Below are positions 1 through 64,000 of a DNA stretch of 64,000 nucleotides, in pieces. The DNA lies in assembly GCA_022447205.1 (NCBI GenBank), contig JAKVBQ010000012.1:11108-75107 (forward strand), read 5' to 3'. Numbering within the stretch: position 1 is the stretch's first letter; every line of letters starts with the position of its first letter. The translations under genes were made by a program, and so were the position numbers. Origin of the DNA: Phycisphaerales bacterium (GTDB lineage: Bacteria > Planctomycetota > Phycisphaerae > Phycisphaerales > SM1A02). The notes beneath the pieces are model-generated. The model saw nothing but the letters and a program-made list of their open reading frames with translations. It ran no database searches and was not told the origin of the DNA.

Positions 1-528
1 GATCGCATGCTGCGGATTGTCCGGTTCGATGGTGTCCGCTCGAACATGGAAGGCGAATGCCTCATCGAGTTCGCCGGCACTCTGGGCGGCAAGACCGGCC
101 GCATGCAGGTGGATCGGGAGCGGCGTCTCGCCCGATCGCTCGATGAGCGCTCGATAGCACCCGAGTGCCTCCAGGTCGAGCGCCTTGCCGTCTCCGACCC
201 CTTCCCGTCGTTCCAGCGCGGCGAGGATCACGAGGCATCGTCCGTGGGCATCAAGGGCATCGATCGAGTCCGGGTTCAGTGCCACCAGTCGGCGGGCGAT
301 CTGTTCGGCCTCCGCGGGGCGACCGTCCTCCAGCCACCGTTCGATCGCGAGCAGTCCCTCGTCGAATCGGATCGGATCGTAGTCGGTGCCCTCTGCATCG
401 GTGGCGGGGGGGGCGACTTCGCCCGGGTCACGTGAACAACCGGGAAGGAGTCCTCCCAGCAGGATCAGGCCGGGAAGGAGCGACCTCCCGAGATGAATCC
501 ACTCTTCTTTCCGACCTCGACCTATCAT
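1..528 (-). CDS. TPR-like lipoprotein, 3' end beyond window
   Basis: This reading frame stays open from an ATG at 528 to the left edge (176 codons), so the C-terminus is missing. The N-terminus is a lipoprotein signal: a basic start (MIGRGRK), a Leu/Gly-rich core and the lipobox LLPGC with Cys31. The mature part has an amphipathic helical pattern (GRPAEAEQIARRLVALNPDS) typical of tetratricopeptide repeats, so a role as a scaffold on the outside of a membrane is likely. It is divergent from valS with only 9 bases between the two chosen starts, so at least one promoter must lie inside the other gene or one start is misplaced. Specific function unknown. Confidence 0.6.
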   Translation of the reverse strand, partial: MIGRGRKEEWIHLGRSLLPGLILLGGLLPGCSRDPGEVAPPATDAEGTDYDPIRFDEGLLAIERWLEDGRPAEAEQIARRLVALNPDSIDALDAHGRCLVILAALERREGVGDGKALDLEALGCYRALIERSGETPLPIHLHAAGLAAQSAGELDEAFAFHVRADTIEPDNPQHAI

Positions 529-537
529 GCACGCTCC

Positions 538-3500
538 ATGAACACCGCTTCGACACCATCGGACATCTCTGAACTCCCGAAATCCTACACCCCAGGTGAC
601 GCGGAAGGACCGGCTCGAGCCCTCTGGGATCGAGAAGGGAGCTTTCACGCCGTTCCGAACGATCCACCGACGGGTGGGGAGCCGAAGCCGTTCTGCATCC
701 TGATCCCCCCGCCGAACGTCACCGCCGCGCTGCACCTCGGTCATGCGTTCAACAACACCCTCCAGGACGTTCTCACCAGGTACCACCGCATGCGCGGGTT
801 CAACACCCTCTGGATGCCCGGGACCGACCATGCCGGGATCGCCACCCAGACCGTTGTCGAGAAGCGTCTGCTCATCCAGGGGAAGCGAAGGACCGATTTC
901 ACCAGGGAGGCCTTCATCGAGAAGGTCAAGGAGTGGAAGGACGAGTACGAGGCGACGATCGTCGAGCAGCTCAGGATCATGGGGTGTTCCTGCGACTGGG
1001 ACCGACTCCGCTTCACCATGGATCCGGTCTGCACGCGCGCCGTCCGCCAGGCCTTCTTCAAGCTGCATTCGGATGGACTGATCTATCGTGGCAAGCGTCT
1101 CGTGAACTGGGACCCCGTCTCGCAGACCGCGCTTGCCGATGACGAAGTGGAGATGGAGACCGTCGCCGGTCACATGTGGTACCTGCGCTATCCCCTGGAG
1201 GATGGTTCCGGGCACGTGACCGTCGCGACCACGCGACCGGAGACGATGCTGGGTGACACCGCGGTCGCCGTGAATCCCAGGGATCCGCGTGCCGAGGCCT
1301 TGCGCGGCAAGTCGGTGCGGCTGCCGATCTGCGGACGTCTGATCCCGATCGTCGAGGACGACTACGTGGTGATGCCCGAGGAGTTCGCTCCGGACGGCGA
1401 ATCCAGCGACCCCAAGGCCGCATTCGCCACCGGTTTCCTCAAGGTCACCCCGGCGCACGATCCCAACGACTGGGAGATCGGGCAGCGACATGATCTCGAT
1501 GCCATCAACGTCATGGCACCGGATGGTTCGATCTCCGACCGGCACGGATGGGATGACGTGACCGAGGAGGCACGGGCCTTCGTCGGGATGAGTCGAGAGG
1601 ATGCGCGCGAGGCGATCGTCGCCTGGTTCAAGGACGCGGATCTGCTCGAGAACATCCGGGAGTACGAACATGCGGTCGGACACTCCTACCGGAGTCACGT
1701 CCCGATCGAACCCTATCTTTCCGATCAGTGGTACGTCCGCGTCACCGACGACCGCCTGCGTGGCGCCGCCCTTCGGGCGATGTCGGAGGAGGACTGCGAG
1801 GCCATGCCCGATGGTGTCTCGCCCAGGGGTGAGCAGGAAGGCGACGGTGGACTCACCTTCTTCCCGCCGAGGTACGCCAGGACCTTCCGGAGCTGGCACG
1901 AGAACCTGCGGGACTGGTGCATCAGTCGCCAGCTCTGGTGGGGCCACCGGATTCCCGTCTTCCTCCGGACCGTGGAGCCGGATCCCGATGGCAGCGCTGC
2001 GATGATCGAGGCGATCGATGCGGCCGAGGCTCGTGGCGAACAGAGTGTCGCGATCACCAGCAACTGGACCGAACGTGGCTGTACACACCGCGTCCGCCGG
2101 ACTCCTGACGGACTGCTCGAGGAGCAGGTCTGTCTTCCCGCCCTCGAGGAGTCCGAAGAGACCGCGCTCGTGGCCGAACTCGGTGCCTCCGGGTTCGAAC
2201 AGGATCCGGATGTCCTCGACACCTGGTTCAGTTCCGCGCTCTGGCCGTTGTCGACGCTCGGCTGGCCGGATCCCTCGCTCGAAGAGGGCATGGAGGGGAT
2301 GCTCGACACCTTCAACCCGTCGACCGTCCTCAGCACCGCGCGGGAGATCATCACGCTCTGGGTCTCCCGGATGGTGATGTTCAACCGCTACTTCCGGGAC
2401 GGTCGGTTGCCCTTCCGGCACGTCTTCGTGCATGCGGTGATCCAGGACGGACACGGCCAGAAGATGTCGAAGTCCCTCGGGAACGGCGTCGATCCCCGGG
2501 ACATCGTGAAGACCCACGGTGCGGATGCCCTTCGTTTCGTGATGACCCAGCTCTCGACCGACACCCAGGACGTCCGACTTCCGGTCGACATGATCTGCCC
2601 CCACACCGGGAAGGTCTTCGAGCCGGAGATGATCCGGACTTCGGCAGGTCACATGGTTCCCGCCCCGGAGCAGAAGTCTCCCGGTGAGAAGGGAAAGACC
2701 ATGGTCACCGCCTACGGGGTCGCGACCGGTCAGGTCGAGGCCTCCGAGGACCGGCCGCTGGCAAGCAACACCTCGAGCAAGTTCGATCTCGGTCGGAACT
2801 TCGCGAACAAGCTCTGGAACGCCACCAGGTTCGCCCTCGGAACACTCGCCCGTGCCGACGCGTCACCAGCGGGTCCGGAGGTCTCGATGGAGGGGGCGCC
2901 CCTCATCGATCGCTGGATCCTGACCCGGCTGCATCGAACGATGCACGCCGTCGAGGATGCGATGGACGGTTATCGCTTCAGCACCCTGGCCGATGCGCTC
3001 TACGACTTCGCCTGGCGTGACTACTGTGACTGGTACCTCGAGGCGATCAAGCCGACCGTCGCTTCCGATCCCCGCCAGTGCCAGGTCCTGCTCACCATGA
3101 CCGACTCCCTGGTGCGCATGCTGCATCCGGTGATGCCGTTCGTGACCGAGACGCTCTGGCCGTCCCTGCGTTCCTGTGGGGAGCGCGGACTTCCGGGCGT
3201 GGTCCTGCCGGATGCCGAGGTGCTGGCGACCGCGCCCTGGCCGGACATCGCCTGCAGGGTCGATGACGGGGATTCGATCGCCAGTTTCGATCGTGTCCAG
3301 GCGCTCGTCGGCGAGGTCCGGACGCTTCGTGGTGAACGCAACGTCAATCCTCGACGAAAGATCAACATGCATCTTCCGCCTGGTGCGGCCGCGCTGGTGC
3401 GTGACGCCGGCGGCGTGGTCCAGACGCTCTGCGGGGCGGGTGAGGTCTTCGAATCGACGGCCGACGTGCCGGCGGATGCCGCGGTGATCGCGTTCGAGGG

Positions 3501-3738
3501 CGAGGAGCTGTTCCTGGCCGGTCTTCTCGACAGCGCCGAACTCGACAAGGAGAAGGCACGACTCGAGAAGCTCTGCGAGCAGAAGGCGAAGCAGGTCGCG
3601 GGCTTCGAGGGCCGACTGGGGAACCCCAACTACGTCGAGAAGGCGAAGCCCGAACTCGTCGAGGAGACCCGTCGGATGCTTGAACAGGCTCGTGCGGATC
3701 TCGAGGCGGCACAGGCTGCGCTCGGTCGCATGAGCTGA
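538..3738 (+). CDS. valS: Valyl-tRNA synthetase
   Basis: Class I aminoacyl-tRNA synthetase that charges tRNA-Val and edits Thr mischarging; 1066 residues, somewhat longer than the common 870-950. The HIGH signature is HLGH in PPPNVTAALHLGH near residue 67, and KMSKS is present as GHGQKMSKSLGNG. The editing domain lies between them. The C-terminus is the ValRS tRNA-binding coiled coil (ELDKEKARLEKLCEQKAKQ). Start 538 is preferred because SELPKSYTPGDAEG just after it matches the usual ValRS N-terminus; an in-frame ATG at 493 would overlap the divergent lipoprotein gene. About 65 extra residues sit between the catalytic core and the anticodon-binding domain (roughly 680-747) and contain ICPHTGK, resembling half of a zinc knuckle. 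The hairpin at 3750 follows the gene. Confidence 0.96.
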   Translation: MNTASTPSDISELPKSYTPGDAEGPARALWDREGSFHAVPNDPPTGGEPKPFCILIPPPNVTAALHLGHAFNNTLQDVLTRYHRMRGFNTLWMPGTDHAGIATQTVVEKRLLIQGKRRTDFTREAFIEKVKEWKDEYEATIVEQLRIMGCSCDWDRLRFTMDPVCTRAVRQAFFKLHSDGLIYRGKRLVNWDPVSQTALADDEVEMETVAGHMWYLRYPLEDGSGHVTVATTRPETMLGDTAVAVNPRDPRAEALRGKSVRLPICGRLIPIVEDDYVVMPEEFAPDGESSDPKAAFATGFLKVTPAHDPNDWEIGQRHDLDAINVMAPDGSISDRHGWDDVTEEARAFVGMSREDAREAIVAWFKDADLLENIREYEHAVGHSYRSHVPIEPYLSDQWYVRVTDDRLRGAALRAMSEEDCEAMPDGVSPRGEQEGDGGLTFFPPRYARTFRSWHENLRDWCISRQLWWGHRIPVFLRTVEPDPDGSAAMIEAIDAAEARGEQSVAITSNWTERGCTHRVRRTPDGLLEEQVCLPALEESEETALVAELGASGFEQDPDVLDTWFSSALWPLSTLGWPDPSLEEGMEGMLDTFNPSTVLSTAREIITLWVSRMVMFNRYFRDGRLPFRHVFVHAVIQDGHGQKMSKSLGNGVDPRDIVKTHGADALRFVMTQLSTDTQDVRLPVDMICPHTGKVFEPEMIRTSAGHMVPAPEQKSPGEKGKTMVTAYGVATGQVEASEDRPLASNTSSKFDLGRNFANKLWNATRFALGTLARADASPAGPEVSMEGAPLIDRWILTRLHRTMHAVEDAMDGYRFSTLADALYDFAWRDYCDWYLEAIKPTVASDPRQCQVLLTMTDSLVRMLHPVMPFVTETLWPSLRSCGERGLPGVVLPDAEVLATAPWPDIACRVDDGDSIASFDRVQALVGEVRTLRGERNVNPRRKINMHLPPGAAALVRDAGGVVQTLCGAGEVFESTADVPADAAVIAFEGEELFLAGLLDSAELDKEKARLEKLCEQKAKQVAGFEGRLGNPNYVEKAKPELVEETRRMLEQARADLEAAQAALGRMS

Positions 3739-3749
3739 AGGAAGACAGA

Positions 3750-3773
3750 CACCGCCCGGTCGCCCGGGCGGTG
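3750..3773. terminator. 10-bp perfect hairpin between convergent genes
   Basis: CACCGCCCGG (3750-3759) and CCGGGCGGTG (3764-3773) are perfect complements around a TCGC tetraloop. It lies between the ends of valS and the convergent AhpD-like gene. There is no T-run on either side, so termination activity is inferred from position and stem strength. Confidence 0.55.
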
Positions 3774-3823
3774 CTGGATGCGAAGGAACTCTCCGCAGTC
3801 TTTCCTGGATCGATCGCGCCTGT

Positions 3824-4390
3824 TCAGGTGGTGATCGCCTTGCAGTCGAGGATCTCGACCTTCGGGAAGTCGTTCGTGGTCTGAATGAAGTGATTCGCAT
3901 AATTGGTGAAGAGGTTCGTGGTGGTGATCGCGAGGATCTCCAGCATGTTCTCGTCCGTCATGCCCGCTTCCCGTGCAGCCGTGACGTCGGTCTCATCCAG
4001 CCTGCCGCGCTTCTCGACGATGGCGAGGGCGAACTCGATGCATGCCTGAAGGAACGGATCGTTCGATTCCCCGCAGAGATTGCGTGCGGTCTCCTCGGCG
4101 TCGACACCGGAGAGGCCCGCGATCGTGGTGTGCGCGGACGCGCAGTAGTCGCATCCGGACATGCCGGCGACGGCGATCGAGACCTGCTCGCGGGTGGACC
4201 TCTCGAGGCTGCCCGCGGAGAGTGCCTGGTTGGTGAAGACCCAGGTCGCGAGGGCGGCGGGGGAGTTGGCGAGGGTGCCAACGAGGTTGGGGATGCCCCC
4301 GAGCTGCTTGTGGATCTCGGTCATCATCGGCTTGGATGCGGGGGGTGCGTTCTCGATGGAGACGGGTGCGATGCGTGGCAAGTGTGACAC
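3824..4390 (-). CDS. Carboxymuconolactone decarboxylase/AhpD-like protein
   Basis: Small all-helical protein of 188 residues with the AhpD core motif CDYCASAH (CxxCxxxH), the redox centre of alkylhydroperoxidase-like proteins of the CMD family. The surrounding sequence (REQVSIAVAGMSGCDYCASAH) is typical of peroxidase-related members. A role in removing peroxides through a Cys pair and proton-relay His is plausible, but many relatives have unknown substrates. The GTG start at 4390 has AGGAG only one base away, so a TTG at about 4381, with better spacing, may be the true start. It stands alone and is convergent with valS. Confidence 0.85.
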   Translation of the reverse strand: MSHLPRIAPVSIENAPPASKPMMTEIHKQLGGIPNLVGTLANSPAALATWVFTNQALSAGSLERSTREQVSIAVAGMSGCDYCASAHTTIAGLSGVDAEETARNLCGESNDPFLQACIEFALAIVEKRGRLDETDVTAAREAGMTDENMLEILAITTTNLFTNYANHFIQTTNDFPKVEILDCKAITT

Positions 4391-4593
4391 TCCTGGATTG
4401 ATCTCTTCCCCTTGCGGGGCTCCTGTCGGGGAGAGGACGTTCCTTCCCGGACAGCGGGAGAACCCGGCTTGCTCCTGATCCGTTCACCAGTCGATGGATT
4501 TTCGAGGATCGCCTTCCGGCCCTTCCCGGTCATCGAATACCGCTTCCTCGGATTCCTTCGACCACCCGCCTGTGGATTGACTAGGATGCCCTC
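4391..4593. other. Intergenic region between divergent genes
   Basis: This 203-base gap separates the start of the AhpD-like gene from the lipoprotein peptidase gene. Apart from the TAGGAT box at its right end I see no ORF, repeat or stable hairpin. Confidence 0.5.
4582..4587 (+). promoter_or_regulatory. -10 box TAGGAT, leaderless geometry
   Basis: TAGGAT is followed by six bases and then the GTG at 4594, so the predicted transcript would start at the start codon. No Shine-Dalgarno is present. Confidence 0.55.
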
Positions 4594-5748
4594 GTGAACA
4601 ACGAGACGCCCCGCAACGCACTTCTTCGACGAACCTCCCTTGCCTGCTCCCTGACGAGCCTGATCGGCCTGCTGGTCGCGGGCTGCAGTCAGGGAACCCG
4701 GGCAGATCGACCGACCGGCGGTGTCCGGGTCGAGCCGATTTCGGACACGTCGTCCAATCGATCCTCCGCTGGAGCCGTCGCAGGCGTGCCGCTCGGAGCC
4801 ATTCGGGTGAGCCCATGGGAGCCGCCGGTGATCGACGGTCCGGACGGCGTCCTCGTCGAGACCAGCAACTACGCCTTCCACACGACCCTCGAGGATGGCT
4901 GGTTGTATGAGAAGATGCCGGCGTTCCTCGAGAAGGCACTCGAACACTACCGCACCGCGATCATCGAGCTGCCCGAACCACGCAGGCCGCTCGAGACCTA
5001 CATCTTCAGCGAGCGTGGTCAGTGGCAGTCCTTCACCCGGTTGATCCTGCCCGGCGAGGCCGGCCTCTACCTTTCGCTCGGCAAGGGTGGCTACACCACC
5101 GACAAGAAGGCCGTCCTCTACGACATCGGTCGGTGGGACACCCTCTGCATCACGGCCCACGAAGGCTGGCACCAGTACGCGCAGTCGATGTTCGCCGAAT
5201 CACTCCCGGCCTGGTTCGATGAAGGAGTCGCCACCTGGATGGAGGGCTGTCGCTTCGATCGGTCGGCGGACGAGCCCACCTTCATGCCCTGGCGGAACTT
5301 CGAGCGATTCAACGAACTTCGACGTTGCGTCCGGATCGGACGCATGTACCCACTGTACGACCTGCTCGCCCAGCCTCCGGAATTCTTCCTGAAGAACGGT
5401 CGTGAACACCTGCTGGCCTACTACGCCCAGATCTGGGCCTTCATGCATTTCCTGATGGAGGGCGAGGACGGTCGCTACCGTTCCGGCGTGGAACGCGTGC
5501 TGGAGGATGCGAGGGACGGCCGGCTCGGTCGGACCATGGCGACCTCCCCGCAGCTCGACAGGCTGAGTGAACGTGAACGAGCGTCCCTCTCCGCGCGTGG
5601 ACTGACCCTCGCGGTCGTCTACTTCAACGGTGACCTCGATGAACTCGAACGGGAGTACCGCGAGTTCATCCAGTCGATCTCCGGTCGGGGAGCCGGCGGC
5701 TCCGTGGCTCGTGGGCGCTCCCCCCTCGCCGAGCAGGCCTCCGAGTGA
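4594..5748 (+). CDS. Lipoprotein with HExxH peptidase-like domain
   Basis: A 384-residue protein with a lipoprotein signal (lipobox LVAGC, Cys31). The catalytic signature of gluzincin peptidases is visible as AHEGWHQY (HExxH), followed about 15 residues later by PAWFDEGVATWMEG, which would supply the glutamate ligand. This arrangement resembles the DUF1570 family found in planctomycetes, usually of unknown substrate. Probably a membrane-anchored protein facing the periplasm or outside. The C-terminal 50 residues look disordered (Gly/Arg/Ser-rich). It begins six bases after a TAGGAT box and ends before the hairpin at 5766. Confidence 0.75.
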   Translation: MNNETPRNALLRRTSLACSLTSLIGLLVAGCSQGTRADRPTGGVRVEPISDTSSNRSSAGAVAGVPLGAIRVSPWEPPVIDGPDGVLVETSNYAFHTTLEDGWLYEKMPAFLEKALEHYRTAIIELPEPRRPLETYIFSERGQWQSFTRLILPGEAGLYLSLGKGGYTTDKKAVLYDIGRWDTLCITAHEGWHQYAQSMFAESLPAWFDEGVATWMEGCRFDRSADEPTFMPWRNFERFNELRRCVRIGRMYPLYDLLAQPPEFFLKNGREHLLAYYAQIWAFMHFLMEGEDGRYRSGVERVLEDARDGRLGRTMATSPQLDRLSERERASLSARGLTLAVVYFNGDLDELEREYREFIQSISGRGAGGSVARGRSPLAEQASE

Positions 5749-5765
5749 ACCGCTCCCCATGTTGA

Positions 5766-5795
5766 AAGGGCCCCATCCCGAAGGATGAGGCCCTT
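5766..5795. terminator. 13-bp hairpin between convergent genes
   Basis: The arms 5766-5778 and 5783-5795 pair over 13 positions with one mismatch around a CGAA loop. It follows the peptidase lipoprotein gene by 17 bases and lies about 140 bases beyond the end of the convergent cyclotransferase-like gene. There is no T-run. Confidence 0.6.
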
Positions 5796-5932
5796 GTCAC
5801 TTCCCGACTCCTCGACGTGTTGGGAGCAGTTCCAGGCACCCCTCCATGGTGGAGTCGGCATCGGATGTGACATCGCCGGCCGAGCACGGGACGAATCACC
5901 TTGTCTCTGCTTCGAGGCGTGTTTTCGAGTCT

Positions 5933-6358
5933 TCAGGCAGGACCAAGGGCGCGGATGCGAGCCGCCTGTGCCGCCCCCAGGGTGCGCTCCGCGGCTCGTG
6001 CCACGCGTTCCGCGTATTCGGCATGCAGGACGCCCGGACCACCATTGGAACCCTGGTAGACCAGGGCTTCGCAGGCCGTCCCGTCTGCCCGGTGGATCAG
6101 CGCCCGGTCATGGGTGTACAGGCCTTCGTGGACCTCCTCGTAGGTGTCCAGTGCGACCAGGTGCACGTCATCCAGTCTCCAGAGCAGTCCCTCGACGACC
6201 TCGTCCTCCGCGGGTTCGATCGAGAGCCAGCCTTCGCGCATCGCGACGAGTCGGTGTGCCGGGAGCTGGCCTCGCTCGAGCACGGCCGCACCCGGGCATC
6301 GAGTCGCCATCGCTTCGATGTCGAGGTTCGCTCCGTAGGCGAAGTAGGTGATCGTCAT
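5933..6358 (-). CDS. Gamma-glutamylcyclotransferase-fold protein
   Basis: 141 residues beginning MTITYFAYGANLD, the classic N-terminal strand and substrate loop of the GGCT/AIG2 fold (YxYGSN/YFAYGAN). Later ALDTYEEVHEGLY and the region after it match the family pattern, in which an acidic residue here acts as general acid/base. Members cyclise gamma-glutamyl amines or open related bonds; the substrate cannot be read from the sequence. The start is the ATG at 6358, which overlaps the upstream hydrolase stop as ATGA, so the two are translationally coupled. Confidence 0.8.
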   Translation of the reverse strand: MTITYFAYGANLDIEAMATRCPGAAVLERGQLPAHRLVAMREGWLSIEPAEDEVVEGLLWRLDDVHLVALDTYEEVHEGLYTHDRALIHRADGTACEALVYQGSNGGPGVLHAEYAERVARAAERTLGAAQAARIRALGPA

Positions 6359-7131
6359 GTTGTCACGCCGAGATGCCTGCAGAGGAACGCGACCTGTCGG
6401 TCCTTGGCATCGGGGGAGAACCGACCGAATCCCGCATGTTCGAACGGTGCGCCCGTCCGCTCCTCGTAGACATGGAGTTCGACCAGTTCGGGACGGTCGT
6501 ATCGTTTCCGAAGGGTGTCCATGAAGACCTCCTGACCGGCGACATCGATCCACTCGTCGAACCTGTTGTGCACGGCGAGCAGCGGGACCTCCCGCCAGTC
6601 CTCGAGTCGATTCATCACGTCGATCCCCTCGAGTCGATCGTCATCCACGGACATGGTCTCCGACCTGAACGCACGGTTGCCGGTGGTCGCCTCCACTGCG
6701 GCACACCTGAAGTCGTGCTCCCGTGTCATCCGGAGGAGGGTCACGATGCCGCCCGCACTGATTCCACCGATCCCGATTCGCGTGGCATCATGCGTGTCCA
6801 TCGAGCGAAGATCCTCGAGCACCGGATCCAGCTCCTCGAGCATCTGCTGGATCACGTCGACGATCGCTCCTGGTTCCTGGCGGCGGGGATCCAGTCGTTC
6901 CCCGTGTCCCGGGAGGTCGAGTGCACAGCTGGCGATGCCCGCTCTCATGAGGCGGATGTACCTCCCCGGGTCGAGTTCCTTGTTCGCGGTTCGTCCGTGC
7001 ATCCAGATGAAGAGGGGGGCGTCCGTCGCTCCTGATTCCGGCCGGACCAGCATCGCGGGGACATCGCCGCTCAATCTCACGTGGCGGGCGTTTCGTCTGA
7101 TCGAATTGGGCAGTTCGCCAAGAATCGGCAT
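6355..7131 (-). CDS. Alpha/beta hydrolase
   Basis: A 258-residue serine hydrolase of the dienelactone-hydrolase or acyl-peptidase type. The nucleophile elbow is GIGGISAGG (GxSxG), the oxyanion strand is PLFIWMHGRTANKE, an acid appears in PLLAVHNRFDEWID, and the histidine is probably in PFEHAGFGRF. No signal peptide is seen, so it is likely cytosolic. It is the first gene of a two-gene operon with the GGCT-fold protein (4-base overlap). A TACCAT box lies exactly six bases before the ATG. The substrate is unknown. Confidence 0.8.
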   Translation of the reverse strand: MPILGELPNSIRRNARHVRLSGDVPAMLVRPESGATDAPLFIWMHGRTANKELDPGRYIRLMRAGIASCALDLPGHGERLDPRRQEPGAIVDVIQQMLEELDPVLEDLRSMDTHDATRIGIGGISAGGIVTLLRMTREHDFRCAAVEATTGNRAFRSETMSVDDDRLEGIDVMNRLEDWREVPLLAVHNRFDEWIDVAGQEVFMDTLRKRYDRPELVELHVYEERTGAPFEHAGFGRFSPDAKDRQVAFLCRHLGVTT

Positions 7132-7137
7132 CGGGTC

Positions 7138-7143
7138 ATGGTA
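7138..7143 (-). promoter_or_regulatory. -10 box TACCAT, leaderless geometry
   Basis: Read on the minus strand: TACCAT, six bases, then the ATG at 7131 of the hydrolase. No Shine-Dalgarno is seen. Confidence 0.5.
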
Positions 7144-7174
7144 GGCAAACCATCACTCGGGGGGGCTGTCCGGA

Positions 7175-7180
7175 TACGAT
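7175..7180 (+). promoter_or_regulatory. -10 box TACGAT, leaderless geometry
   Basis: TACGAT is followed by six bases (7181-7186) and the ATG of rsmD at 7187. Confidence 0.5.
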
Positions 7181-7186
7181 CTTGGC

Positions 7187-7801
7187 ATGCTGAAGATCAA
7201 CAGCGGTCAGTTTCGAAGCCGACTCATCTTGGGACCTCCCGACATGGAGCGTTCCCGTCCGATGCCCTCCCGCGTCAAGGAGTCGTTGTTCAACCTGCTT
7301 CGTGGCTGGTTCGAGGATGCCCGGGTGCTCGATCTCTTCGCCGGAGTCGGCACCGTCGGTCTCGAGGCCGTGAGTCATGGCGCTTCGGAAGTCTTCATGT
7401 TCGAGCGTGATCGCGAGATCCACGCCATCCTGCAGGCGAACATCGCGGAACTCGACTGTGGTGACCATTGTCGTGCCGTGCTGGCCGATGCGCTCGGTCC
7501 TTCCGTGCTCGCGCAGGCACCTCGTCCGGTGGACATCGTCTTCATGGATCCTCCCTACGCGATCATGGCCCAGGACTCGATGCGCCAGGCCGTGCTGGCC
7601 CAGGCCTCCCGACTCCATGCGGTCATGGCCGACAAGTCGTGGCTGGTGCTCCGAACTCCGGAGCCCCTGTCCGAGTCGGAGCGGGTGATCGAGGGGCTGG
7701 CCGGCCCCGAGGTGCACCAGTACGCCGAGGACATGCACGTCCATCTCTACTTCAAGGGACCGGATTCCTCCGATGAAGATGAAGGAAGGAGCACCTCATG
7801 A
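7187..7801 (+). CDS. rsmD: 16S rRNA (guanine(966)-N(2))-methyltransferase
   Basis: 204 residues with the SAM-binding motif VLDLFAGVGTVGLEA and the base-flipping/catalytic motif FMDPPYAIM (DPPY), in the arrangement specific to RsmD. The N-terminus (INSGQFRSRLI, then RPMPSRVKESLFNLL) matches the RsmD substrate-binding part. It methylates G966 of 16S rRNA on the assembled small subunit. The stop overlaps the next gene's ATG by four bases, suggesting co-expression with the secreted toroid protein, an unusual partner. Confidence 0.92.
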   Translation: MLKINSGQFRSRLILGPPDMERSRPMPSRVKESLFNLLRGWFEDARVLDLFAGVGTVGLEAVSHGASEVFMFERDREIHAILQANIAELDCGDHCRAVLADALGPSVLAQAPRPVDIVFMDPPYAIMAQDSMRQAVLAQASRLHAVMADKSWLVLRTPEPLSESERVIEGLAGPEVHQYAEDMHVHLYFKGPDSSDEDEGRSTS

Positions 7802-9033
7802 CAGTTCTGCTCGCCGTTTTGCTCACCTGTGGCATCGCCCAGGCTCCCGCGGAAGAACCGACCGTGATGCCCGAGCAGGTCGCCGAGGCCCTTGCCCAGG
7901 GCTCGACGCTCCTCCTGCTGACCCAGGAGGGTCGTGATGATTCGGAGTGGCCCTACGAGGGCGTCTACCGGGTGCGTGCCCAGCCGGATGATCCGAAGCC
8001 CCTGGTCAATGGCCGTTCGGCGATTCCGATCGGATATCGAGTCGGTGGGACCGGGATCTGTTCGGAGGCCGTGTTCCAGGCTCCCGGATACGAGCAGGAC
8101 GACCAGCGCCAGGCCGCGGTCCGCAAGGCCACGGCCTTCGTCTGCGAAGCGATCACCGATGACCGGATGGATCCGAAGGCCTACACCGGGAACTACGACG
8201 TTCGTGGCTGGGGCTACGTCTACGGTCTGCGCATGCTGCTGGCGCTTCGTGCCTCTGAACACGTGCCCGAAGGCATGGAGCAGACCGTCGACGAGACGAT
8301 CCGCTGGTACATCGAGGCCTTGAAGATCATCGAGATCCCCAGGCTGGGCGGCTGGAACTACGCAGGGCGGAGCGGGACGTCACCTTTCATGACCGCGCCC
8401 GCCGTCATGGCGTTGTTCGAGGCCGAGAAGCAGGGGTTCGAGGTCGACGATGCCGTCCTGGTGCGCGCGATCGATGCGCTGGCACGTTGCGTCGCACCCG
8501 ACGGGTACGTGGACTACGCCGCGGCAAGACAGGTCCGGGACAATCCGGGCCAGGTTCCCGGGGCCACCGGGAGGATGGTCGCATCGGAAGCGGCGTTGTA
8601 CCTCGCCGGCCGGAGCGACCAGCAGCGTCTTCTTCGCGCGGTCGATGCGTTCTTCGAACACTGGGACGCACTCGAGGTCCGGCGCAGGAAGACCGGGACC
8701 CACATCCCGCCCTACGGGGTCGCCCCGTACTACTTCTTCTACGCCCATGCCTATGCGGCCGATGCGATCGAACTCCTGCCGGAAGCGGAACGTCCTGAAC
8801 GTCGCGAGCGGCTGCGGGAGATCTTCTGGAAGATCCGTGAGGACGACGGGTCCTGGAACGACCGGGTGTTCGAACGAAGTCGTTCCTACGGCACGGCGAT
8901 GACCATGCATGCGCTCCAACGGCCCTGGTTGCCGGGTCCTGCGACCTGGACGCCACCTGCGGTCGCGCCCGGAACCGATGAGGACGAACCACGCAAGCCG
9001 CGGCGGAGCGCGCCGGATCGACCCGGTCGCTAA
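7798..9033 (+). CDS. Secreted alpha/alpha-toroid protein (terpenoid cyclase-like fold)
   Basis: A 411-residue protein with a short signal peptide (MTVLLAVLLTCGIAQA, cleavage after AQA). The mature part carries helical repeats such as GGWNYAGRSGTSPFMTAPAVMALFEA (paraphrased: a GGWNY turn followed by a helix), the hallmark of the prenyltransferase/squalene-hopene cyclase superfamily fold. The DxDD cyclase motif is not visible, so enzymatic cyclisation is not supported; planctomycetes have many such secreted toroids of unknown role. The C-terminus is Pro/Arg-rich. It overlaps rsmD by four bases at the start and the convergent ispD by four bases at the end. Confidence 0.7.
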   Translation: MTVLLAVLLTCGIAQAPAEEPTVMPEQVAEALAQGSTLLLLTQEGRDDSEWPYEGVYRVRAQPDDPKPLVNGRSAIPIGYRVGGTGICSEAVFQAPGYEQDDQRQAAVRKATAFVCEAITDDRMDPKAYTGNYDVRGWGYVYGLRMLLALRASEHVPEGMEQTVDETIRWYIEALKIIEIPRLGGWNYAGRSGTSPFMTAPAVMALFEAEKQGFEVDDAVLVRAIDALARCVAPDGYVDYAAARQVRDNPGQVPGATGRMVASEAALYLAGRSDQQRLLRAVDAFFEHWDALEVRRRKTGTHIPPYGVAPYYFFYAHAYAADAIELLPEAERPERRERLREIFWKIREDDGSWNDRVFERSRSYGTAMTMHALQRPWLPGPATWTPPAVAPGTDEDEPRKPRRSAPDRPGR

Positions 9034-9782
9034 CGCGCCAGCCTGCGGATCATGTGCAGGTCCTGTTCGTTGGTGACCTTGATGTTCGCGGGATCGCCCT
9101 CGACGACGGCCACCGGGATGCCCAGCCTTTCGACGAGCATCGCATCATCCGTGGCGTCACCGATCTCGGCCTGCGCATAGGCATCGACCAGGACCGTTCG
9201 GGCGAAGACCTGGGGAGTCTGGACCGCGACCACGTTGCTGCGTGGGATCGTCTCCTCGACGAGGTGTGCAGCGGGGGTCCCGGTGTCTTCGTCGATGTTG
9301 CCGAGGATCGCATCGGCGATCGCGTCATCCTCGGCACTCCGGACGGTGTCCTCCCCGATCCGCTTCAGCGTGCTGGTGACACGCACACCCGGGATCACCG
9401 CGTCATGGACTCGTGCCGCATCCAGGATGCGATCGAGGAGTTCCGGGGTGATGTTCGGTCGTGCACCGTCGTGAATCGCGACGTGCGTCGCCTCCTCGGG
9501 GACCTCGGCGAGGGCGTTTCGCACCGATTCCCAGCGTTCCGTGCTGCCACCAGCGACGACGCTCGCGCCGTGGAAGCCGAGCTGCGCGCCGTAGCGATCC
9601 TTGAATCCGTCGAGGTCGTCCGGTGGTGCCGCGACGATGATCTGGCAGGTCTCCTGCCGCTTCACGAACGCTTCGACCGCCCTGAGGAGGATCGGTCGGC
9701 CACCAAGGTCCTGGGAGAGCTTGTCCCCGAAGCCGAAGCGGGTGGACTGACCCGCGGCAGGGATGATGACGGCGAGTTTCAT
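9030..9782 (-). CDS. ispD: 2-C-methyl-D-erythritol 4-phosphate cytidylyltransferase
   Basis: Third enzyme of the MEP isoprenoid pathway, joining CTP and MEP. The nucleotide-binding loop is AVIIPAAGQSTRFG and the second conserved block is THVAIHDGARPNIT (the family has VxxHDGARP). The length of 250 residues is near the family norm of about 230. The usual Lys after the loop is present (GDKLSQDLGGRPIL), although the KQF context is altered. ATG at 9782 follows a TAGGCT box by six bases and is divergent from hslV. Confidence 0.92.
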   Translation of the reverse strand: MKLAVIIPAAGQSTRFGFGDKLSQDLGGRPILLRAVEAFVKRQETCQIIVAAPPDDLDGFKDRYGAQLGFHGASVVAGGSTERWESVRNALAEVPEEATHVAIHDGARPNITPELLDRILDAARVHDAVIPGVRVTSTLKRIGEDTVRSAEDDAIADAILGNIDEDTGTPAAHLVEETIPRSNVVAVQTPQVFARTVLVDAYAQAEIGDATDDAMLVERLGIPVAVVEGDPANIKVTNEQDLHMIRRLAR

Positions 9783-9788
9783 GCCGGA

Positions 9789-9794
9789 AGCCTA
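9789..9794 (-). promoter_or_regulatory. -10 box TAGGCT, leaderless geometry
   Basis: On the minus strand TAGGCT, six bases, then the ispD ATG at 9782. Confidence 0.5.
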
Positions 9795-9850
9795 CCCGGA
9801 GAGCCGGCGGTCGTCATGCCCGCCCCTCGACCGGTCCCGATCCGTTGCGA

Positions 9851-9856
9851 TAGCAT
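9851..9856 (+). promoter_or_regulatory. -10 box TAGCAT, leaderless geometry
   Basis: TAGCAT is followed by six bases (9857-9862) and the hslV ATG at 9863. Confidence 0.55.
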
Positions 9857-9862
9857 TCGTTC

Positions 9863-10429
9863 ATGAGCGAAAACACCATGGACACCCATCGAGCCACCAC
9901 GATCCTCTCGGTCCGAAGAGGGGAGTCGGTCGCCATCGCGGGTGACGGCCAGGTCACCCTCGGCAACATCGTCGCCAAGCCGGATGCGGTGAAGATCAGG
10001 CGACTCGATGAGGTGGGGTCCGGGCGACGAGGGGTGCTCGTCGGTTTCGCCGGTGCGGCGGCGGATGCCTTCGCCCTCATGGAGCAGTTCGAGAAGCACC
10101 TCAAGGAATCACCGACCAATCTTCGCCGTGCCTCGATCGAGCTCGCTCGCCTCTGGCGGACCGACCGTGCATTGCGCCGTCTCGACTCGATGATGATCGT
10201 CGCGGACCTCGAGGCGACCCTGATGGTGTCAGGTCAGGGTGACGTCATCGAACCGACGGACGGGGTCTGCGCCATCGGGTCCGGAGGTTCCTACGCCCTT
10301 GCCGCTGCGCGTGCTCTCGTCGAGCACACCGAGCTCGGACCCGAGGAGGTCTGTGCATCCTCGATGGCGATCGCCGCGGGCCTCTGCATCTACACGAACG
10401 ACTCGATCACCTCGCTGTCGCTGTCCTGA
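9863..10429 (+). CDS. hslV: ATP-dependent protease subunit HslV
   Basis: Proteasome-like peptidase of the HslUV complex, 188 residues. The N-terminal nucleophile threonine is expected at Thr12, after an 11-residue propeptide ([11 protein letters not shown]), in [19 protein letters not shown]. Other family blocks are [24 protein letters not shown] and [18 protein letters not shown]. Most HslV are made with a very short propeptide, so this one is slightly long. The partner ATPase HslU is not encoded in this window. The stop codon abuts the convergent Bfd-like gene with no spacing. Confidence 0.95.
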
Positions 10430-10699
10430 TCAGTCGGTGCTCGGCCGCTCGCCGGTCTTCCGGTAGTGCCGTCGCTGTTCCGCGTACGCCTCCGGCGAGA
10501 TCGTGAGATTCGGTTCCTCGCCGTCCTGCATCTGCTTCCAGAGTTGCTCGAGGGCGGGACGGCACCAACCGCACCCGGTGCCCGCACCGAGGCATTCACT
10601 CAACTGGCTCGCCACGCGTGGGCGTTCCCTGCGCAGGTAGTTGACCACCTTGCGCTGACTCACGTGGAAGCAGAGGCAGATGTCGCGGTCAGGATCCAT
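10430..10699 (-). CDS. Bfd-like [2Fe-2S]-binding protein
   Basis: 89 residues with four cysteines placed as in the bacterioferritin-associated ferredoxin domain: CLC near the N-terminus (Cys8, Cys10) and TGCGWC about 32 residues later. Such domains bind a [2Fe-2S] cluster and pass electrons, in Bfd itself to release iron from bacterioferritin. The C-terminal 35 residues are polar and probably disordered. It overlaps the end of the upstream coiled-coil protein gene by 11 bases, so the two are likely one transcript. Confidence 0.8.
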   Translation of the reverse strand: MDPDRDICLCFHVSQRKVVNYLRRERPRVASQLSECLGAGTGCGWCRPALEQLWKQMQDGEEPNLTISPEAYAEQRRHYRKTGERPSTD

Positions 10700-11690
10700 C
10701 GCCGGTCATCTCCTCGATGGCTTGCTCGGGGGTCGTGGTTCGTTCGAAGATCGGCATGATCGACGAGACCCTGACCAGGTAGTCCAGCCGGACCCAGGGA
10801 CTGATCTCGATGCCGCTCGCTCCGATCGCCGGTCGTTCGGTGGCTTCCTTCTCCTCCGAGCCCGCCGTGGATTCCTCGAGCTCGATCGCACTGAGCTTCG
10901 GTTCGAAGAGGCCCTTCATGAGCACTCGATCGAGCCCGCCCTGTGCCTGCCAGCCCTCGATGCGGGCCACCAGGGCCTCGTTGAGTGCGACGGTGAACGG
11001 TGCGCCTGCGGATACACCCCGTGGGGTGACCGCCTGCATGGTGAACACGTTGCTCCGTTCGTCATCACCTCGCTCGAGAATGCGGGCCGGCCAGGTGACC
11101 GACTTCCGGTAGGAGAGGTTCGTCCTCTGGATCCAGGAGTCGAGGGTGGCAGCGGACTCCACCCTGGCGAGTTCGTTGGTTGATTCGATGCCGAGTGCGA
11201 ATGAGGGGTCCTTGGCGAGGTCGTGACGGAAGTCCCACTTCAGGGCCTCGAGAATCGATGCCGGGTTGTCGAAGACCGACGCAGGGCGTCTTGCTCCTCG
11301 CGGTTTGGCGGGGGCGGGTCGCTCGGCCTCCGATTGCAGTGGGAGCGGGCCGGGGTCTTCGGTCCCGGTGCCGTTCAGTTCGACGATCAGCCTGCGAAGT
11401 TCGACCAGCTGCGCTTCGAGCTCGGCCACCCGTTGGTTCAAGCGAGTGACCTCGGACTCGAGCTCCCGGATCCGCGTGCCCTGTTCCTCGGGCAGCTGCA
11501 TCTTTTCCGAGTCGTCTGCGTACAAGAAGGAGGTGCCTGCAACGTGCCCGACAAGGACGAGGGCGAGCAGGCAGGCCACCGGTCGAAGCGTCCCCTGCGG
11601 TCGTCGTCGGGGCTTGAAACGGACCCTCCTCCTCGATCTGGCCTCAATGGAGGGGTTGGGGGATTCGGGTTGGAGAAAATCCGTCTGCAT
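10689..11690 (-). CDS. Membrane-anchored coiled-coil protein, function unknown
   Basis: I do not recognise a family. The product of 333 residues has an Arg-rich start (SRRRVRFKPRRR), one membrane segment (ACLLALVLVGHVAG, about residues 40-53), then a coiled coil (RIRELESEVTRLNQRVAELEAQL), a Pro-rich linker and a folded C-terminal part of about 200 residues. The ATG at 11690 is chosen over the in-frame ATG at 11699 because the latter lies one base after the TAGAAT box. It is divergent from the coiled-coil gene at 11778 and precedes the Bfd-like gene. Confidence 0.6.
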   Translation of the reverse strand: MQTDFLQPESPNPSIEARSRRRVRFKPRRRPQGTLRPVACLLALVLVGHVAGTSFLYADDSEKMQLPEEQGTRIRELESEVTRLNQRVAELEAQLVELRRLIVELNGTGTEDPGPLPLQSEAERPAPAKPRGARRPASVFDNPASILEALKWDFRHDLAKDPSFALGIESTNELARVESAATLDSWIQRTNLSYRKSVTWPARILERGDDERSNVFTMQAVTPRGVSAGAPFTVALNEALVARIEGWQAQGGLDRVLMKGLFEPKLSAIELEESTAGSEEKEATERPAIGASGIEISPWVRLDYLVRVSSIMPIFERTTTPEQAIEEMTGDGS

Positions 11691-11700
11691 CTCACCCATG

Positions 11701-11706
11701 ATTCTA
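11701..11706 (-). promoter_or_regulatory. -10 box TAGAAT
   Basis: TAGAAT on the minus strand, ten bases before the ATG at 11690; it decides against the ATG at 11699. Confidence 0.45.
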
Positions 11707-11738
11707 GGGAATACGGTGAGGAAGGCCCATCTGGCCGA

Positions 11739-11744
11739 TAGCAT
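11739..11744 (+). promoter_or_regulatory. -10 box TAGCAT with downstream Shine-Dalgarno
   Basis: TAGCAT predicts a start near 11751 and a leader of about 27 bases holding GGAGGA at 11765-11770, seven bases before the ATG at 11778. Confidence 0.5.
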
Positions 11745-11777
11745 GGTAGGCGTCAACACCCCGTGGAGGATCATTCG

Positions 11778-13607
11778 ATGTCTGACAGGGAGACCCCCCT
11801 CGAATTCAGGAAGCTGATCGGACTCGTCCGAGGTCGACTCGCTCTCGAGCGATTCCTTGCCGGCATCCATGACTGCCTCGTGGTCTCCCTGGTCCTGGTC
11901 CTCCTCCTGGTCGTCGTCTCCAAGCTCACGCCCGCGGTGGCTCCGGTGTGGTGGATCGTCTTCACGGCACTTGGCGTGGGGTCACTTCTCGGTGCATTGG
12001 TGCTGGCTCGACGGGGCCGGTTGTCGGACTCCGCCATCGCTGCACTGATCGACGAGCGTCTTGAACTTCGAGATCGATTCAGCACCGCGCTGCATTGCGC
12101 CGGTCGAGACGATCCCTTCGCCCGGGCGGCCCTCGACGAGGCATTGTCCGTGGCGCGTGATGCGGAAAACAGGCGCCGCCTTGCCCGCGAATTCGCTCCC
12201 CGCGCTCCCGGTGGTTCATGGGTCGCGCCCCTCATCGGGGTGATCGCCTTCGTGCTCTGGTTCAGCGTGCCTGCGGGCGATGTCTTCGCCTCGACCGACG
12301 AGGAGGGAATGCAGGCGGCCGACGAGGAACGACTTGCCGTCGAGGACACGATCAGAACCGTGCTCGACCAGATCGAGGAGAACCCGGAGCTCAACGAAGA
12401 GCTTGGGGACGTCGCGAACAACTTCGCGCTCGATGAAGGTCGCCCCGACGGCGAGATGGATTCGGAAGAGGCGCGTCGAGAGGCGTTGCGGAAGGTCTCC
12501 GAACTCGAGCAGCGACTCGACGAACTCGTCAACGGCGAGAAGGGCAAGGAGATGGACGCCATGGAGCGTGCTCTCTCCGAGATGGAGGACGTCGGGGACG
12601 GCGATGCTCGTGAACTGTCGCAGGCCCTGAAGGATGGTGACTTCTCCAAGGCACAGGAGGCCCTCGAGAAGATCGAGAAGGAGCTCGCCGAGCAGGACAT
12701 GACCGATGAACAGCGTGCGGAACTCGCCGAGCAGCTCAAGGAGATGGCGGAACAGCTCAAGAAGGCTTCGGAGAACAAGGACGCCCTCAAGGATGCGTTG
12801 AAGCGAGCGGGTCTGGATCCCGCCCTCGCCAACAACCCGGAGGCCCTCAAGCAGGCGATGCAGCAGGCCGGCCAGCTCAACGAACAGCAGATGCAGCAGC
12901 TCCAGAACATGGCGAAGGCCCAGCAGTCCGCCAACTCCAGCTGCAAGAACATGAGTGATGCGATGTCGCAGATGGCGCAGCAGTGCCAGCAGGGTCAGCC
13001 CGGTGCCTCGCAGGGGCAGCAGATGCAGCAGATGCTCTCCCAGGCCGACCAGATGCAGCAGATGCTCATGCAGGCGAAGTCCGCCCAGGGCCAGTGCCAG
13101 GGCAACAGCGCCTCGAGTCTCGGCCAGAACTTCGCCAGCATGCTGCCCTCGAAGCCCCAGCCCGGCGATCAGCAGCAGCGTCCGCCCGGCAACGGTTTCG
13201 GCTCGCAGCCCAACGGCGGCGGCACCGGCAACGCACCGATCCAGGAGACGAAGTTCGGTACCCGGCTCCAGAAGGAACAGGTCGCACTCCAGGAGGGCGG
13301 CGACGTCATCTCCCGCCAGCTCATCGAATCCAGCAACCCCGTGGTCGGTGAATCCACCGTCGAGATCCAGGCCACGGCCGATCGCATCATCCGCGGTTGG
13401 GAGGAGGGGGCACGGGATGAACTCGTCCCGGCACATCGACGGGAAGGCGTCAAGGGCTACCTTGGTGAACTGACCCGGAGACTGAATGCCAGGCGACGAG
13501 CCGAAACCTCCGGTGACACCGAAGGCGCTGCGCCCGCCGGGGAGACCGGCGACGCTCCCGCTGAAACCGAGGCCGCACCGTCCGGTGAGTCGACTCAGTC
13601 GGAGTGA
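11778..13607 (+). CDS. Membrane protein with long coiled coil and Gln/Met-rich region
   Basis: 609 residues. The N-terminal half has a helical pair of membrane segments (LVVSLVLVLLLVVVSKL and VPVWW-type stretch following) and a third near residue 155 (LIGVIAFVLWFSV), then a very acidic coiled coil (residues about 175-350) and a low-complexity part rich in Gln and Met (about 350-470, many MQQM/QQGQ units). The layout resembles DUF4175-type proteins that accompany MoxR/VWA genes in planctomycetes, but I assign no function. Start ATG 11778 has GGAGGA seven bases upstream. It overlaps the next gene as GTGA. Confidence 0.7.
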   Translation: MSDRETPLEFRKLIGLVRGRLALERFLAGIHDCLVVSLVLVLLLVVVSKLTPAVAPVWWIVFTALGVGSLLGALVLARRGRLSDSAIAALIDERLELRDRFSTALHCAGRDDPFARAALDEALSVARDAENRRRLAREFAPRAPGGSWVAPLIGVIAFVLWFSVPAGDVFASTDEEGMQAADEERLAVEDTIRTVLDQIEENPELNEELGDVANNFALDEGRPDGEMDSEEARREALRKVSELEQRLDELVNGEKGKEMDAMERALSEMEDVGDGDARELSQALKDGDFSKAQEALEKIEKELAEQDMTDEQRAELAEQLKEMAEQLKKASENKDALKDALKRAGLDPALANNPEALKQAMQQAGQLNEQQMQQLQNMAKAQQSANSSCKNMSDAMSQMAQQCQQGQPGASQGQQMQQMLSQADQMQQMLMQAKSAQGQCQGNSASSLGQNFASMLPSKPQPGDQQQRPPGNGFGSQPNGGGTGNAPIQETKFGTRLQKEQVALQEGGDVISRQLIESSNPVVGESTVEIQATADRIIRGWEEGARDELVPAHRREGVKGYLGELTRRLNARRRAETSGDTEGAAPAGETGDAPAETEAAPSGESTQSE

Positions 13608-14695
13608 TCACGCTCGTGCGCGTACTCGACCTGGGCACGTCCGCCATCATCTGCACGATTCTCCTGGCCACGTTGCTCCTTCACGGGTGTGACCGGGCTT
13701 CGTCCGACCCCAGGCCGGTCGTGGTCTACGTCTCCGCCGACGAGGCGATCGCGCGACCGATCCTCCAGCAATTCGAAGCGGCCACCGGCATCGAGGTCCT
13801 GCCGGTCTTCGATACCGAGGTCACCAAGACCACCGGCCTGGTGACACGACTGAGGTCCGAGCGGGAACGGCCACGAGCCGACCTGTTCTGGTCCAGCGAA
13901 TGCTTCAGGATGATCGAGCTGGACCAGGATGGCATGCTCGCGCCGCTGACCGGGGCACCGTTCGACGACTGGATGTCCGGAAGGGCTGGTCTCTGGCGCT
14001 CCGATGCCGGAACCTGGCACGCATTCGCTCCGCGCGCCCGTGTCCTCGTGCATCGTGTCGAGGAGGCCGGTGAGCGTGAGACACCACTCCCGGGTACCTG
14101 GTTCGAACTTGCCGACCCTCGTTGGAAGGGGCGGATCGCGATGGCGGATCCGCGCTTCGGGACGACCAGTGGTCACCTCGGCGCCATGAAGGCCTACTGG
14201 ATTCGGGACGGAAGACCGGAGCGCTTCGATGACTGGGTGGACGGGCTCGCGGGGAACGAGGTTGCGATCCTCACCACCGGCAACGCCGGCGTGGTCGAAG
14301 CGGTCGCTGCCGGCCGTTACGACATCGGCATGACCGACACCGATGATGTCTGGGCCGCCCGGGAGCGTGGCTTCGACGTGGCGCTCATCTACCCGCGACA
14401 TGCCTCGGCTGATCGGGTCGGTGGCGGCACGCTGCTCATCCCCAACACCGTGGCGAGGATCGTCGGTGGTCCGAACCCCGAAGGCGCACACGCCCTTGCG
14501 CGGTGGCTGCTCTCCGAAGAGGTCGAGGATCTTCTGGCCCGTTCGAGTTCCCACAACATCCGACTCCGCTCCGACGGAACGGATCCCTACGACGTCCCTG
14601 ATGTCCTTGACGTCGATCTCGTCGAGGCCAGTGCGCAGATGCCGGAAGCGATCCGGCGGCTTCGTGGCGCAGTACGGACCGGTGGCGAGGAATGA
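13604..14695 (+). CDS. ABC transporter substrate-binding lipoprotein (Fe3+ type)
   Basis: 363-residue extracellular solute-binding protein of the FbpA/AfuA group. The signal ends in a lipobox (LLHGC, Cys29), followed by the first strand VVVYVSADEAIARPILQQFE, typical of this group. Later blocks such as RADLFWSSECF, GRIAMADPRFGTTSGHLGAM and GRYDIGMTDTDD fit the ligand-binding cleft. It would deliver a metal or small anion to a membrane permease. GTG start overlaps the previous stop, and its stop overlaps the permease fusion start as ATGA. No ATPase gene is found beside it. Confidence 0.85.
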   Translation: MITLVRVLDLGTSAIICTILLATLLLHGCDRASSDPRPVVVYVSADEAIARPILQQFEAATGIEVLPVFDTEVTKTTGLVTRLRSERERPRADLFWSSECFRMIELDQDGMLAPLTGAPFDDWMSGRAGLWRSDAGTWHAFAPRARVLVHRVEEAGERETPLPGTWFELADPRWKGRIAMADPRFGTTSGHLGAMKAYWIRDGRPERFDDWVDGLAGNEVAILTTGNAGVVEAVAAGRYDIGMTDTDDVWAARERGFDVALIYPRHASADRVGGGTLLIPNTVARIVGGPNPEGAHALARWLLSEEVEDLLARSSSHNIRLRSDGTDPYDVPDVLDVDLVEASAQMPEAIRRLRGAVRTGGEE

Positions 14696-17193
14696 GCGCG
14701 ACGTGGTGCTTGCCGGCACGACTTTCCGGTCTCCTGTCCTGTCTCCTCATCGGGCTGGCCCTTCTCTGGCCTGCAGCCTGCTCGCTCGGGTCGATGTTCG
14801 AGGCCGACCCGGTCGATCCATCGCTCCTTGACGGTTCCGCGTTCCTTCGCACCCTGGGATGGGCCGTTCTGGTCGCACTGGTGTCGATCCCGCTCGGGGT
14901 GGCGGGGGCATCCGCCCTTGCCCGGGTCATTCGTGGAGGGCGGGGAGCGCCGGTCGCGCTGTTTCTCGTGACTGCGCCGTTGTGTGTTCCCGGGTATGCC
15001 GTCTTCTGGTGCTGGTGGCAGTTCTTCGGGCCCGGTTCGACGATCGGTGCACTGGCACTTCGCATGGATGCCGCGGTGTTCCTGCGGGAAGTCGTGCTGC
15101 TGGTCGCACTCGCCTGCTGGTCCTGGCCACTCGTGACCTGGCCGCTGGTCCTCTCCCGATTGCATCGAGCCGATTCCGCCAGGGTGCTGGGAGATCTCGA
15201 TGGCGCACCATGGCACCGGCGACTCGCACTTCGCTGGCGCGAGGATCGTGCCGCGCTTCTGCTGGGGTGTGCGCTCGTCGCGTTCCTCACGGCGAGTGCG
15301 ACGGTGTCGTTCGATCTCGCTCAGGTGGTGACGGTCGGATTCGAACTGCGTGCGCTCGATGCGACCGGCGCATCCCCCGGTGCACTCCTGCGGTTGTCCC
15401 TGCCGGCGGTGGCGCTCGCCCTCGCGGGCGGACTCCTGATTCCCGGATTGCTTCGAGTCACCACTCGTCGCTGGCGTTCGAGTCGGGGACTGCGCATGGA
15501 CGTCCCTTCGGGAAGCGCGCGGCCGTGGATGGTGCTGGGCCTCCTCGCCGGGGGGACGATGCTCGTTCCACTGGGCATCGCGATCCTCGGGGTGCGATCA
15601 CTCGATCCGAGTCTCTTCTGGACGCTGCATGCCACCGCCGTCCTTCGGACCCTGACCGGAGCCTTGCTCGACGGTCTGGTCGGCGCCGCCCTGGCCGGTG
15701 CCATCTTCCTTCAGATCGTTCATGGTGGACGTTTCCTGCGCACCGTCGGCGTGGTGTTCGGGATCCTCTGGATCGGTGCCGCACTCCTGCCGTCGATCTC
15801 CATCAGTGCGGGGTTGACCGCTGCCTACAACGGTGACGTCCTCGGGCCGTTCTTCTATGACAACGGCCTGGTGCTGCTCCTCGGTCACCTCACGCGAAGT
15901 GGTGGTGTCGTGGCGGCGATCGCGATGGTGGCGGCATTCATCGAACGAGGCTCGAAAGCCGATGCACGTCGACTCGATCCGCCGCGCCTCGGTGGAGTCC
16001 TTCCAAGGTTCCGAAGTACGATGCTCCTCGCGTTCGCGGTCTCCGCTGTGGCTTCACTCGGTGAGCTCGTCATGACCGCACGACTTGCACCGCCTGGAGA
16101 TGGACGGATCGCCACGACCCTGCTCAATGCAATGCACTACCAGCGTCCGGACACGGTCCTCGTCGCCCTGGCCGGCCTGGTCCTGACCGGCTGGCTGCTT
16201 GCGGTCCTGCTGGTGCGGCTCCTGCCGCGGACGTCGGGGTTCCCGGGCTCGCTCCTGCTCCTCCTTGCCGTCCTGCCGATCCTGCCGGCGTGCACCGAGG
16301 AACCTGCACCGAAAACCGGTTCGGTGGTTCCCTCCGACATCCTGGTGGGCGCACCCGGACGCGGCCCCGGACTCTTCGACTTCCCGCGAGGCATCGCACT
16401 CGATCCGACGCGTCCCGCCTTCTACGTGGTGGACAAGACCTCCCGAATCCAGCGCTTCTCCCTCGATGGGCGGTACGAGACCGGTTGGCAGCTCCCGGAG
16501 TGGCGGGTGGGTCGGCCGGTCGGCATCTCGGTGGCCCCGGATGGTCGGGTCTTCGTTCCCGACACGCATTACCACCGCATCATCATCTACGACCCGGAAG
16601 GCAACGAGCTGCAGCGGTTCGGTTCCTTCGGGACCGGTCCCGGCGAGTTCGTCTACCCGACCGACATCGCCTTCGGACCGGATGGTTCGCTCTACATCGC
16701 GGAGTACGGCACCAACGACCGGATCCAGGTCTTCGACCAGGAGGGGACCTATCTCCGGGAGTTCGGACGCTTCGGACGTGAACAGGACGCCTTCGCCCGA
16801 CCGCAGTCGATCGCACTCTCCACCGATCGAAACGAACTCTACGTCGCCGACACCTGCAACCATCGCATCGGCGTGCATGCGCTTGACGGCACCTGGCTGC
16901 GTTCACTCGCGGGCCCCGGGACCGAGCCCGGTCAGCTCTCCTATCCGCATGGTCTCGAGCTCCTGCCCGATGGCACCCTGCTCGTGAGTGAGACCGGTAC
17001 CGATCGGGTGCAGCGCCTCGATGCCCTGACCGGAGCAAGCCTGGGGACGTGGGGGACCGCGGGATTCCGCCGCGGTCAGTTGAGGACCCCCTGGGGTGTC
17101 GCCAGTGACGGCGAACGCCTCCTGGTGCTGGACTCCGGGAACGCCAGGGTCCAGATCGGACCGCTTCCCGAGCGCCGGCACGATCGGCCCTAG
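14692..17193 (+). CDS. ABC permease fused to NHL-repeat beta-propeller
   Basis: 833 residues in two parts. Residues 1 to about 510 are a hydrophobic ABC permease of the FbpB/iron type with two six-segment-like halves; LGELVMTARLAPPGDGRIATTLLNAMHY is the conserved cytoplasmic-loop region of the second half, written here across its key residues LGE, PPG and MHY, and a weaker loop (DGAPWHRRLAL) occurs in the first. Residues 534-833 form an NHL propeller with units such as FDFPRGIALDP, PVGISVAPDGRVFVPDT and YPTDIAFGPDGSLYIAEYG. The junction holds a lipobox-like LPILPAC with Cys534, and an in-frame GTG at 16213 could start a separate 326-residue lipoprotein. Either way the propeller lies outside the membrane. 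It follows the binding lipoprotein by a 4-base overlap. Confidence 0.8.
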   Translation: MSATWCLPARLSGLLSCLLIGLALLWPAACSLGSMFEADPVDPSLLDGSAFLRTLGWAVLVALVSIPLGVAGASALARVIRGGRGAPVALFLVTAPLCVPGYAVFWCWWQFFGPGSTIGALALRMDAAVFLREVVLLVALACWSWPLVTWPLVLSRLHRADSARVLGDLDGAPWHRRLALRWREDRAALLLGCALVAFLTASATVSFDLAQVVTVGFELRALDATGASPGALLRLSLPAVALALAGGLLIPGLLRVTTRRWRSSRGLRMDVPSGSARPWMVLGLLAGGTMLVPLGIAILGVRSLDPSLFWTLHATAVLRTLTGALLDGLVGAALAGAIFLQIVHGGRFLRTVGVVFGILWIGAALLPSISISAGLTAAYNGDVLGPFFYDNGLVLLLGHLTRSGGVVAAIAMVAAFIERGSKADARRLDPPRLGGVLPRFRSTMLLAFAVSAVASLGELVMTARLAPPGDGRIATTLLNAMHYQRPDTVLVALAGLVLTGWLLAVLLVRLLPRTSGFPGSLLLLLAVLPILPACTEEPAPKTGSVVPSDILVGAPGRGPGLFDFPRGIALDPTRPAFYVVDKTSRIQRFSLDGRYETGWQLPEWRVGRPVGISVAPDGRVFVPDTHYHRIIIYDPEGNELQRFGSFGTGPGEFVYPTDIAFGPDGSLYIAEYGTNDRIQVFDQEGTYLREFGRFGREQDAFARPQSIALSTDRNELYVADTCNHRIGVHALDGTWLRSLAGPGTEPGQLSYPHGLELLPDGTLLVSETGTDRVQRLDALTGASLGTWGTAGFRRGQLRTPWGVASDGERLLVLDSGNARVQIGPLPERRHDRP

Positions 17194-17254
17194 TGCGCCC
17201 CGACCGGCCGGTGCGAGCGCTCGTCCTTTTCCACGCTTCTGCTGCCGACTCGGG

Positions 17255-17260
17255 TAGAAT
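17255..17260 (+). promoter_or_regulatory. -10 box TAGAAT before the VWA/MoxR operon
   Basis: TAGAAT lies 28 bases before the ATG at 17289, in the only gap (95 bases) of the 11778-24278 run, so the VWA genes probably have their own promoter. Confidence 0.5.
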
Positions 17261-17288
17261 CCGGACAGGAAGGGCGCGTTGACGAGCA

Positions 17289-20288
17289 ATGTTCGAGGAA
17301 CTTCCCATCCAATTCGAGGAACCCGGGTGGTTGCTGCTGCTCCTGCTGCTGGTCCCGACCTGGCTGATCGTGCTCCGTCATGGTGGAGCACTCTCCCGGA
17401 CCCGTCGCGTCCTCACCCTCTCCGTCCGGGCGATCCTGATCCTGCTGCTTTCGATGGCACTCGCCAGACCGAGCTGGGTCGAACGTGGCGAGGCGCTCAC
17501 CGTCACGGTGATCTCCGACGTCAGTCGTTCGATCCCCCTCGACCAGCGGGTTCGCTCCACTTCCCTGGTCCAGGAGCTCCTCGGAAACAAGAAGGAGACC
17601 GACGATCGCATCGCCGCGGTCGGTCTTGGTGCCGAAGCGCAGCCCAGTGCGAGGCCGGATCCCGAGACGATCGTCGATCTGGATGCCTACGACGGCGTGC
17701 GCACCGCGACCGACCTCGCCGCCGGCGTGGAGCAGGCGCTCTCGCTCCTGCCGGTCGACACCGCAAATCGACTGCTCCTGATCTCCGACGGGAACCAGAC
17801 CCGGGGGAACGTCCTCGAGGCGGCGGAGCTGGCTCGTGCCAACGGCATCCCGATCGACGTGATCCCGATCCGCTACGAGTACGAGAACGAGGTCCTGATC
17901 GAGAGCGTGAAGGTGCCCACCCGGGCCCGTCTCGGCCAGACCGCGGACCTGAAGATCTTCTTCCGCAGCCAGAACCCGACGAGCGGTCGCCTGCAGGTCC
18001 TGCAGAACGACGTGCCGATCATCCTCGACCCCGAGACCTCGGCCACCACCGTGCGCGTCTCGTTGCCTGCGGGACCGGAAGTCCTGAGCTTCCCCATCAG
18101 TCTCGATCAGGGGGGTGCACATCGCTTCCGAGCGTTGTTCGAACCGGATGACGCTGCTGCCGACGGACTCCAGGAGAACAATCGCGGTGATGCGGTGACC
18201 TTCGTCGCCGGAGACGGACGGGTGCTGATCATCGACGGGATGGCCGGCGAGGGTGCCGCCCTGCAGAAGGCGCTCGAACAGGGGGGGATCGAGGTCGAGG
18301 TCCGGACCACGGACGCCCTCTCGATCGGTCCCGAGTACCTCAATGGATTCGATGCGGTGGTGCTGGCGAACGTTCCGCGATGGTCGATCGACAACGTCAC
18401 CGACAGCACGCTCCGCTCCTACGTTCACGACCTTGGTGGCGGTCTCCTGATGCTCGGTGGTGACGCTTCCTTCGGCGCGGGCGGGTGGATCGACTCGCAG
18501 ACCGCCAAGGCGCTGCCGGTCCGGCTCGATCCGCCACAGCAGCGCCAGATGGTGCGTGGTGCACTGGCGTTGATCATGCACTCCACCGAGATGGATCGTG
18601 CGAACTTCTGGGGACAGCAGACCGCGATCGCGGCGATCGATGCCCTGACCAGCCTCGACTACATCGGCATCCTCACCTACAACTGGGGTGGTCAGGGCCC
18701 CAACAGGAACGGTTCGAGCTGGGCGCTTCCGATGCAGGAGGCCGGGGACAAGCAGGCCGCCTATGCAGCGGCGAAGTCGATGGTCGTCGGCGACATGCCC
18801 GACTTCCAGGCTTCCTTCGAACTTGCCTACGAGGGACTCGATCCGCTGCCTGCCGGTCAGAAGCACGTGATCGTGATCAGTGACGGCGATCCGTACCCGC
18901 CGACGAGCGGCCTGATCCAGAAGTACATCGACGCCAAGATCACCGTGACCACCATCATGTATGCCGGGCACGGCACCGCGATCCATCGACAGAACATGCG
19001 GGTCGTCGCGGAGGCGACCGGTGGTCGCTTCTACAACGAGCCCAGCCCGAAGAACCTGCCGAAGATCTTCAACAAGGAGGCATCGGTCGTCGCCCGTTCC
19101 CTGATCAACGAGGGCGACTTCACGCCGGTGGTCGCCTCCTCGATCACCGGTCCGACCAAGGGGATCGGACAGGTGCCGAATGTCCGCGGTTACGTCCTCA
19201 CCGTGCCGCGCAAGGGTTCTGCCGCCGACATCCCGATGACCATCCTCTCCAGCGAAGGGGAGGATCCGCTGTATGCCTACTGGAACTACGGACTCGGCAA
19301 GTCCGTCGCGTTCACCAGCGACCTGTCCGGTCGCTGGGGATCTGCCTGGACGAGTTGGAGCGGTTTCCAGCGCATGTGGGAACAGACCATCCGCTGGCTG
19401 ATGCGTCCGGCCTCGCCGTCGAACGTGCTCGTCCGGACCCGCACCGAGGGCGAACTCGCGATCATCGAACTTGAAGCCTCCGAGGACGAGACCGGTTTCA
19501 TCAACTACCTCCAGACGGACGCGCGGGTGCTTGCGCCGGACGGTTCGGTCGATGTCCTTGATCTCCAGCAGGTGGGGCCGGGTCGCTATCGAGGTGAGTT
19601 CGCGGCCATCGATGCGGGTGCCTACCTCGTCAACGTCGGCTTCCCGGTCCGGGGGAGCGACGGCGAGGTCGTGGTGCGCAACGTGCAGGGCGCGGTGTCG
19701 GTTCCCTATGCCAAGGAGTTCCGATCGGTCCGTGACAACGGAGCGCTCCTCGCGACGATCGCGGATCGCACCGGTGGTCGAGTGATCGAGATCGACACGA
19801 ACCCCGAGTCGATCGACCTCTTCGAGCGCGGGACCCTCGAGGTGCCCCTGGCCCCCAAGCGGGTCTGGGATCTCCTGGCGATCATCGCCGCGGGTCTCTT
19901 CCTGCTCGACGTCGCGACCCGGCGCCTGTCCTTCGACACGCGTTCCGCACGAGAGGCCGCTGCTCGTGCGGTGGCTCGCACCGAAGAGACCTCCGAAGCC
20001 TCGGTCGCCGCCTGGAAGCGTGCTCGCAGCAAGGCGCGTGGGGGACGTCGAAAGGACTCGGCCGCTGCTCATGACCAGGACCAGGCAGCGGCTTCCACCG
20101 AGGGGACCCAGGAGTCTTCGGCTCCCGCCTTCGATGTCGCGGAGGAACTCTCCGGTGAGCCTCGCACGACACCGGACGCTCCGGCGCCACGTCCGCGTAC
20201 CGAAGGTCCTGAATCCGGTGAGAGCAGTCTCGATCGACTGAAACGTGCCAAGCGTCGCGTGAGCGGTGAAGAGGACGACGCAAGATGA
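17289..20288 (+). CDS. Large VWA / GATase1-like membrane protein
   Basis: 999 residues. Two N-terminal membrane segments (WLLLLLLLVPTWLIVL and AILILLLSMALA) precede a von Willebrand A domain with MIDAS start VISDVSRSIPLD (DxSxS) and LLLISDGNQT. A glutamine-amidotransferase-like domain follows (VLIIDGMAGEG ... GGGLLMLGGDASFGAGGW). A second VWA-like domain has VIVISDGDPYPPT but begins LALIMHSTEMD, lacking the first MIDAS aspartate. A C-terminal membrane segment (VWDLLAIIAAGLFLLDVA) leads to a charged tail of about 130 residues. Such proteins accompany MoxR and are thought to act in envelope assembly or metal insertion. First gene of a four-gene operon with 4-base overlaps. Confidence 0.85.
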   Translation: MFEELPIQFEEPGWLLLLLLLVPTWLIVLRHGGALSRTRRVLTLSVRAILILLLSMALARPSWVERGEALTVTVISDVSRSIPLDQRVRSTSLVQELLGNKKETDDRIAAVGLGAEAQPSARPDPETIVDLDAYDGVRTATDLAAGVEQALSLLPVDTANRLLLISDGNQTRGNVLEAAELARANGIPIDVIPIRYEYENEVLIESVKVPTRARLGQTADLKIFFRSQNPTSGRLQVLQNDVPIILDPETSATTVRVSLPAGPEVLSFPISLDQGGAHRFRALFEPDDAAADGLQENNRGDAVTFVAGDGRVLIIDGMAGEGAALQKALEQGGIEVEVRTTDALSIGPEYLNGFDAVVLANVPRWSIDNVTDSTLRSYVHDLGGGLLMLGGDASFGAGGWIDSQTAKALPVRLDPPQQRQMVRGALALIMHSTEMDRANFWGQQTAIAAIDALTSLDYIGILTYNWGGQGPNRNGSSWALPMQEAGDKQAAYAAAKSMVVGDMPDFQASFELAYEGLDPLPAGQKHVIVISDGDPYPPTSGLIQKYIDAKITVTTIMYAGHGTAIHRQNMRVVAEATGGRFYNEPSPKNLPKIFNKEASVVARSLINEGDFTPVVASSITGPTKGIGQVPNVRGYVLTVPRKGSAADIPMTILSSEGEDPLYAYWNYGLGKSVAFTSDLSGRWGSAWTSWSGFQRMWEQTIRWLMRPASPSNVLVRTRTEGELAIIELEASEDETGFINYLQTDARVLAPDGSVDVLDLQQVGPGRYRGEFAAIDAGAYLVNVGFPVRGSDGEVVVRNVQGAVSVPYAKEFRSVRDNGALLATIADRTGGRVIEIDTNPESIDLFERGTLEVPLAPKRVWDLLAIIAAGLFLLDVATRRLSFDTRSAREAAARAVARTEETSEASVAAWKRARSKARGGRRKDSAAAHDQDQAAASTEGTQESSAPAFDVAEELSGEPRTTPDAPAPRPRTEGPESGESSLDRLKRAKRRVSGEEDDAR

Positions 20289-21364
20289 GCGAACTCGAGC
20301 ATCTCCTGCGATCCGATGACCCGGCAGCGGCCTGCGAGGCCTTTCGCACCGCGTTCTCCGAACTCCGGTCGGAGATCGGCAAGGTGCTCGTCGGCCAGGA
20401 TGACGTGGTGGAGGAGGTGCTCGTCGCGCTCTTCGCCGGCGGCCATGTCCTTCTGGAAGGTGTGCCGGGGCTCGGCAAGACCCTGCTCGTGAGGACCCTC
20501 GGCGATGCCCTGAGTCTCGACTTCACGAGGATCCAGTTCACGCCGGACCTCATGCCCGCCGACATCACCGGGACCAGCATCGTGACCGAGGACCCGACGA
20601 CGGGGCATCGAACGATCACCTTCCGGCCGGGTCCCATCTTCAGCCAGCTGGTTCTCGCCGACGAGATCAATCGGGCGTCGCCGAAGTCCCAGGCCGCACT
20701 CCTCGAGGCGATGCAGGAGCGTTCGGTCTCCGCCGGTGGCACCACCCATCGGCTCGAGGCGCCGTTCTTCGTCATGGCGACGCAGAATCCCATCGAACAG
20801 GAAGGGACCTACCCGCTCCCCGAGGCGCAACTCGATCGCTTCCTGCTCAAGGTCACCGTCCCGTACGCACGTCGTGACGAGATGAACGAGATTCTCCATC
20901 GAACCACCGCCGGCATCTCGAACCAGGCGCGAAGCGTGCTCGATGGCCCGACGATCCTGGCCGCACAGGAGCTGGCTCGTCGCATCGTGGTCGCCCCGTT
21001 GGTCAAGGACTACATCGTCCGACTGGTGCTGGCGACGCATCCGGACGGTCCACATCAGCCGCGCGCCCTCGAGCACACGATCTCGGTGGGTGCGAGTCCG
21101 CGTGCCGCTCAGTCCCTGATGCTGACCGCGAAGGTGCTCGCGATGATCGACGGTCGGTACCACGTCTCGATTCACGACGTGGTCCGGCTGGCTCGACCGG
21201 TGCTCCGACATCGCCTGATCCGGACGTTCGAGGCCGAGACCGATGGGCGTTCCGTGGATGACATCGTGGATGCCGTGATCGCTGAAGTCCCGATCGATCC
21301 GGAACGGACCGAGCCGGTCCGGTTGATCCCGGGCGCTCTCAGTGGGGAGGAGCGATTCGGATGA
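20285..21364 (+). CDS. MoxR-family AAA+ ATPase
   Basis: 359-residue AAA+ chaperone-like ATPase. Walker A is GVPGLGKT (residues 59-67), Walker B VLADEINRA (about 123-131), sensor 1 FFVMATQNPIEQEGTYPLPE, followed by the MoxR-type DRF motif and a C-terminal lid. MoxR proteins remodel or load VWA-domain partners; here it sits between two VWA genes and a DUF58 gene, the usual set. Overlaps both neighbours by four bases, implying coupled translation and fixed stoichiometry. Confidence 0.95.
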   Translation: MSELEHLLRSDDPAAACEAFRTAFSELRSEIGKVLVGQDDVVEEVLVALFAGGHVLLEGVPGLGKTLLVRTLGDALSLDFTRIQFTPDLMPADITGTSIVTEDPTTGHRTITFRPGPIFSQLVLADEINRASPKSQAALLEAMQERSVSAGGTTHRLEAPFFVMATQNPIEQEGTYPLPEAQLDRFLLKVTVPYARRDEMNEILHRTTAGISNQARSVLDGPTILAAQELARRIVVAPLVKDYIVRLVLATHPDGPHQPRALEHTISVGASPRAAQSLMLTAKVLAMIDGRYHVSIHDVVRLARPVLRHRLIRTFEAETDGRSVDDIVDAVIAEVPIDPERTEPVRLIPGALSGEERFG

Positions 21365-22299
21365 GCAGCTTCTCCTCCGACCAGCCGAGAGTCGTGCGCC
21401 CCGAGCGGGTCGACGACCTCATCGATTCGGGATTGATGGCCCGACTCGAGCGGCTCGACGTCATCAGCCGGAAGATCTTCACCGGTCGTGTCCAGGGCGA
21501 ACGGCGTTCGCGGCGACGGGGCATGAGCGTCGAGTTCGCCGACTTCCGACCCTACGTGCATGGAGACGACCTTCGTTTCGTCGATTGGAACATCTACGGA
21601 CGGCTCGACCGGCTCTTCATGAAGATCTTCCTCGAGGAGGAGGATCTCTCCTTGATGATCGCGGTCGACACCAGTGCCTCGATGGACTGGGGGACACCGA
21701 ACAAGTTCGAATACGCTCGTCGTCTCGCGATGGCACTCGGCTACATCGGACTCGTCAACCACAATCGCGTCTCGCTCTGTTCGTTCGGGGAGACCGGCGG
21801 ACTCCAGCGCCTGTCGAACCTGAGGGGACGGCGCCGGACCAGGGAGATGGGGCAGTGGCTGCTCGATCTCGAACCCGGGGGAGCGGGCACCTTCGACGAG
21901 GCGATGAAGACGGTCGCGCATGCCCGAATGGGTCGCGGTGTGATGGTGGTGCTTTCGGACTTCCTCTTCAAGGAGGGCTACGAGCACGGGCTTCGCGCCG
22001 TCGCCGGTCGAGGCTTCGACGTCTTCGGGGTGCAGATGCTTTCACCGGAGGAACTCGAGCCCGGTCCACGCGGCCTGTCCGGTGACGTCAAGCTCATCGA
22101 CCTCGAGGACGAGGAGGAGACCGAGGTCACCGTGAGCCAGAAGGTGTTGTCGACCTATCGGGAGAACCTGAACCGGTACTGCGGTGCTTTGCGGGACTAC
22201 TGCGTGCGTCGTGACATCACCCACATGCTCGTGGACACCTCGACCGAACTCGAGGTCCTGCTCACGGAGTACTTCCGTCGCAGGGGGCTGCTCAGATGA
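21361..22299 (+). CDS. DUF58 domain protein
   Basis: 312 residues with the DUF58 signature EFADFRPYVHGDDLRFVDWN and, after it, a VWA-like strand with MIDAS residues (LMIAVDTSASMDWG, DxSxS). DUF58 proteins are the constant third partner of MoxR and BatA-like proteins. The product appears cytoplasmic, as no membrane segment is evident. Stop and next start overlap (ATGA). Confidence 0.92.
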   Translation: MSSFSSDQPRVVRPERVDDLIDSGLMARLERLDVISRKIFTGRVQGERRSRRRGMSVEFADFRPYVHGDDLRFVDWNIYGRLDRLFMKIFLEEEDLSLMIAVDTSASMDWGTPNKFEYARRLAMALGYIGLVNHNRVSLCSFGETGGLQRLSNLRGRRRTREMGQWLLDLEPGGAGTFDEAMKTVAHARMGRGVMVVLSDFLFKEGYEHGLRAVAGRGFDVFGVQMLSPEELEPGPRGLSGDVKLIDLEDEEETEVTVSQKVLSTYRENLNRYCGALRDYCVRRDITHMLVDTSTELEVLLTEYFRRRGLLR

Positions 22300-24278
22300 C
22301 CTGGCTGACACCACTCACCGGGCTGATCGTCGCGGGTGTGATCCTGCCTCCGCTGCTGCTGCTCTACTTCCTGAAGCTGCGGAGGACGTCCCGCTCGATC
22401 CCGAGCACCATGCTCTGGCGTCGTTCGGTCGAGGATGTCCGTGCCAACGCGCCCTTCCAGCGTCTGCGACCGAGCATCCTGCTCCTGCTCCAGCTCCTGG
22501 TGCTGCTCCTCCTCGTGCTCGCACTCGCCCAGCCCCAGTTCGACGGCTCATCCAGCGCAGGGGGTCGCACCGTCATCGCGATCGACAATTCCGGTTCGAT
22601 GAACACCACCGACGACCCCTCCGGTCGAACCCGGCTCGAGCTCGCCAAGGAAGCCGCGGTCGCGAGGATCGAGAAGCTCCATGGCGGAGGCCTCTTCTCG
22701 GGCGGCACCGAGGAGATCATGGTCGTCTCCTTCGCCGATGGCGCGGAGGTCAGGACACCCTTCACCGACTCGCGAACCCAGGCGATCGCCGCGGTGCGAT
22801 CGATCGAGCCCACCGACGAGAACACGACGATCGGTGAGGCACTCGAACTCGCACGTGCTTTCACGATGACGCTGGACCCCGAAGAGAGCGGAAGTGCGGA
22901 GTCCGTCGAGGAGCCTGCGATGTTCGAGGTGTTCTCGGATGGCAGGATCGCGGATCTCGACGACGAGCCCCTCCGAGGGGGGGAGTCGGCTCGCTACACC
23001 GTGCTCGGCGAGGAACAGACCGGGAACCTCGGTCTCGTCACCGTTGCCGCCGACAGGCCCTGGGACAAGCCGAACCAGATCCAGGTCTTCGCGGTCGTCG
23101 CCAATCATTCCATGGAGGACGTCAAGGTCGACCTGGAGCTCCGGGTCGGTGGCGTCGCGCGTGCACTCACCCCGGAGCCGGTGCTGGTGCCGGCCGGTTA
23201 CGAGGATCCCGAGACGGGGGTCTGGAAGCCGGGGCGTGAGCGGGTCGTCTTCCTGCCCTTCGACCAGCCACGAGAAGCACGCATCGAGGTCCGACTCCTC
23301 CACGAGGACGATCTTGATGCGGATGACTTCGCACGCCTGGTCGTTCCCTCGCCGAAGCAATTGCGGGTGGCGCTGGTCGGGCAGCTCGAATGGTTCATGC
23401 AGAAGCTGCTCGAGGCCCAGAACTTCGAGCGCCTCGACCTGCTCACCGGTTCGCAGTACGAGGCGGCGATCGACGACGGCGAGACATGGGATGTCGTGAT
23501 CTGTCTCGGGTATTCCCCGGAGACGTTCGTCCCCGGACGCTACCTGGTGTTCAACAGCACCACCGGGATCGATGCGCTCGAACCGTTCGGTGTCGCGGAG
23601 AAGGTCTTCGTCCGCAGCGTGCAGGATGAACACCCCGCGTTCCGGTACGTGGTGCTCGATGACCTCTTCATCTGGACGATGCCCAAGGTCGTCGCGGGTG
23701 ATGATGCGACCGTGCTCACCGACGCCGTCGAGGGACCGCTGGTCGTCGAGATCGATCGTGCCGGGATCCAGGTGCTCTGGGTCGCCTTCCACCCGCTCGA
23801 CTCCACATGGTGGCGACAGAGGAGTTTCGCGATCTTCGTGCCCAACGCGATCGAGTACCTCGCTTCGATCGGTGGTGCGGTGGTCGAGAAGGGACTCTCG
23901 CCCGGCGAGGCGATCTCGATGCTCGTGCCCGCGGGATCGACCGGAGGCCGCGTGACGCGACCCGACGAATCGACCGATGAGGCCCTGATCTCGCCCGACG
24001 GCATGCTGGTCTGGGGTCCGGTCAGGCGTGCCGGTTCCTACGGACTCTCATGGATCGGTCCGGACGGCACCGAGGGTGCCGCGGAGGTCGCGGTCAACAT
24101 GATGTCCGAGGAGGAAGGCCGGGTCGGGGCGAGGGAATCGATCGAGTTCAGCGTGGACACCGTCAGCGGTCGTCGTGCGATCACGAGCTCGCGCAACGCA
24201 CTCTGGCCCTGGCTGCTGGGCATCGGCCTGGTGATCCTGCTCTTCGAGTGGTACGTCTACTTCCGCAAGTCGGCCTGA
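22296..24278 (+). CDS. BatA-like VWA membrane protein
   Basis: 660 residues. The N-terminal BatA region has two membrane segments (VILPPLLLLYFLKLRR and ILLLLQLLVLLLLVLALAQP) with the conserved sequence between them (SIPSTMLWRRSVED). A VWA domain begins with IAIDNSGSMNTTDD (Asp97, Ser99, Ser101 form the MIDAS). A middle beta-rich part and a C-terminal membrane segment (WPWLLGIGLVILLFEWYVYF) complete it. Together with MoxR and DUF58 it likely forms a membrane complex. Last gene of the operon, convergent with the TPR-YggX gene three bases later. Confidence 0.9.
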   Translation: MTWLTPLTGLIVAGVILPPLLLLYFLKLRRTSRSIPSTMLWRRSVEDVRANAPFQRLRPSILLLLQLLVLLLLVLALAQPQFDGSSSAGGRTVIAIDNSGSMNTTDDPSGRTRLELAKEAAVARIEKLHGGGLFSGGTEEIMVVSFADGAEVRTPFTDSRTQAIAAVRSIEPTDENTTIGEALELARAFTMTLDPEESGSAESVEEPAMFEVFSDGRIADLDDEPLRGGESARYTVLGEEQTGNLGLVTVAADRPWDKPNQIQVFAVVANHSMEDVKVDLELRVGGVARALTPEPVLVPAGYEDPETGVWKPGRERVVFLPFDQPREARIEVRLLHEDDLDADDFARLVVPSPKQLRVALVGQLEWFMQKLLEAQNFERLDLLTGSQYEAAIDDGETWDVVICLGYSPETFVPGRYLVFNSTTGIDALEPFGVAEKVFVRSVQDEHPAFRYVVLDDLFIWTMPKVVAGDDATVLTDAVEGPLVVEIDRAGIQVLWVAFHPLDSTWWRQRSFAIFVPNAIEYLASIGGAVVEKGLSPGEAISMLVPAGSTGGRVTRPDESTDEALISPDGMLVWGPVRRAGSYGLSWIGPDGTEGAAEVAVNMMSEEEGRVGARESIEFSVDTVSGRRAITSSRNALWPWLLGIGLVILLFEWYVYFRKSA

Positions 24279-24281
24279 CGC

Positions 24282-24935
24282 TCAACCGTCGCCCGACTCC
24301 AGCTTCTGCAGGAGCTCCTCGTCGATCCCGAGGAACTCGTGCATGTGCCGGTCGTAGGTCTCCTGTGCATCCTCGTTCGAGAGATCCAGTCGAAGCTCGT
24401 TGATGACCTTCGTGCCCTGTCCGATCCAGTCCGACCAGGTCTCGGCCGCGATGTGCTCCGCGATCCATTCCCCGATCGGTCCTCGGAAGGGGGGGCCTTC
24501 GAGCTTCGTGCCCGGACGGCCGGTCCTGGTGCAGATGAAGGAGCCACTCGCCCGCAGGCGCTCGGCGGCCTCGTCGACTTCCGGGTCCAGCTGGGGGGCT
24601 TCCCTGCCGATCGATTTCAGGAGTTCGGCGATCGCGTCGCGTGGCATGACATCGCCTTTCGACGCGGCGACCTCGAATCCCTTTTCAAGGATGGCGACCG
24701 CCTTGTCCTCCCATCCGGCGAGGATCATCTCCTGCCCGCAGAGCTGATAGGCCTTCGACATCTCCGGACTGGCCGTCGTGCAGCGTTCGAACGACTGGGC
24801 GGCTTCGGCGTGCCTGCCGACCTTCGCATAGACGTTGCCAAGGCTGAAATGAGCCATCTCGTTGTCGGGATCGGCCTTGGCCATGTGCTCGAATCGTTCG
24901 ATCCGTTCGTTCAGTTCGGCGAGGTTGTCGGTCAT
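24282..24935 (-). CDS. TPR domain fused to YggX-like Fe(II)-trafficking domain
   Basis: 217 residues. Residues 1 to about 115 contain TPR motifs (DNEMAHFSLGNVYAKVGRHAEAA). Residues about 134-207 match the YggX/oxidative damage protection family: FICTRTGRPGTKLEGPPF, IGEWIAEHIAAETWSDWI, TKVINELRLDLSNEDA and a C-terminal FLG. YggX alone is about 90 residues, is cytosolic, binds Fe(II) and protects Fe-S proteins. The cysteine conserved near the family's N-terminus is present. The TPR part may tether it to a partner. ATG at 24935 has AGGAG nine bases upstream and TATCAT at 24959. Confidence 0.8.
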   Translation of the reverse strand: MTDNLAELNERIERFEHMAKADPDNEMAHFSLGNVYAKVGRHAEAAQSFERCTTASPEMSKAYQLCGQEMILAGWEDKAVAILEKGFEVAASKGDVMPRDAIAELLKSIGREAPQLDPEVDEAAERLRASGSFICTRTGRPGTKLEGPPFRGPIGEWIAEHIAAETWSDWIGQGTKVINELRLDLSNEDAQETYDRHMHEFLGIDEELLQKLESGDG

Positions 24936-24958
24936 CCGTGGGTCTCCTGTGTCGGGCC

Positions 24959-24964
24959 ATGATA
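24959..24964 (-). promoter_or_regulatory. -10 box TATCAT for TPR-YggX gene
   Basis: TATCAT on the minus strand predicts a leader of about 17 bases that carries AGGAG before the ATG at 24935. Confidence 0.45.
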
Positions 24965-25028
24965 GGAGAGAATGGCGGTCTGGTCCTGCCTGACACCCCT
25001 CCGGGCATCCCATTTCTCGCGGAGTCGC

Positions 25029-25034
25029 TACCCT
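25029..25034 (+). promoter_or_regulatory. -10 box TACCCT before pyrD
   Basis: TACCCT ends eight bases before the pyrD ATG at 25043, so the leader would be very short or absent. Confidence 0.4.
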
Positions 25035-25042
25035 CGTCCCCA

Positions 25043-25969
25043 ATGGTCGACACACGAACAGATCTCTGCGGCGTCGAACTGGCCACCCCGATCGTCCTCG
25101 CCGCCGGCACCTGCGGCTACGTGGATGAGATGGCGGATGCCCTCGACCTGGGCAGGATCGGTGCCGTCACCACGAAATCGATCACCCTGGAACCCCGTCC
25201 CGGCCACGATCCGAACCGGATCCTCGATGCCAAGGCCGGGATGATCAACGCGATCGGTCTCGCCAACGTCGGACTGGATCGTTTCCTCCGGGAGAAGGCT
25301 CCGCTCGCCGCCACGGTCCCCACCCGCGTGATCGGATCGGTCGCGGGGGGGTCGGTCGAGGAGTACGTGACGATCGCCTCGAGCTTCGATGCCCTTGACG
25401 ACATCCCGATCATCGAGATGAACGTGTCCTGTCCCAACACCCACGATGGGAGGCAGGCCTGTGATTCACCACAGCACCTCGAGTCGGTGGTCGCGGAAGT
25501 GCGTGCTGCGGTCAGCCGATCCAGGCTCCTCGTGAAGTTGCCGCCGAAGACCGACGGGATCGTCGCGCTCGCGGAAGCCGCGGTCGCCGGTGGTGCGGAC
25601 GGCCTCACCATGACCAACACCCTCGAGGTGATGTCGATCGACGTGACCACGCGACGCTCGCGCCTCTCCCGGCCTCGCATGGGCTACAGCGGAACCGCGA
25701 TCCATCCCCTGGTGGTGCGCCTCGTCCATGACGTGCATGTCGGATTCGCCCGGGCGGCGGGCGTGCCGATCATCGGACTCGGCGGCGTCGGCGACTGGGA
25801 GGATGCCGCGGAACTCATCCTGGCGGGGGCGACCGCGGTGGGGATGGGGACTGCCCTCTACGCCGATCCGCGCAGTCCGAACCGCGTGTTGGCGGGCCTC
25901 GAACGCTGGGCTCGCTCCCAGGGATGCGCCTCGATCAGTGAACTCGTCGGCGCATACAAGGAGTCCTGA
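25043..25969 (+). CDS. pyrD: Dihydroorotate dehydrogenase, class 1
   Basis: Fourth step of pyrimidine synthesis, oxidising dihydroorotate to orotate with FMN. 308 residues. The class 1 catalytic cysteine is in EMNVSCPNT; the FMN/substrate lysine region is VTTKSITLEPRPGHDPNR and the phosphate-binding part is IIGLGGVGDWEDAAELILAG. No N-terminal membrane helix, so it is a soluble class 1 enzyme rather than the quinone-linked class 2. A pyrK partner, needed if it is type 1B, is not in the window. A GTG two bases after its stop begins the next gene. Confidence 0.93.
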   Translation: MVDTRTDLCGVELATPIVLAAGTCGYVDEMADALDLGRIGAVTTKSITLEPRPGHDPNRILDAKAGMINAIGLANVGLDRFLREKAPLAATVPTRVIGSVAGGSVEEYVTIASSFDALDDIPIIEMNVSCPNTHDGRQACDSPQHLESVVAEVRAAVSRSRLLVKLPPKTDGIVALAEAAVAGGADGLTMTNTLEVMSIDVTTRRSRLSRPRMGYSGTAIHPLVVRLVHDVHVGFARAAGVPIIGLGGVGDWEDAAELILAGATAVGMGTALYADPRSPNRVLAGLERWARSQGCASISELVGAYKES

Positions 25970-25971
25970 TC

Positions 25972-26397
25972 GTGGAACAGGTCGATCGTGAACGGTTCGA
26001 TGCACTGGTCGAGCAGGAGGTCGCACTCCTGCCGTATGCGATCCAGCTCCTGCTGCAGGAGACACCGCTGCTCGTGGAGGACGAGCCCGCGGAGGATGTC
26101 CTGCGGGAGTTCGGACTCGGTGCCGCCGACGCGGACAGCATCTGCGGACTGCATTCGGGTGTGAACATTCTCGAGAAGTCGGTCGAGGATCTGCCGGACA
26201 TGCCCGAGACGATCATCGTCTACCGGCGAGGCATCCTGGCGCTGGCCGGTGGCTGGGATGCCGGGGTGGACGAGGACGGCAACTCGATCGGAGGGACGGA
26301 ACGGATCTCGCAGGAGATCCGGATCACGATCCTGCACGAGGTGGGACACCACTTCGGTCTCGACGAGGATGACCTGGACAAGCTGGGATTCGGTTGA
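25972..26397 (+). CDS. Zincin-like metallopeptidase family protein
   Basis: 141 residues with the family motif ILHEVGHHFGLDEDDL near the C-terminus (HExxHHFGLxE), in which two histidines and a downstream acidic residue would bind zinc. Small proteins of this type are widespread and their substrates are unknown. It has no signal peptide. GTG start two bases after the pyrD stop implies co-transcription, though no functional link is known. Confidence 0.88.
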   Translation: MEQVDRERFDALVEQEVALLPYAIQLLLQETPLLVEDEPAEDVLREFGLGAADADSICGLHSGVNILEKSVEDLPDMPETIIVYRRGILALAGGWDAGVDEDGNSIGGTERISQEIRITILHEVGHHFGLDEDDLDKLGFG

Positions 26398-26427
26398 ACG
26401 CTCGCGGCCGGTGGCAGCCGTCGGGGG

Positions 26428-27177
26428 TCACTTGGCGAGTTCGCCCTTGAGGTTCTCGGCAAGGTAGAGGATGCGGTAGCAACCCGAACACTGAACCAGG
26501 TCGTCGTCGCTGTTCGTGAGCCTGACCACGGCGTCGAACGGGAGTTCCATGCTGCAGGATCCGCAGGCGTATTCGCGGTGTCGCCGGCTCACTTCACGCA
26601 CTTCGCAGAGCGTCTCGCCCTCGGTGTCGTCGGCGACCTTGTTGAAGATCGTGAGTGCATGGTCGGGGATGGCGGATGCCGCCACGTCGCGTTCGCCCTC
26701 GAGTTCGCTGAGGCGGTCGCCGACGTCGACGCGTCGTTCCTCGAGTTCCGTGGCTGCCCGGTCCCTGATCGTCGAGCGTTCACTCGCCTTCTCGTCGATC
26801 TCCGCGAGCCTTTCGCGTTCCGTCTCGACCTGCTCGAGCAGTTCGAGGGCCTCGTTGTCGAGCTCCCCGGCCTTCTCCTTCAGTCCGCTCATCTCGGTCT
26901 GGACGGCGGTGTACTGCTTGCTGGTCGTGCTGGTGTTCAGTTCGAGTCGGAGCTTCTCGATTCGCTCGGTGAATCCTTCACGTTCGGTCTCGAGATTCGA
27001 TGCCGATGCTTCCTTCTGCCTGATGTGCAGTTGGGCTTCCGCCTGCTCGTTCCTGATCTGCTCAAGTTGTCGGTCCTGGACCTTGAGATACCGCTCGGCG
27101 TTGTCGACTCGCGTTCGAAGGCCGCGAACCTGACTGTCGACGCGGTACAGGGTCAGAAGCTGATCGATCAGGCCCAT
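26428..27177 (-). CDS. Coiled-coil zinc-ribbon protein (DUF164/CdsZ-like)
   Basis: 249 residues: a long antiparallel coiled coil (about 1-185) followed by a C4 zinc ribbon with CGSC and CSGC knuckles (YACGSCSMELPFD ... LVQCSGCYRILYL). This is the DUF164 layout, seen in Chlamydia CdsZ and many bacteria; roles proposed include nucleic-acid or secretion-chaperone functions. ATG at 27177 is preferred over GTG at 27183 because GGAGG lies five bases before it. Confidence 0.88.
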   Translation of the reverse strand: MGLIDQLLTLYRVDSQVRGLRTRVDNAERYLKVQDRQLEQIRNEQAEAQLHIRQKEASASNLETEREGFTERIEKLRLELNTSTTSKQYTAVQTEMSGLKEKAGELDNEALELLEQVETERERLAEIDEKASERSTIRDRAATELEERRVDVGDRLSELEGERDVAASAIPDHALTIFNKVADDTEGETLCEVREVSRRHREYACGSCSMELPFDAVVRLTNSDDDLVQCSGCYRILYLAENLKGELAK

Positions 27178-27202
27178 GGGCACCTCCAGGGGGAAACCGC
27201 CG

Positions 27203-27208
27203 ATGGTA
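27203..27208 (-). promoter_or_regulatory. -10 box TACCAT for zinc-ribbon gene
   Basis: TACCAT predicts a leader of about 19 bases that includes GGAGG before the ATG at 27177. Confidence 0.45.
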
Positions 27209-27258
27209 GCAGAGCGACCGGCCTGCGTCGCCTCCTGATTTCAGGTTGTCGAGGGAAC

Positions 27259-28101
27259 TCAGCCGAGCATCCACCAGGCGAGTGGACCGACGAGCAGGAG
27301 GCTGTCGAGGGTGTCCACGATTCCGCCGAGTCCGGGAAGCAGGGTGCCGGAGTCCTTGACCCCGGCGTCTCGTTTCATCGCGCTGCCGATCAAGTCGCCG
27401 AAAAGGCCGATCACCGCCGCGAAGACCCCGAACAACGCGCCGACGAGCACTGGATACTGGTTCCTGGGTTCGAGTCCCTGACTGGCCAGGGCGAGCAGAG
27501 CACCCAGGATCCCGGCGGCGAGGATGCCGCCGATCAAGCCTTCCCAGCTCTTCTTCGGACTCAGCCATGGAATCAGTCGTTTGCGACCGATCGAGCACCC
27601 GACCGCAAAGGCGCCGATATCGGCCATCTTGACGGTGAGGATCGCTCCCAGAATCACCCAGGCATCGTGCTCGGTCCTGAGCATCAGCCAGAACCCGAGG
27701 AGCCCACCGGAGTAGGCCACGGCCAACATGGTGCTCGATGCGGAGCCGATGACGCCTTCGGGACTCCGATCACGCATCGCGGCGGCGAAGGCCAGCAGGA
27801 GCGTCACCGCGAGGATCGTCATGGGCAGGGTGCCCGCCCCATCTGCGTTCCACCACATCGCGAGTGCGAGTGCCATCGAGGCCGGTATCGCCACGATCGA
27901 CTCCGCTGCGCCTCCCGATGCCCTGATCAGGAAGCATGTCTCCCGGGCAAGCAGGGGGACGACGAGCGCCACGCAGAGGAAGGCGAGAATCGCTCCCTCG
28001 CGAACGGTCTCGCTGTCCGTGGCGAACATGACGTCGAGCCACACCAGGCCCGACAGTCCCGCGATCAGCAGAATTCCAGTGATGATTCGATGCTTGAGCA
28101 C
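27259..28101 (-). CDS. cdsA: Phosphatidate cytidylyltransferase
   Basis: Integral membrane enzyme making CDP-diacylglycerol from phosphatidic acid and CTP. 280 residues with about eight membrane segments. The C-terminal signature is present as SAMKRDAGVKDSGTLLPGLGG followed by IVDTLDSLL. Compared with the usual PGHGGxxDRxDS, the His is Leu and the Arg is Thr, but the KRxxxxKD core and both acidic residues remain. It lies 11 bases after the rhodanese gene and is probably co-transcribed. Confidence 0.92.
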   Translation of the reverse strand: MLKHRIITGILLIAGLSGLVWLDVMFATDSETVREGAILAFLCVALVVPLLARETCFLIRASGGAAESIVAIPASMALALAMWWNADGAGTLPMTILAVTLLLAFAAAMRDRSPEGVIGSASSTMLAVAYSGGLLGFWLMLRTEHDAWVILGAILTVKMADIGAFAVGCSIGRKRLIPWLSPKKSWEGLIGGILAAGILGALLALASQGLEPRNQYPVLVGALFGVFAAVIGLFGDLIGSAMKRDAGVKDSGTLLPGLGGIVDTLDSLLLVGPLAWWMLG

Positions 28102-28112
28102 GGTGCCTTCAA

Positions 28113-28496
28113 TCAGTACCTGGGGATCGACTGGTCCACGGCGTGTGACCAGAGATCGATGCCACCCGCCATGGAGCGAACGTTCTCGAAGCCCTCATGA
28201 CGAAGCCACTGGGTCACCTGCAGGCTTCGAACGCCATGGTGGCAGTAGACGATGATCTCCTCGTCCTCGTGTTCGCGGAGTGGTTCCAGATGGTTCGTGA
28301 GATCATCCATCGGAACATGGATCGAGCCTTCGATCGAGGCGATCTCACGTTCCTGGTCCGTCCGGCAGTCGATGAGGACGACCTGCTCCGGACTCGAGAG
28401 GCGACCTGCGACCTGCCTGGGGGTGCATTCCCAGTCAGGGTTGAACGGATGGCCGATCGGCATCCCGTGTTCATCGAGGTTCGTCGTCTCGGACAT
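28113..28496 (-). CDS. Rhodanese-like sulfurtransferase
   Basis: 127 residues forming a single rhodanese domain. The active-site loop is YCHHGVRS with the nucleophilic Cys, preceded by VLIDCRTDQEREIASIEGSI and followed by LRHEGFENVRSMAGGIDLW, all typical of GlpE/PspE-like single-domain proteins. It may carry persulfide sulfur in the cytosol. ATG at 28496 has GGAGGA five bases upstream. First gene of a pair with cdsA. Confidence 0.9.
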   Translation of the reverse strand: MSETTNLDEHGMPIGHPFNPDWECTPRQVAGRLSSPEQVVLIDCRTDQEREIASIEGSIHVPMDDLTNHLEPLREHEDEEIIVYCHHGVRSLQVTQWLRHEGFENVRSMAGGIDLWSHAVDQSIPRY

Positions 28497-28574
28497 CCTG
28501 CCTGTTCCTCCGGCCGGTCACCTGAACCCATCTGTCGTCGCAATGCGCGGGCGGGGTGATCTTCGGCATCCGAC

Positions 28575-28580
28575 ATCCTA
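28575..28580 (-). promoter_or_regulatory. -10 box TAGGAT for rhodanese-cdsA
   Basis: TAGGAT on the minus strand predicts a leader of about 70 bases before the ATG at 28496. Confidence 0.35.
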
Positions 28581-28663
28581 GTGCCCATCCGTCTCCCATG
28601 CCCCCTCCATGTGTCGGGAGCCGGACTTTCGAGCTGGTGCCCGGCGATCGGTGGCGCATGCGC

Positions 28664-28669
28664 TAGACT
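28664..28669 (+). promoter_or_regulatory. -10 box TAGACT
   Basis: TAGACT predicts a start near 28676 and a leader of about 56 bases before the lipoprotein ATG at 28732; it argues against the earlier in-frame start at 28609. Confidence 0.4.
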
Positions 28670-28731
28670 TCATCCTCCCCGAGTCGTTCCGGGGCCTGAA
28701 GACCTCATCGTCGGCAGACAGGGATACTCGC

Positions 28732-30267
28732 ATGGCCAGTCAGTTGAGAGTCGCCTTCCTCCTCGGCTTCCTCATGCTCCATGGGGCCGGTTGTGGTTCA
28801 ATCGAGAGCGTCTACGACCTTCCCGAGGAACCCCCGGAATTCCCGACCCAGGACGCCGCGGAGATCAGCGATCGGCGTGGTGGAACCCATCATGCCACCG
28901 AGGTCGAGGGACTGATCTGGTACCAGACCTTCGGGACCCAGCTTCTGGTGCTCGATGCCAACGACGGTTCCGAACTGAGACGTGTCGAGCCGCTGCCCTT
29001 CGGACGTGCGGGCGCACTGGTCGACATCGTCCTCCTCGACGATCGGATGTACCTCGTCGCGGATGGTGATGCGGTGGTGGAGCTCGATCTCGACGATCGG
29101 AGTCGGCCCGTGGTGGACCGGATCAGGACGAAGGACGAGCTTGGTATCCGACCGCGTGCGATCGCCACCATCGATGGCGACGTCTGGGTTTCCGGTGATG
29201 GGGGCGTGGTGCGCCTCGACGATTCAGAGCCACCTCGACTGGCCGGGGAACGGATTCACGGGCCGGTGGTCGCCACCGATTCCGGACTCGCGGTCCCGGT
29301 CGGACGACAGGTCAAGCTGATCGATGACGGGCGCTACCTCGGTGCCGCGACCATGCTCGAGCCGTTGCCCGCGGATGCCGGGATCGACGGTGGGATGCTC
29401 TTCGCCTTCCAGGGGTCGGAGGGTGCCAGCGTGGGTGTGATGGGACCCGATGTCCGCCAGATCGACGACTTCGTCATGGCAGGCACGGTCCGGACCGTGC
29501 GACACGCCGACGGCAGGATCTGGGCGGTCACCGATACCGAGATCGGAACCGCGGAACTCAATGGTGACGGCACCCTTGGACCGGTCGAGTGGATCAAGGT
29601 GAAGGGGGCGCGGGATCTCGATGATGCCGGGCCCAACTACCTGGCGGTCGGTGGCACCTTCGGTCGCGCCCTCTATCGTCACCGTCAGGATTCGACCGGT
29701 GATGGTGACACCTTCCTTGCGGTCACCCGGGAGCCCGGGAACCTGCTCGCGGCCGTCGACGACGGCAGGCGGGTGCTGACCGGTTCGCCGGACGGTTCAT
29801 GGCTCTACACCATTGGTGATTCGATCGAGATCGTCGATCAGCAGATCACGATGGACTCCCCGCCTTCTGACTTCGCCGCGGGCAAGTGGGGTGACATCCG
29901 GATCACCGAGGAGGGTGCTGCCGCGGTCATCCATCTCCAGGAGACCGATCAGGACTGGCGTCCACCGAACGGGGCGAAGATCCGCACGCTCGTCGTCATG
30001 GGAGACCGGATCTGGATCGGACACGAGGAAGGCCTTTCGATGGTCCGCATCAACGGCAATCAGGAGGCCGCGGAACAGGCCCTGTTCGGCATGCCGCCTC
30101 CGCCACGGATCGAGTCGGTCCGCGACCTGCGCATCTCGAGCGGGGTGTCCCACATCCTTCCGGTCCGGGTCGGTGACCAGGTGGTCTGGGTCAGCCCCAA
30201 CGGAGGGATCGGCGTCGCCAAGGCCGAACGTGTCCAGAGCAAGGCCTGGGCGGGCCGGCAACGCTGA
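28732..30267 (+). CDS. Lipoprotein, probable beta-propeller
   Basis: 511 residues. Signal peptide MASQLRVAFLLGFLMLHGAG ends in the lipobox GAGC (Cys21). The mature part is rich in short beta-strand units ending in Asp/Gly turns (TIDGDVWVSGDGGVVRLDD, DGRIWAVTDTEIGTAELNGDG), suggesting a WD/NHL-type propeller. No catalytic motif is seen and I do not recognise a family. Outer-surface or periplasmic location is likely. Convergent with nth. Confidence 0.65.
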   Translation: MASQLRVAFLLGFLMLHGAGCGSIESVYDLPEEPPEFPTQDAAEISDRRGGTHHATEVEGLIWYQTFGTQLLVLDANDGSELRRVEPLPFGRAGALVDIVLLDDRMYLVADGDAVVELDLDDRSRPVVDRIRTKDELGIRPRAIATIDGDVWVSGDGGVVRLDDSEPPRLAGERIHGPVVATDSGLAVPVGRQVKLIDDGRYLGAATMLEPLPADAGIDGGMLFAFQGSEGASVGVMGPDVRQIDDFVMAGTVRTVRHADGRIWAVTDTEIGTAELNGDGTLGPVEWIKVKGARDLDDAGPNYLAVGGTFGRALYRHRQDSTGDGDTFLAVTREPGNLLAAVDDGRRVLTGSPDGSWLYTIGDSIEIVDQQITMDSPPSDFAAGKWGDIRITEEGAAAVIHLQETDQDWRPPNGAKIRTLVVMGDRIWIGHEEGLSMVRINGNQEAAEQALFGMPPPPRIESVRDLRISSGVSHILPVRVGDQVVWVSPNGGIGVAKAERVQSKAWAGRQR

Positions 30268-30282
30268 GACCCGGACGCCGGA

Positions 30283-30981
30283 TCAGGTGTTCGAGCAGTA
30301 CTTCCGGCACAGTGCATCACCCGAGCAGAGTGCACCGCGCGCCTTGCAGGCCCGGCGGCCGTGGAAGATCAGCAGGTGGCTGAGCAGGCACCAGCTGGGC
30401 CGGGGAAAGAGTGCCATCAGGTCTCGTTCGATCTTGCCGGTGTCGGTGTGTTCCGTCAGACCGAAGCGTGTGGAGAGTCGCATCACGTGGGTGTCCACGA
30501 CCACGCCGTGGTTGATGCCGAACGCGTTGCCGAGCACCACGTTCGCCGTCTTGCGAGCGACGCCGCGGAGTTCGAGCAGTTCCTCCATCGTGGATGGGAC
30601 CTCGCCGCCATGCTTCTCGGCGACCGTCGTCATCGCGGAATGGATCGCCTTCGCCTTGTTCCGCCAGAAGTTCACGGTCTTCACGTAGGGTTCGATCGCC
30701 TCGACCGTCGCTGATGCATAGTCCGCAGGGGTCGGGAACCGCTTGAAGAGCTCCGGAGTCGCCTTGTTCACGCCGACATCGGTCGCCTGGGCGGAGAGGA
30801 TCGTCGCCACCAGGAGTTCATGCGGATTCTCGTGATCGAGTTCGCAGTGGGCATCGGGATAGCGACGCCGAAGTGCATCGAGGATCCGTTTCGCCCGACG
30901 CACGTCTTCTTCCGACTTCTCCGGGAGATCGAAGTCGCGCTTGCTGCGCGGTCCACCGGTCGGGATCGGCGCATGACTCAT
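30283..30981 (-). CDS. nth: Endonuclease III
   Basis: Base-excision repair glycosylase/AP lyase, 232 residues. The helix-hairpin-helix with the catalytic lysine is ELRGVARKTANVVLGNAFG and the catalytic aspartate is in VVDTHVMRLSTRFG. The C-terminal Fe-S cysteines are CKARGALC then CRKYC: spacing x6-x5-x3 rather than the usual x6-x2-x5. ATG at 30981 overlaps the upstream membrane-protein stop as ATGA, so it is translated from the TAGACT promoter at 31572. Confidence 0.93.
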   Translation of the reverse strand: MSHAPIPTGGPRSKRDFDLPEKSEEDVRRAKRILDALRRRYPDAHCELDHENPHELLVATILSAQATDVGVNKATPELFKRFPTPADYASATVEAIEPYVKTVNFWRNKAKAIHSAMTTVAEKHGGEVPSTMEELLELRGVARKTANVVLGNAFGINHGVVVDTHVMRLSTRFGLTEHTDTGKIERDLMALFPRPSWCLLSHLLIFHGRRACKARGALCSGDALCRKYCSNT

Positions 30982-31565
30982 GTGGAGACCCTTCCCGCCG
31001 CTGGTTCGATCGGCCTGGTCCGTGTCCCGCCTGCCGCTCCGGCGATCGCGACGGTCAGGAGCAGGAGTCGGATGCCGAACAACGGCTCGGCGATGCGATG
31101 ATCCGCATCGAATGCCGCGTAGGCGGTGGCCGCCTCCTCCCCGCGGTTCGCGGCTGCGGCATCCCGGTATGCCTGCAGGTTCTCCTGAAGCCGCGGTCCC
31201 ATGAAGGCGTTCTGCACGACGACCAGTCCCAGGGCACCCGCCAGCGCGAGGACGCAGATCATCTGCCCGGGTCCTGAAGCGATCTTGAGCGGGGTGCGCA
31301 ACAGGATCGCCAGGAGCAGCGCGGTGGGGGCGAGGAACCACTGGACCATGTCGCTGGCGATGAAGATCGGATTGGTCACGTAGCCCGCGACCAATCGGCC
31401 CATCCCCTCCGGGTCGTTCGCGAAGTGGTCCGCGTAGGTCGGGATCATCGCACCCTGTTCCGGAAGCTGCGTGAACGCGCTGATCGCGGCGATCCCGGGT
31501 GCCGCGACCATGGTGAACCAGAGGCAGGTCACCAGCCAGAAGAGGATGTGAAGCACGGTCCGCAT
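30978..31565 (-). CDS. Membrane protein, function unknown
   Basis: 195 residues with four probable membrane segments (LHILFWLVTCLWFTMVAA; FLAPTALLLAILL; MICVLALAGALGLVVV; LLLLTVAIAGAAGG) and a polar loop between the third and fourth. I do not recognise the family. It starts six bases after TAGACT and overlaps nth by four bases. Confidence 0.65.
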   Translation of the reverse strand: MRTVLHILFWLVTCLWFTMVAAPGIAAISAFTQLPEQGAMIPTYADHFANDPEGMGRLVAGYVTNPIFIASDMVQWFLAPTALLLAILLRTPLKIASGPGQMICVLALAGALGLVVVQNAFMGPRLQENLQAYRDAAAANRGEEAATAYAAFDADHRIAEPLFGIRLLLLTVAIAGAAGGTRTRPIEPAAGRVST

Positions 31566-31571
31566 GCGCAG

Positions 31572-31577
31572 AGTCTA
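31572..31577 (-). promoter_or_regulatory. -10 box TAGACT overlapping the moaE stop codon
   Basis: On the minus strand the TAG of this box (31577-31575) is the moaE stop codon; six bases separate the box from the ATG at 31565. Confidence 0.5.
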
Positions 31578-32018
31578 GTCTTCGTTCGATGCCCCGGGGC
31601 GTACGCCGGGCGGCCGGGTCCTGCCGTTCCGCCAGCATTCGATCTTGAACACCGGGAGTCGTTCCTTCAGTCGGTCGATCGCCGCTCGGCATGCCCGGAA
31701 GGCATCGTCCCGGTGCGCGGCGCGTGCCTCGACCAGGACACTGTCCTCCCCGACTTCGACGCGCCCGACCGCATGCAGGATCCTGACCGACACGACATCG
31801 AACTCCTCGCCGATCTCACGAGCAAGTTCCTCCAGCAGGGTGCGTGCCATCGCCTCATGCACTTCGTACTCGAGTGCGATCAGCGGGCCGTGTTCAGGAT
31901 GGTCCTCGCCCCTGGTCGTTCCACGGAACAGGCATTCCGCTCCCTGCTCCGCTCCTGCGGGGCGTGCGGGAAGACGGAGTGGCGCTGCGGCGAGATCTGT
32001 CATCACGTGGGCTGGCAT
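31575..32018 (-). CDS. moaE: Molybdopterin synthase catalytic subunit
   Basis: 147 residues. The family core is clear: PLIALEYEVHEAMA, VRILHAVGRVEVGEDSVLV, AAHRDDAFRACRAAIDRLKE and the active-site lysine region RLKERLPVFKIE. MoaE takes sulfur from MoaD thiocarboxylate to build the dithiolene of molybdopterin. MoaD is not adjacent. A TACGCT box is eight bases before the ATG at 32018 and overlaps the promoter of the divergent gene. Confidence 0.92.
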   Translation of the reverse strand: MPAHVMTDLAAAPLRLPARPAGAEQGAECLFRGTTRGEDHPEHGPLIALEYEVHEAMARTLLEELAREIGEEFDVVSVRILHAVGRVEVGEDSVLVEARAAHRDDAFRACRAAIDRLKERLPVFKIECWRNGRTRPPGVRPGASNED

Positions 32019-32026
32019 CGTCTTCT

Positions 32027-32036
32027 AGCGTACACT
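32027..32036. promoter_or_regulatory. Overlapping divergent -10 boxes TACGCT and TACACT
   Basis: TACGCT (minus, 32032-32027) serves moaE and TACACT (plus, 32031-32036) serves the gene at 32043. They share two bases, so both promoters can hardly be occupied at once. Confidence 0.5.
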
Positions 32037-32042
32037 CCCTTC

Positions 32043-32801
32043 GTGCTCGAGCCTTCCCTGCCCATCGCCGTCTTCGACCTGCCCCCGAAGCAAGGGTTGC
32101 TGGCTGCCGGCCGGCTTGGTTTCCGGGGCGTGACCCTTTCGGCGGCACAGCCCGGTCTCCGTCCACGTGAACTCGATCGTTCCGCGCGCCGGGGGCTGCT
32201 CGCCGAACTTCGTCGGCTCGAACTGGACTGCACCAGCATCGATCTCCTGCTCCCGAGGGAGCATTACCAGCAGGCCGAGCACGTCGATCGCGCCCTTGCC
32301 GCCACCCGGCAGGCGATCGAACTGGCGGACGACCTCGGTGCCCGAACGGTCTTCCTTCGCCTGCCACCCGCGGGTGACGACGTGATCGCCGGGGAGTCGG
32401 TCCGTGAAGTGGCCGCCGCCGCCGCGAATGCGCGCGTTCGCGTGGTCGACGTCTCGCTCGATGGGCCCGCCATGGCGGCGTTTGCCGATGGCGGGGAGCT
32501 TCCCGTGGCGGTCGGCATGGACACGGCGGCATGGCTTGCCGAAGGAGAAGACCCGATCGGCGGGATCGTCAGGCTCGATGACCGACTTGGTGGTGTGCGT
32601 CTGGTCGACCTCGACGGCAACGGGACCAGGGTCCCCGTCTCGATGGGCCGTCGCATCGATCTCGATGCGTTCAGGACCGGTCTCGAGGTCGGTGGGTTCG
32701 ATGGGGCGGTGGTGCTCGATGCACGCGGATGGCGAGACCCGGTTCAGGGGCTCGTCCAGGACCTCGAGGCCTGGCGGGCCCTGCGTCCGTCAATCGGATG
32801 A
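32043..32801 (+). CDS. TIM-barrel protein, xylose isomerase-like
   Basis: 252 residues with the alternating pattern of an (alpha/beta)8 barrel: LGFRGVTLSAAQPG, LGARTVFLRLP, ARVRVVDVSLDGP, PVAVGMDTAAWLAEGEDP, VRLVDLDGNG and FDGAVVLDARGW. The order resembles sugar-phosphate isomerase/epimerase (AP-endonuclease 2) proteins, but most metal-ligand residues of that family are not obvious, so the activity is uncertain. The GTG at 32043 is six bases after TACACT; no Shine-Dalgarno is present. Confidence 0.6.
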   Translation: MLEPSLPIAVFDLPPKQGLLAAGRLGFRGVTLSAAQPGLRPRELDRSARRGLLAELRRLELDCTSIDLLLPREHYQQAEHVDRALAATRQAIELADDLGARTVFLRLPPAGDDVIAGESVREVAAAAANARVRVVDVSLDGPAMAAFADGGELPVAVGMDTAAWLAEGEDPIGGIVRLDDRLGGVRLVDLDGNGTRVPVSMGRRIDLDAFRTGLEVGGFDGAVVLDARGWRDPVQGLVQDLEAWRALRPSIG

Positions 32802-32815
32802 CCCGCCCCTCGGAG

Positions 32816-35062
32816 TCATCCGGTGGTCCAGTCGCCGAGCAGGATCGCAAGGTCGCTGCCGTCGACGATGCCGTTGCCGTCGAGATCCGCACTGCCTGAC
32901 TGCACACCCCACTGACTGAGCAGGATCGTCAGGTCCGCACCATCGACGGTGCCGTTGCCATCGAGATCGGAGTCCGGTGGAAGTGTGCCACCGTGCATCC
33001 AGCCCGAAGCCGGGATGACGTCGTAGGGGGTCTCCGGTCCGCCGGCGAGGACGATGAGCCCTGCGCCGCCACCACGTTCGAAGAATTCCACCCTGATGGC
33101 ATGCCAGCCCGCTTCGAGTGCGATGGTTCCGCTTCGCTCCACCATGCCGTGCAGTCCGTCGTTGTCGACCACGCGTTGATCGCCGATGTACAGGGCGGAA
33201 CCGTCGTCGCTGTTGGTGCCGAAACGCCATTCGCCGGCTTCGGTCGCATGGACCCAGCCGTTGAACACCGCACCGACATCGTCGCTGAGTCCACTGCCCA
33301 TGAAGGCCTCCCCGGTGGATGGATAGTCGATGTTCGGCACGACTTCCGAGTCGAAGGCCTCGAGGGTGTCGAAGTCGGGGAGCTGGCTCAGTTGCTCGAG
33401 TGCGTAGTAGGCGACCTCGATGCCCGGCTCCGCATCGATCGGATCGTCCGCGGGACGTCGCGGGTCCTCCGCCTCGATGTCGATCACCACGGTGCAGGTG
33501 TCCTGGATGTTCTGCGTCGGCGAGAACATCTCGGAGGTGTACGTGAAGGAGTCGAAGCCGAGGAAGTCCGCGGGTGTCGTGTAGCGCAGGGCCGGCGTTC
33601 CGTCCGGTCCCCAGTCGGGCACGAGCTCGATCGAGCCGCCTTCGACGGAGCTGGTGTCGAAGTCCACGAGGGTCGCCAGCTGGCAGTTGCTCCAGACGTC
33701 GTTCTGGATCACGTCGATGATCACCGTCGTGTTGCGATCGGTCTCGATCGCGTCATCCAGACAGAGGGTCTCGTCGGTCACGCCCAGGTCGCAGTCGGTC
33801 TCCGCGAGGTGGGTGGTCATGTTGGTGATGTTGGGTGGACAGAACTCGAGTCGGATGTTGGCCAGCCCGCCCTCGCAGCCGTGGCAGTAGCTCATGATCG
33901 TCGCGTTGGGGACGATCGAGCAGTCTCCGCCGGCACAGTCGTCGTAGGGGGGCGTGAGGCTGTGGGTGTGGGGGGCACCGAAGTTGTGACCGAGTTCGTG
34001 CATGAAGACCATCAGGTCCCAGTTGTTCCCGTTGTTGTTCTCGAGTGGATAGGGGAAGTTCGAACCGAGGTTCGCCGAGAGCGCGTAGCCCCAGTCCGGA
34101 TTGCACACCACGCTCAACCACGCCACGCCGCCACCCAGTCCGCGACCGGAGAGGAAGTGTGCGAGGTCACGATCGATGTCCTCCATCTGCGCTTCCCAGT
34201 GATCACGGAACTCGTAGAGCTGGTCGCCCATCGCGGGTTGCGTCCAGGGATCCTCGGTCGCCCAGAGTCGGAGGTAGCTGATCACGAGACGCGTGTTCAC
34301 GTCCCGGGTGTACACGTGGGATGCGGCAGCGACCATCGTCGAGACGTATCCGATGGCACCGGCGTCCGTGCCACCGAAGAGGTCCCGCAGTTCCACGTCG
34401 GTCTCGATCGCGAGCCTGACGCGCTGGCAGGGGAGCGGTTCACCATCCTCACCGGCAAGACCACCCTCCGTGCCCGAGGGCTCCTCGAAGGGATCGGGAT
34501 CGAAGACGGGCTGGGCGATGTGGTCGACACCGCAGAAGTCCTTCTCGTCGGGTTGAGGGTAGAGGTCCATCCGGCTGATCATCGGTGCGCCACCCTCGCC
34601 ACCATCGCTGACGAAGTAGGGCACCCCGCCGCTCCTGATCCAACCTTCGACGCCTGCTCCGGTGAAGGCGAGGAAGGCATCGCTGCCCTCTTCGCCACGA
34701 ACCTCGCCGGCCATGATCGTCATCTCCGGGATCGGCAGCAGTCGGATGCCCGTGGATGTCATGAGTTCGATCCGGCACCCATCGACGAACGGGTCGATCG
34801 GGCGTACGACGAGGGTCACCTCGCGTCCATCAGGGAGGGGCATGCCGATCAGGTCGACCCGGCCTTCCCGTTCGAGCACCGAACTGATCCGTTCAAGGCG
34901 CGGTGCATCGAAGGTGAGTTCGCGAATGCCGTCGAGTCCTGGTGCGGCCGCTCGGAGGGGGGAGGGGAGCTGGGTCGTCAGGGGGTCACCCTGCCCGCTC
35001 GCCGGGAACGTGCTCATGGCGATGGCAACAAGAACAGTCAGCGTGGTTTGGCTGGAACGCAC
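32816..35062 (-). CDS. Secreted M12B-like metalloprotease with PA14 and dockerin repeats
   Basis: 748 residues. Signal peptide (about 1-24, ending PASG), a propeptide-like part with a Cys, then a metzincin domain: HELGHNFGAPHTH (about 350-362) and a Met-turn in IMSYCHG. A beta-rich Ig-like stretch follows, then a PA14-type domain (about 546-675; WRFGTNSDDGSALYIGD) and two dockerin/EF-hand-like repeats (DLDGNGTVDGADL and DLDGNGIVDGSDL) ending in LLGDW. The GTG at 35062 is chosen because GGAG is seven bases upstream and the only nearby -10 box (35124) lies 3' of the earlier ATG. Probably degrades extracellular protein. Confidence 0.88.
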   Translation of the reverse strand: MRSSQTTLTVLVAIAMSTFPASGQGDPLTTQLPSPLRAAAPGLDGIRELTFDAPRLERISSVLEREGRVDLIGMPLPDGREVTLVVRPIDPFVDGCRIELMTSTGIRLLPIPEMTIMAGEVRGEEGSDAFLAFTGAGVEGWIRSGGVPYFVSDGGEGGAPMISRMDLYPQPDEKDFCGVDHIAQPVFDPDPFEEPSGTEGGLAGEDGEPLPCQRVRLAIETDVELRDLFGGTDAGAIGYVSTMVAAASHVYTRDVNTRLVISYLRLWATEDPWTQPAMGDQLYEFRDHWEAQMEDIDRDLAHFLSGRGLGGGVAWLSVVCNPDWGYALSANLGSNFPYPLENNNGNNWDLMVFMHELGHNFGAPHTHSLTPPYDDCAGGDCSIVPNATIMSYCHGCEGGLANIRLEFCPPNITNMTTHLAETDCDLGVTDETLCLDDAIETDRNTTVIIDVIQNDVWSNCQLATLVDFDTSSVEGGSIELVPDWGPDGTPALRYTTPADFLGFDSFTYTSEMFSPTQNIQDTCTVVIDIEAEDPRRPADDPIDAEPGIEVAYYALEQLSQLPDFDTLEAFDSEVVPNIDYPSTGEAFMGSGLSDDVGAVFNGWVHATEAGEWRFGTNSDDGSALYIGDQRVVDNDGLHGMVERSGTIALEAGWHAIRVEFFERGGGAGLIVLAGGPETPYDVIPASGWMHGGTLPPDSDLDGNGTVDGADLTILLSQWGVQSGSADLDGNGIVDGSDLAILLGDWTTG

Positions 35063-35123
35063 CTGGATCTCCCTGTCTGGAATCTGATGTTTCCACGGCC
35101 TCGCGGCCATGCGTGCTCGATCC

Positions 35124-35129
35124 AAGATA
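35124..35129 (-). promoter_or_regulatory. -10 box TATCTT for metalloprotease
   Basis: TATCTT on the minus strand predicts a start near 35117 and a 54-base leader before GTG 35062. Confidence 0.4.
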
Positions 35130-35235
35130 CGCGGTTTCCACCGCCATGTTGCTCCAAAGATGGTGGAAGGGCCGGATTGAGCCGCAGGGCCTTTCCTGCC
35201 GTTTCTCAGGGTGCCGGATCCTCCGTGCCCGCTTC

Positions 35236-35769
35236 TTATTGGTCCGGGTGGAGCAGCATGTGCATGTGCGCGAGCTGGGGCAGGATGAGTGCACGCATGC
35301 CCAGTTCGATCGCCGGCGTACTCCCGGGAAGTGCGAAGAGCAGGGTCGACTTCGTCGGGGTCCTGGCCACGCCTCCCGTCGCCCGGGAGAGCATGGCCGC
35401 GGCACCGATCTCCTGATGGCTGAGAGATCGGAAGAGTTCGCCGAAGCCGGGCAGTTCGGTGGTGAGCCGTTGCTCGAGGACTTCGATCGTTCCGTCCCGT
35501 GGAGCGATTCCCGTCCCGCCGGTGCAGACGATCAGGTCCAGTTCCGCATCAAGGAGTTCGTCGAGCGAACGCCCGATCGCCTCGGGATCCTCCCGGGTCA
35601 GGGTTCGGACGGCGATCGAATGGTCCTCCGCCTCGAGCAGTTCGACGATGCGGTCCCCGCTCCGGTCGTTCGCCGTCGTCCTCGAATCCGAACAGGTCAG
35701 GACGCCGCATCGCAGGCCACCTGCCTGTTGGCGTTCCCTGGCCGCATCCTGGTGATCTTGATGGCTCAT
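35236..35769 (-). CDS. moaB: Molybdenum cofactor biosynthesis protein MoaB/Mog
   Basis: 177 residues of the MoCF fold. The nucleotide/molybdopterin-binding motif is LIVCTGGTGIAPRDGTIEVL, and the start CGVLTCSDSRTTANDRSG fits the family. MoaB/Mog adenylylates molybdopterin before Mo insertion. The C-terminus KSTLLFALPGSTPAIELGM is the conserved PGxP-type region in variant form. Divergent from acpS with 38 bases between. Confidence 0.92.
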   Translation of the reverse strand: MSHQDHQDAARERQQAGGLRCGVLTCSDSRTTANDRSGDRIVELLEAEDHSIAVRTLTREDPEAIGRSLDELLDAELDLIVCTGGTGIAPRDGTIEVLEQRLTTELPGFGELFRSLSHQEIGAAAMLSRATGGVARTPTKSTLLFALPGSTPAIELGMRALILPQLAHMHMLLHPDQ

Positions 35770-35794
35770 GCCTGAGTTCCTCGCGTCGGGTCGT

Positions 35795-35800
35795 TATCCT
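35795..35800 (+). promoter_or_regulatory. -10 box TATCCT before acpS
   Basis: TATCCT is followed by seven bases and the acpS ATG at 35808. Confidence 0.45.
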
Positions 35801-35807
35801 CACACAC

Positions 35808-36206
35808 ATGAGGATCCTTGGACACGGTATCGACCTGGTCGGCGTCGAGCGTATCGACGACCTGATCACCCGACATCAGGCGCGATTTCTCGATCGGTGT
35901 TTCACCGTTCGGGAACAGGCGTACTGTGAAAAAGGGGGCATTCGGCGTGCGGAGCGGTATGCCGCTCGATTCGCCGCGAAGGAGGCGGTGCTCAAGGCAC
36001 TCGGACGGGGGCTTCGATCCGGTCTGTCCTGGACGGACATCGAAGTGGTCCCCGATGCCTGGGGGCGTCCGGACGTCGGTCTGCAGGGCGTTGCGGCACA
36101 ACTCGCTGAAAAGACAGGGATTGTGGAATGGCACCTCAGCCTGACCCATGTGGAGAACTATGCGAGTGCCAGCGTGATCGCCGTGGGAAGTGATCCGGGG
36201 TGCTAG
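35808..36206 (+). CDS. acpS: Holo-[acyl-carrier-protein] synthase
   Basis: 132 residues; transfers 4'-phosphopantetheine from CoA to ACP. Signatures are GIDLVGVERIDDL (metal-binding Asp) and RFAAKEAVLKALG (catalytic Glu), with LSLTHVENYASASVIA at the end, the usual AcpS C-terminal strand pair. The ATG at 35808 fits both the family start (MRILGHGIDLV) and the TATCCT box. Its TAG stop at 36204-36206 is the first half of the TAGCAT box of the next gene. Confidence 0.95.
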   Translation: MRILGHGIDLVGVERIDDLITRHQARFLDRCFTVREQAYCEKGGIRRAERYAARFAAKEAVLKALGRGLRSGLSWTDIEVVPDAWGRPDVGLQGVAAQLAEKTGIVEWHLSLTHVENYASASVIAVGSDPGC

Positions 36207-36209
36207 CAT
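36204..36209 (+). promoter_or_regulatory. -10 box TAGCAT overlapping the acpS stop codon
   Basis: The TAG of the box is the acpS stop; ten bases separate it from the ATG at 36220, giving a leader of about four bases. Confidence 0.45.
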
Positions 36210-36219
36210 TCGAGCTGCC

Positions 36220-36927
36220 ATGAGACGTGGAAGCAAGCTCACCCTCTATGAACTGATGACCCAGGCCGACGGGAACACCGAGGTCGGGGCGGCCACCCGA
36301 CAGGAGTCCGGCAGCCGCATGCTGCGGGTGCCGATGGGCTATGCCTGGGCAGGGGGTGCGATCCTCGTGGTCCTCATGTTCGTCGCCTACCTGGTCGGGT
36401 TCCAGCGTGGGGGGCGTTCCGCCGAGGCGAGCATGGTGCAGGACCGGATCGAGGCGGAGGATTCGAATCGACTGCTCCAGCAGGCCTACGAGGTCGAGCC
36501 GGTGACACCGGTCGAGGAGGCACCGGCGTTGACAGCTGGATCCGGGACGCCCGTCCAGGAGACCACGGTCGCTTCCGATCCTGCCCCACCTCCCCCCAAC
36601 GTGGGTGCTGGGGACCCTCGGACGTCCGGCCTGAACTACTACGTGATCTGTCATCCGAGCGAGGACAAGGTTGCGGAGCTCATTCGTTTCTGCCGCTCGA
36701 ACGGGCTTGATGCCCATCGGGTCTCCACCAGGAACGGGAACGCCAAGGTCATCGTCACCCCCGGTTTTCCCTCCGGGGGCAGTGGGAGCGAGGATATTCT
36801 CGCCCTCAAGACCAGGATCCGGCAGGTCGGAATCCTCTGGAAACGCCACGATCAGGGTCAGAACGAGGATTTTTCGACCTACTACGCCGAGAAGTACCAG
36901 CCCCGGGCCGCCTCATCGGTTGATTGA
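36220..36927 (+). CDS. Single-pass membrane protein with SPOR-like C-terminal domain
   Basis: 235 residues: a short cytoplasmic part (1-40), one membrane segment (AWAGGAILVVLMFVAYLVGF, about 42-61), a Pro/Glu-rich linker, and a folded C-terminal part (NYYVICHPSEDKVAELIRF, then DAHRVSTRNGNAKVIVTPGF) that has the strand-helix pattern of SPOR or similar peptidoglycan-binding domains. The link to SPOR is inferred from pattern only. The type II orientation would place the C-terminus outside the cytoplasm. Confidence 0.6.
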   Translation: MRRGSKLTLYELMTQADGNTEVGAATRQESGSRMLRVPMGYAWAGGAILVVLMFVAYLVGFQRGGRSAEASMVQDRIEAEDSNRLLQQAYEVEPVTPVEEAPALTAGSGTPVQETTVASDPAPPPPNVGAGDPRTSGLNYYVICHPSEDKVAELIRFCRSNGLDAHRVSTRNGNAKVIVTPGFPSGGSGSEDILALKTRIRQVGILWKRHDQGQNEDFSTYYAEKYQPRAASSVD

Positions 36928-36944
36928 ATCGGGCTCAGGTGGCA

Positions 36945-36950
36945 TACTGT
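36945..36950 (+). promoter_or_regulatory. -10 box TACTGT before small basic protein
   Basis: TACTGT predicts a leader of about 26 bases with GGAG-type sequence before the ATG at 36983. Confidence 0.4.
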
Positions 36951-36982
36951 TGAGCTCACCTTGAAACCGGAGCGGAAGCGCC

Positions 36983-37210
36983 ATGAGTCTTCACAGCAGC
37001 CTCAAGACCAAGTCGGGTGCCCTCAACCAGCACCGAAACGTCCTGACCCGTGCAGAGCGTGTCGAAGCGCTCACGTCCAAGGAGCGCTTCGATCCCACCA
37101 CCGATTCCCCGATCGGCATGGTGAAGGTCGCGAGCCGCAAGACCGTGGTCAAGAAGAAGCCCTCCAAGGCCGCCGCAGCCGCTGCAGCAGCCGAGGAAGA
37201 GTCCTCCTGA
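36983..37210 (+). CDS. Small basic protein of the PVC group
   Basis: 75 residues. The first 50 (MSLHSSLKTKSGALNQHRNV, then LTRAERVEALTSKERFD) match the short basic family that I recall as TIGR04137, restricted to Planctomycetes, Verrucomicrobia, Chlamydiae and relatives; a ribosome-linked role has been suggested but is not shown here. Unlike short relatives of about 55 residues it has a tail of Lys/Ala and then Glu/Ser (KKKPSKAAAAAAAAEEESS). It is the best clade marker in the window. Confidence 0.82.
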   Translation: MSLHSSLKTKSGALNQHRNVLTRAERVEALTSKERFDPTTDSPIGMVKVASRKTVVKKKPSKAAAAAAAAEEESS

Positions 37211-37311
37211 CCTGACTTCGCCCGCTCGGCGACCCTTGTTCCTCGTGCCATGCCCCGCCCGCACCGTCGGTCGTTTGTCGTCGTGTCACCCTGCCGCGTG
37301 AGCCGAGCGCC

Positions 37312-37317
37312 TAGGAT
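37312..37317 (+). promoter_or_regulatory. -10 box TAGGAT for aminotransferase
   Basis: TAGGAT predicts a start near 37324 and a leader of about 26 bases containing GAAGGGA before the ATG at 37350. Confidence 0.45.
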
Positions 37318-37349
37318 GTCGACTCGCCTCGAACCCGAAGGGACGTTCC

Positions 37350-38519
37350 ATGCCGGAATCCCACACTCAACTCGACATCGCCTCGATGCTCTCGAAGCGG
37401 GCTCGCTCGATCGACGCATCAGGCATTCGCCGGATCTTCGAGCTCGGCGTGAAGTTGAAGGATCCGATCAACCTCTCGATCGGGCAGCCGGACTTCCCGG
37501 TGCCGCGTGAGATCAAGGATGCCGTGATCGACGCGATCGAATCCGACAAGAACGGCTACACCGTCACCCAGGGCGAAGCCTCCGTGCTCGCTGTGGTCCG
37601 CGAGCATCTCGCGGAGGAGATGGGCTGGGACGTCGACGATGAATCGATCGGCGTGATGCTGACTTCCGGTACGTCGGGCGGCCTGGTCCTCGCGGCGATG
37701 GCGCTGCTCGAGGAAGGTGACGAACTGATCATCCCCGATCCCTGGTTCGTGCTCTATCCCCAGCTGGCCCGGCTCACCGGTGCGACGCTGGTCACCTGCG
37801 ACACCTACCCCGATTTCCGGATGACCGCGGAACGGATCGAGTCGCTCATCACCGAACGGACGAAGGCCGTCATCATCGACAGCCCGGGCAACCCGACCGG
37901 TGTCGTCCTCGATTCAGGTGAGTTGCAGGCGATCGTCGATCTCTGCCGACAGCGCGGGGTGGTGCTGATCTCCGACGAGATCTACGACGAGTTCACCTTC
38001 CAGGATGCCCTCGAGGACGGGTACTGCCCGTCGCCGGCACGCATCAGCAAGGACGCCCTCATCATCAAGGGGCTCGGCAAGACGTTCGGTTGCACCGGTT
38101 GGCGGCTGGGCTTCGCGGCCGGACCGAAGGCACTCATCGAGGAGATGACCAAGCTCCAGCAGTTCACCTACGTCTGCGCGCCGTCCATGGCCCAGCAGGC
38201 GTTCAAGGCACGACCCCACGTCGACATGAAGGAAGAGGTGGCCTCCTACGAAGGGCGGCGCGACCTCGTCATGGAGCGGCTGGGTGCGGTGACCGAGGTG
38301 GTCGTGCCCGGCGGTGCGTTCTACGCATTCATCAAGGTGCCCGAACACCTCGGGATCAGCGGGACGACGTTCGTCGAACGCGCGATCGAGCGCGGTGTCC
38401 TCATCATCCCCGGTGCGGTGTTCAGTGATCGGGACACGCACTTCAGGCTCTCGTACGCGGTGGCCGAGGATCTGCTCGTCAGGGGCCTCGACATCCTCGT
38501 CGACCTGATGCAGGGTTGA
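37350..38519 (+). CDS. Class I/II aminotransferase (aspartate-type)
   Basis: 389 residues, PLP enzyme of fold type I. The PLP lysine is in IIKGLGKTFGCTGWRLGFAA, the cofactor-binding Asn/Asp/Tyr are in SPGNPTGVVLDSGEL and LISDEIYDEFTF, and the phosphate-binding Arg in TGWRLGF. The N-terminus NLSIGQPDFPVP is that of Iα-type aspartate aminotransferases; the substrate (Asp, Ala or aromatic) cannot be fixed from motifs. It is followed by a structured 3' region and a good terminator. Confidence 0.9.
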   Translation: MPESHTQLDIASMLSKRARSIDASGIRRIFELGVKLKDPINLSIGQPDFPVPREIKDAVIDAIESDKNGYTVTQGEASVLAVVREHLAEEMGWDVDDESIGVMLTSGTSGGLVLAAMALLEEGDELIIPDPWFVLYPQLARLTGATLVTCDTYPDFRMTAERIESLITERTKAVIIDSPGNPTGVVLDSGELQAIVDLCRQRGVVLISDEIYDEFTFQDALEDGYCPSPARISKDALIIKGLGKTFGCTGWRLGFAAGPKALIEEMTKLQQFTYVCAPSMAQQAFKARPHVDMKEEVASYEGRRDLVMERLGAVTEVVVPGGAFYAFIKVPEHLGISGTTFVERAIERGVLIIPGAVFSDRDTHFRLSYAVAEDLLVRGLDILVDLMQG

Positions 38520-38554
38520 GTCCCTTTCTTCGAACTTTCCTCCTGAACGAGCGA

Positions 38555-38610
38555 ATGGCTCAGGTCATGGTGTGACTTGTCATCGACAAGCACGCCACAT
38601 CCTGAGCCAT
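38555..38610. repeat. Structured inverted repeat after the aminotransferase gene
   Basis: Outer arms ATGGCTCAGG (38555-38564) and CCTGAGCCAT (38601-38610) are perfect complements; at the tip CTTGTC (38576-38581) pairs with GACAAG (38585-38590) around ATC. The inner part can pair partly. It lies between the stop at 38519 and the terminator at 38617 and may protect the 3' end or act as an RNA element. Confidence 0.55.
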
Positions 38611-38616
38611 CCACTT

Positions 38617-38655
38617 CGTCGCCGACCTTGACGAGTTCCGGTCGGCGGCGTTTTT
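38617..38655 (+). terminator. Rho-independent terminator
   Basis: Arms 38617-38627 and 38640-38650 form an 11-bp GC-rich stem (one U-G pair) with a 12-base loop, followed by TTTTT at 38651-38655. It ends the aminotransferase transcript. Confidence 0.8.
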
Positions 38656-38683
38656 ACACGTTCCGGCAGTCGCCGGACGGGGT

Positions 38684-38839
38684 TTATTCGTTGCCGCTGA
38701 GGCCTTCGTTGGCATTCGGGGGGGCGATGACCTTCGAATCATCGATGGTGTTCCCGCGTTCTCCCGCGCCATCTTCACAGGCGGCAAGACCGAATCCGAA
38801 CAGGCACGCGCTGGCGAAGCAGATCGTGAATCGTTTCAT
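38684..38839 (-). CDS. 51-residue lipoprotein, unknown
   Basis: A short frame from ATG 38839 to TAA 38686-38684. The sequence starts MKRFTICFASACLFGFGLAA and continues with Cys21, so the lipobox is LAAC. The 30 mature residues (CEDGAGERGNTIDDSKVIA, then PPNANEGLSGNE) are polar, Asn/Gly/Glu-rich and lack Cys other than the lipidated one. I do not recognise it; planctomycetes commonly encode tiny lipoproteins. No clear -10 box was found upstream. Confidence 0.6.
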   Translation of the reverse strand: MKRFTICFASACLFGFGLAACEDGAGERGNTIDDSKVIAPPNANEGLSGNE

Positions 38840-39130
38840 GGTTGCAGTGACCCTTCTCTAAAGAGGAAGCCCGAAAGGAAGAGATGAGCCGGAAGGACGG
38901 CTCCCGGTTCCACTCGGATCAGGCGGGCCTTCCCGTCCGAGTGTCGCCCCGTCACTGGATGTGACCGGGTCTGTCCGGCCGGTGTCCTCGAGGGACGCCG
39001 ACTGCATGTGCGTATTGAAACGGAGCGACGCGGGCAGCGTCAAGCTCTGGAAGCGATGTGACATGAATCAATACGGTGCCCTGCCTGGCTGGATGCGCGT
39101 TTTTCGACAGTCGTTGCCCGGCCGGGGTGT
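38840..39130. other. Intergenic region, nothing recognised
   Basis: About 290 bases between the small lipoprotein start and the end of the phosphoesterase gene. I looked for tRNA cloverleaf, ORF and repeat signals and saw none that convince. Confidence 0.5.
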
Positions 39131-41074
39131 TCAATCCACGATTTCGACGGCCAGGGCGCGGCCGGGAGGGGTGAGGCTGCGCCATTGCGTGTGGTAGGTC
39201 TCGTCGTTGTCGCTCACCGAGATCCGGATCGCATCCTGCTCGGCCAGTGGAGTCGGTACGTGGATCCGCGCATGCCAGCCTGCAGGGCCCGAATTCAGGG
39301 CAGTGCGCTTGAGGGTGCTGGTGCTGCCATCCGGCAGGAGGCGCGTCGCGTCATCCTCCGCGATCTCCCAGTAGATCGTCTCCCGTGCCGGCTCATCCGC
39401 AGGACCGAACTCGATCAGGACGGCATCCGCCATCGGATTTCTGATCCGTTCCGGGATCGGCCTCCTGTCCGGACCCGGTCCGGCGAGGAGGTCCCCCTCG
39501 GACATGATCTCCACCACGAGCAGGCCGTCGGCGTCGAGGGAGAGCAGGCATTCCGGGTCCGCTTCGACGGTGTCGTAGACGGAGAACGTCCAGGCGCTGG
39601 CCGGGAGGGAGATCGACTCACCACCTCTGGTGAGGGCGATCGGATCTCGTTCGAGCGGGATGCGTCTTCGCAGGAGCACCGGGACCTCGCGCCCCTTGCT
39701 GTCGGTGAACGTTGCGGTGATGTCGAGCTGGGGAGGTGCCCCCGGGGTGTCGCTGGCCGGTGCCAGTGAGGTGACCTTCGCCTCGATCACGGTGTCGGTT
39801 CCCGGATCGAGCGTCACGCGTTCGTCCACCATGATCATGCTCCGTGCGCGACCGTGCATCGTGTGCGGATTGAAGGTGTCCACGTTGGTCAGGCTCCGCC
39901 AGGTCGCGTGTTCATCGATCTCCCAGGCGCCCGGTGCCCGGGAGGGTTCGATCGTGAAACTGACCGGCTGCTCGAGCGGGTTCTTCAACCTGATCGGCAC
40001 CGTCCTGGTGTACGCCCCGTTCGTGGTGTCCGGGAGGCTGCCGTCGATCGACGCGACATCAGGACCGTTCTTCAACTTCCAGACCTTGTTCTGGTCCTCG
40101 ACGATCACGAAGTCATCGGGCAGGGTGGTGCCTGCGATCTGGTGGTGGAGGGCGAATCGCTCGCCATGCGGTCGGTCCGGGTCGAGGTGGAGGTGGCTGA
40201 CATGCTGCACCTGGCCGGTGAGCGGATGCTGGTCGATCATGCCGCCGCAGGTGCCGAGGATGTGGTACTCGACCCCGTCCCGCGGGACGTCCTTCTGCAT
40301 CGAGTGGAAATGCCCGGCGATCACCGCGTCGACCTCGTGCTCTGCAAGGACCGGCTGGACACGATCCCACCAGCCGACCGAGGCGTACCGCCAGAGCGGT
40401 CGATGCATGAGCAGGATGATCGGTCCGTCACCGGCCTCGGCCAGCGTTGCTTCCAACCAGCCGAGCTGGTCTTCGGAGAGCTGCATGCGTCGGTCGCCCA
40501 TGCCCTCGTCACTGAAGAGGATGATCACGGTCGCGCCGCCGATCGTGACGCTGTAGTTCAGGGGCCCGAACCGGGTGCGATAGCGTTCGGCGAACCGGGT
40601 GTCGGCCGGGTCACGATCACCGGAGATCACATCATGATTCCCCGGTGTCGGATAGAACCGATCCGCGAGCGGTCGGACCGCCTCGAGATACGCATCGACC
40701 TCCCGGTCGTATCGATCGCCGTCCCGGGTGTATCCCTGAACCATGTCGCCGACCGTGAAGACCGCATCAGGGCGTCGTCGAGCCAGGTCCTCGACGGCAC
40801 CGAGGAGGTAGGGCATGCCCCAGTCGCGTCCGGTGGTTCGGTCGGGGAGGATCGAGATGCGGATCGAGCGATCGGGCAGCGGCGCGGCGATCGACTGGCC
40901 GTTGACGGCCTGCCCGTTCTCATCGAGTTCGAACCGGCCGTCGTCGAATGCGGGAAGCCTGGTTGCCGGAGGCTCCTGCGCTCCCGGATCGGAACCCGAT
41001 GCAGTCGGGATCAGGATGAAGGATGACAGGAGTGCCGTCGTTCCCGGGTATCGAGCGGTTCTTCGGATGCTCAT
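39131..41074 (-). CDS. Secreted metallophosphoesterase with C-terminal beta domains
   Basis: 647 residues with a signal peptide (MSIRRTARYPGTTALLSSFI, cleaved after about ASG). The calcineurin-like core shows GDM (109-111), GNHD (145-148), LLMHRPLWR and AGHFHS. The first motif, normally DxH, reads DRT at 78-80, so one histidine ligand is replaced. The last 300 residues are beta-rich with no catalytic motif. Activity on phosphoesters outside the cytoplasm is likely but the substrate is unknown. TATTCT at 41106 lies upstream. Confidence 0.8.
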   Translation of the reverse strand: MSIRRTARYPGTTALLSSFILIPTASGSDPGAQEPPATRLPAFDDGRFELDENGQAVNGQSIAAPLPDRSIRISILPDRTTGRDWGMPYLLGAVEDLARRRPDAVFTVGDMVQGYTRDGDRYDREVDAYLEAVRPLADRFYPTPGNHDVISGDRDPADTRFAERYRTRFGPLNYSVTIGGATVIILFSDEGMGDRRMQLSEDQLGWLEATLAEAGDGPIILLMHRPLWRYASVGWWDRVQPVLAEHEVDAVIAGHFHSMQKDVPRDGVEYHILGTCGGMIDQHPLTGQVQHVSHLHLDPDRPHGERFALHHQIAGTTLPDDFVIVEDQNKVWKLKNGPDVASIDGSLPDTTNGAYTRTVPIRLKNPLEQPVSFTIEPSRAPGAWEIDEHATWRSLTNVDTFNPHTMHGRARSMIMVDERVTLDPGTDTVIEAKVTSLAPASDTPGAPPQLDITATFTDSKGREVPVLLRRRIPLERDPIALTRGGESISLPASAWTFSVYDTVEADPECLLSLDADGLLVVEIMSEGDLLAGPGPDRRPIPERIRNPMADAVLIEFGPADEPARETIYWEIAEDDATRLLPDGSTSTLKRTALNSGPAGWHARIHVPTPLAEQDAIRISVSDNDETYHTQWRSLTPPGRALAVEIVD

Positions 41075-41105
41075 GGTGGTCGCCTCGCAAGGGGTTCACC
41101 TGTCG

Positions 41106-41111
41106 AGAATA
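41106..41111 (-). promoter_or_regulatory. -10 box TATTCT for phosphoesterase
   Basis: TATTCT on the minus strand predicts a leader of about 25 bases before the ATG at 41074. Confidence 0.4.
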
Positions 41112-41165
41112 CGCCAGCAGCGTGGTCTGCGCCCCCGCGCCCGCGTCACCTGGTGGTTCGGGGCG

Positions 41166-41203
41166 AAAGAAAACTCCGTTGAAGCATTGCTGCTTCAACG
41201 GAG
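41166..41203 (-). terminator. 13-bp perfect hairpin with T-tract on minus strand
   Basis: Arms 41174-41186 and 41191-41203 are perfect complements around TTGC. On the minus strand it is followed by TTTTCTTT (41173-41166). It would end the operon 43381-41449, although it lies 245 bases past the last stop. Confidence 0.8.
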
Positions 41204-41448
41204 CGGAGGGGAGAAAGATGCTCGTGAGATTCCTGGACCAGAATCTGGTGTGTCGCCCGCGGTGTGTGTCAGACCTGACTGTTTCTCGTGGCCTTCCGGG
41301 CACTCATGGGCTGCTGCCCGGTGCGCATGGACGGAAGGACACGTACGGAGGGACAACACCGTTCGTACGCTCTCCTTTTCGTTGAGATTGGAGAAATCGC
41401 TGCAACTTTTCCGTTTTTCTCGCTCTTGGCAGGGAAGAGAGGCCGTTA

Positions 41449-42549
41449 TCAGCCTTCAGGCATCGTGATCGGGTCCTCGCCGACCACCCGGGTGAAGAGC
41501 GATTCGATCGCCTGGGCGCGCTCGCTGGAGCGGTGCCCCTTCACCATCGCCTCCCTGGCCCGAGTCCCGTTGGCCGCCCTGAGCTCGGAATCGAGCATCA
41601 GCGGGGTCAGTGCTTCCTCCCAGGAGGAGGTCGAGGGTCGGGGGAGGAGCGTCGTGCCCTGGTTCGGGCCGAGGTAGTCGAGCCAGGGTTCCTGCACGCT
41701 GACCACGGACGTCCCCATCGCCATCGCCTCGAGGATGATCGGTCGGACGCGATGCTCGGGGACCGGCCGGAGGACGAGGTCGGTCGCCGCCAGCAGTCGT
41801 TGCATGCGGACCGGCTCGGAGACCACGGTGGTCAGGTCCGCGAGATCGAATCGCCTGACCTGCCGCCAGATCCGCTGGTTGGCACCGGGGCGGAGTTCGA
41901 GGACGAATCGCGCGCCCGGCCCGGTATCGCGGAGGTTGGACAACGCCTCGAAGAGGGCGCGGTAGTGTCCCTTGCCTTCGCTGCTGCCGAGGATCGTCAT
42001 GGCGAGCGGTCCGTCCTCGTCACGTCGTCGGAGGCTTTCCTCTCGTTCGGTGATCGCGATGCCGGGTGCGACGAGTTCGAGTTCCGCCTTCGGGTGCTGG
42101 CGCTCGAGAATGTCGGCGAGCGGACGGGTCGGTGCGATGAGGCCGGCGATCGGCAGCGCGCGTGCGACCCGTCGCACACCCCGGGCCTCCTGGTGCCCGT
42201 CGACCTGGACCACGATCGGTCGCTCGAGTCCGGCGGCGAGGCCCGTCGCGATCGGCCATGCCTTCTGCCCGGCGGCCCAGACCAGGTCCGGCGCGTCGCG
42301 GTCGAAGTGTTCGAGCAGTTCCTGCAGTCTCGTCCTGCGGAGCCATGGTGCGCATGCTTCCGGATACGAGACCGATTGTTCGAGTCCGATGGGACGGTCC
42401 GCAGGGTGATCGTCACCGAAAGGCGGATCAGGCCGGACGACCGTGACGCGGCAGCCGTTCGCGGTCAATGCCACGACCAGCCGACCGAACTGCGCATGCT
42501 CGGTGCGCAGGCGCTCGCGATCGAGGACCAGCAGGGCATGGAGCGGCAT
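41449..42549 (-). CDS. Glycosyltransferase, family 1 (GT-B)
   Basis: 366 residues with two Rossmann-like halves. The C-terminal GT-B pattern is RPIILEAMAMGTSVVSVQEP (donor-binding Glu), and ILGSSEGKGHYRALFEAL is the mid-domain loop after the linker. The acceptor and sugar are unknown. It shares one base with the thioesterase stop (TGATG), so the three genes 43381-41449 form one operon. Confidence 0.85.
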   Translation of the reverse strand: MPLHALLVLDRERLRTEHAQFGRLVVALTANGCRVTVVRPDPPFGDDHPADRPIGLEQSVSYPEACAPWLRRTRLQELLEHFDRDAPDLVWAAGQKAWPIATGLAAGLERPIVVQVDGHQEARGVRRVARALPIAGLIAPTRPLADILERQHPKAELELVAPGIAITEREESLRRRDEDGPLAMTILGSSEGKGHYRALFEALSNLRDTGPGARFVLELRPGANQRIWRQVRRFDLADLTTVVSEPVRMQRLLAATDLVLRPVPEHRVRPIILEAMAMGTSVVSVQEPWLDYLGPNQGTTLLPRPSTSSWEEALTPLMLDSELRAANGTRAREAMVKGHRSSERAQAIESLFTRVVGEDPITMPEG

Positions 42550-43055
42550 CAGGAACTCGTTTCCGCGGCGTCATGCGCCTGCAACGGATCGAGTGCCTGC
42601 ACGAGTTCCGTCGGCATCCGGCATGGTCGTCTCGAGGCGAGGTCGATCCAGGTCCAGGTCGAGCGTGCCCGGGCGACGGGGCGATCGTCATCGAGTCGAT
42701 GGATCAACGTGTCACGACGGCATGAGGTCCGGCGGTGGTCATGGATCCAGGTCGCAGCGACGAGCTGTTGATCGGCGAAGACCTCCGCCAGGTAGTCGAC
42801 TTCGTGGCGTGCGGCGAACCAGACGCGTCCCTGCCTGGCGAGTTCCATCCGGTCGTGGCCGAAGGCCTCGCCCGCGAGTTCGGCGACCCGGTCGATCCAG
42901 GCGAGGTAGGTGACGTTGTTCACGTGCGGCACCGACCTGCTCAGCGAGCCCTCGTTCACCTCGATCGTGAAGAGGCGGGGGCGGGGGTGTGGCAGCCCGG
43001 GGGGGACCGGCGTGCCGTGCGGTGCGGGCAGGATTCTTTCGCTGCTGCTGCTCAT
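42549..43055 (-). CDS. Acyl-CoA thioesterase, 4HBT hotdog fold
   Basis: 168 residues. The hotdog signature is HVNNVTYLAWIDRVAELAG and VDYLAEVFADQQLVAATWI, as in FcbC/YbgC-type thioesterases. ATG at 43055 overlaps the DUF971 stop as ATGA, and its own stop shares a base with the glycosyltransferase start. Substrate unknown; it may free fatty or aromatic acyl groups from CoA. Confidence 0.82.
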   Translation of the reverse strand: MSSSSERILPAPHGTPVPPGLPHPRPRLFTIEVNEGSLSRSVPHVNNVTYLAWIDRVAELAGEAFGHDRMELARQGRVWFAARHEVDYLAEVFADQQLVAATWIHDHRRTSCRRDTLIHRLDDDRPVARARSTWTWIDLASRRPCRMPTELVQALDPLQAHDAAETSS

Positions 43056-43381
43056 GAATCGGCGGGCATGTCCTGCTCGATCGACTTCAGGTAGGTCCAC
43101 GAATAGATCCCGGTATCGTGACCATCGGAGAATCGGATGCGAATCGCGTAGTTCCCGATCAATTCGGCGTCGGTCGCGGTCAGGGGGGCGTCCGAACCGG
43201 GCCTGGTCGGAAGCACGGTGAGCGGATTCCGCTCCATCTCCTCCCGGAGCGCCCTCTGCTCGGCGCTCGGAGACATCCTCCTGAGCCACCCCAGCGGGTA
43301 GAACCGGCTTGATCCGTCGCTCCAGTGGATGGTCAGACCGCGGGTCCGCTCGAGATCCAGGTGTTCAGGTCGAATGTCCAT
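43052..43381 (-). CDS. DUF971 (GBBH-like N-terminal) protein
   Basis: 109 residues matching the DUF971 fold (HLDLERTRGLTIHWSDGSS, YAIRIRFSDGHDTGIYSW, then TYLKSIE), related to the N-terminal domain of gamma-butyrobetaine hydroxylase and often found near Fe-S or apo-protein maturation genes. Function unproven. First gene of the operon with the thioesterase and glycosyltransferase; its ATG at 43381 is seven bases after TACAAT. Confidence 0.85.
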   Translation of the reverse strand: MDIRPEHLDLERTRGLTIHWSDGSSRFYPLGWLRRMSPSAEQRALREEMERNPLTVLPTRPGSDAPLTATDAELIGNYAIRIRFSDGHDTGIYSWTYLKSIEQDMPADS

Positions 43382-43430
43382 GGTGTGGATTGTAGTGCCC
43401 CGCCCCAGAGAACCTAGAATCCACACCATG
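43379..43430. promoter_or_regulatory. Divergent promoter built as 13-bp perfect inverted repeat
   Basis: CATGGTGTGGATT (43379-43391) and AATCCACACCATG (43418-43430) are exact complements 26 bases apart. They contain the start codons and the spacers of DUF971 (TACAAT 43394-43389) and pyrF (TAGAAT 43415-43420); each -10 box is seven bases from its ATG. Confidence 0.65.
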
Positions 43431-44321
43431 ATCACCCCAGACCACGTCGCCACCGAAACCGACGACCTCGTGTCCGACCACCCGGCCGATCAGCTCCTTG
43501 CCGCGATCGACCGCGTGGGTTCTCCCGTCTGCGTCGGCATCGATCCGGTGCTGGAGCGCCTGCCCGAGGACTGCCTCGTGGCGGGCGAACCGCTGCCGTC
43601 GATCGATCGATTCTGCCGCGGGGTGGTCGAGGCGGTCGCGCCGCATGTCGGGGTCTGCAAGTACCAGTCCGCCTGTTTCGAGCGATACGGTGCGGCGGGT
43701 GTCGCGGTGCTCGAGGGGCTGCTCGCCCATGCCGAGCGTCTCGGCATCGTGGTGATCCTCGATGCGAAGCGAGGCGACATCGGCATCTCGGCTCGACACT
43801 ATGCCGCCGCGGCCCGGGGTCGAGCGCCCTGGGTCACCGTCAACGCCTACCTCGGCACCGACGGCATCGAGCCGTTCCTCGAGCATGGTGGTGCCTTCGC
43901 TCTGGCGAGGACCTCCAATCCGGGTGGTGATGCGCTGCAGCGACTCGAACTCGCCGACGGTCGTTCGATCGCGGAAGCCGTCGCCGATCTCCTCGCGGAA
44001 GCGGGGGACGCGCACCTCGGTGCCTCCGGGTACAGCGCGCTCGGTGCGGTGGTCGGTGCGACCAAGCGCGCGGATGCCGAACGCCTTCGAACCCGCATGC
44101 CTCGACAGCTCTTCCTGGTGCCCGGCTACGGCGCACAGGGTGGCGGTGTCGATGACGTCCTGCCCTGCTTCAACTCGGATGGTCGCGGGGCGGTCATCAC
44201 CGCGAGTCGATCGGTGATCTATGCGTTCGACGCGGATGGCGGGGGAGCCTGGACCGATGCGGTCGGTCGGGCGGCGCGACAGCTCGCCACGGAGATCGCG
44301 GACGGCCTCGGACGCAGCTGA
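43428..44321 (+). CDS. pyrF: Orotidine 5'-phosphate decarboxylase, class 2
   Basis: Last step of UMP synthesis; 297 residues, longer than class 1. The catalytic motif is VILDAKRGDIG (Asp, Lys, Asp), with CVGIDPVLERLP at the start, VNAYLGTDGIEPF, and FLVPGYGAQGG at the phosphate-binding loop. The N-terminal 33 codons before 43428 in the open frame are excluded because the -10 box lies there. Its neighbour 24 bases downstream is the second substrate-binding protein. Confidence 0.95.
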   Translation: MITPDHVATETDDLVSDHPADQLLAAIDRVGSPVCVGIDPVLERLPEDCLVAGEPLPSIDRFCRGVVEAVAPHVGVCKYQSACFERYGAAGVAVLEGLLAHAERLGIVVILDAKRGDIGISARHYAAAARGRAPWVTVNAYLGTDGIEPFLEHGGAFALARTSNPGGDALQRLELADGRSIAEAVADLLAEAGDAHLGASGYSALGAVVGATKRADAERLRTRMPRQLFLVPGYGAQGGGVDDVLPCFNSDGRGAVITASRSVIYAFDADGGGAWTDAVGRAARQLATEIADGLGRS

Positions 44322-44344
44322 GGCCGTTGACACGGAGGATTCAA

Positions 44345-45946
44345 TTGGACAGGACACGCATCGTCATCCCGCTCATCGTCGTCGCCCTGGTGGTGCTGCC
44401 ACTGGCCTTCCGTCGTGACGTGACGGAGGTGCCGCCGGATGCGACGAAGCTCGTCATCGTCTCCCCGCACAACGAGCAGATCCGCTACGAGTTCGGCCGT
44501 GCCTTCGAGCACTGGTACCTCCAGGAGCATGGCGAACCGGTCAGCGTGGTCTGGTCGACGCCGGGTGGCACCAGCGAGATCCGTCGGATGCTCCGGGCCC
44601 AGTGGCAGGCCGCGCTGGTCGAAGGTCGTCCCGTCGGCGGTGATGCCGACCTGATGTTCGGCGGTGGAACGTATGAATTCATGGAACTCTCGAAACCGGT
44701 CACGGTCACGATCGATGGCGAGGAACGCACCGCGACCGTGCTCGCACCGCTCGAGTTCGATCCGGCCTACCTCGCTTCCGTCTACGGATCGGATTCAAAG
44801 GTCGGGGGCACACCCCTCTACAGTCCCGAGGGCTACTGGTACGGCGCCGCGCTGAGCGGTTTCGGCATCGTCTACAACCGTGACCTGCTCGCACAGCTTG
44901 ACGTCGCGGACCCGGTGGTCTGGGCGGACCTCGCCGATCCGCGGCTCGAGGGGTACGTCTCGCTGGTGAGTCCGTTGCAGTCCGGTTCGGTCACCACCGC
45001 GTTCGAGGCGATCCTCCAGAGGCTGGGCTGGGTCGACGGCTGGCGGATCCTGAGACGGGCCGCAGCCAATTCGCGGGGCTTCGCCTCGAGTGCGCCGATC
45101 ACGCCGCTGGAGGTCTCCGCGGGTGAGGTGGCCGCCGGCGTCTGCATCGACTTCTACGGGCGGTACCAGGCGCAGGCGATGAAGGCCGGCGACATCGCCT
45201 CCGGCGTGCGCGATCCCGCCCTGCCCGATCGCATCGGGTACATCGATCCGCCGCGACAGACCGTGATCGATCCTGATCCCGTGGCGATGCTCCGGGGCGC
45301 TCCGCATCCCGAACTCGCCAAGGCGTTCATCACCTACGTGCTGAGCCCGGAAGGGCAGGCCCTCTGGCAGTTCTCCACCAGTGAGCGTGCGATCGACGGG
45401 CTCGGTCCGGAACGCTTCGAGTTGCGCAGGATGCCGATTCGGCGCAGCATGTACGCGATGATGGATCGGTTCATCGACAAGGTCGATCCCTACGCGATCG
45501 CGGAACCGGTCAGGTATCCCAATCGAGCCTATCGAACCTTCATCCCGTTGCTCTTCGATGCCTTCGCGATGCGGGAACCGGAGCTGCTCACCGAGGCGTG
45601 GACCGCGATCATCTCGCACCCCGCCTACCCCGCGGGCGCAGGTGTCGTCACCGCGGACGACGTCGACGATCCCGATCTCAAGGCGATGCTCGAACAGTTC
45701 GACGCGATGCCGACGGTGGTGGGGCCCGATGGCGTGACGTACGACATGTCCGACCCCGAGGTGCTCGCCACCGTGAAGGCCGGCTGGTTGCGCGGCGGTT
45801 GGAACGAGGACGGACTGTGGCCGGAATTCGCAGAACCGGCGATGGTCCTCCGCCGACACTGGGGTGAGTGGTTCGCTGATCAGTACCAGGCGGTCATCCG
45901 CCGGACCGGGGAGCGGCATGCGCGTCTCGACGCTCTCGATCGGTGA
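44345..45946 (+). CDS. Membrane-anchored ABC-type substrate-binding protein
   Basis: 533 residues. An N-terminal anchor (IVIPLIVVALVVLPLAF, no lipobox Cys) is followed by a periplasmic binding fold: LVIVSPHNEQIRYEFGRAF, DADLMFGGGTYEFMEL, GFGIVYNRDLL, GYVSLVSPLQSGSVTTAF, as in FbpA-like proteins. The C-terminal 150 residues extend beyond the usual 330-residue size and are of unknown role. The TTG start at 44345 has GGAGG six bases upstream. No permease or ATPase is adjacent. It overlaps cinA by 29 bases. Confidence 0.8.
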   Translation: MDRTRIVIPLIVVALVVLPLAFRRDVTEVPPDATKLVIVSPHNEQIRYEFGRAFEHWYLQEHGEPVSVVWSTPGGTSEIRRMLRAQWQAALVEGRPVGGDADLMFGGGTYEFMELSKPVTVTIDGEERTATVLAPLEFDPAYLASVYGSDSKVGGTPLYSPEGYWYGAALSGFGIVYNRDLLAQLDVADPVVWADLADPRLEGYVSLVSPLQSGSVTTAFEAILQRLGWVDGWRILRRAAANSRGFASSAPITPLEVSAGEVAAGVCIDFYGRYQAQAMKAGDIASGVRDPALPDRIGYIDPPRQTVIDPDPVAMLRGAPHPELAKAFITYVLSPEGQALWQFSTSERAIDGLGPERFELRRMPIRRSMYAMMDRFIDKVDPYAIAEPVRYPNRAYRTFIPLLFDAFAMREPELLTEAWTAIISHPAYPAGAGVVTADDVDDPDLKAMLEQFDAMPTVVGPDGVTYDMSDPEVLATVKAGWLRGGWNEDGLWPEFAEPAMVLRRHWGEWFADQYQAVIRRTGERHARLDALDR

Positions 45947-47165
45947 TGAACTGACCACGGGTGCGACCGTTGATCGCCATGCCGCATGGCTGGCGACCCG
46001 GTGTGCGGCACTGGGCCTTCGGTTCGAGGAGCATCGGACGGTCGATGACGATCGTCATCGGATCACGCGCGCCTTGCGTGAACTTGCCGCTCGGTCCGAC
46101 CTGCTCGTCGCGACCGGCGGACTCGGACCGACCCTTGACGACGTGACACGCGAAGCCCTGGCCGATGCACTCGGCGAGGAACTGGTCATCGACGAGGCGG
46201 CACTGACCCGGCTCGAGGCGCGCTACGCCGCTCGCGGTCGGGTCCCGGGGGAGCGCAATCGTCGGCAGGTCCTGCGGCCGGTCGGTGGCCGCTGCCTGCC
46301 CAACGACAACGGCACCGCGCCCGGACTCGAGGCCGTCCTCGATGACTGCCGGGTCGTGGTTCTTCCGGGGCCGCCGCACGAGATGCATCCGATGTTCGAG
46401 ACCCACGTCGCTGACACCCTCGATTCGAAGGGTGACGCCGAAGTGCCCGTCACGATCAACGCCTACGGTCTTGCGGAATCGAGTGCCGGTGACCTGCTCG
46501 GCGAACTCGCGGCGCGGGATGCCTCCCCGCTCGTCGGGATTCGGGTGAGCTGGTCGATCCTGGCCGCCACGATCCGCGGTTCCGGGATCGAACCGGTCGC
46601 TCGTCAGGTCGAGGAGCGGTGGCGCCCCTTCGCCTACGGCCGCGACGAGCAGACACTCCAGGAGGTCGTGGGTGGCATGCTCGGGGCACGTGGCGCGACG
46701 ATCGCGACCGCGGAGAGCTGCACCGGCGGCTTGATCGGGGGGCGGATCACCGAGGTCGCCGGTTCCAGCGGCTGGTACGGCGGTGGTGTCGTCACCTATT
46801 CCAACGAATGCAAGGAGCGACTGCTCGGCGTGCCGAGCGAGTTGCTCGAACGTCGTGGCGCGGTTTCGGAAGAGGTCGCGGTGGTGATGGCGATGGAGGC
46901 GGCTCGTCGCTTCGGTGCCGACTATGCGTTGTCCACGACGGGCATCGCCGGTCCCGGTGGCGGTTCGGAGGAGAAGCCGGTGGGGACGGTCTGGATCGGG
47001 GTGTGCGACACCACGGCAGGACACCCACGGGCCTGGGCAAGGCGCTTCCGCTTTCCGGGTGACCGGACCTGGGTTCGTGATCGAACCGTGAAGAGTGCGC
47101 TCCAGATGCTTCGGTTGCACATGCTCGATGCCTCGGTCCCCCTGATCTGGGAAGAGACATCGTGA
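45918..47165 (+). CDS. cinA: CinA-like protein (MoCF domain plus nicotinamide-nucleotide amidase)
   Basis: 415 residues. The N-terminal competence-damage/MoCF domain has ATGGLGPTLDDVTREALADAL and later VVLPGPPHEMHPMF. The C-terminal PncC domain has TAESCTGGLIGGRITEVAG and STTGIAGPGGGSEEKPVGTVW, which hydrolyses NMN to nicotinate nucleotide in known members. Both halves are intact. The ATG at 45918 fits the domain start (MRVSTLSIGDEL) and lies inside the previous gene; it shares one base with folK. Confidence 0.93.
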   Translation: MRVSTLSIGDELTTGATVDRHAAWLATRCAALGLRFEEHRTVDDDRHRITRALRELAARSDLLVATGGLGPTLDDVTREALADALGEELVIDEAALTRLEARYAARGRVPGERNRRQVLRPVGGRCLPNDNGTAPGLEAVLDDCRVVVLPGPPHEMHPMFETHVADTLDSKGDAEVPVTINAYGLAESSAGDLLGELAARDASPLVGIRVSWSILAATIRGSGIEPVARQVEERWRPFAYGRDEQTLQEVVGGMLGARGATIATAESCTGGLIGGRITEVAGSSGWYGGGVVTYSNECKERLLGVPSELLERRGAVSEEVAVVMAMEAARRFGADYALSTTGIAGPGGGSEEKPVGTVWIGVCDTTAGHPRAWARRFRFPGDRTWVRDRTVKSALQMLRLHMLDASVPLIWEETS

Positions 47166-47653
47166 TGCGACCGGTGGCGATCGGCATCGGATCCAACCTC
47201 GCGTCGGAGTGGGGCGGGCGTCGGGCGACCATCGAACATGCGATCGAGGCGGTGGCCGCACTCGAGTCGGTGACCCTTCGGGCATGCAGCAGCCTCCACG
47301 AGACCGAACCGGTCGGGGGTCCCGAACAGGGGCCCTTCCTGAACGGTGCGTTGCTGGTGGACGTGTCCGAACACCTTTCGCCGGAACGACTCCTCTCGGA
47401 ACTGCACCGGATCGAGCGGGCACACGGCCGGGTTCGTCCGGATCCCGTGCGATGGGGGCCGCGGACCCTCGATCTGGACCTGCTGCTCTTCGGTGACCTG
47501 GTGCGCGAGGATCCGGCACCGATCCTGCCGCATCCGAGGATGCACGAGCGGTCGTTCGTCATCGAACCCCTGGCGGAGGTCGCCCCGGACCTCAGGCATC
47601 CGATCCTCGATCGAACCATGATCGAACTGCGCTCCGCCCTCCAGACCTCCTAG
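47165..47653 (+). CDS. folK: 2-amino-4-hydroxy-6-hydroxymethyldihydropteridine pyrophosphokinase
   Basis: 162 residues; folate pathway enzyme that pyrophosphorylates the pterin. Motifs: AIGIGSNLASEWG, SSLHETEPVGGPEQGPFLNG, RVRPDPVRWGPRTLDLDLLL (Mg-binding Asp pair) and ILPHPRMHERSFVIEPL. ATG 47165 shares a base with the cinA stop. Its TAG stop is the first half of the TAGAAT box for the next gene. Confidence 0.95.
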   Translation: MRPVAIGIGSNLASEWGGRRATIEHAIEAVAALESVTLRACSSLHETEPVGGPEQGPFLNGALLVDVSEHLSPERLLSELHRIERAHGRVRPDPVRWGPRTLDLDLLLFGDLVREDPAPILPHPRMHERSFVIEPLAEVAPDLRHPILDRTMIELRSALQTS

Positions 47654-47656
47654 AAT
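47651..47656 (+). promoter_or_regulatory. -10 box TAGAAT overlapping the folK stop codon
   Basis: The TAG of the box is the folK stop; six bases separate the box from the ATG at 47663. Confidence 0.55.
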
Positions 47657-47662
47657 GTCCTC

Positions 47663-48823
47663 ATGCGACCGTGCACCCTCTTGATCGCCCTTGCCGCAGC
47701 CCTGCCGACCCTTGCGTCAGCGGATGAACTCCTCGATCCCGTGATCGAGCGGGCGCGTGGCGAGGCGACCTTCGCCGTCGAGGAAGTGCTCACCGTCACC
47801 GCGTCGCAGGACGGGGTCAGTCGGACCTCCGATCCGGTCGAGATCCATGTCGAACGGACACCTGACGGTCGGGGGCGGATCGATCTCCGCGGCTTCACGG
47901 TCTTCATCGACCAGGACGACCTGTCGGTGGTGCATGATTCGAACGAGGACGCGTACGTTCCCGTCGCGCATGGCGGTCGACCGATCGTCTCGATGCGTCG
48001 GCTCTTCACCGACGTCCCGAGCATCTGGTCGGTGCTCGCCTTCTCGCCACCGAATGACGACGGCATGCTCGTCGATCTCCTCCCGGCAGCGCGCGGGCTT
48101 CGCGCCACCGCGGTCGCGACCGACGAGGCGATCGATCACTACAGCCTCGAGTCAGAACATGCCTCCGGACGCTTCGACCACACCGTGCCGGGCGGACTCG
48201 TCGTCGAGGTGACCGGTGGTGCGTGGGTGCCCGCCGGCGCACGCCTTCGCTGGGATGTCGTGGTGACGCCGGGTTCCCCGCGGGGGACCGACTTCCAGCC
48301 GGATGGACGCAGGGCCCTCGATTCCATCGCCGCGCTGGTCCGCCCGACTCGGCCGCCGGTTTCCGGCGAACCTGCACGGTCTCTGGCGCTCCCCCTGGCA
48401 TCCGGCGGTTCCTTCGAGCTCGCCGAACAACGCGGCAAGGTGGTGATCCTGGATTTCTGGGCGAGCTGGTGTGGTCCCTGTCGGAAGGCACTGCCACGCC
48501 TCGATCGCCTCGCGACCGAGATGCAGGAGGCGGGACTGCCGGTCACCGTGCTGACGATCAACACCTCCGAGCAGGAACGGGACCCCGGACGACGGACGGC
48601 GTTCGTGCTCGCGCAACGGGAGGCGATCGGTTTCTCCCTGCCGGTGGGCATCGACATCGATGGAGCGGCGGCACGAGCGTGGGGGGTCAACGCCCTGCCG
48701 ACCACGATCATCATCGGTCCCGACGGTGTGCTCTCCAGCATCCACAAGGGTGCGGGACCCGACTACGAACAGATGCTCGAGGAGGAGGTCAGGGGCCTGC
48801 TCCAGCAGGATGACGCGCCCTGA
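47663..48823 (+). CDS. Secreted TlpA/ResA-like thioredoxin protein
   Basis: 386 residues with a cleavable signal (MRPCTLLIALAAALPTLASA). The first 230 residues are an uncharacterised beta-rich part; the C-terminal 150 form a thioredoxin domain with WASWCGPCRKALPRL and a cis-Pro region NALPTTIIIGPDG. Such proteins reduce disulfides or are cytochrome maturation partners outside the cytoplasm. Leaderless promoter geometry at the folK stop. Confidence 0.87.
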   Translation: MRPCTLLIALAAALPTLASADELLDPVIERARGEATFAVEEVLTVTASQDGVSRTSDPVEIHVERTPDGRGRIDLRGFTVFIDQDDLSVVHDSNEDAYVPVAHGGRPIVSMRRLFTDVPSIWSVLAFSPPNDDGMLVDLLPAARGLRATAVATDEAIDHYSLESEHASGRFDHTVPGGLVVEVTGGAWVPAGARLRWDVVVTPGSPRGTDFQPDGRRALDSIAALVRPTRPPVSGEPARSLALPLASGGSFELAEQRGKVVILDFWASWCGPCRKALPRLDRLATEMQEAGLPVTVLTINTSEQERDPGRRTAFVLAQREAIGFSLPVGIDIDGAAARAWGVNALPTTIIIGPDGVLSSIHKGAGPDYEQMLEEEVRGLLQQDDAP

Positions 48824-48860
48824 GTCCGGTCGGTTCGTGGGCGGACGGGGTCGAGCCTGC

Positions 48861-48866
48861 TAGCAT
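48861..48866 (+). promoter_or_regulatory. -10 box TAGCAT for receiver protein
   Basis: TAGCAT predicts a start near 48873 and a leader of about 51 bases with GGAAAGGG before the ATG at 48924. Confidence 0.4.
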
Positions 48867-48923
48867 GTCCGTGCACGCATGCACCGCGTGCGATGACCAG
48901 GGCTCGACCGGAAAGGGCACGTG

Positions 48924-49394
48924 ATGAGCGACGATGCAGGCATTGATGTGGGGAACGAGGCTGAACAGGACCTGGTCACGGACCTGTCCGGCAGCCGGAT
49001 CCTCCTGGTCGATGACAACCAGCAGAACCTTGAACTGATCCAGGCCTACCTTGAGTCGCTCCCGGTCGAGATCGAGACCGCACGTGACGGGGTGGAGGCG
49101 ATCGAGGCGATCGAGCGGGAACGGCCCGACCTGATCCTCCTCGACGTGATGATGCCGCGCATGTCCGGCTTCGAGGTGTGCCAGAAGCTGAAGTCGAACA
49201 CCGAGACCAGGGACATCGTGGTGATCATGGTGACCGCCCTGCACGAGGTCGCCGACTACGAACGCGCCGTTGAGAGCGGCACGGATGACTTCCTCTCGAA
49301 GCCCGTGAACAAGCTCGAACTGCTCACCCGGGTCCGGAGTCTCCTGCGCGTGGCGCTGCTTCGTCGGCGCCTCGACCAGCTGATGGGGGACTGA
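48924..49394 (+). CDS. Stand-alone response-regulator receiver protein
   Basis: 156 residues, a single REC domain: acidic pair in ILLVDDNQQNLELIQ, phospho-acceptor Asp74 in LILLDVMMPRMSGFEV, Thr in IVVIMVTALHEV and Lys in DFLSKPVNKLEL. There is no output domain and no kinase in the window, so it may act as a CheY/PleD-type partner or phosphate sink. The ATG at 48924 is preferred over the GTG at 48921. Confidence 0.9.
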   Translation: MSDDAGIDVGNEAEQDLVTDLSGSRILLVDDNQQNLELIQAYLESLPVEIETARDGVEAIEAIERERPDLILLDVMMPRMSGFEVCQKLKSNTETRDIVVIMVTALHEVADYERAVESGTDDFLSKPVNKLELLTRVRSLLRVALLRRRLDQLMGD

Positions 49395-49427
49395 GCCCGC
49401 CGAGGGCACCGAACTGCCGTCAAAATG

Positions 49428-49460
49428 CAAGCGCTCGCACCTTGAAGGCGCGAGCGCTTG
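49428..49460. terminator. 11-bp perfect hairpin
   Basis: CAAGCGCTCGC (49428-49438) and GCGAGCGCTTG (49450-49460) pair perfectly with an 11-base loop. It follows the receiver gene by 33 bases. A TTTT stretch follows on the minus strand. Confidence 0.65.
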
Positions 49461-49535
49461 TCCACGACTCCGCTCGTTGTCTCGAGACCATTGCGCGCTG
49501 GATCCACCCGGGGCGCAAACGGCTCTCCGCTTCAG

Positions 49536-49736
49536 TCACCCGGCCTTGCGCCAGACAACCGCGGGCGTGTCTCCTGGACGGGCCCACCTGCTGTTCCGTC
49601 CACGAGGCTCAAGTGTCATTTCAAGATGATCGAGGTAGCTGCGGAGCTGGTCCTGCCTGAACTGCATCAGCCAATCCCTGGACGAGCTGGGGTTGGTCTC
49701 GAGGATGAGGTCGATCAGGCGGTCCTTGTCGAGCAT
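49536..49736 (-). CDS. 66-residue conserved-looking protein, unknown
   Basis: The frame from ATG 49736 gives MLDKDRLIDLILETNPSSSR, then DWLMQFRQDQLRSYLDHLEM and an Arg/Pro-rich end containing GRNSRWARPGDTP. The first 45 residues are strongly helical with a SRDWLMQF patch that looks constrained; the last 20 look disordered. The longer open frame to 49982 is not supported. No domain is recognised and a role is not proposed. GGAG lies nine bases upstream. Confidence 0.55.
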   Translation of the reverse strand: MLDKDRLIDLILETNPSSSRDWLMQFRQDQLRSYLDHLEMTLEPRGRNSRWARPGDTPAVVWRKAG

Positions 49737-49945
49737 GGTGGCGAGCTCCGGCTGTCCCGGATGCTGGATCCGGGGGGGTGTGGTGGCTCGGGCTCCGCCC
49801 GTCTCATGCACTCCGTTGCGGAAGATGGCATCGGCAGGACCGGCCGCCGGGCACGAGGCCACTTGGTGATGCCGAGATGCCTGGAATGGTCTTCTTATCG
49901 GCCAGCCTGGCGGGCACCCACGTGATGGTGGGTCGCGGACCGACT

Positions 49946-49967
49946 CGACCACAGCGCGTTGTGGTCG
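49946..49967. terminator. 8-bp hairpin downstream of kdsD
   Basis: CGACCACA (49946-49953) and TGTGGTCG (49960-49967) are exact complements around six bases, about 60 bases past the kdsD stop. A weaker stem with a T-run (minus strand, near 49990) lies closer. No gene is seen in the surrounding 290 bases (49737-50027). Confidence 0.4.
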
Positions 49968-50027
49968 TGAGCCCGGAGGCACAATCTGGAAAAAGGCCCG
50001 ATTTCGTCCCTGGCGCCTCGTCGGGGC

Positions 50028-51080
50028 TCAGGAGGACTCGCCGTCGAGTTCCTGGACGACCTTCATGGCGATGAGGTCCTGGACATCGATCATGCCGACG
50101 GGGGTGCCCTTCGGATCGACCACGGGGATCTCGTCCACCCTGAGCTCCCGGACCAGTCGAACCGCGTCCCGGACGAGGTCGTTGGTGGTGAGGTGGCGCG
50201 GGCTCCTGGTCATGCAGCCGGCGATATCGCTGTTGAGTGCGGCGGTCGGATCCTCGGCCCGGTTCACGAGGCGTCTGAGGTCGCCGTCGGTGAAGATGCC
50301 GCTCAGGCGTCCGCTCTCGTCGACCAGGAGGATCGCCCCGGCTCGTCGGTCGCCACCCGCTTCGCGGAGTGCCTCGCGGACCGAGACCCGGTCACTGAGG
50401 ATCGGCAGGTTGTCGCCCACGCGGAAGCGCAGGACCTCGGTCACCGGCCGGAGTCCGGCTCCGAGCATGCCACCCGGATGATGCTTGTGGAAGTCGTCCG
50501 CCCCGAAATCCCGCCTGCGGGCCAGGGCGAGTGCCAGTCCGTCGCCCACGGCCATCATCGCGGTGGTCGAGGCGGTGGGAGCGAGGTTGAGCGGGCAGGC
50601 CTCGGTGATGCCACCCAGGTCCAGATGGACGCTCACGCTGCGAGCGAGGGTCGATTCCGGCGCGCTGCTGATGCCGATCAGGGGGACGCCGTCGGCCTTG
50701 AGGATGTGGGCCAGGCTGATCAGTTCCTCGGTTTCACCGCTGAAGGAGAGCAGCAGGACCACGTCGCCCCGGCGGATTCGTCCCAGGTCACCGTGGACCG
50801 CCTCGGCGGGATGCACGAAGTTGCTGGGCTGCCCGAGGCTCGAGAGGGTCGCGGAGATCTTCGCTCCGACCAGTCCGGACTTCCCCATGCCCGCGATCAC
50901 CACGTGTCCGGAGCACGGTTCGAGGAGGTCGAGCGCGGCGCCCCAGTCCTTGATCCGGTCCGGCACCAGGGCGGCGAGGCGGGCGACGGCGTCCGCCTCG
51001 GCACGGAGGACTTCGGCGATGAACTCGCCTTCACCCGTTCCCGGGGTTCGATCGTCGTGGATGTCCGCTGGTTTCTTCAC
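50028..51080 (-). CDS. kdsD: Arabinose-5-phosphate isomerase
   Basis: 350 residues of the KpsF/GutQ family, converting Ru5P to A5P for Kdo synthesis. SIS domain: HVVIAGMGKSGLVGAKISAT, the active-site region NFVHPAEAVHGDLGRI and LLLSFSGETEELI. Two CBS repeats follow (GRLSGIFTDGDLRRLV; GTPVGMIDVQDLI). The GTG at 51080 is six bases after TACACT; the long upstream open frame is not coding. Kdo implies an LPS-type outer membrane, consistent with a planctomycete. Confidence 0.93.
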   Translation of the reverse strand: MKKPADIHDDRTPGTGEGEFIAEVLRAEADAVARLAALVPDRIKDWGAALDLLEPCSGHVVIAGMGKSGLVGAKISATLSSLGQPSNFVHPAEAVHGDLGRIRRGDVVLLLSFSGETEELISLAHILKADGVPLIGISSAPESTLARSVSVHLDLGGITEACPLNLAPTASTTAMMAVGDGLALALARRRDFGADDFHKHHPGGMLGAGLRPVTEVLRFRVGDNLPILSDRVSVREALREAGGDRRAGAILLVDESGRLSGIFTDGDLRRLVNRAEDPTAALNSDIAGCMTRSPRHLTTNDLVRDAVRLVRELRVDEIPVVDPKGTPVGMIDVQDLIAMKVVQELDGESS

Positions 51081-51082
51081 AT

Positions 51083-51165
51083 CCAGAGTGTACCCGCCCC
51101 GGGTTGGCCGGTGCGAAACCGAATGTGGACACCCTGCATCCGGGCCGGGCCGCGGTACACTCTGG
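51083..51165. promoter_or_regulatory. Divergent promoter region with 12-bp perfect inverted repeat
   Basis: CCAGAGTGTACC (51083-51094) and GGTACACTCTGG (51154-51165) are exact complements. The first arm contains the minus-strand TACACT (51092-51087) for kdsD, six bases before its GTG; the second the plus-strand TACACT (51156-51161) for scpA, nine bases before its ATG. Confidence 0.6.
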
Positions 51166-51170
51166 TACCG

Positions 51171-52067
51171 ATGAAACCGCTTCAGGATGACTACCAGGTC
51201 CGTTTGTCCAACTTCGAGGGTCCCCTCGACCTCCTGCTCTTCCTGATCCGACGGGCGGAGATCGACATCCACGACATCCCGATCGTGAAGATCACCGGTC
51301 AGTACTTCGAGTACCTCAAGCAGATCGACGAGGTCGACATCGAGCTTGCCGGCGAGTTCCTGGTCATCGCCGCGACCCTCATCGAGATCAAGAGTCGCAC
51401 CCTCAAGCCACCGAAGACCGTCGACGGCGAGGAAGGCCCCGAGGATGTCGGGGAAGGTCTCGAGTCCGCGGACCCGCGCTACGAACTGGTCCAGCAGCTC
51501 CTGGCCTACCAGCGCTACCGCGTCGCCTCCGAACGGCTCGACGAGCATCGATTCGAGCACGCGATGCGCTACAGCGCGAGTGCCCGTCCGACCGACGCGC
51601 CCTCCGACGAGGAGGACGAGGACGACCGCGCACTCGAACTCGACGACGTGCACCTGGGTGACCTGGTCGAGGCGTACCAGCGGATCGTCGAGGCGGTCGA
51701 CTTCGGCAAGATCGGCGAACACGAGGTCGAGTACGACGACACCCCGCTCGCCCTGCACGAACAGGACCTGCTCGATCGGATCGAGCGCGAGCCCTCCGGT
51801 CGCATCACGCTGCAGCGCGTCTTCGTGGGTCGACGCCGGATCGAGATGATCGGCCTCTTCCTCGCGGTGCTCGAACTGGCCCGGAACCAGAAGGTCCGGG
51901 TGGTCCAGGACAAGGTCGACGACGAGATCGCACTCGAGTACGTCCCGGAAAGCGAACGCGAGCTGCCCGAGGAGGGTGAGGACGGTCGTTTCGAGGGCGC
52001 GGCGGCGTCAGACGACGACGTGTCCTCCGCGGGACTCGAGGCGGAACCCGTCGAGACCGAAGACTGA
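51171..52067 (+). CDS. scpA: Segregation and condensation protein A
   Basis: 298 residues; kleisin subunit that bridges SMC dimers. Start YQVRLSNFEGPLDLLLFLIRR, then IPIVKITGQYFEYL and LAGEFLVIAATLIEIKSR are the ScpA N-terminal domain that binds the SMC neck. An acidic linker follows and a winged-helix C-terminus (RIEMIGLFLAVLELARNQKV). The last 45 residues are acidic and poorly conserved. scpB and smc are not in the window. Confidence 0.95.
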   Translation: MKPLQDDYQVRLSNFEGPLDLLLFLIRRAEIDIHDIPIVKITGQYFEYLKQIDEVDIELAGEFLVIAATLIEIKSRTLKPPKTVDGEEGPEDVGEGLESADPRYELVQQLLAYQRYRVASERLDEHRFEHAMRYSASARPTDAPSDEEDEDDRALELDDVHLGDLVEAYQRIVEAVDFGKIGEHEVEYDDTPLALHEQDLLDRIEREPSGRITLQRVFVGRRRIEMIGLFLAVLELARNQKVRVVQDKVDDEIALEYVPESERELPEEGEDGRFEGAAASDDDVSSAGLEAEPVETED

Positions 52068-52116
52068 TTCCAGCGACTCGTTCGGACGACCGGCGGTGCG
52101 GTGCCTGAGGGTGCGG

Positions 52117-52122
52117 TACAGT
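52117..52122 (+). promoter_or_regulatory. -10 box TACAGT for DUF4136 lipoprotein
   Basis: TACAGT predicts a leader of about 20 bases containing CGGAG before the ATG at 52150. Confidence 0.4.
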
Positions 52123-52149
52123 TCGTCATCCTCGTACCGGAGCCATGCC

Positions 52150-52743
52150 ATGCCGATCCTGTCCCGTCTCGTCCTTGCCGTCGCCTGCCTGCTGCCGGCC
52201 GCCTGCAGCGCGGTCCATGTCTCAAGCGACTGGAACCCGAACGTCGACTTTTCGACGCTCGACACCTGGCGCTTCGCGACGCCATCATCCACCCACCCGG
52301 TCGGGGGGGCGGTGAACCAGGACGACTTCGAGAGCGACCGGGTCGCCTATGCGATCAAGCGGAACCTTGCGAGCAAGGGCTTTCGGGAGGTCGAGTCCGG
52401 CATGCCGGCGAGCTTCCTCGTGAGCTACCACCAGGTCGTGAATTCCGAGATGTCGATCGCGAAGCTGAACGACTACGCCGGGTATGGCGACATCGGGATG
52501 GATGCCGGTGCAGGTACCGGCGTTCCGCTGCATTCGGGATACGGCCTGTCCGAGGACCCGTTCGTCAACCACTACATGCAGGACACCCTCTTCATCGACA
52601 TCTCGACCGACGACGGCGGGACGCTCGTCTGGCGGGGGAGCGGTGCCAGCAATCGCGGCCGACCGCGCAGCAGCCGGAACCAGCAGGACTCGGTGGACAA
52701 GCGGGTGGACAAGATCCTCGCCGACTTCCCACCGGCGGGTTGA
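52150..52743 (+). CDS. DUF4136 lipoprotein
   Basis: 197 residues. Signal MPILSRLVLAVACLLPAA ends in the lipobox AAC (Cys19). The mature part matches DUF4136: DWNPNVDFSTLDTWRFA, DRVAYAIKRNLASKGFREV and a C-terminal VDKRVDKILADFPP. The family is a widespread outer-membrane or periplasmic lipoprotein of unknown role. Convergent with the DUF2585 gene. Confidence 0.87.
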   Translation: MPILSRLVLAVACLLPAACSAVHVSSDWNPNVDFSTLDTWRFATPSSTHPVGGAVNQDDFESDRVAYAIKRNLASKGFREVESGMPASFLVSYHQVVNSEMSIAKLNDYAGYGDIGMDAGAGTGVPLHSGYGLSEDPFVNHYMQDTLFIDISTDDGGTLVWRGSGASNRGRPRSSRNQQDSVDKRVDKILADFPPAG

Positions 52744-52752
52744 GGGTCGCTC

Positions 52753-53370
52753 TCAGCCCGCGCCCTGCCAGGTCTTCACGGCCTCGATCGGCCAGACCAG
52801 CATCAGGATGTTGAGGGCGAGGTTGTCCCGGATCATGATCGCCATGAAGACCTCGAAGGCGACCGCGAGCGAGAGCGTCGCGAGTGCCGGCAAGCGGCTT
52901 GCGACGAGGAAGCCCAGGCTCATGAAGACCACGTCGAAGCTCGAGTTCAGGACCGAATCACCGAAGTAGTCCAGGGCGATCGTCGCCTCGCGGTAGCGTT
53001 CGATGATGAAGTCGGTGTTCTCGAGGATCTCCCAGCCGCATTCGACGATCACCGCGAGCATCAGTCGGATTCGGACCGGCCTGAAGAAGCTCACCCAGCG
53101 CGAGAGCAGCCACGCCAGCCAGTAGAAGAGGAAGCCGTGGGTCACGTGACTGAACGTGTACCAGTCGGAGATGTGCTGGGAGTTCTCCGCACTGACCACT
53201 TCGCCATGCCAGAGCTTGATCGTGCCGCAGGTGCAGATCAGCGGCCGGCCCATCAGGAGGAGGATCACGATCGTCGCCCCGAGGATGCCGGCGAGGATCA
53301 GGAGCGTGGTCGCGAGGCCCGGCTCCCGAGGGGCTTTCGTCACGCGTTTCAGCTCGGGAGTCGACTGCAT
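52753..53370 (-). CDS. DUF2585 (UPF0314-like) membrane protein
   Basis: 205 residues with four to five membrane segments and the family sequence ICTCGTIKLWHGEVVSAENS, plus SDWYTFSHVTHGFLFYWLAW and VECGWEILENTDFIIERY. Function is unknown in the family. Its ATG shares one base with the stop of the beta-lactamase-fold gene (TGATG), so it is the last gene of the operon beginning at 55595. Confidence 0.82.
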   Translation of the reverse strand: MQSTPELKRVTKAPREPGLATTLLILAGILGATIVILLLMGRPLICTCGTIKLWHGEVVSAENSQHISDWYTFSHVTHGFLFYWLAWLLSRWVSFFRPVRIRLMLAVIVECGWEILENTDFIIERYREATIALDYFGDSVLNSSFDVVFMSLGFLVASRLPALATLSLAVAFEVFMAIMIRDNLALNILMLVWPIEAVKTWQGAG

Positions 53371-54629
53371 CAGGCGCCTTTCATTGGCTTGATCGAGGCA
53401 TCCATGGCTTGGCGCACCATGCTGCGGATCAACACATGGAGGTAGGCGTCGTTCAGTTTGCTGCAGTCGGTGTTGAAGAGCACCGCCCAGCTGTAGCCAT
53501 CGTGCCGGAGCACCATGATCGTCGAGGTGCTCCCGGTCAGCGCCCCGTTGTGCCATGCATTGCAGGTGTTACCTGTCGGATTCACGAGCCAGCCCCGCGC
53601 ATACCAGGAGGCGGATCGTTCCGGGGTTGGAGGCGCCCACATCTGCTTGATCGAGTCGCGCTTGAGGAGGGGGGATCGGTCGAGGTCACTGAACGCACCG
53701 GCGAACCGTGCAACGTCCGTCGCGGTCGCGATCCAGCCACCGTGGGCGTCCATGACCTCCTGGTCGTGGATGTAGCCCATGGGCACCCTGCGTTCGGGTT
53801 CCTTCCAGGAAGAGACGGTGCGTTCCTTCTGGTCGTGGTAGACCACCTCGTCTTCGAGTCGCTCTTCCGGGAATGACCGACCGATCGCCATCGAGGTGAT
53901 CCCGATCGGCTCCAGAACGCGCTCGCGCACCGCCGCTTCGTAGCTCTTGCCGGTGACCTGTTCGATCACCCGGCCGAGCAGGCAGTAGCCGAAGTTCGAG
54001 TAGGCGTATTTCGTCCCGGGGTCGAAGTCGAGCGGCTGGTCGATCATGTAGCGGATGACCTCCTCGGGAGTCGGTGCCTGCTCGAGTTCCAGGGCCTTGC
54101 TGATCCGGCTTTGCATGAACATCGGGTCCTGGCTGACATTGCGATCCCAGCCCGCCCGGTGGGTGAGCAGGTGCTCGATGGTGATCGCACGCAATCGAGG
54201 GTCCCGGCCGTCGGAGCGGATCTCGACCCCGAGACCGATCAGGTTGAAGGGATTGTCACTCAGCGAGAGCTTTCCCTGCTCGACCAGCTGCATGATCGCG
54301 ACCGCCGTGATCGGCTTCGAGATGCTCGCGATCCTGAATCGAGAGGCGGGGGTGACCGGGGTGCTGGCGGCGACGTCGGCCAGACCGTAGCCGCCCTCGT
54401 GGAGCACACGGCCGTCCTTCATGATCGCGATTGCCGCACCCGGCACGCCGTGCTCCTGCACGAAGGCCTTCATCATTCGGTCGACCGGTGTGAAGTCGTC
54501 GGTGGTGGTTCCCTGGCTGCCATCAGGTTGATGATCGGAAGCGACGACCTGTGGAACGAGCAGGGCGATCACCGCGAGGAACAGACTGGCCGTGAACGCC
54601 TGGGATCTTGAAGAGCGTGACGTCATCAT
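53370..54629 (-). CDS. Serine hydrolase, class C beta-lactamase fold
   Basis: 419 residues with a signal peptide (MMTSRSSRSQAFTASLFLAV, ending near VVAS). The serine active site is RIASISKPITA (SxxK), the second motif YSNFGYCLLG (YxN) and the third HNGALTG (HxG). It may be an esterase, D-aminopeptidase or PBP-like enzyme rather than a beta-lactamase. The start is placed at 54629 because GGAGA is four to five bases upstream, shortening the open frame by eight residues. Confidence 0.87.
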   Translation of the reverse strand: MMTSRSSRSQAFTASLFLAVIALLVPQVVASDHQPDGSQGTTTDDFTPVDRMMKAFVQEHGVPGAAIAIMKDGRVLHEGGYGLADVAASTPVTPASRFRIASISKPITAVAIMQLVEQGKLSLSDNPFNLIGLGVEIRSDGRDPRLRAITIEHLLTHRAGWDRNVSQDPMFMQSRISKALELEQAPTPEEVIRYMIDQPLDFDPGTKYAYSNFGYCLLGRVIEQVTGKSYEAAVRERVLEPIGITSMAIGRSFPEERLEDEVVYHDQKERTVSSWKEPERRVPMGYIHDQEVMDAHGGWIATATDVARFAGAFSDLDRSPLLKRDSIKQMWAPPTPERSASWYARGWLVNPTGNTCNAWHNGALTGSTSTIMVLRHDGYSWAVLFNTDCSKLNDAYLHVLIRSMVRQAMDASIKPMKGA

Positions 54630-54659
54630 CGGGTCTCCATCCATTGTCTTCATGTCGAA

Positions 54660-55595
54660 TCAGCCTTGCGGCGCGTAGATCATAACGATGCCGACCGCCA
54701 CCGCGAGCAGCACGACCGAGAGCGCGCCCATCCCGAGGAGTGCAGCACTCGAGGGCCGGTTCGGGGCCATGGCGGCCATGTCATGGCCGCCATGTTCGTC
54801 GCCGCCATGCTGCATTCCGGCATGGCCGGCGTGCATGTCATGACCGGCATGTTGCTCATGGCCGGCGTGCATGTCGTGCCCGGCGTGTTCGCCGCCGTTC
54901 ATGTCGGCCATGTCGGCCATGCCGGTCATCGCGTCATCCTGCTTCTTCGGTCGGACCGTCATCATGCCGTGCTTGAGGTGTCGCGTGACCAGCCACCAGT
55001 TCATCGGATAGGCGCAGAGGAACCCGGCGACCAGCGCGATCGACATGATGAACCAGAAGGCCGGACTCGACGGAGCGCCGGCACCCTCCACCGCCGGCAT
55101 CCAGAACTTCGAGACGATCAGCATGCCGACCATCAGGATGTTCATCGAGAAGAACTCGGGGATGAACGTCATGCGCAGTGACTTCAGGTAGTCGCCACCC
55201 GCCATGTCGCGCATCGCGAACGCCTGGAAGAAGAGCCAGCCGAACCCGAAGCCGAGGCCGTACTCGAGTGCGATGTCGACCGCCATGCCGAGATCCAGCA
55301 TGCTGCCGATCGCGGCACCGACCACGATGCCGAGGCCGTCCCCGGCCGCGCAGTGCATCGTCGAGCCGAGCACCTGGCGCCAGCGCGCCGAGACGTATGC
55401 CTCGTGCGTGCCCGGCAGCGGCTCACGGCAGCCGAGCACGTAGAAGAACGCACCCAGCGGACCCGCGAAACAGGTGAGGATCACGAAGCCCCACTTCATC
55501 ACGGTGGCCTCCGGAGTGGTGAGGATGTCGATCGCGACGTAGGCGACGGACAGACCGGTGAGGATGAACCAGAGCAGCATCACACCATCGAGCAT
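54660..55595 (-). CDS. DUF4396 membrane protein with His-rich loop
   Basis: 311 residues with about six membrane segments matching DUF4396 (GPLGAFFYVLGCREPLPG, FGWLFFQAFAMRDMAGGDY, SLRMTFIPEFFSMN). Between the last segments is a loop of about 45 residues with repeated HAGHDMHAGHEQHAGHDM and related units, which may bind metal ions. ATG at 55595 has GGGAG seven bases upstream. First gene of an operon with the serine hydrolase and DUF2585. Confidence 0.82.
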   Translation of the reverse strand: MLDGVMLLWFILTGLSVAYVAIDILTTPEATVMKWGFVILTCFAGPLGAFFYVLGCREPLPGTHEAYVSARWRQVLGSTMHCAAGDGLGIVVGAAIGSMLDLGMAVDIALEYGLGFGFGWLFFQAFAMRDMAGGDYLKSLRMTFIPEFFSMNILMVGMLIVSKFWMPAVEGAGAPSSPAFWFIMSIALVAGFLCAYPMNWWLVTRHLKHGMMTVRPKKQDDAMTGMADMADMNGGEHAGHDMHAGHEQHAGHDMHAGHAGMQHGGDEHGGHDMAAMAPNRPSSAALLGMGALSVVLLAVAVGIVMIYAPQG

Positions 55596-55628
55596 GTCGC
55601 ATCTCCCTTGCATGCAGGCGTCGGAGTC

Positions 55629-55634
55629 ATGCTA
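55629..55634 (-). promoter_or_regulatory. -10 box TAGCAT for DUF4396 operon
   Basis: TAGCAT on the minus strand predicts a leader of about 27 bases before the ATG at 55595. Confidence 0.45.
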
Positions 55635-55649
55635 GCCGGTTCGGGTTGA

Positions 55650-57539
55650 TCACACCACGCCGATGCCGATGTCCCGGCCGCCGCCATGCATGGCGGACCA
55701 CTGGTCGAGCGCCTCGAGGAAGCGGGGGCCGTAGCTGCGTCGTTTCTTCTCGCCCACGCCCTTGATGAAGCCGAGCGTGGCCATGTCCGCGGGCCGGTGC
55801 CGGGCCAGGGCGCGCAGGGTGGTGTCGGGGAAGACGACGTAGGGCGGTTTCCCGATCTCATCCGCGATCTCCCGGCGCAGCGTGCGCAGCGCCTCGAAGA
55901 GGCCGCGCTCGACGCCATCCCAGGAGGCGTCCTCCGCCGCGCTCGTGCTTCGGGTCTTCTTGATCCGGGGCTGGAGGAGCGAGACTTCGACTTCACCACG
56001 AAGGAGCGTCGGTGACTGCTCATTCAACTGGACCACCGGACGATCACCCGGGGTGCGTGACAACCAGCCCTGTTCGATCAGCTGGTGGATCAGGTTCGAT
56101 ACCGCGCTCTTCGTCAGGTCGGCAAGGAGGCCGTGGGTCGAGAGTTCGTCGTGACGGAGTCGTCGGATCGTGTCGGTGTCCGCGCCGCAGAGGACGTCCG
56201 CCACGTGCTGGACCCCGAAGCGGCTCTCCACCCGGGCCACGCAGGAGAGCACCTTGCGTGCGACGGTGGTGGAGTCCTCGAGGAGATCGACTTCGCCGAG
56301 GCACACATCACAGGACCCGCAGTTCTCCTGTTCGTACGTCTCGCCGAAGTACTCGACGATCGAGCGGTGCCGGCAGATCGCATTGGTCGCGAGGGCGTTC
56401 ATGTCGGCGAGGAGCTGTTCCTGGGATTCGAATCCCGCCCGCAGCGACTCCGGGTCGTCGGTCTCCGCCATCGCCTCGTTGAAGGATCGCTCCGCCAGGC
56501 CGCGCCAGCGTTCGACGTCGGCATAGGAATGCAGCAGCACGCACTCCGCGGGGTCGCCGTCGCGGCCGGCGCGTCCGGTCTCCTGCTGGTAGTGCTCGAT
56601 CGAGCGGGGCATCGAGGCATGGATCACCGTGCGCACGTTACTGCGGTCGATCCCCATTCCGAAGGCGACGGTGGCGACCACCACGTCGAGTCGCTCCCGG
56701 GCGAACTGTTCGTGCACGCGATCCCGCTGGTCCCGGGTGAGGCCCGCGTGGTAGAACGCCGCGTTCACGCCGTCCTTCCGCAGGGCGTCCGCGATCTGTT
56801 CGGTGTCGCGACGACTGAGTGCGTAGATGATCGCGGCCTCGCCGGCGTGGCGATTCACCTCTTCGAGGATCTGCTTGCGCCGGTTCTCCCGAGGTCGGAT
56901 GCGGTAGGTCAGGTTGGGTCGGTCGAACGAACCGACCATGACCTCCGGTTCCCGCAGGTTCAACTGCTGCAGGATGTCCTCGCGAACCCGGGGGGTCGCG
57001 GTCGCGGTGCAGGCATGGATCGAGACGCCCGGGATGAGGTCGCGCAGGCCGGCCAGTTGTCGGTATTCGGGGCGGAAGTCATGGCCCCACTGGCTGATGC
57101 AGTGTGCCTCGTCGATCGCGACCGCTCGGACGCCGATCGTGCGCAGGAAGTTCGGGAGGGCGCTGCCGAGGAGCATTTCGGGGGAGAGGAAGAGCAGTCG
57201 ATACGCACCCGCCTCGAGTTCGTCCCGGATCGCGCCGCGTTCGGCATGCGTGAGGCTGCCGTCGAAGGCGACCGCGGGGATCCCCGCTTCGCGCAGCCCG
57301 TCGACCTGGTCCTTCATGAGGGCGACGAGGGGGCTGACCACCACGTCGAGGCTGTTCGCGACGAGCGCGGGCAGCTGGTAGGTGAGGCTCTTGCCGCCGC
57401 CGGTCGGCATGACCAGCAACGAGTCCCGGCCCGCGAGGTTGGCGGCGATCGCCTCGCCCTGGAGGGGGCGAAGTCGGTCGAAGCCCCAGTAGCGGGCGAG
57501 GGCTTCGGCGACGGCCGGGTTGTCGATCGTGACGTCCAT
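55650..57539 (-). CDS. recQ: ATP-dependent DNA helicase RecQ
   Basis: 629 residues. Walker A is MPTGGGKSLT (44-51), motif II DEAHCISQWGHDFRPEY, motif VI QETGRAGRDG. A zinc-binding site (CRHRS and CGSCDVC) is followed by an RQC winged helix and an HRDC domain (residues about 530-620). All helicase motifs are intact. The ATG at 57539 has AGGAG upstream and TACCAT at 57571; the open frame continues to 58490 but that extension is antisense to the dehydrogenase gene. Confidence 0.95.
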   Translation of the reverse strand: MDVTIDNPAVAEALARYWGFDRLRPLQGEAIAANLAGRDSLLVMPTGGGKSLTYQLPALVANSLDVVVSPLVALMKDQVDGLREAGIPAVAFDGSLTHAERGAIRDELEAGAYRLLFLSPEMLLGSALPNFLRTIGVRAVAIDEAHCISQWGHDFRPEYRQLAGLRDLIPGVSIHACTATATPRVREDILQQLNLREPEVMVGSFDRPNLTYRIRPRENRRKQILEEVNRHAGEAAIIYALSRRDTEQIADALRKDGVNAAFYHAGLTRDQRDRVHEQFARERLDVVVATVAFGMGIDRSNVRTVIHASMPRSIEHYQQETGRAGRDGDPAECVLLHSYADVERWRGLAERSFNEAMAETDDPESLRAGFESQEQLLADMNALATNAICRHRSIVEYFGETYEQENCGSCDVCLGEVDLLEDSTTVARKVLSCVARVESRFGVQHVADVLCGADTDTIRRLRHDELSTHGLLADLTKSAVSNLIHQLIEQGWLSRTPGDRPVVQLNEQSPTLLRGEVEVSLLQPRIKKTRSTSAAEDASWDGVERGLFEALRTLRREIADEIGKPPYVVFPDTTLRALARHRPADMATLGFIKGVGEKKRRSYGPRFLEALDQWSAMHGGGRDIGIGVV

Positions 57540-57565
57540 GTCCGGGAACGGCTCCTTGCCCCCCG

Positions 57566-57571
57566 ATGGTA
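57566..57571 (-). promoter_or_regulatory. -10 box TACCAT for recQ
   Basis: TACCAT on the minus strand predicts a start near 57559 and a 20-base leader with AGGAG. Confidence 0.45.
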
Positions 57572-57635
57572 GCGCGGCACGGGGGGCTGGAGGAACTCTC
57601 CACGGTTCCGAGTGCACATCGGCACGCTGGTGTCG

Positions 57636-57641
57636 TACGAT
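57636..57641 (+). promoter_or_regulatory. -10 box TACGAT, leaderless geometry
   Basis: TACGAT is followed by six bases and the ATG at 57648. Confidence 0.55.
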
Positions 57642-57647
57642 GGCGGG

Positions 57648-59027
57648 ATGACCACCATCGACACCACGACCAACGAACTTGTCTCCGTCAACCCCGCCAC
57701 CAACGAGCCGGCCGGCAGCGTCCCGATCACCCCGGTCGACGCGATCCCGACGATCGTCGGTCGCGCCGCGATCGCCCAGAAGGCCTGGGCCGCGAAGACG
57801 ATCGAGGAGCGCGCGGAGATCCTGCGCCCGATCGGCCCGAAGCTCCTCGAGGCAGCGGAACGCGTGGGCACCATCCTGACCCGCGAGATGGGGAAGCCCC
57901 TCGCCGAAGGGATCGGTGAAGTCACCTACGCCGCGAAGGGCTGGACCACGGAGATCGACGAGATCGTCGCGGCGCTCGAGCCGACGGTCCTCGAGGACGA
58001 CAACCGACGAACCAACCTCTACCACGACCCGCTCGGCGTCTGTGGTGCGATCACGCCGTGGAACTTCCCGGTCCTCATGCCGCACCAGGCGATCCTCCCG
58101 GGTCTCCTCGCCGGCAACACCGTGGTCCTGAAGCCCTCGGAGGAAACCCCGCTCTGTGCGCAGGCCTACTGCGACGTGATCAACGAACATCTCCCGCCGG
58201 ATCTCCTCCAGGTGATCCACGGCGACGAGAAGCAGGGGAAGGCCCTCGTCCAGAGCGACGTCGACCTCATCGTCTTCACCGGCAGCAAGGCCGCGGGCGA
58301 GCACATCCTCGGTTCCGCGAGCAACGGCCTGAAGCGCGTGATCCTCGAGCTCGGCGGCAAGGACCCGATGGTCGTCCTGAAGGACGCCGACATCGACGCC
58401 GCGGTCGAGTTCGGGGTGCGCAACGCGTTCCGAAACGCCGGTCAGGTCTGCGTCTCCACCGAGCGCATCTACGTCGACGACGCGATCCACGACGAGTTCG
58501 TCGAGCGCTTCATCGCGAAGACCGCGGAGCTCCAGCAGGGTGACGGCATGACGGAAGGCGTCAACATCGGCCCGATGATCTCCGCCAACCAGAAGTCACT
58601 GGTCGTCGACCAGCTGAACGAGGCGATCGCCGACGGCGCGCAGGTCGTCCACGGCGGTGGCGAGATGGACGGCAACTTCGTCCCGCTCACGATCCTCACC
58701 GGCCTGAGCCACGACATGCGGATCATGAACGACGAGACGTTCGGTCCGATCGCCTGCATCCAGAAGACCACCAGTGACGACGAGGCGATCCGCCTCGCGA
58801 ACGACACCCCGTACGGTCTCGGTGCCTGCGTCTTCGGCGAGGTCGAGCACGCGACCCAGGTCGCGCGGCACATCGAGGCGGGCATGGTCGGCGTCAACTC
58901 CGGCTGCGGCGGCGCGACGGGTTCACCGTGGGTCGGTGCCAAGCACTCCGGCTACGGCTTCCACTCCGGCCCGCTCGGTCACCGGCAGTTCTGCCAGGTG
59001 CGCACGGTGTCCGTCCCGAAGGGCTGA
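57648..59027 (+). CDS. NAD(P)-dependent aldehyde dehydrogenase (SSADH-like)
   Basis: 459 residues. NAD-binding [20 protein letters not shown], catalytic Cys in [16 protein letters not shown] and Glu in [14 protein letters not shown]. Blocks such as [15 protein letters not shown] and [11 protein letters not shown] place it near succinate-semialdehyde dehydrogenases, but the aldehyde is not certain. The GC-rich codon use is stronger here (many GAG/GTC/CTC) than in neighbours. Convergent with the unknown gene at 59089. Confidence 0.93.
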
Positions 59028-59088
59028 GCCCCGGGTCTCGTTGCATCTTCCCGAGAGTGGTCTTCACGCATCATCGGGGCTGCAGGGC

Positions 59089-60036
59089 TCAGTGGGCCTG
59101 TCGCGCTTCACCGTCCTGGTCGGTGTCCAAGTGCCATGCACGTGCGCCGTGAAAGGGAAGCGGGTCCGGCGGCTGGGAGGCCGTGAATGCGTCCAGCAGG
59201 CTCATCGGCTTGAAGGCCGGGAACCGCATCTGCATGTCGGAGCGGACGGGATCGGGGAAGAAGACGTCCGCCGTCTTGATGTTCAGCCATTCCTCACGTT
59301 CGGAAAGCACCGTGCTGTCGGTCACCGTGTACTCGTACCCCGATTCGGCTGCTGTTGTGAGGATCTCGAGGTACTCAACGGGGGTTCGGCCATCGGTCGG
59401 AGTCGGCGCATCCGGTACATGCTCCTCGACCACCGTGAGTTCGAGTTCCGGGAGTGGGACCTGACAGCGCCGGAGCACGAGCCTGAGCTGGGACATCAGC
59501 CTCGTCGCGCTCGTCGCCATCTCGAAGCTGGCTCCGCTGAAGAGGCGGATCGGCATTCCGGTGTGCACCACTACGTCGAGCGGTGTCGACTCGTGCGGGA
59601 TGAAGAGGATCGCGCCGGCAAAGGATGACGCCCAGTCGAGGAGCCGCAGCGGATCGTTCGAGGCGTCGGCAGGTGCGACTCGACGCTCGCCGCTGCGATC
59701 GAAGATCGACACCCAGGTGCGGTCCTTGCCGAGCAGGCTGATCAGGACCACCGGGTCATGGGTCTGTGCCAGCCGCCGTGCATGGCGCTCGATCCAGAAG
59801 GATCGGGTTCGGGGGACGGTGGCCCAGAGCAGCGTCTCGACACGTGGCCCATTCGCGCCGGATTCGTCCGTGCCGATCGCGGTCAGGATCGGTGGCAGCG
59901 GTGGAACGAGATCCGGGTGAGGCAGGGGGCGCACGCGTGACGCCGGATCGGGTGTCTCGTTGTGGACGGTGATCGCCTCGTCACCCACGGTGGGCGTGTC
60001 TTCGTCCAGTTCATCCGTGTCGGTCTTGGTGCACAT
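59089..60036 (-). CDS. Uncharacterised 315-residue protein
   Basis: No family is recognised. The N-terminal 45 residues are acidic and Pro-rich (DTPTVGDEAITVHNETPDP); the rest is globular with strands such as VETLLWATVPRTRSFWIERH and ILFIPHESTPLDVVVHTGM. No membrane segment or signal is evident, so it is probably cytosolic. It has a full AGGAGG six bases before its ATG, a 36-base leader and a consensus TATAAT box, the strongest promoter seen in the window. Divergent from a 24-residue ORF. Confidence 0.6.
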   Translation of the reverse strand: MCTKTDTDELDEDTPTVGDEAITVHNETPDPASRVRPLPHPDLVPPLPPILTAIGTDESGANGPRVETLLWATVPRTRSFWIERHARRLAQTHDPVVLISLLGKDRTWVSIFDRSGERRVAPADASNDPLRLLDWASSFAGAILFIPHESTPLDVVVHTGMPIRLFSGASFEMATSATRLMSQLRLVLRRCQVPLPELELTVVEEHVPDAPTPTDGRTPVEYLEILTTAAESGYEYTVTDSTVLSEREEWLNIKTADVFFPDPVRSDMQMRFPAFKPMSLLDAFTASQPPDPLPFHGARAWHLDTDQDGEARQAH

Positions 60037-60078
60037 CGTGCTCCTCCTGCGAGTCCGTTCGAGGGGTGGAACAGCATC

Positions 60079-60142
60079 ATTATAGCCGGAATCATGCGAT
60101 GCTTTTTCTCCACGATTGCTCCACGATCCGGTGCGCTAGAGT
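60079..60142. promoter_or_regulatory. Divergent promoter with tandem 9-bp direct repeats
   Basis: TATAAT (minus, 60084-60079) serves the gene at 60036; TAGAGT (plus, 60137-60142), six bases before an ATG, serves the small ORF. Between them CTCCACGAT occurs twice, at 60108-60116 and 60119-60127, with an 11-base period, about one helical turn, upstream of the expected -35 of the minus promoter. Confidence 0.5.
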
Positions 60143-60148
60143 GTTCCC

Positions 60149-60223
60149 ATGCAGGAAACGAACGTACAGGACGTTCCTCCGATCGAGCCGCCCCCACCGG
60201 ATGAACTGCCGCCGGGTTCGTGA
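60149..60223 (+). CDS. 24-residue Pro/Glu-rich small ORF
   Basis: The ORF reads MQETNVQDVPPIEPPPPDEL then PPGS, with TGA at 60221. It has a leaderless-type TAGAGT box exactly six bases before ATG. It is acidic, has eight prolines and no membrane helix. It could be a peptide, a leader of downstream genes or a fortuitous ORF; no gene follows closely on the same strand before aat at 60672. Confidence 0.35.
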   Translation: MQETNVQDVPPIEPPPPDELPPGS

Positions 60224-60362
60224 CAACGTCCTCTCCGGGGTCGGCCTGCTTCGACGTTGAGTCCCCGTTCCACCCATGGTCCGGGATCCCTCTCTCCGGT
60301 CGGGATCTTCATCCGCCGGTCCCTCGGTCGACATGGCTCATCCCCGACCGTCGTTCTCGAAT

Positions 60363-60572
60363 TCACATGACAGGCTGGAGGGATTCCACCTGTCCGGCAA
60401 GGAAGTTCACCTTCACTCTGGCTCCCGGAGCGGGGGGTACGCCGCAGGCACCATGGGCGACACGGAGCTGGAACGGTTCCGCGTCCATGTCACCTGTCTC
60501 ACGGACCATCAAGTCGAAATAGAGGTCCCCGTGCAGGGAGGTCTGGCTCGCCTGGAGGATCTCGAGGTTCAT
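60363..60572 (-). CDS. 69-residue protein, probable small beta fold
   Basis: The frame from ATG 60572 ends in a segment PAPGARVKVNFLAGQVESLQ typical of small beta-barrel proteins, following a strand-like N-terminal half (LHGDLYFDLMVRETGDMD). Its complement forms an open frame on the other strand that I regard as a shadow extension of aat. I do not recognise the family. It is divergent from aat with 99 bases between. Confidence 0.5.
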   Translation of the reverse strand: MNLEILQASQTSLHGDLYFDLMVRETGDMDAEPFQLRVAHGACGVPPAPGARVKVNFLAGQVESLQPVM

Positions 60573-60656
60573 GGCACCGAGGAAGGGGAGTGTTTTTCGA
60601 GCTGGCTGCATGGCACCATCATGACCGAGTGGGAGACCGTACGCCAGTCATCAACG

Positions 60657-60662
60657 TATGCT
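60657..60662 (+). promoter_or_regulatory. -10 box TATGCT before aat
   Basis: TATGCT is followed by nine bases and the aat ATG at 60672, which supports the short start over the long open frame from 60276. Confidence 0.4.
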
Positions 60663-60671
60663 TTGGCCACC

Positions 60672-61295
60672 ATGGTCGATGATGCCGAACAACATCTGGA
60701 CGGAGACCTGCTGCTGCACGCCTACATCAACGGGATCTTCCCGATGGCGGATCCGGATGAAGGAGTGATCGAGTGGTTTCGCCCCGACCCGCGTGGAATT
60801 CTCCCACTCGACACGGTCCACGTGCCCCGATCACTCCAGCGACGGGTTCGTTCCGGTCGTTTCGAGGTTTCCGTGAATCGATCCTTCGAGGAGGTCCTGC
60901 GAGCCTGTGCGGTACCACGTTCCGCCGAGAACGGCTCCTGGATGGTCGAGGACCTGCTGTCGGCCTACCTGGAGCTGTACGAACGAGGGTTCGCGCATTC
61001 CGTCGAGGCGAGGCGGGATGGAATGCTCGTGGGTGGCCTCTATGGGGTTCAGGTCGGTTCGGCATTCTTCGGGGAGAGCATGTTCAGTCGGCCGGAGTCC
61101 GGAGGGACCGATGCCAGCAAGGTGTGTCTCGTGCATCTCGTCGAGCGCATGCGTGCTCGCGGGTTCATGCTTCTCGACACCCAGTTCGTGAACGATCACC
61201 TGCAGCAGTTCGGCTGCATCGAGATCCCGGCCGCCGAGTACGACATCATGCTGGCGGAGGCGATACGCCAGCCCCGTTCGTTCCATGATGGCTGA
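60672..61295 (+). CDS. aat: Leucyl/phenylalanyl-tRNA-protein transferase
   Basis: 207 residues; adds Leu or Phe to N-terminal Lys/Arg of proteins for ClpS/ClpAP degradation. Family blocks are YINGIFPMADPDEGVIEWF, PDPRGILPLD, LYERGFAHSVEA, SAFFGESMFSRP and LLDTQFVNDHLQQFGC. The usual length is about 200-230. Convergent with the membrane-protein gene at 61311. Confidence 0.93.
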   Translation: MVDDAEQHLDGDLLLHAYINGIFPMADPDEGVIEWFRPDPRGILPLDTVHVPRSLQRRVRSGRFEVSVNRSFEEVLRACAVPRSAENGSWMVEDLLSAYLELYERGFAHSVEARRDGMLVGGLYGVQVGSAFFGESMFSRPESGGTDASKVCLVHLVERMRARGFMLLDTQFVNDHLQQFGCIEIPAAEYDIMLAEAIRQPRSFHDG

Positions 61296-61310
61296 ACCCG
61301 GGTTAGCCGG

Positions 61311-61709
61311 TCAGCCTCGGTCCTTGAACTGGGCCATGTCGGCCCCCATGAGCCCGACCTTGATCCCGTTGGCCTTGAGGATCATCACGGCCCGTTGATT
61401 GATGCCCAGGAGCATCAGCAGCCCGATGCAGGGCACCAGCACGATCAGGCCGAGCAGGATCCCGATGATGATCGAGTTGAAGGCCCTGCCCGCGAGGAGG
61501 ATCGTGGTGATGAACGCGATGATCGAGGTCACCCCGTACAGGCTGGCGAAGCTCGCCGCCATCAACCCGATTCCATTGGGGGCCTCGCTGTCCCGGGTGA
61601 TGGAGGCGAGGATTACGAAGAGGAAGCAACCGGCGATGCACCAGAGGAGGAGCTTCTGGGCGCCGGCGATGTGCTTCAGGTGCTCGGGGGAGAGTGCGGT
61701 GTCGTTCAT
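61311..61709 (-). CDS. Three- to four-pass membrane protein, unknown
   Basis: 132 residues with membrane segments LLLWCIAGCFLFVILAS, GLMAASFASLYGVTSIIAFI and IIIGILLGLIVLVPCIGLLM, ending in AVMILKANGIKVGLMGADMA, a cytoplasmic tail that recurs in a small uncharacterised membrane family. GGAGA precedes the ATG. Downstream of the GYF-like lipoprotein gene by 100 bases and possibly co-transcribed. Confidence 0.65.
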   Translation of the reverse strand: MNDTALSPEHLKHIAGAQKLLLWCIAGCFLFVILASITRDSEAPNGIGLMAASFASLYGVTSIIAFITTILLAGRAFNSIIIGILLGLIVLVPCIGLLMLLGINQRAVMILKANGIKVGLMGADMAQFKDRG

Positions 61710-61809
61710 CGGATGGTCTCCAGTTGGTGGTGGGCGGGGTGCCCGGGAGCTTCAGCTTTCGAGAGGTTTCCTCATCGGCCTCGTGTTGCCCGTTCAATTC
61801 GCTCGGATA

Positions 61810-62835
61810 TCAGCTGGAACGCCTTGATCGGAGCGTCCTGATCAGGGTCATGATCTCCTGATGTCGTCGAGCCCGGTCCTCGATCGTCCAGCCCGGGGCA
61901 TTGTTGCGAACCTGCCTTGAGGCATTGGTCTGGTAGGTGCGTTCAAACTCTGCGAGATCGATCCAGTCGAGACACGTGGCCAGTCGTTCAACGGCCCCGG
62001 GCACCGATCGCCAGTCGTTCCAGGTGCTGAGGACTCCGTTGATGTGTGCGGTCACCGCGAACCCAGGCCCGAGGCAGAAGAGGTCCTCGTGCCTCTGCCA
62101 GGTCATCGGTTCGTTCTCGGTTTTGCGGTCGTATTCGCGCCTCTCCTCGGAGTAGCTTGCGAAGAGTCCGATGCTGGACTGCCGTCCGAGCGAACCCAGG
62201 CCTTCGAGGGCCTGCAGTGCACTCTCGTCGTCGCCCCTGGCGATTGCCTCACTCGCCTCGAGGGCCAGTGCATGTCGCAGGCCTTCGGTCTTTAAGGCGG
62301 CACCGGGACCGAAGCGCCCGTTCAGCGCCAGTGCCTGACGAACCATGGGGCGAACCCGCTCCTGCCAGAGTTCCAATCTCGAACCACGCTCCACCCCGGG
62401 AACGAACGGCCTGCCACTCTCCGTGCCGGTGGCCTCGAAGTACTCCTGCCAGAAGGCGTCACTCTGGTCCGCGTCGAAGGAATCATTGACCTGTTCGACC
62501 AGGACCGTCCAGCGCCGACCGTCCTCTTCAGATCCACTGAAGGAGGCGCTTGGGAAGAGTTCACCCAGTGGTTTCCAGTCCTCGAGCTCGGGGTTCCAGG
62601 CGAGGGTCTTCTCTGAATGTCGACCACGAGCACAGTCCGCAAGGAGCTGGTCGGTGGTCCAGGGCCCCATGCTCCATTCACCCCACTGTGTGAGCCAGCC
62701 GTCCTGTCCGGTGCTGGTCTGCGTCCGGGCATCGGTGGTGGCCGTTGAAGGGGTCTCGCTCTCGTTGCATCCCGGCAACAGGAGCGCTGCGAAGAAGGTG
62801 GCGGACATGAGTGTGCATCGTTTGAGTTCGATCAT
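61810..62835 (-). CDS. Lipoprotein with GYF-like N-terminal domain
   Basis: 341 residues. Signal MIELKRCTLMSATFFAALLL ends in the lipobox LPGC (Cys23). The mature N-terminus has WGEWSMGPWTTDQLLADCAR and TLAWNPELEDWKPLGELF, the pattern of GYF_2 domains that often follow membrane anchors. The remainder is helical with no known domain. ATG at 62835 has GAGG five bases upstream and lies 11 bases after the SnoaL-like gene, so the pair is one operon. Confidence 0.65.
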   Translation of the reverse strand: MIELKRCTLMSATFFAALLLPGCNESETPSTATTDARTQTSTGQDGWLTQWGEWSMGPWTTDQLLADCARGRHSEKTLAWNPELEDWKPLGELFPSASFSGSEEDGRRWTVLVEQVNDSFDADQSDAFWQEYFEATGTESGRPFVPGVERGSRLELWQERVRPMVRQALALNGRFGPGAALKTEGLRHALALEASEAIARGDDESALQALEGLGSLGRQSSIGLFASYSEERREYDRKTENEPMTWQRHEDLFCLGPGFAVTAHINGVLSTWNDWRSVPGAVERLATCLDWIDLAEFERTYQTNASRQVRNNAPGWTIEDRARRHQEIMTLIRTLRSRRSS

Positions 62836-62846
62836 GGCTGCCTCTT

Positions 62847-63224
62847 TCATTTCAGGAACTGCACGGTTCCAATGAGCTGGTCCTTCAGTGTGTACCGGAC
62901 GATCAGGATGCCTTCGCTTCGTTCGCCTCCGCCGGGCGGAGTGCGCCACCAGTGTTCGAGTTCGACGCAGTGGTCGTCGGTGGTGAGCCGGTTCGTGACA
63001 CGTGCCCCGAAGGACCAGTCTTCGAACATCGGTCGATAGCGCTCCTTCAGCGCTTCCCGCCCCGTGTAGGCGATCGTCTCGCCATCGAGGACGACGACAT
63101 CCGGATGGTAGCAGTCGCTGAACGCATCGAGGTCCGACCGGTTGTAGGCGTCGAGTTGTCGTGCGGCGAGGGCTTCGATTGCCTGCATGAACTCATCATA
63201 CCCTTCGAGGGGATGGCCCACCAT
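62847..63224 (-). CDS. SnoaL/NTF2-like protein
   Basis: 125 residues with the NTF2-like pattern: a helix (EFMQAIEALAARQLDAYNR), then SDLDAFSDCYHPDVVVLDGE, YTGREALKERYRPMFEDWS and beta strands ending the protein. The cone-shaped fold suits a small-molecule pocket but no catalytic residue is fixed, so binding or isomerase roles are both possible. ATG at 63224 has AGGAG eight bases upstream. Confidence 0.75.
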   Translation of the reverse strand: MVGHPLEGYDEFMQAIEALAARQLDAYNRSDLDAFSDCYHPDVVVLDGETIAYTGREALKERYRPMFEDWSFGARVTNRLTTDDHCVELEHWWRTPPGGGERSEGILIVRYTLKDQLIGTVQFLK

Positions 63225-63228
63225 CGAG

Positions 63229-63234
63229 TACACT
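63229..63234 (+). promoter_or_regulatory. -10 box TACACT for the last gene
   Basis: TACACT predicts a leader of about 53 bases ending in AGGAGG (63281-63286), seven bases before the ATG at 63294. Confidence 0.45.
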
Positions 63235-63293
63235 CCTGCTCGAGCGGCACGGCCTGGGTGCCAGCACGATCGACCCCGGAAGGAGGCTTGCAG

Positions 63294-64000
63294 ATGAATC
63301 CGGACGACAACGCGTTTCTCGAGGGTTTCACGGAATCGTCGATTCCCGAATCGACGCTGGGTGAACTCCAGGCGGTCTTCGGTGAGTTCGACATCGAGTT
63401 CCACGACGTCCTCGTTCGGACCCATGAGCATGGTGTCGACGTGGTGGGTGATGCCTCCTGGACCGAGTTCAACGAGGAGGGCTCACACAAGGTCGCTCGC
63501 CGGGTGATCAGGACCTTCATGTTCTTCCATCGTCCGAACACCACCCTGCCCGAATTCTCGATCCAGGCGAAGCGCGGCCTTGCGGGGCGCTTTCTTCTTG
63601 GGATCACGGCACGCCTGGTCGGCATGCCGACCTTCGAGCTCGAGGGTGAACCGGCCTTCAACGAGAAGTTCAACGTGGTCACCATGAATTCGGAATCGGT
63701 GAAGGTTCTGCTGGGCCGCGAGATGATCGACGGCATGGTGGCGATCGAGAACCTCAACCTCTCCTTCGTCTCCCGAGGCCTGCTCTTCACCAGACATCCC
63801 GGCGTCTACCGATCGGGTCGCGCCAATGACGTCCGGACCGACGGCCATGAGCAGGACGAACGTGTCGGCGGTGACGATCGGATTCGTTTCATCGAGGATG
63901 CGATGACCGTCTGTGCGCCGGTCGCGAACGATCCCGACATCGGTCGCCGTGCGGCGGATGCGGTCGAGGGCAGCTACGCCGAGGAAGCCTTCCGCAACGT
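63294..64000 (+). CDS. Uncharacterised protein, 3' end beyond window
   Basis: The frame is open from ATG 63294 to the right edge (235 codons) and is preceded by a full AGGAGG. The visible part starts MNPDDNAFLEGFTESS and is mixed alpha/beta with acidic patches (FGEFDIEFHDVLV, GVDVVGDASWTEF). No motif is recognised and no signal peptide is seen. The C-terminus is missing. Confidence 0.6.
   Translation, partial: MNPDDNAFLEGFTESSIPESTLGELQAVFGEFDIEFHDVLVRTHEHGVDVVGDASWTEFNEEGSHKVARRVIRTFMFFHRPNTTLPEFSIQAKRGLAGRFLLGITARLVGMPTFELEGEPAFNEKFNVVTMNSESVKVLLGREMIDGMVAIENLNLSFVSRGLLFTRHPGVYRSGRANDVRTDGHEQDERVGGDDRIRFIEDAMTVCAPVANDPDIGRRAADAVEGSYAEEAFRN

Follow-up and report, generated by a model that had tools for sequence, protein, structure and literature searches.

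How does a single bacterial gene come to carry a transporter permease and an NHL beta-propeller, with what reads as a lipoprotein signal at their joint, and what becomes of its product? The question is posed by a gene in a 64,000-nucleotide window of a Phycisphaerales genome, the window being the whole stretch of DNA analysed here. A preliminary description of this DNA had claimed an open frame running from an iron-type permease into the propeller and offered two readings, a true in-frame fusion or two genes overlapping in the same frame. The frame is indeed single and free of stops through the joint (Table 1). The first reading stands on the recurrence of the fusion in related genomes, and the second loses ground, there being no conserved internal start. 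A third reading, which that description missed, fits best: the fused chain would be processed into two final proteins.

Table 1. Features of the fused gene and its neighbourhood (window positions; counts over 227 loci register homologues within reach and say nothing of adjacency, and the loci include repeats of one place and short stretches)
Feature	Position	Strand	Evidence or remark
Upstream coiled-coil membrane protein of conserved cluster	11763..13607	+	Pfam: none; homologue within fetched stretch at 90/227 loci
Solute-binding lipoprotein (SBP)	13604..14695	+	Pfam SBP_bac_11 E 4e-11; N-terminal lipobox LLHGC by eye
Fused gene: FbpB-type permease, internal lipoprotein signal, NHL propeller	14692..17193	+	833 aa
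Permease part, residues 1-514	14692..16233	+	9j4r_A (FbpBC, Thermus): profile E 1.6e-20; structure alignment Z 31.2
GTG, Val508, candidate internal start of the preliminary description	16213..16215	+	Anti-SD duplex -2.9 kcal/mol, a measure without discrimination
n-region/cytoplasmic loop (predicted), residues 509-518, two Arg	16216..16245	+	Family K/R enrichment at Cys-25 to -17, D/E <=4%; 511-518 non-helical in model
h-region and lipobox LPA, residues 519-533	16246..16290	+	Model helix 519-530 (12 residues); none of 103 joints has K/R/D/E from -12 to -1
Cys534, predicted lipidation site and mature propeller N-terminus	16291..16293	+	Invariant, 71/71 and 57/57
Flexible tether after Cys, residues 535-549	16294..16338	+	pLDDT <50 at 535-538 and 540-542; family rich in P, S, E, D
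NHL propeller, residues 550-824	16339..17163	+	Pfam NHL E 9.4e-31; Z 41.6 to 6xg7
vWA + GATase1-like protein, next cluster gene	17289..20288	+	Pfam; homologue within fetched stretch at 192/227 loci
MoxR AAA+ ATPase	20285..21364	+	Pfam AAA_3 E 1.1e-61
DUF58 protein	21361..22299	+	Pfam E 6.4e-34
BatA/vWA protein	22296..24278	+	Pfam VWA_2 E 2.2e-16, BatA E 9e-13

The permease half owes its name to profile and structure alone, Pfam and NCBIfam offering none. Pfam, including BPD_transp_1, gave no match up to E 0.01, and likewise none for L080 and L134; NCBIfam gave none up to E 1, and a single-sequence PDB search none up to E 0.1. BPD_transp_1 is matched in relatives with an adjoining ATPase gene (L270, E 9e-10; L278, E 1.6e-6). 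The profile of 71 family members matches the iron ABC permease 9j4r_A over positions 24-513, and the AlphaFold model of the fused protein (pLDDT 92.8, pTM 0.91, both domains confident) aligns 468 of 490 residues with that chain over model range 21-514. The iron-type label is thus right at the level of fold; by its modelled structure this half is an FbpB-type ferric-importer permease, with a putative substrate assignment. The NHL assignment of the second half is likewise borne out by Pfam, and the model strands form a closed propeller. The ScyF propeller entry of NCBIfam (NF035926) scores 136.8 bits, below its curated cut-off of 350.

The joint is widely shared. The same in-frame permease-NHL gene is present in 83 of 105 classified genomes, this one included; the 105 are those with fetched loci, out of 115 matching among 151 searched (again including this genome), and the 10 genomes with weaker propeller matches were left out. 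The fusion occurs in 79 of the 83 genomes bearing family codes f1, f3 and f4. In f2, 10 of 15 genomes encode the propeller as a gene of its own, with its own lipobox by eye. One genome counted as separate (G011) has its two parts at contig ends (L085, L086). Relatives outside the permease- and ATPase-fused groups encode the parts as separate genes. The 127 fused ORFs, some of them the same genome fetched twice, yield 103 distinct joint sequences, whose linkers measure 30 to 98 residues and come in 30 different lengths; these were chosen as single open frames, so that their in-frame status is no finding and the count per genome is the fair one. A quick-method tree of 163 propeller domains, with 51 of 160 inner branches open, implies at least eight changes among three states, a minimum given with many weak deep branches; its "split" state, to which L085 was assigned, means only the lack of an in-frame upstream match to either profile. 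An apparent permease-propeller-vWA triple fusion in L130 was rejected, as the frame crosses a run of unknown bases. A literature search of partial coverage found no such fusion described in titles or abstracts among the matches listed.

The joint has the layout of a textbook lipoprotein signal, with a positive loop, a short hydrophobic core, a small residue and a cysteine, except that it begins about 508 residues into the frame rather than at the N-terminus. The cysteine column is invariant in the aligned homologues and the surrounding linker is freely variable; between positions 490 and 552 it is the sole column above 80% identity (Table 1). Alignment A1 held 71 sequences, including 70 of the 102 other distinct joints (91 passed the length filter), and L280 was left out of alignment A2. 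Cys30, in a lipobox-like WPAAC of the first permease helix, is absent among the conserved columns. The residue at -1 is G in 71, A in 16, S in 15 and N in 1 of the 103 joints, a count made with a picker that preferred G/A/S there and with the choice for L151 replaced by hand; the alignment column is the picker-independent test. At each position from -25 to -17, 17-31% of joints carry K/R and 0-4% carry D/E. Together with the uncharged stretch before the cysteine and the positive-inside rule, this pattern argues that the loop would be cytoplasmic and the lipobox outside. The uncharged span before the cysteine has a median of 17 residues (quartiles 15-18; the last permease helix has 26, with quartiles 24-27) and falls below 18 in 75 of 103 joints; in our fused gene it is 20 residues and might just cross the membrane.

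We scored these joints with a lipobox rule of our own (a 12-residue core without charged residues and with Q/N/H barred from its first 11, G/A/S at -1, and a net positive n-region). It recognised 97 of 103 distinct fused joints and a mean of 2.1 of 103 shuffled linkers, leaving 6 permease joints unrecognised. Some cysteine within the permease half also passes in 18 of 103 cases, so that the signal of a single gene could be chance; the invariant cysteine of the family could not. The LPAC of the window has Pro at -2, as do 19 of 103 joints, and the textbook lipobox (PMC8048626) takes [ASTVI] at that position, with Pro outside it. Genes for both LspA and Lgt are present in this genome. The claim of a complete signal near residues 508-534 with Cys534 at its end is supported.

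A second partner carries the same signal. In other Planctomycetota, 20 distinct genes join the propeller lipoprotein to the FbpC-like ATPase of the importer through an internal signal of the same kind, with Gly-Cys in 20/20 and the lipobox rule satisfied in 17/20, three failing. An ATPase fusion was called only where the match began in the ATPase part; the ATPase profile included propeller sequence in some rows. The ATPase part matches nearly the whole of 9j4r_B (profile 4-313, chain 5-332 of 340), and the lipoprotein signal therefore starts near the natural C-terminus of that subunit. That one signal is kept behind two different partners suggests that it is probably used.

We propose, with a probability of about two in three (0.67), that the fused gene encodes a polyprotein from which the propeller is released at the internal lipoprotein signal. 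The ribosome would make one chain, in which the last FbpB-type permease helix would end in the cytoplasm and be followed by the short positive loop and a whole lipoprotein signal peptide, its short hydrophobic core leading to LPA-Cys534. This signal would direct export of the NHL propeller to the periplasm; Lgt would lipidate Cys534 and signal peptidase II (LspA) would then cut before it. The permease would retain the old signal as a short tail at its C-terminus; the propeller would become an ordinary membrane-anchored lipoprotein beside the permease, at a predicted 1:1 dose. The conservation of the cysteine would also fit lipidation without cleavage.

The surroundings of the gene bear on its function. 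The stop of the SBP gene overlaps the fused gene's start by 4 bases; the best NCBIfam match of the SBP is phnS2 (E 5e-14), at 52 bits against a cut-off of 393. The fused unit sits in a conserved vWA/MoxR/DUF58/BatA cluster (Table 1). The preliminary description had noted that no ATPase lies beside the binding lipoprotein, which holds: none of the 47 ABC_tran matches in the genome falls on contig C4. A lone FbpC/MalK-like ATPase gene elsewhere (G000:C10) is an unattached candidate. That description had further supposed that the propeller might replace the ATPase in import; we dropped this idea, since in relatives the propeller adjoins an ATPase gene or is fused to the ATPase. As a guess, the propeller may act as an accessory to the importer and its MoxR/vWA cluster, or as a sensor for them.

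Several other explanations of the joint were weighed against release by cleavage. That an assembly or sequencing error erased a stop or frameshift between two genes has a negligible probability: the window does come from an 86-contig draft, and some loci are broken inside the permease (L073, L191/L261), contain unknown bases (L130) or lie at contig ends (L085/L086), but 103 distinct joint sequences among homologues, one of them on the single-contig chromosome record CP070772.1 (L038), rule such an error out, and the parts are neither always separate nor joined by mistake. It is rather unlikely that the chain stays whole, the lipobox segment serving as an extra membrane anchor, perhaps lipidated at an uncut Cys534, and keeping the propeller at the permease's outer face. 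The near-constant in-frame joint of the f1, f3 and f4 genomes, the 20-residue uncharged span in the window and the model's confidence in both domains are all consistent with this arrangement; a plain anchor, however, requires neither an invariant cysteine nor G/A/S at -1, the core is short in most members, and in relatives the propeller is either a lipoprotein with a gene of its own or part of an ATPase fusion. Additional starts inside the gene, yielding free prolipoprotein besides the fused chain, are more improbable still. Here GTG 16213 would leave a normal 26-residue signal before the cysteine, and start codons are mildly enriched at Cys-32 to -14 (94 of 103 joints have an ATG/GTG/TTG, where shifted windows give 74-87 of 100-103; for ATG the figures are 52 of 103 and 28-46). 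Best SD values average -4.24 there, compared with -2.48 to -3.79 for the shifted windows, and -8 is reached by 12 of 103 against 2-8; yet we rejected the SD scan as evidence on an internal start either way, because in equal 70-codon windows gene 5' ends score -6.11 and gene middles -5.69 to -6.42. Against internal starts, their position is unconserved, with Met at <=10% at every position from -32 to -13; nine of 103 joints lack any ATG/GTG/TTG where one is needed and L135 lacks one throughout 60 codons, and the cysteine is kept in all. In the ATPase fusions, the codon of a conserved TOBE Val is GTT in 6, GTC in 6, GTG in 4 and absent in 4 of 20, and start codons are missing from -34 to -13 in L245. 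Separate translation would, moreover, impose no frame, and the f1, f3 and f4 genes are nearly all in frame.

A further proposal concerns function, and is compatible with the polyprotein reading: the ATPase has been lost from the cluster, and the permease-propeller has become a non-importing signalling or tethering part of the MoxR/vWA/BatA system. We consider this doubtful. The absence of an ABC ATPase from the contig and the recurrence of a vWA homologue within the fetched stretches (Table 1) speak for it, as do the EAA coupling loops, which by eye are recognisable yet degenerate in fused members and nearest canonical where an ATPase gene adjoins the permease (L251, L262, L267, L270, L278). 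However, the second loop is also degenerate, again by eye, in L155 and L246, whose ATPase is fused to the propeller, so that loop decay does not simply track ATPase loss. The lone ATPase gene could act in trans, and the binding protein and permease are conserved.

Beyond this locus, we lean, if only slightly, towards the wider view that in Planctomycetota signal peptidase II serves as a protease for maturing polyproteins, the end of an FbpBC-type permease or ATPase having been joined to a lipoprotein gene that keeps its signal, and the partners being separated after synthesis. To our knowledge, bacteria are rarely thought to make one long chain and then split it. Such maturation would couple the dose and birthplace of the periplasmic propeller to those of the transporter, and would make a cytoplasmic ATPase end in an exported lipoprotein. 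If cutting does take place at the joint, the lipoprotein pathway would be maturing a widespread bacterial polyprotein family whose partners are of two kinds; Lgt and LspA would accept signals behind hundreds of residues, even behind a folded cytoplasmic ATPase, and lipoprotein searches confined to N-termini would miss such proteins. An uncut joint would mean a transporter whose outer face bears a propeller held by lipid, which would be unusual too.

The fused gene can be set beside several known systems. The permease half aligns nearly end to end with that of the FbpABC ferric ion importer (Thermus thermophilus FbpBC, PDB 9j4r), but there is no adjoining ATPase gene here, the EAA loops look degenerate by eye and a lipoprotein propeller is added. 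MoxR-vWA-beta-propeller ternary systems (Pfam bpMoxR; see also eLife 52696) are another comparison, since MoxR, vWA and propeller likewise share one cluster here. Unlike in those systems, the MoxR of this cluster fits AAA_3 (E 1.1e-61) far better than bpMoxR (1.9e-15) and the propeller is an NHL lipoprotein of the transporter unit; we do not claim membership. With ordinary bacterial lipoproteins our protein shares n-region, h-region, lipobox, cysteine and a flexible tether of acidic residues, Pro and Ser, but its signal is internal, behind about 500 permease residues or, in the second kind of fusion, about 300 ATPase residues. In ABC importers of the GlnPQ/OpuA type, binding domains are fused to the permease and remain attached; there, too, an extracytoplasmic domain and a permease are encoded in one chain, whereas here the seam bears a conserved lipoprotein signal, the domain is an NHL propeller and the binding protein is separate. 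A further comparison is with Bradyrhizobium FbcH, a cytochrome b/c1 polyprotein cut by signal peptidase I at an internal signal. In both, one gene encodes an integral membrane protein and, after it, an exported protein whose signal peptide lies inside the chain; FbcH has a signal for signal peptidase I, and the signal is of the lipoprotein type here, where the predicted cut would be made by signal peptidase II after lipidation.

The frame 14692–17193, which the preliminary description read as open from a permease into a propeller, is indeed uninterrupted over 833 residues. Pfam identifies an NHL propeller in its second half (E 9.4e-31); an AlphaFold model of the fused protein (mean pLDDT 92.8, pTM 0.91) predicts propeller strands at residues 550–824, and in structure the propeller aligns at Z 41.6 with the NHL domain of Thin from Drosophila. 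The permease half drew no name from Pfam or NCBIfam searches; a family profile matched the iron ABC permease 9j4r_A over positions 24–513 (E 1.6e-20), and 9j4r_A aligned with the model over 468 residues (Z 31.2), ending at residue 514. Since profile and model alignments end at 513/514, the seam lies where an FbpB-type permease would naturally end. GTG 16213 (Val508) and the codon of the lipobox Cys534 lie where the preliminary description had placed them.

The search covered 151 genomes, the window's and those of 150 relatives; it matched 115 at 1e-15, and loci were fetched and classified for 105 of these. The joint recurs in relatives, with permease and propeller in one frame in 83/105 genomes. 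Separate permease and NHL genes, the arrangement that the preliminary description had suggested looking for, do occur, though in 13/105 only (including G011, a genome with the parts at contig ends). The propeller is joined to an ATPase in four genomes and detected alone in four; the permease is found alone in one. By family code, the fusion is present in 72/76 (f1), 4/15 (f2), 1/1 (f3), 6/6 (f4), 0/1 (f5) and 0/6 (f6). With 45 named loci added, many of them the same places, we count 127 fused ORFs with 103 distinct joint sequences and 30 different linker lengths, and one fusion (L038) sits on a single-contig chromosome record, CP070772.1. A stop lost in this assembly is ruled out by the 83 fused genomes, the distinct joints and that record. 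Across a sample of the phylum, 93/294 genomes match at 1e-25, mostly in the propeller half alone. In one relative (G023, L080:4049–11128) the permease and propeller genes lie ~4 kb apart in an otherwise kept cluster, and the propeller, apart from the permease, still has a lipobox. Another (G059, L084/L158) has the permease, but the interval from there to the vWA gene yielded no propeller.

Aligned on the Cys, the joints show what reads in sequence as a textbook lipoprotein signal. In the position-wise composition of 103 joints, K, R, D and E are absent at −12 to −1, each position from −25 to −17 has 17–31% K/R and 0–4% D/E, and residue −1 is G in 71, A in 16, S in 15 and N in 1; downstream of the Cys, P, S, E and D prevail in the family. 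The Cys is kept in 71/71 aligned homologues and is the only column above 80% identity within 490–552 (57/57). A composition rule (12-residue core without charged residues, G/A/S at −1, net positive n-region) is passed by 97/103 joints (shuffled linkers, mean 2.1). Because some Cys in 18/103 permease halves also passes, the claim is carried by conservation and not by a single match. The uncharged span before the Cys has a median of 17 residues, the length of a signal peptide (20 in the window's own gene), and the last permease helix a median of 26. A lipobox-like WPAAC (Cys30, 14767–14781) closes the first permease helix of the window's gene, probably by chance, as Cys30 is absent from the conserved columns.

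Features of the fused gene, its cluster and the ATPase-joined relatives
Feature	Location	Description
Conserved cluster	11763–24278	Coiled-coil, binding protein, permease-propeller, vWA/GATase1-like, MoxR, DUF58, BatA/vWA (Pfam and loci)
Last permease helix	residues 486–510	Model
Short loop with two Arg	after last permease helix, before 519–530 helix	Model
12-residue helix	residues 519–530	Model
Lipobox LPA-Cys534	Cys codon 16291–16293	Followed by low-confidence tether in model
ATPase-propeller fusions with internal lipobox	L155:6042–7868, L154, L097, L095, L241, L243–L250, others	20 distinct genes in fetched loci of relatives

In five family codes of the phylum (f6, f17, f32, f33, f84), this propeller is found fused to an ABC ATPase. 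Pfam found ABC_tran and NHL in both of two such proteins and TOBE above cut-off in one. The ATPase part matches 9j4r_B, the FbpC chain of the Thermus structure, almost end to end (5–332 of 340). The lipoprotein signal starts near the last strand of this part; for example, the model of the L155 protein (pLDDT 90.0, pTM 0.52) has a strand at 297–302, then a helix at 305–317. Gly-Cys is invariant (18/18 aligned, 20/20 distinct genes), and 17/20 of these joints pass the rule. Three genes in the order permease, ATPase, propeller are found in L262, L267, L270 and L278. Fused to the permease in some and to the ATPase in others, the propeller is thus one lipoprotein, its signal kept, joined to two importer subunits. 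On a tree of 163 propeller domains, with many of its deep branches weak, the three states must have changed at least eight times; the well-supported branches by themselves force at least three gains or losses of the permease fusion.

The best reading is that the fused gene encodes a polyprotein whose internal lipoprotein signal would be processed by Lgt and LspA, both present in the source genome (E 2.6e-54 and 3.1e-27, respectively). The C-terminus of FbpB-type permeases is cytoplasmic, and the positive loop fits this; the next hydrophobic stretch should therefore run outward and leave the lipobox and the propeller on the periplasmic side, oriented as both enzymes require. After processing, the permease would retain a short hydrophobic tail and the propeller would become a lipoprotein. 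The main rival is a chain that stays fused for good, perhaps with a lipid added and no cleavage; it leaves unexplained the kept residue −1, the short core and the propeller of sister genera, a separate lipoprotein gene.

Internal initiation, the main alternative source of a free propeller, may contribute in some species, possibly the window's, yet it is not the common mechanism. ATG, GTG or TTG lies at −32 to −14 in 94/103 joints; windows shifted along the same genes have one in 74–87 of 100–103. The best Shine-Dalgarno score averages −4.24 at the joints and −2.48 to −3.79 in the shifted windows. This mild enrichment counts against the polyprotein reading. The window's site scores −2.9 and 5′ ends of genes −6.11, and the scan is powerless because gene middles over 70 codons (−5.69 to −6.42) score like 5′ ends. 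Against internal initiation, nine joints have no start codon within reach (L135 none in 60 codons), and no conserved start position was found among the 103. At the natural position the ATPase fusions have GTT (6), GTC (6), GTG (4) or no codon (4), and one such gene lacks a start codon at −34 to −13. The Cys is nevertheless kept in the ATPase fusions and in all joints without a start codon in reach.

Several cluster genes in the window have 4-base start/stop overlaps, and its gene order is matched in loci with enough flank (e.g. L037, L038, L040, L041). Among 227 loci with a match to the fused protein, a total that includes repeats and short stretches, homologues were counted anywhere in the fetched stretch: 192 loci have one of vWA, 145 of the binding protein, 92 of MoxR, 86 of DUF58 and 83 of BatA; the vWA homologue also accompanies ATPase-fused and separate-gene relatives. 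Our guess is that the propeller is an accessory or sensor common to importer and cluster.

No ABC ATPase was found on the window's contig. By eye, EAA loops appear degenerate in the fused permeases (window, 15172–15237 and 15958–16017) and closest to canonical in L251, L262, L267, L270 and L278, five relatives whose permease has an ATPase gene next to it. In L155 and L246, where the ATPase is propeller-fused, the second loop also appears degenerate, which speaks against a simple loop-decay story. Inspection of the source genome by eye located a lone FbpC/MalK-like ATPase gene on contig C10 (L281:6754–7878). We take its neighbours to be TrmE and Der and saw neither a permease nor a binding protein next to it; it is a candidate partner in trans. 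Contig C54 has an apparent binding protein-permease-ATPase operon, also by eye. Given both, the fused permease may depend on an ATPase encoded elsewhere, or its job may have changed.

A literature search of titles and abstract listings returned no description of such a fusion. The nearest precedent is FbcH, a cytochrome b/c1 polyprotein that is cleaved at a signal inside the chain.
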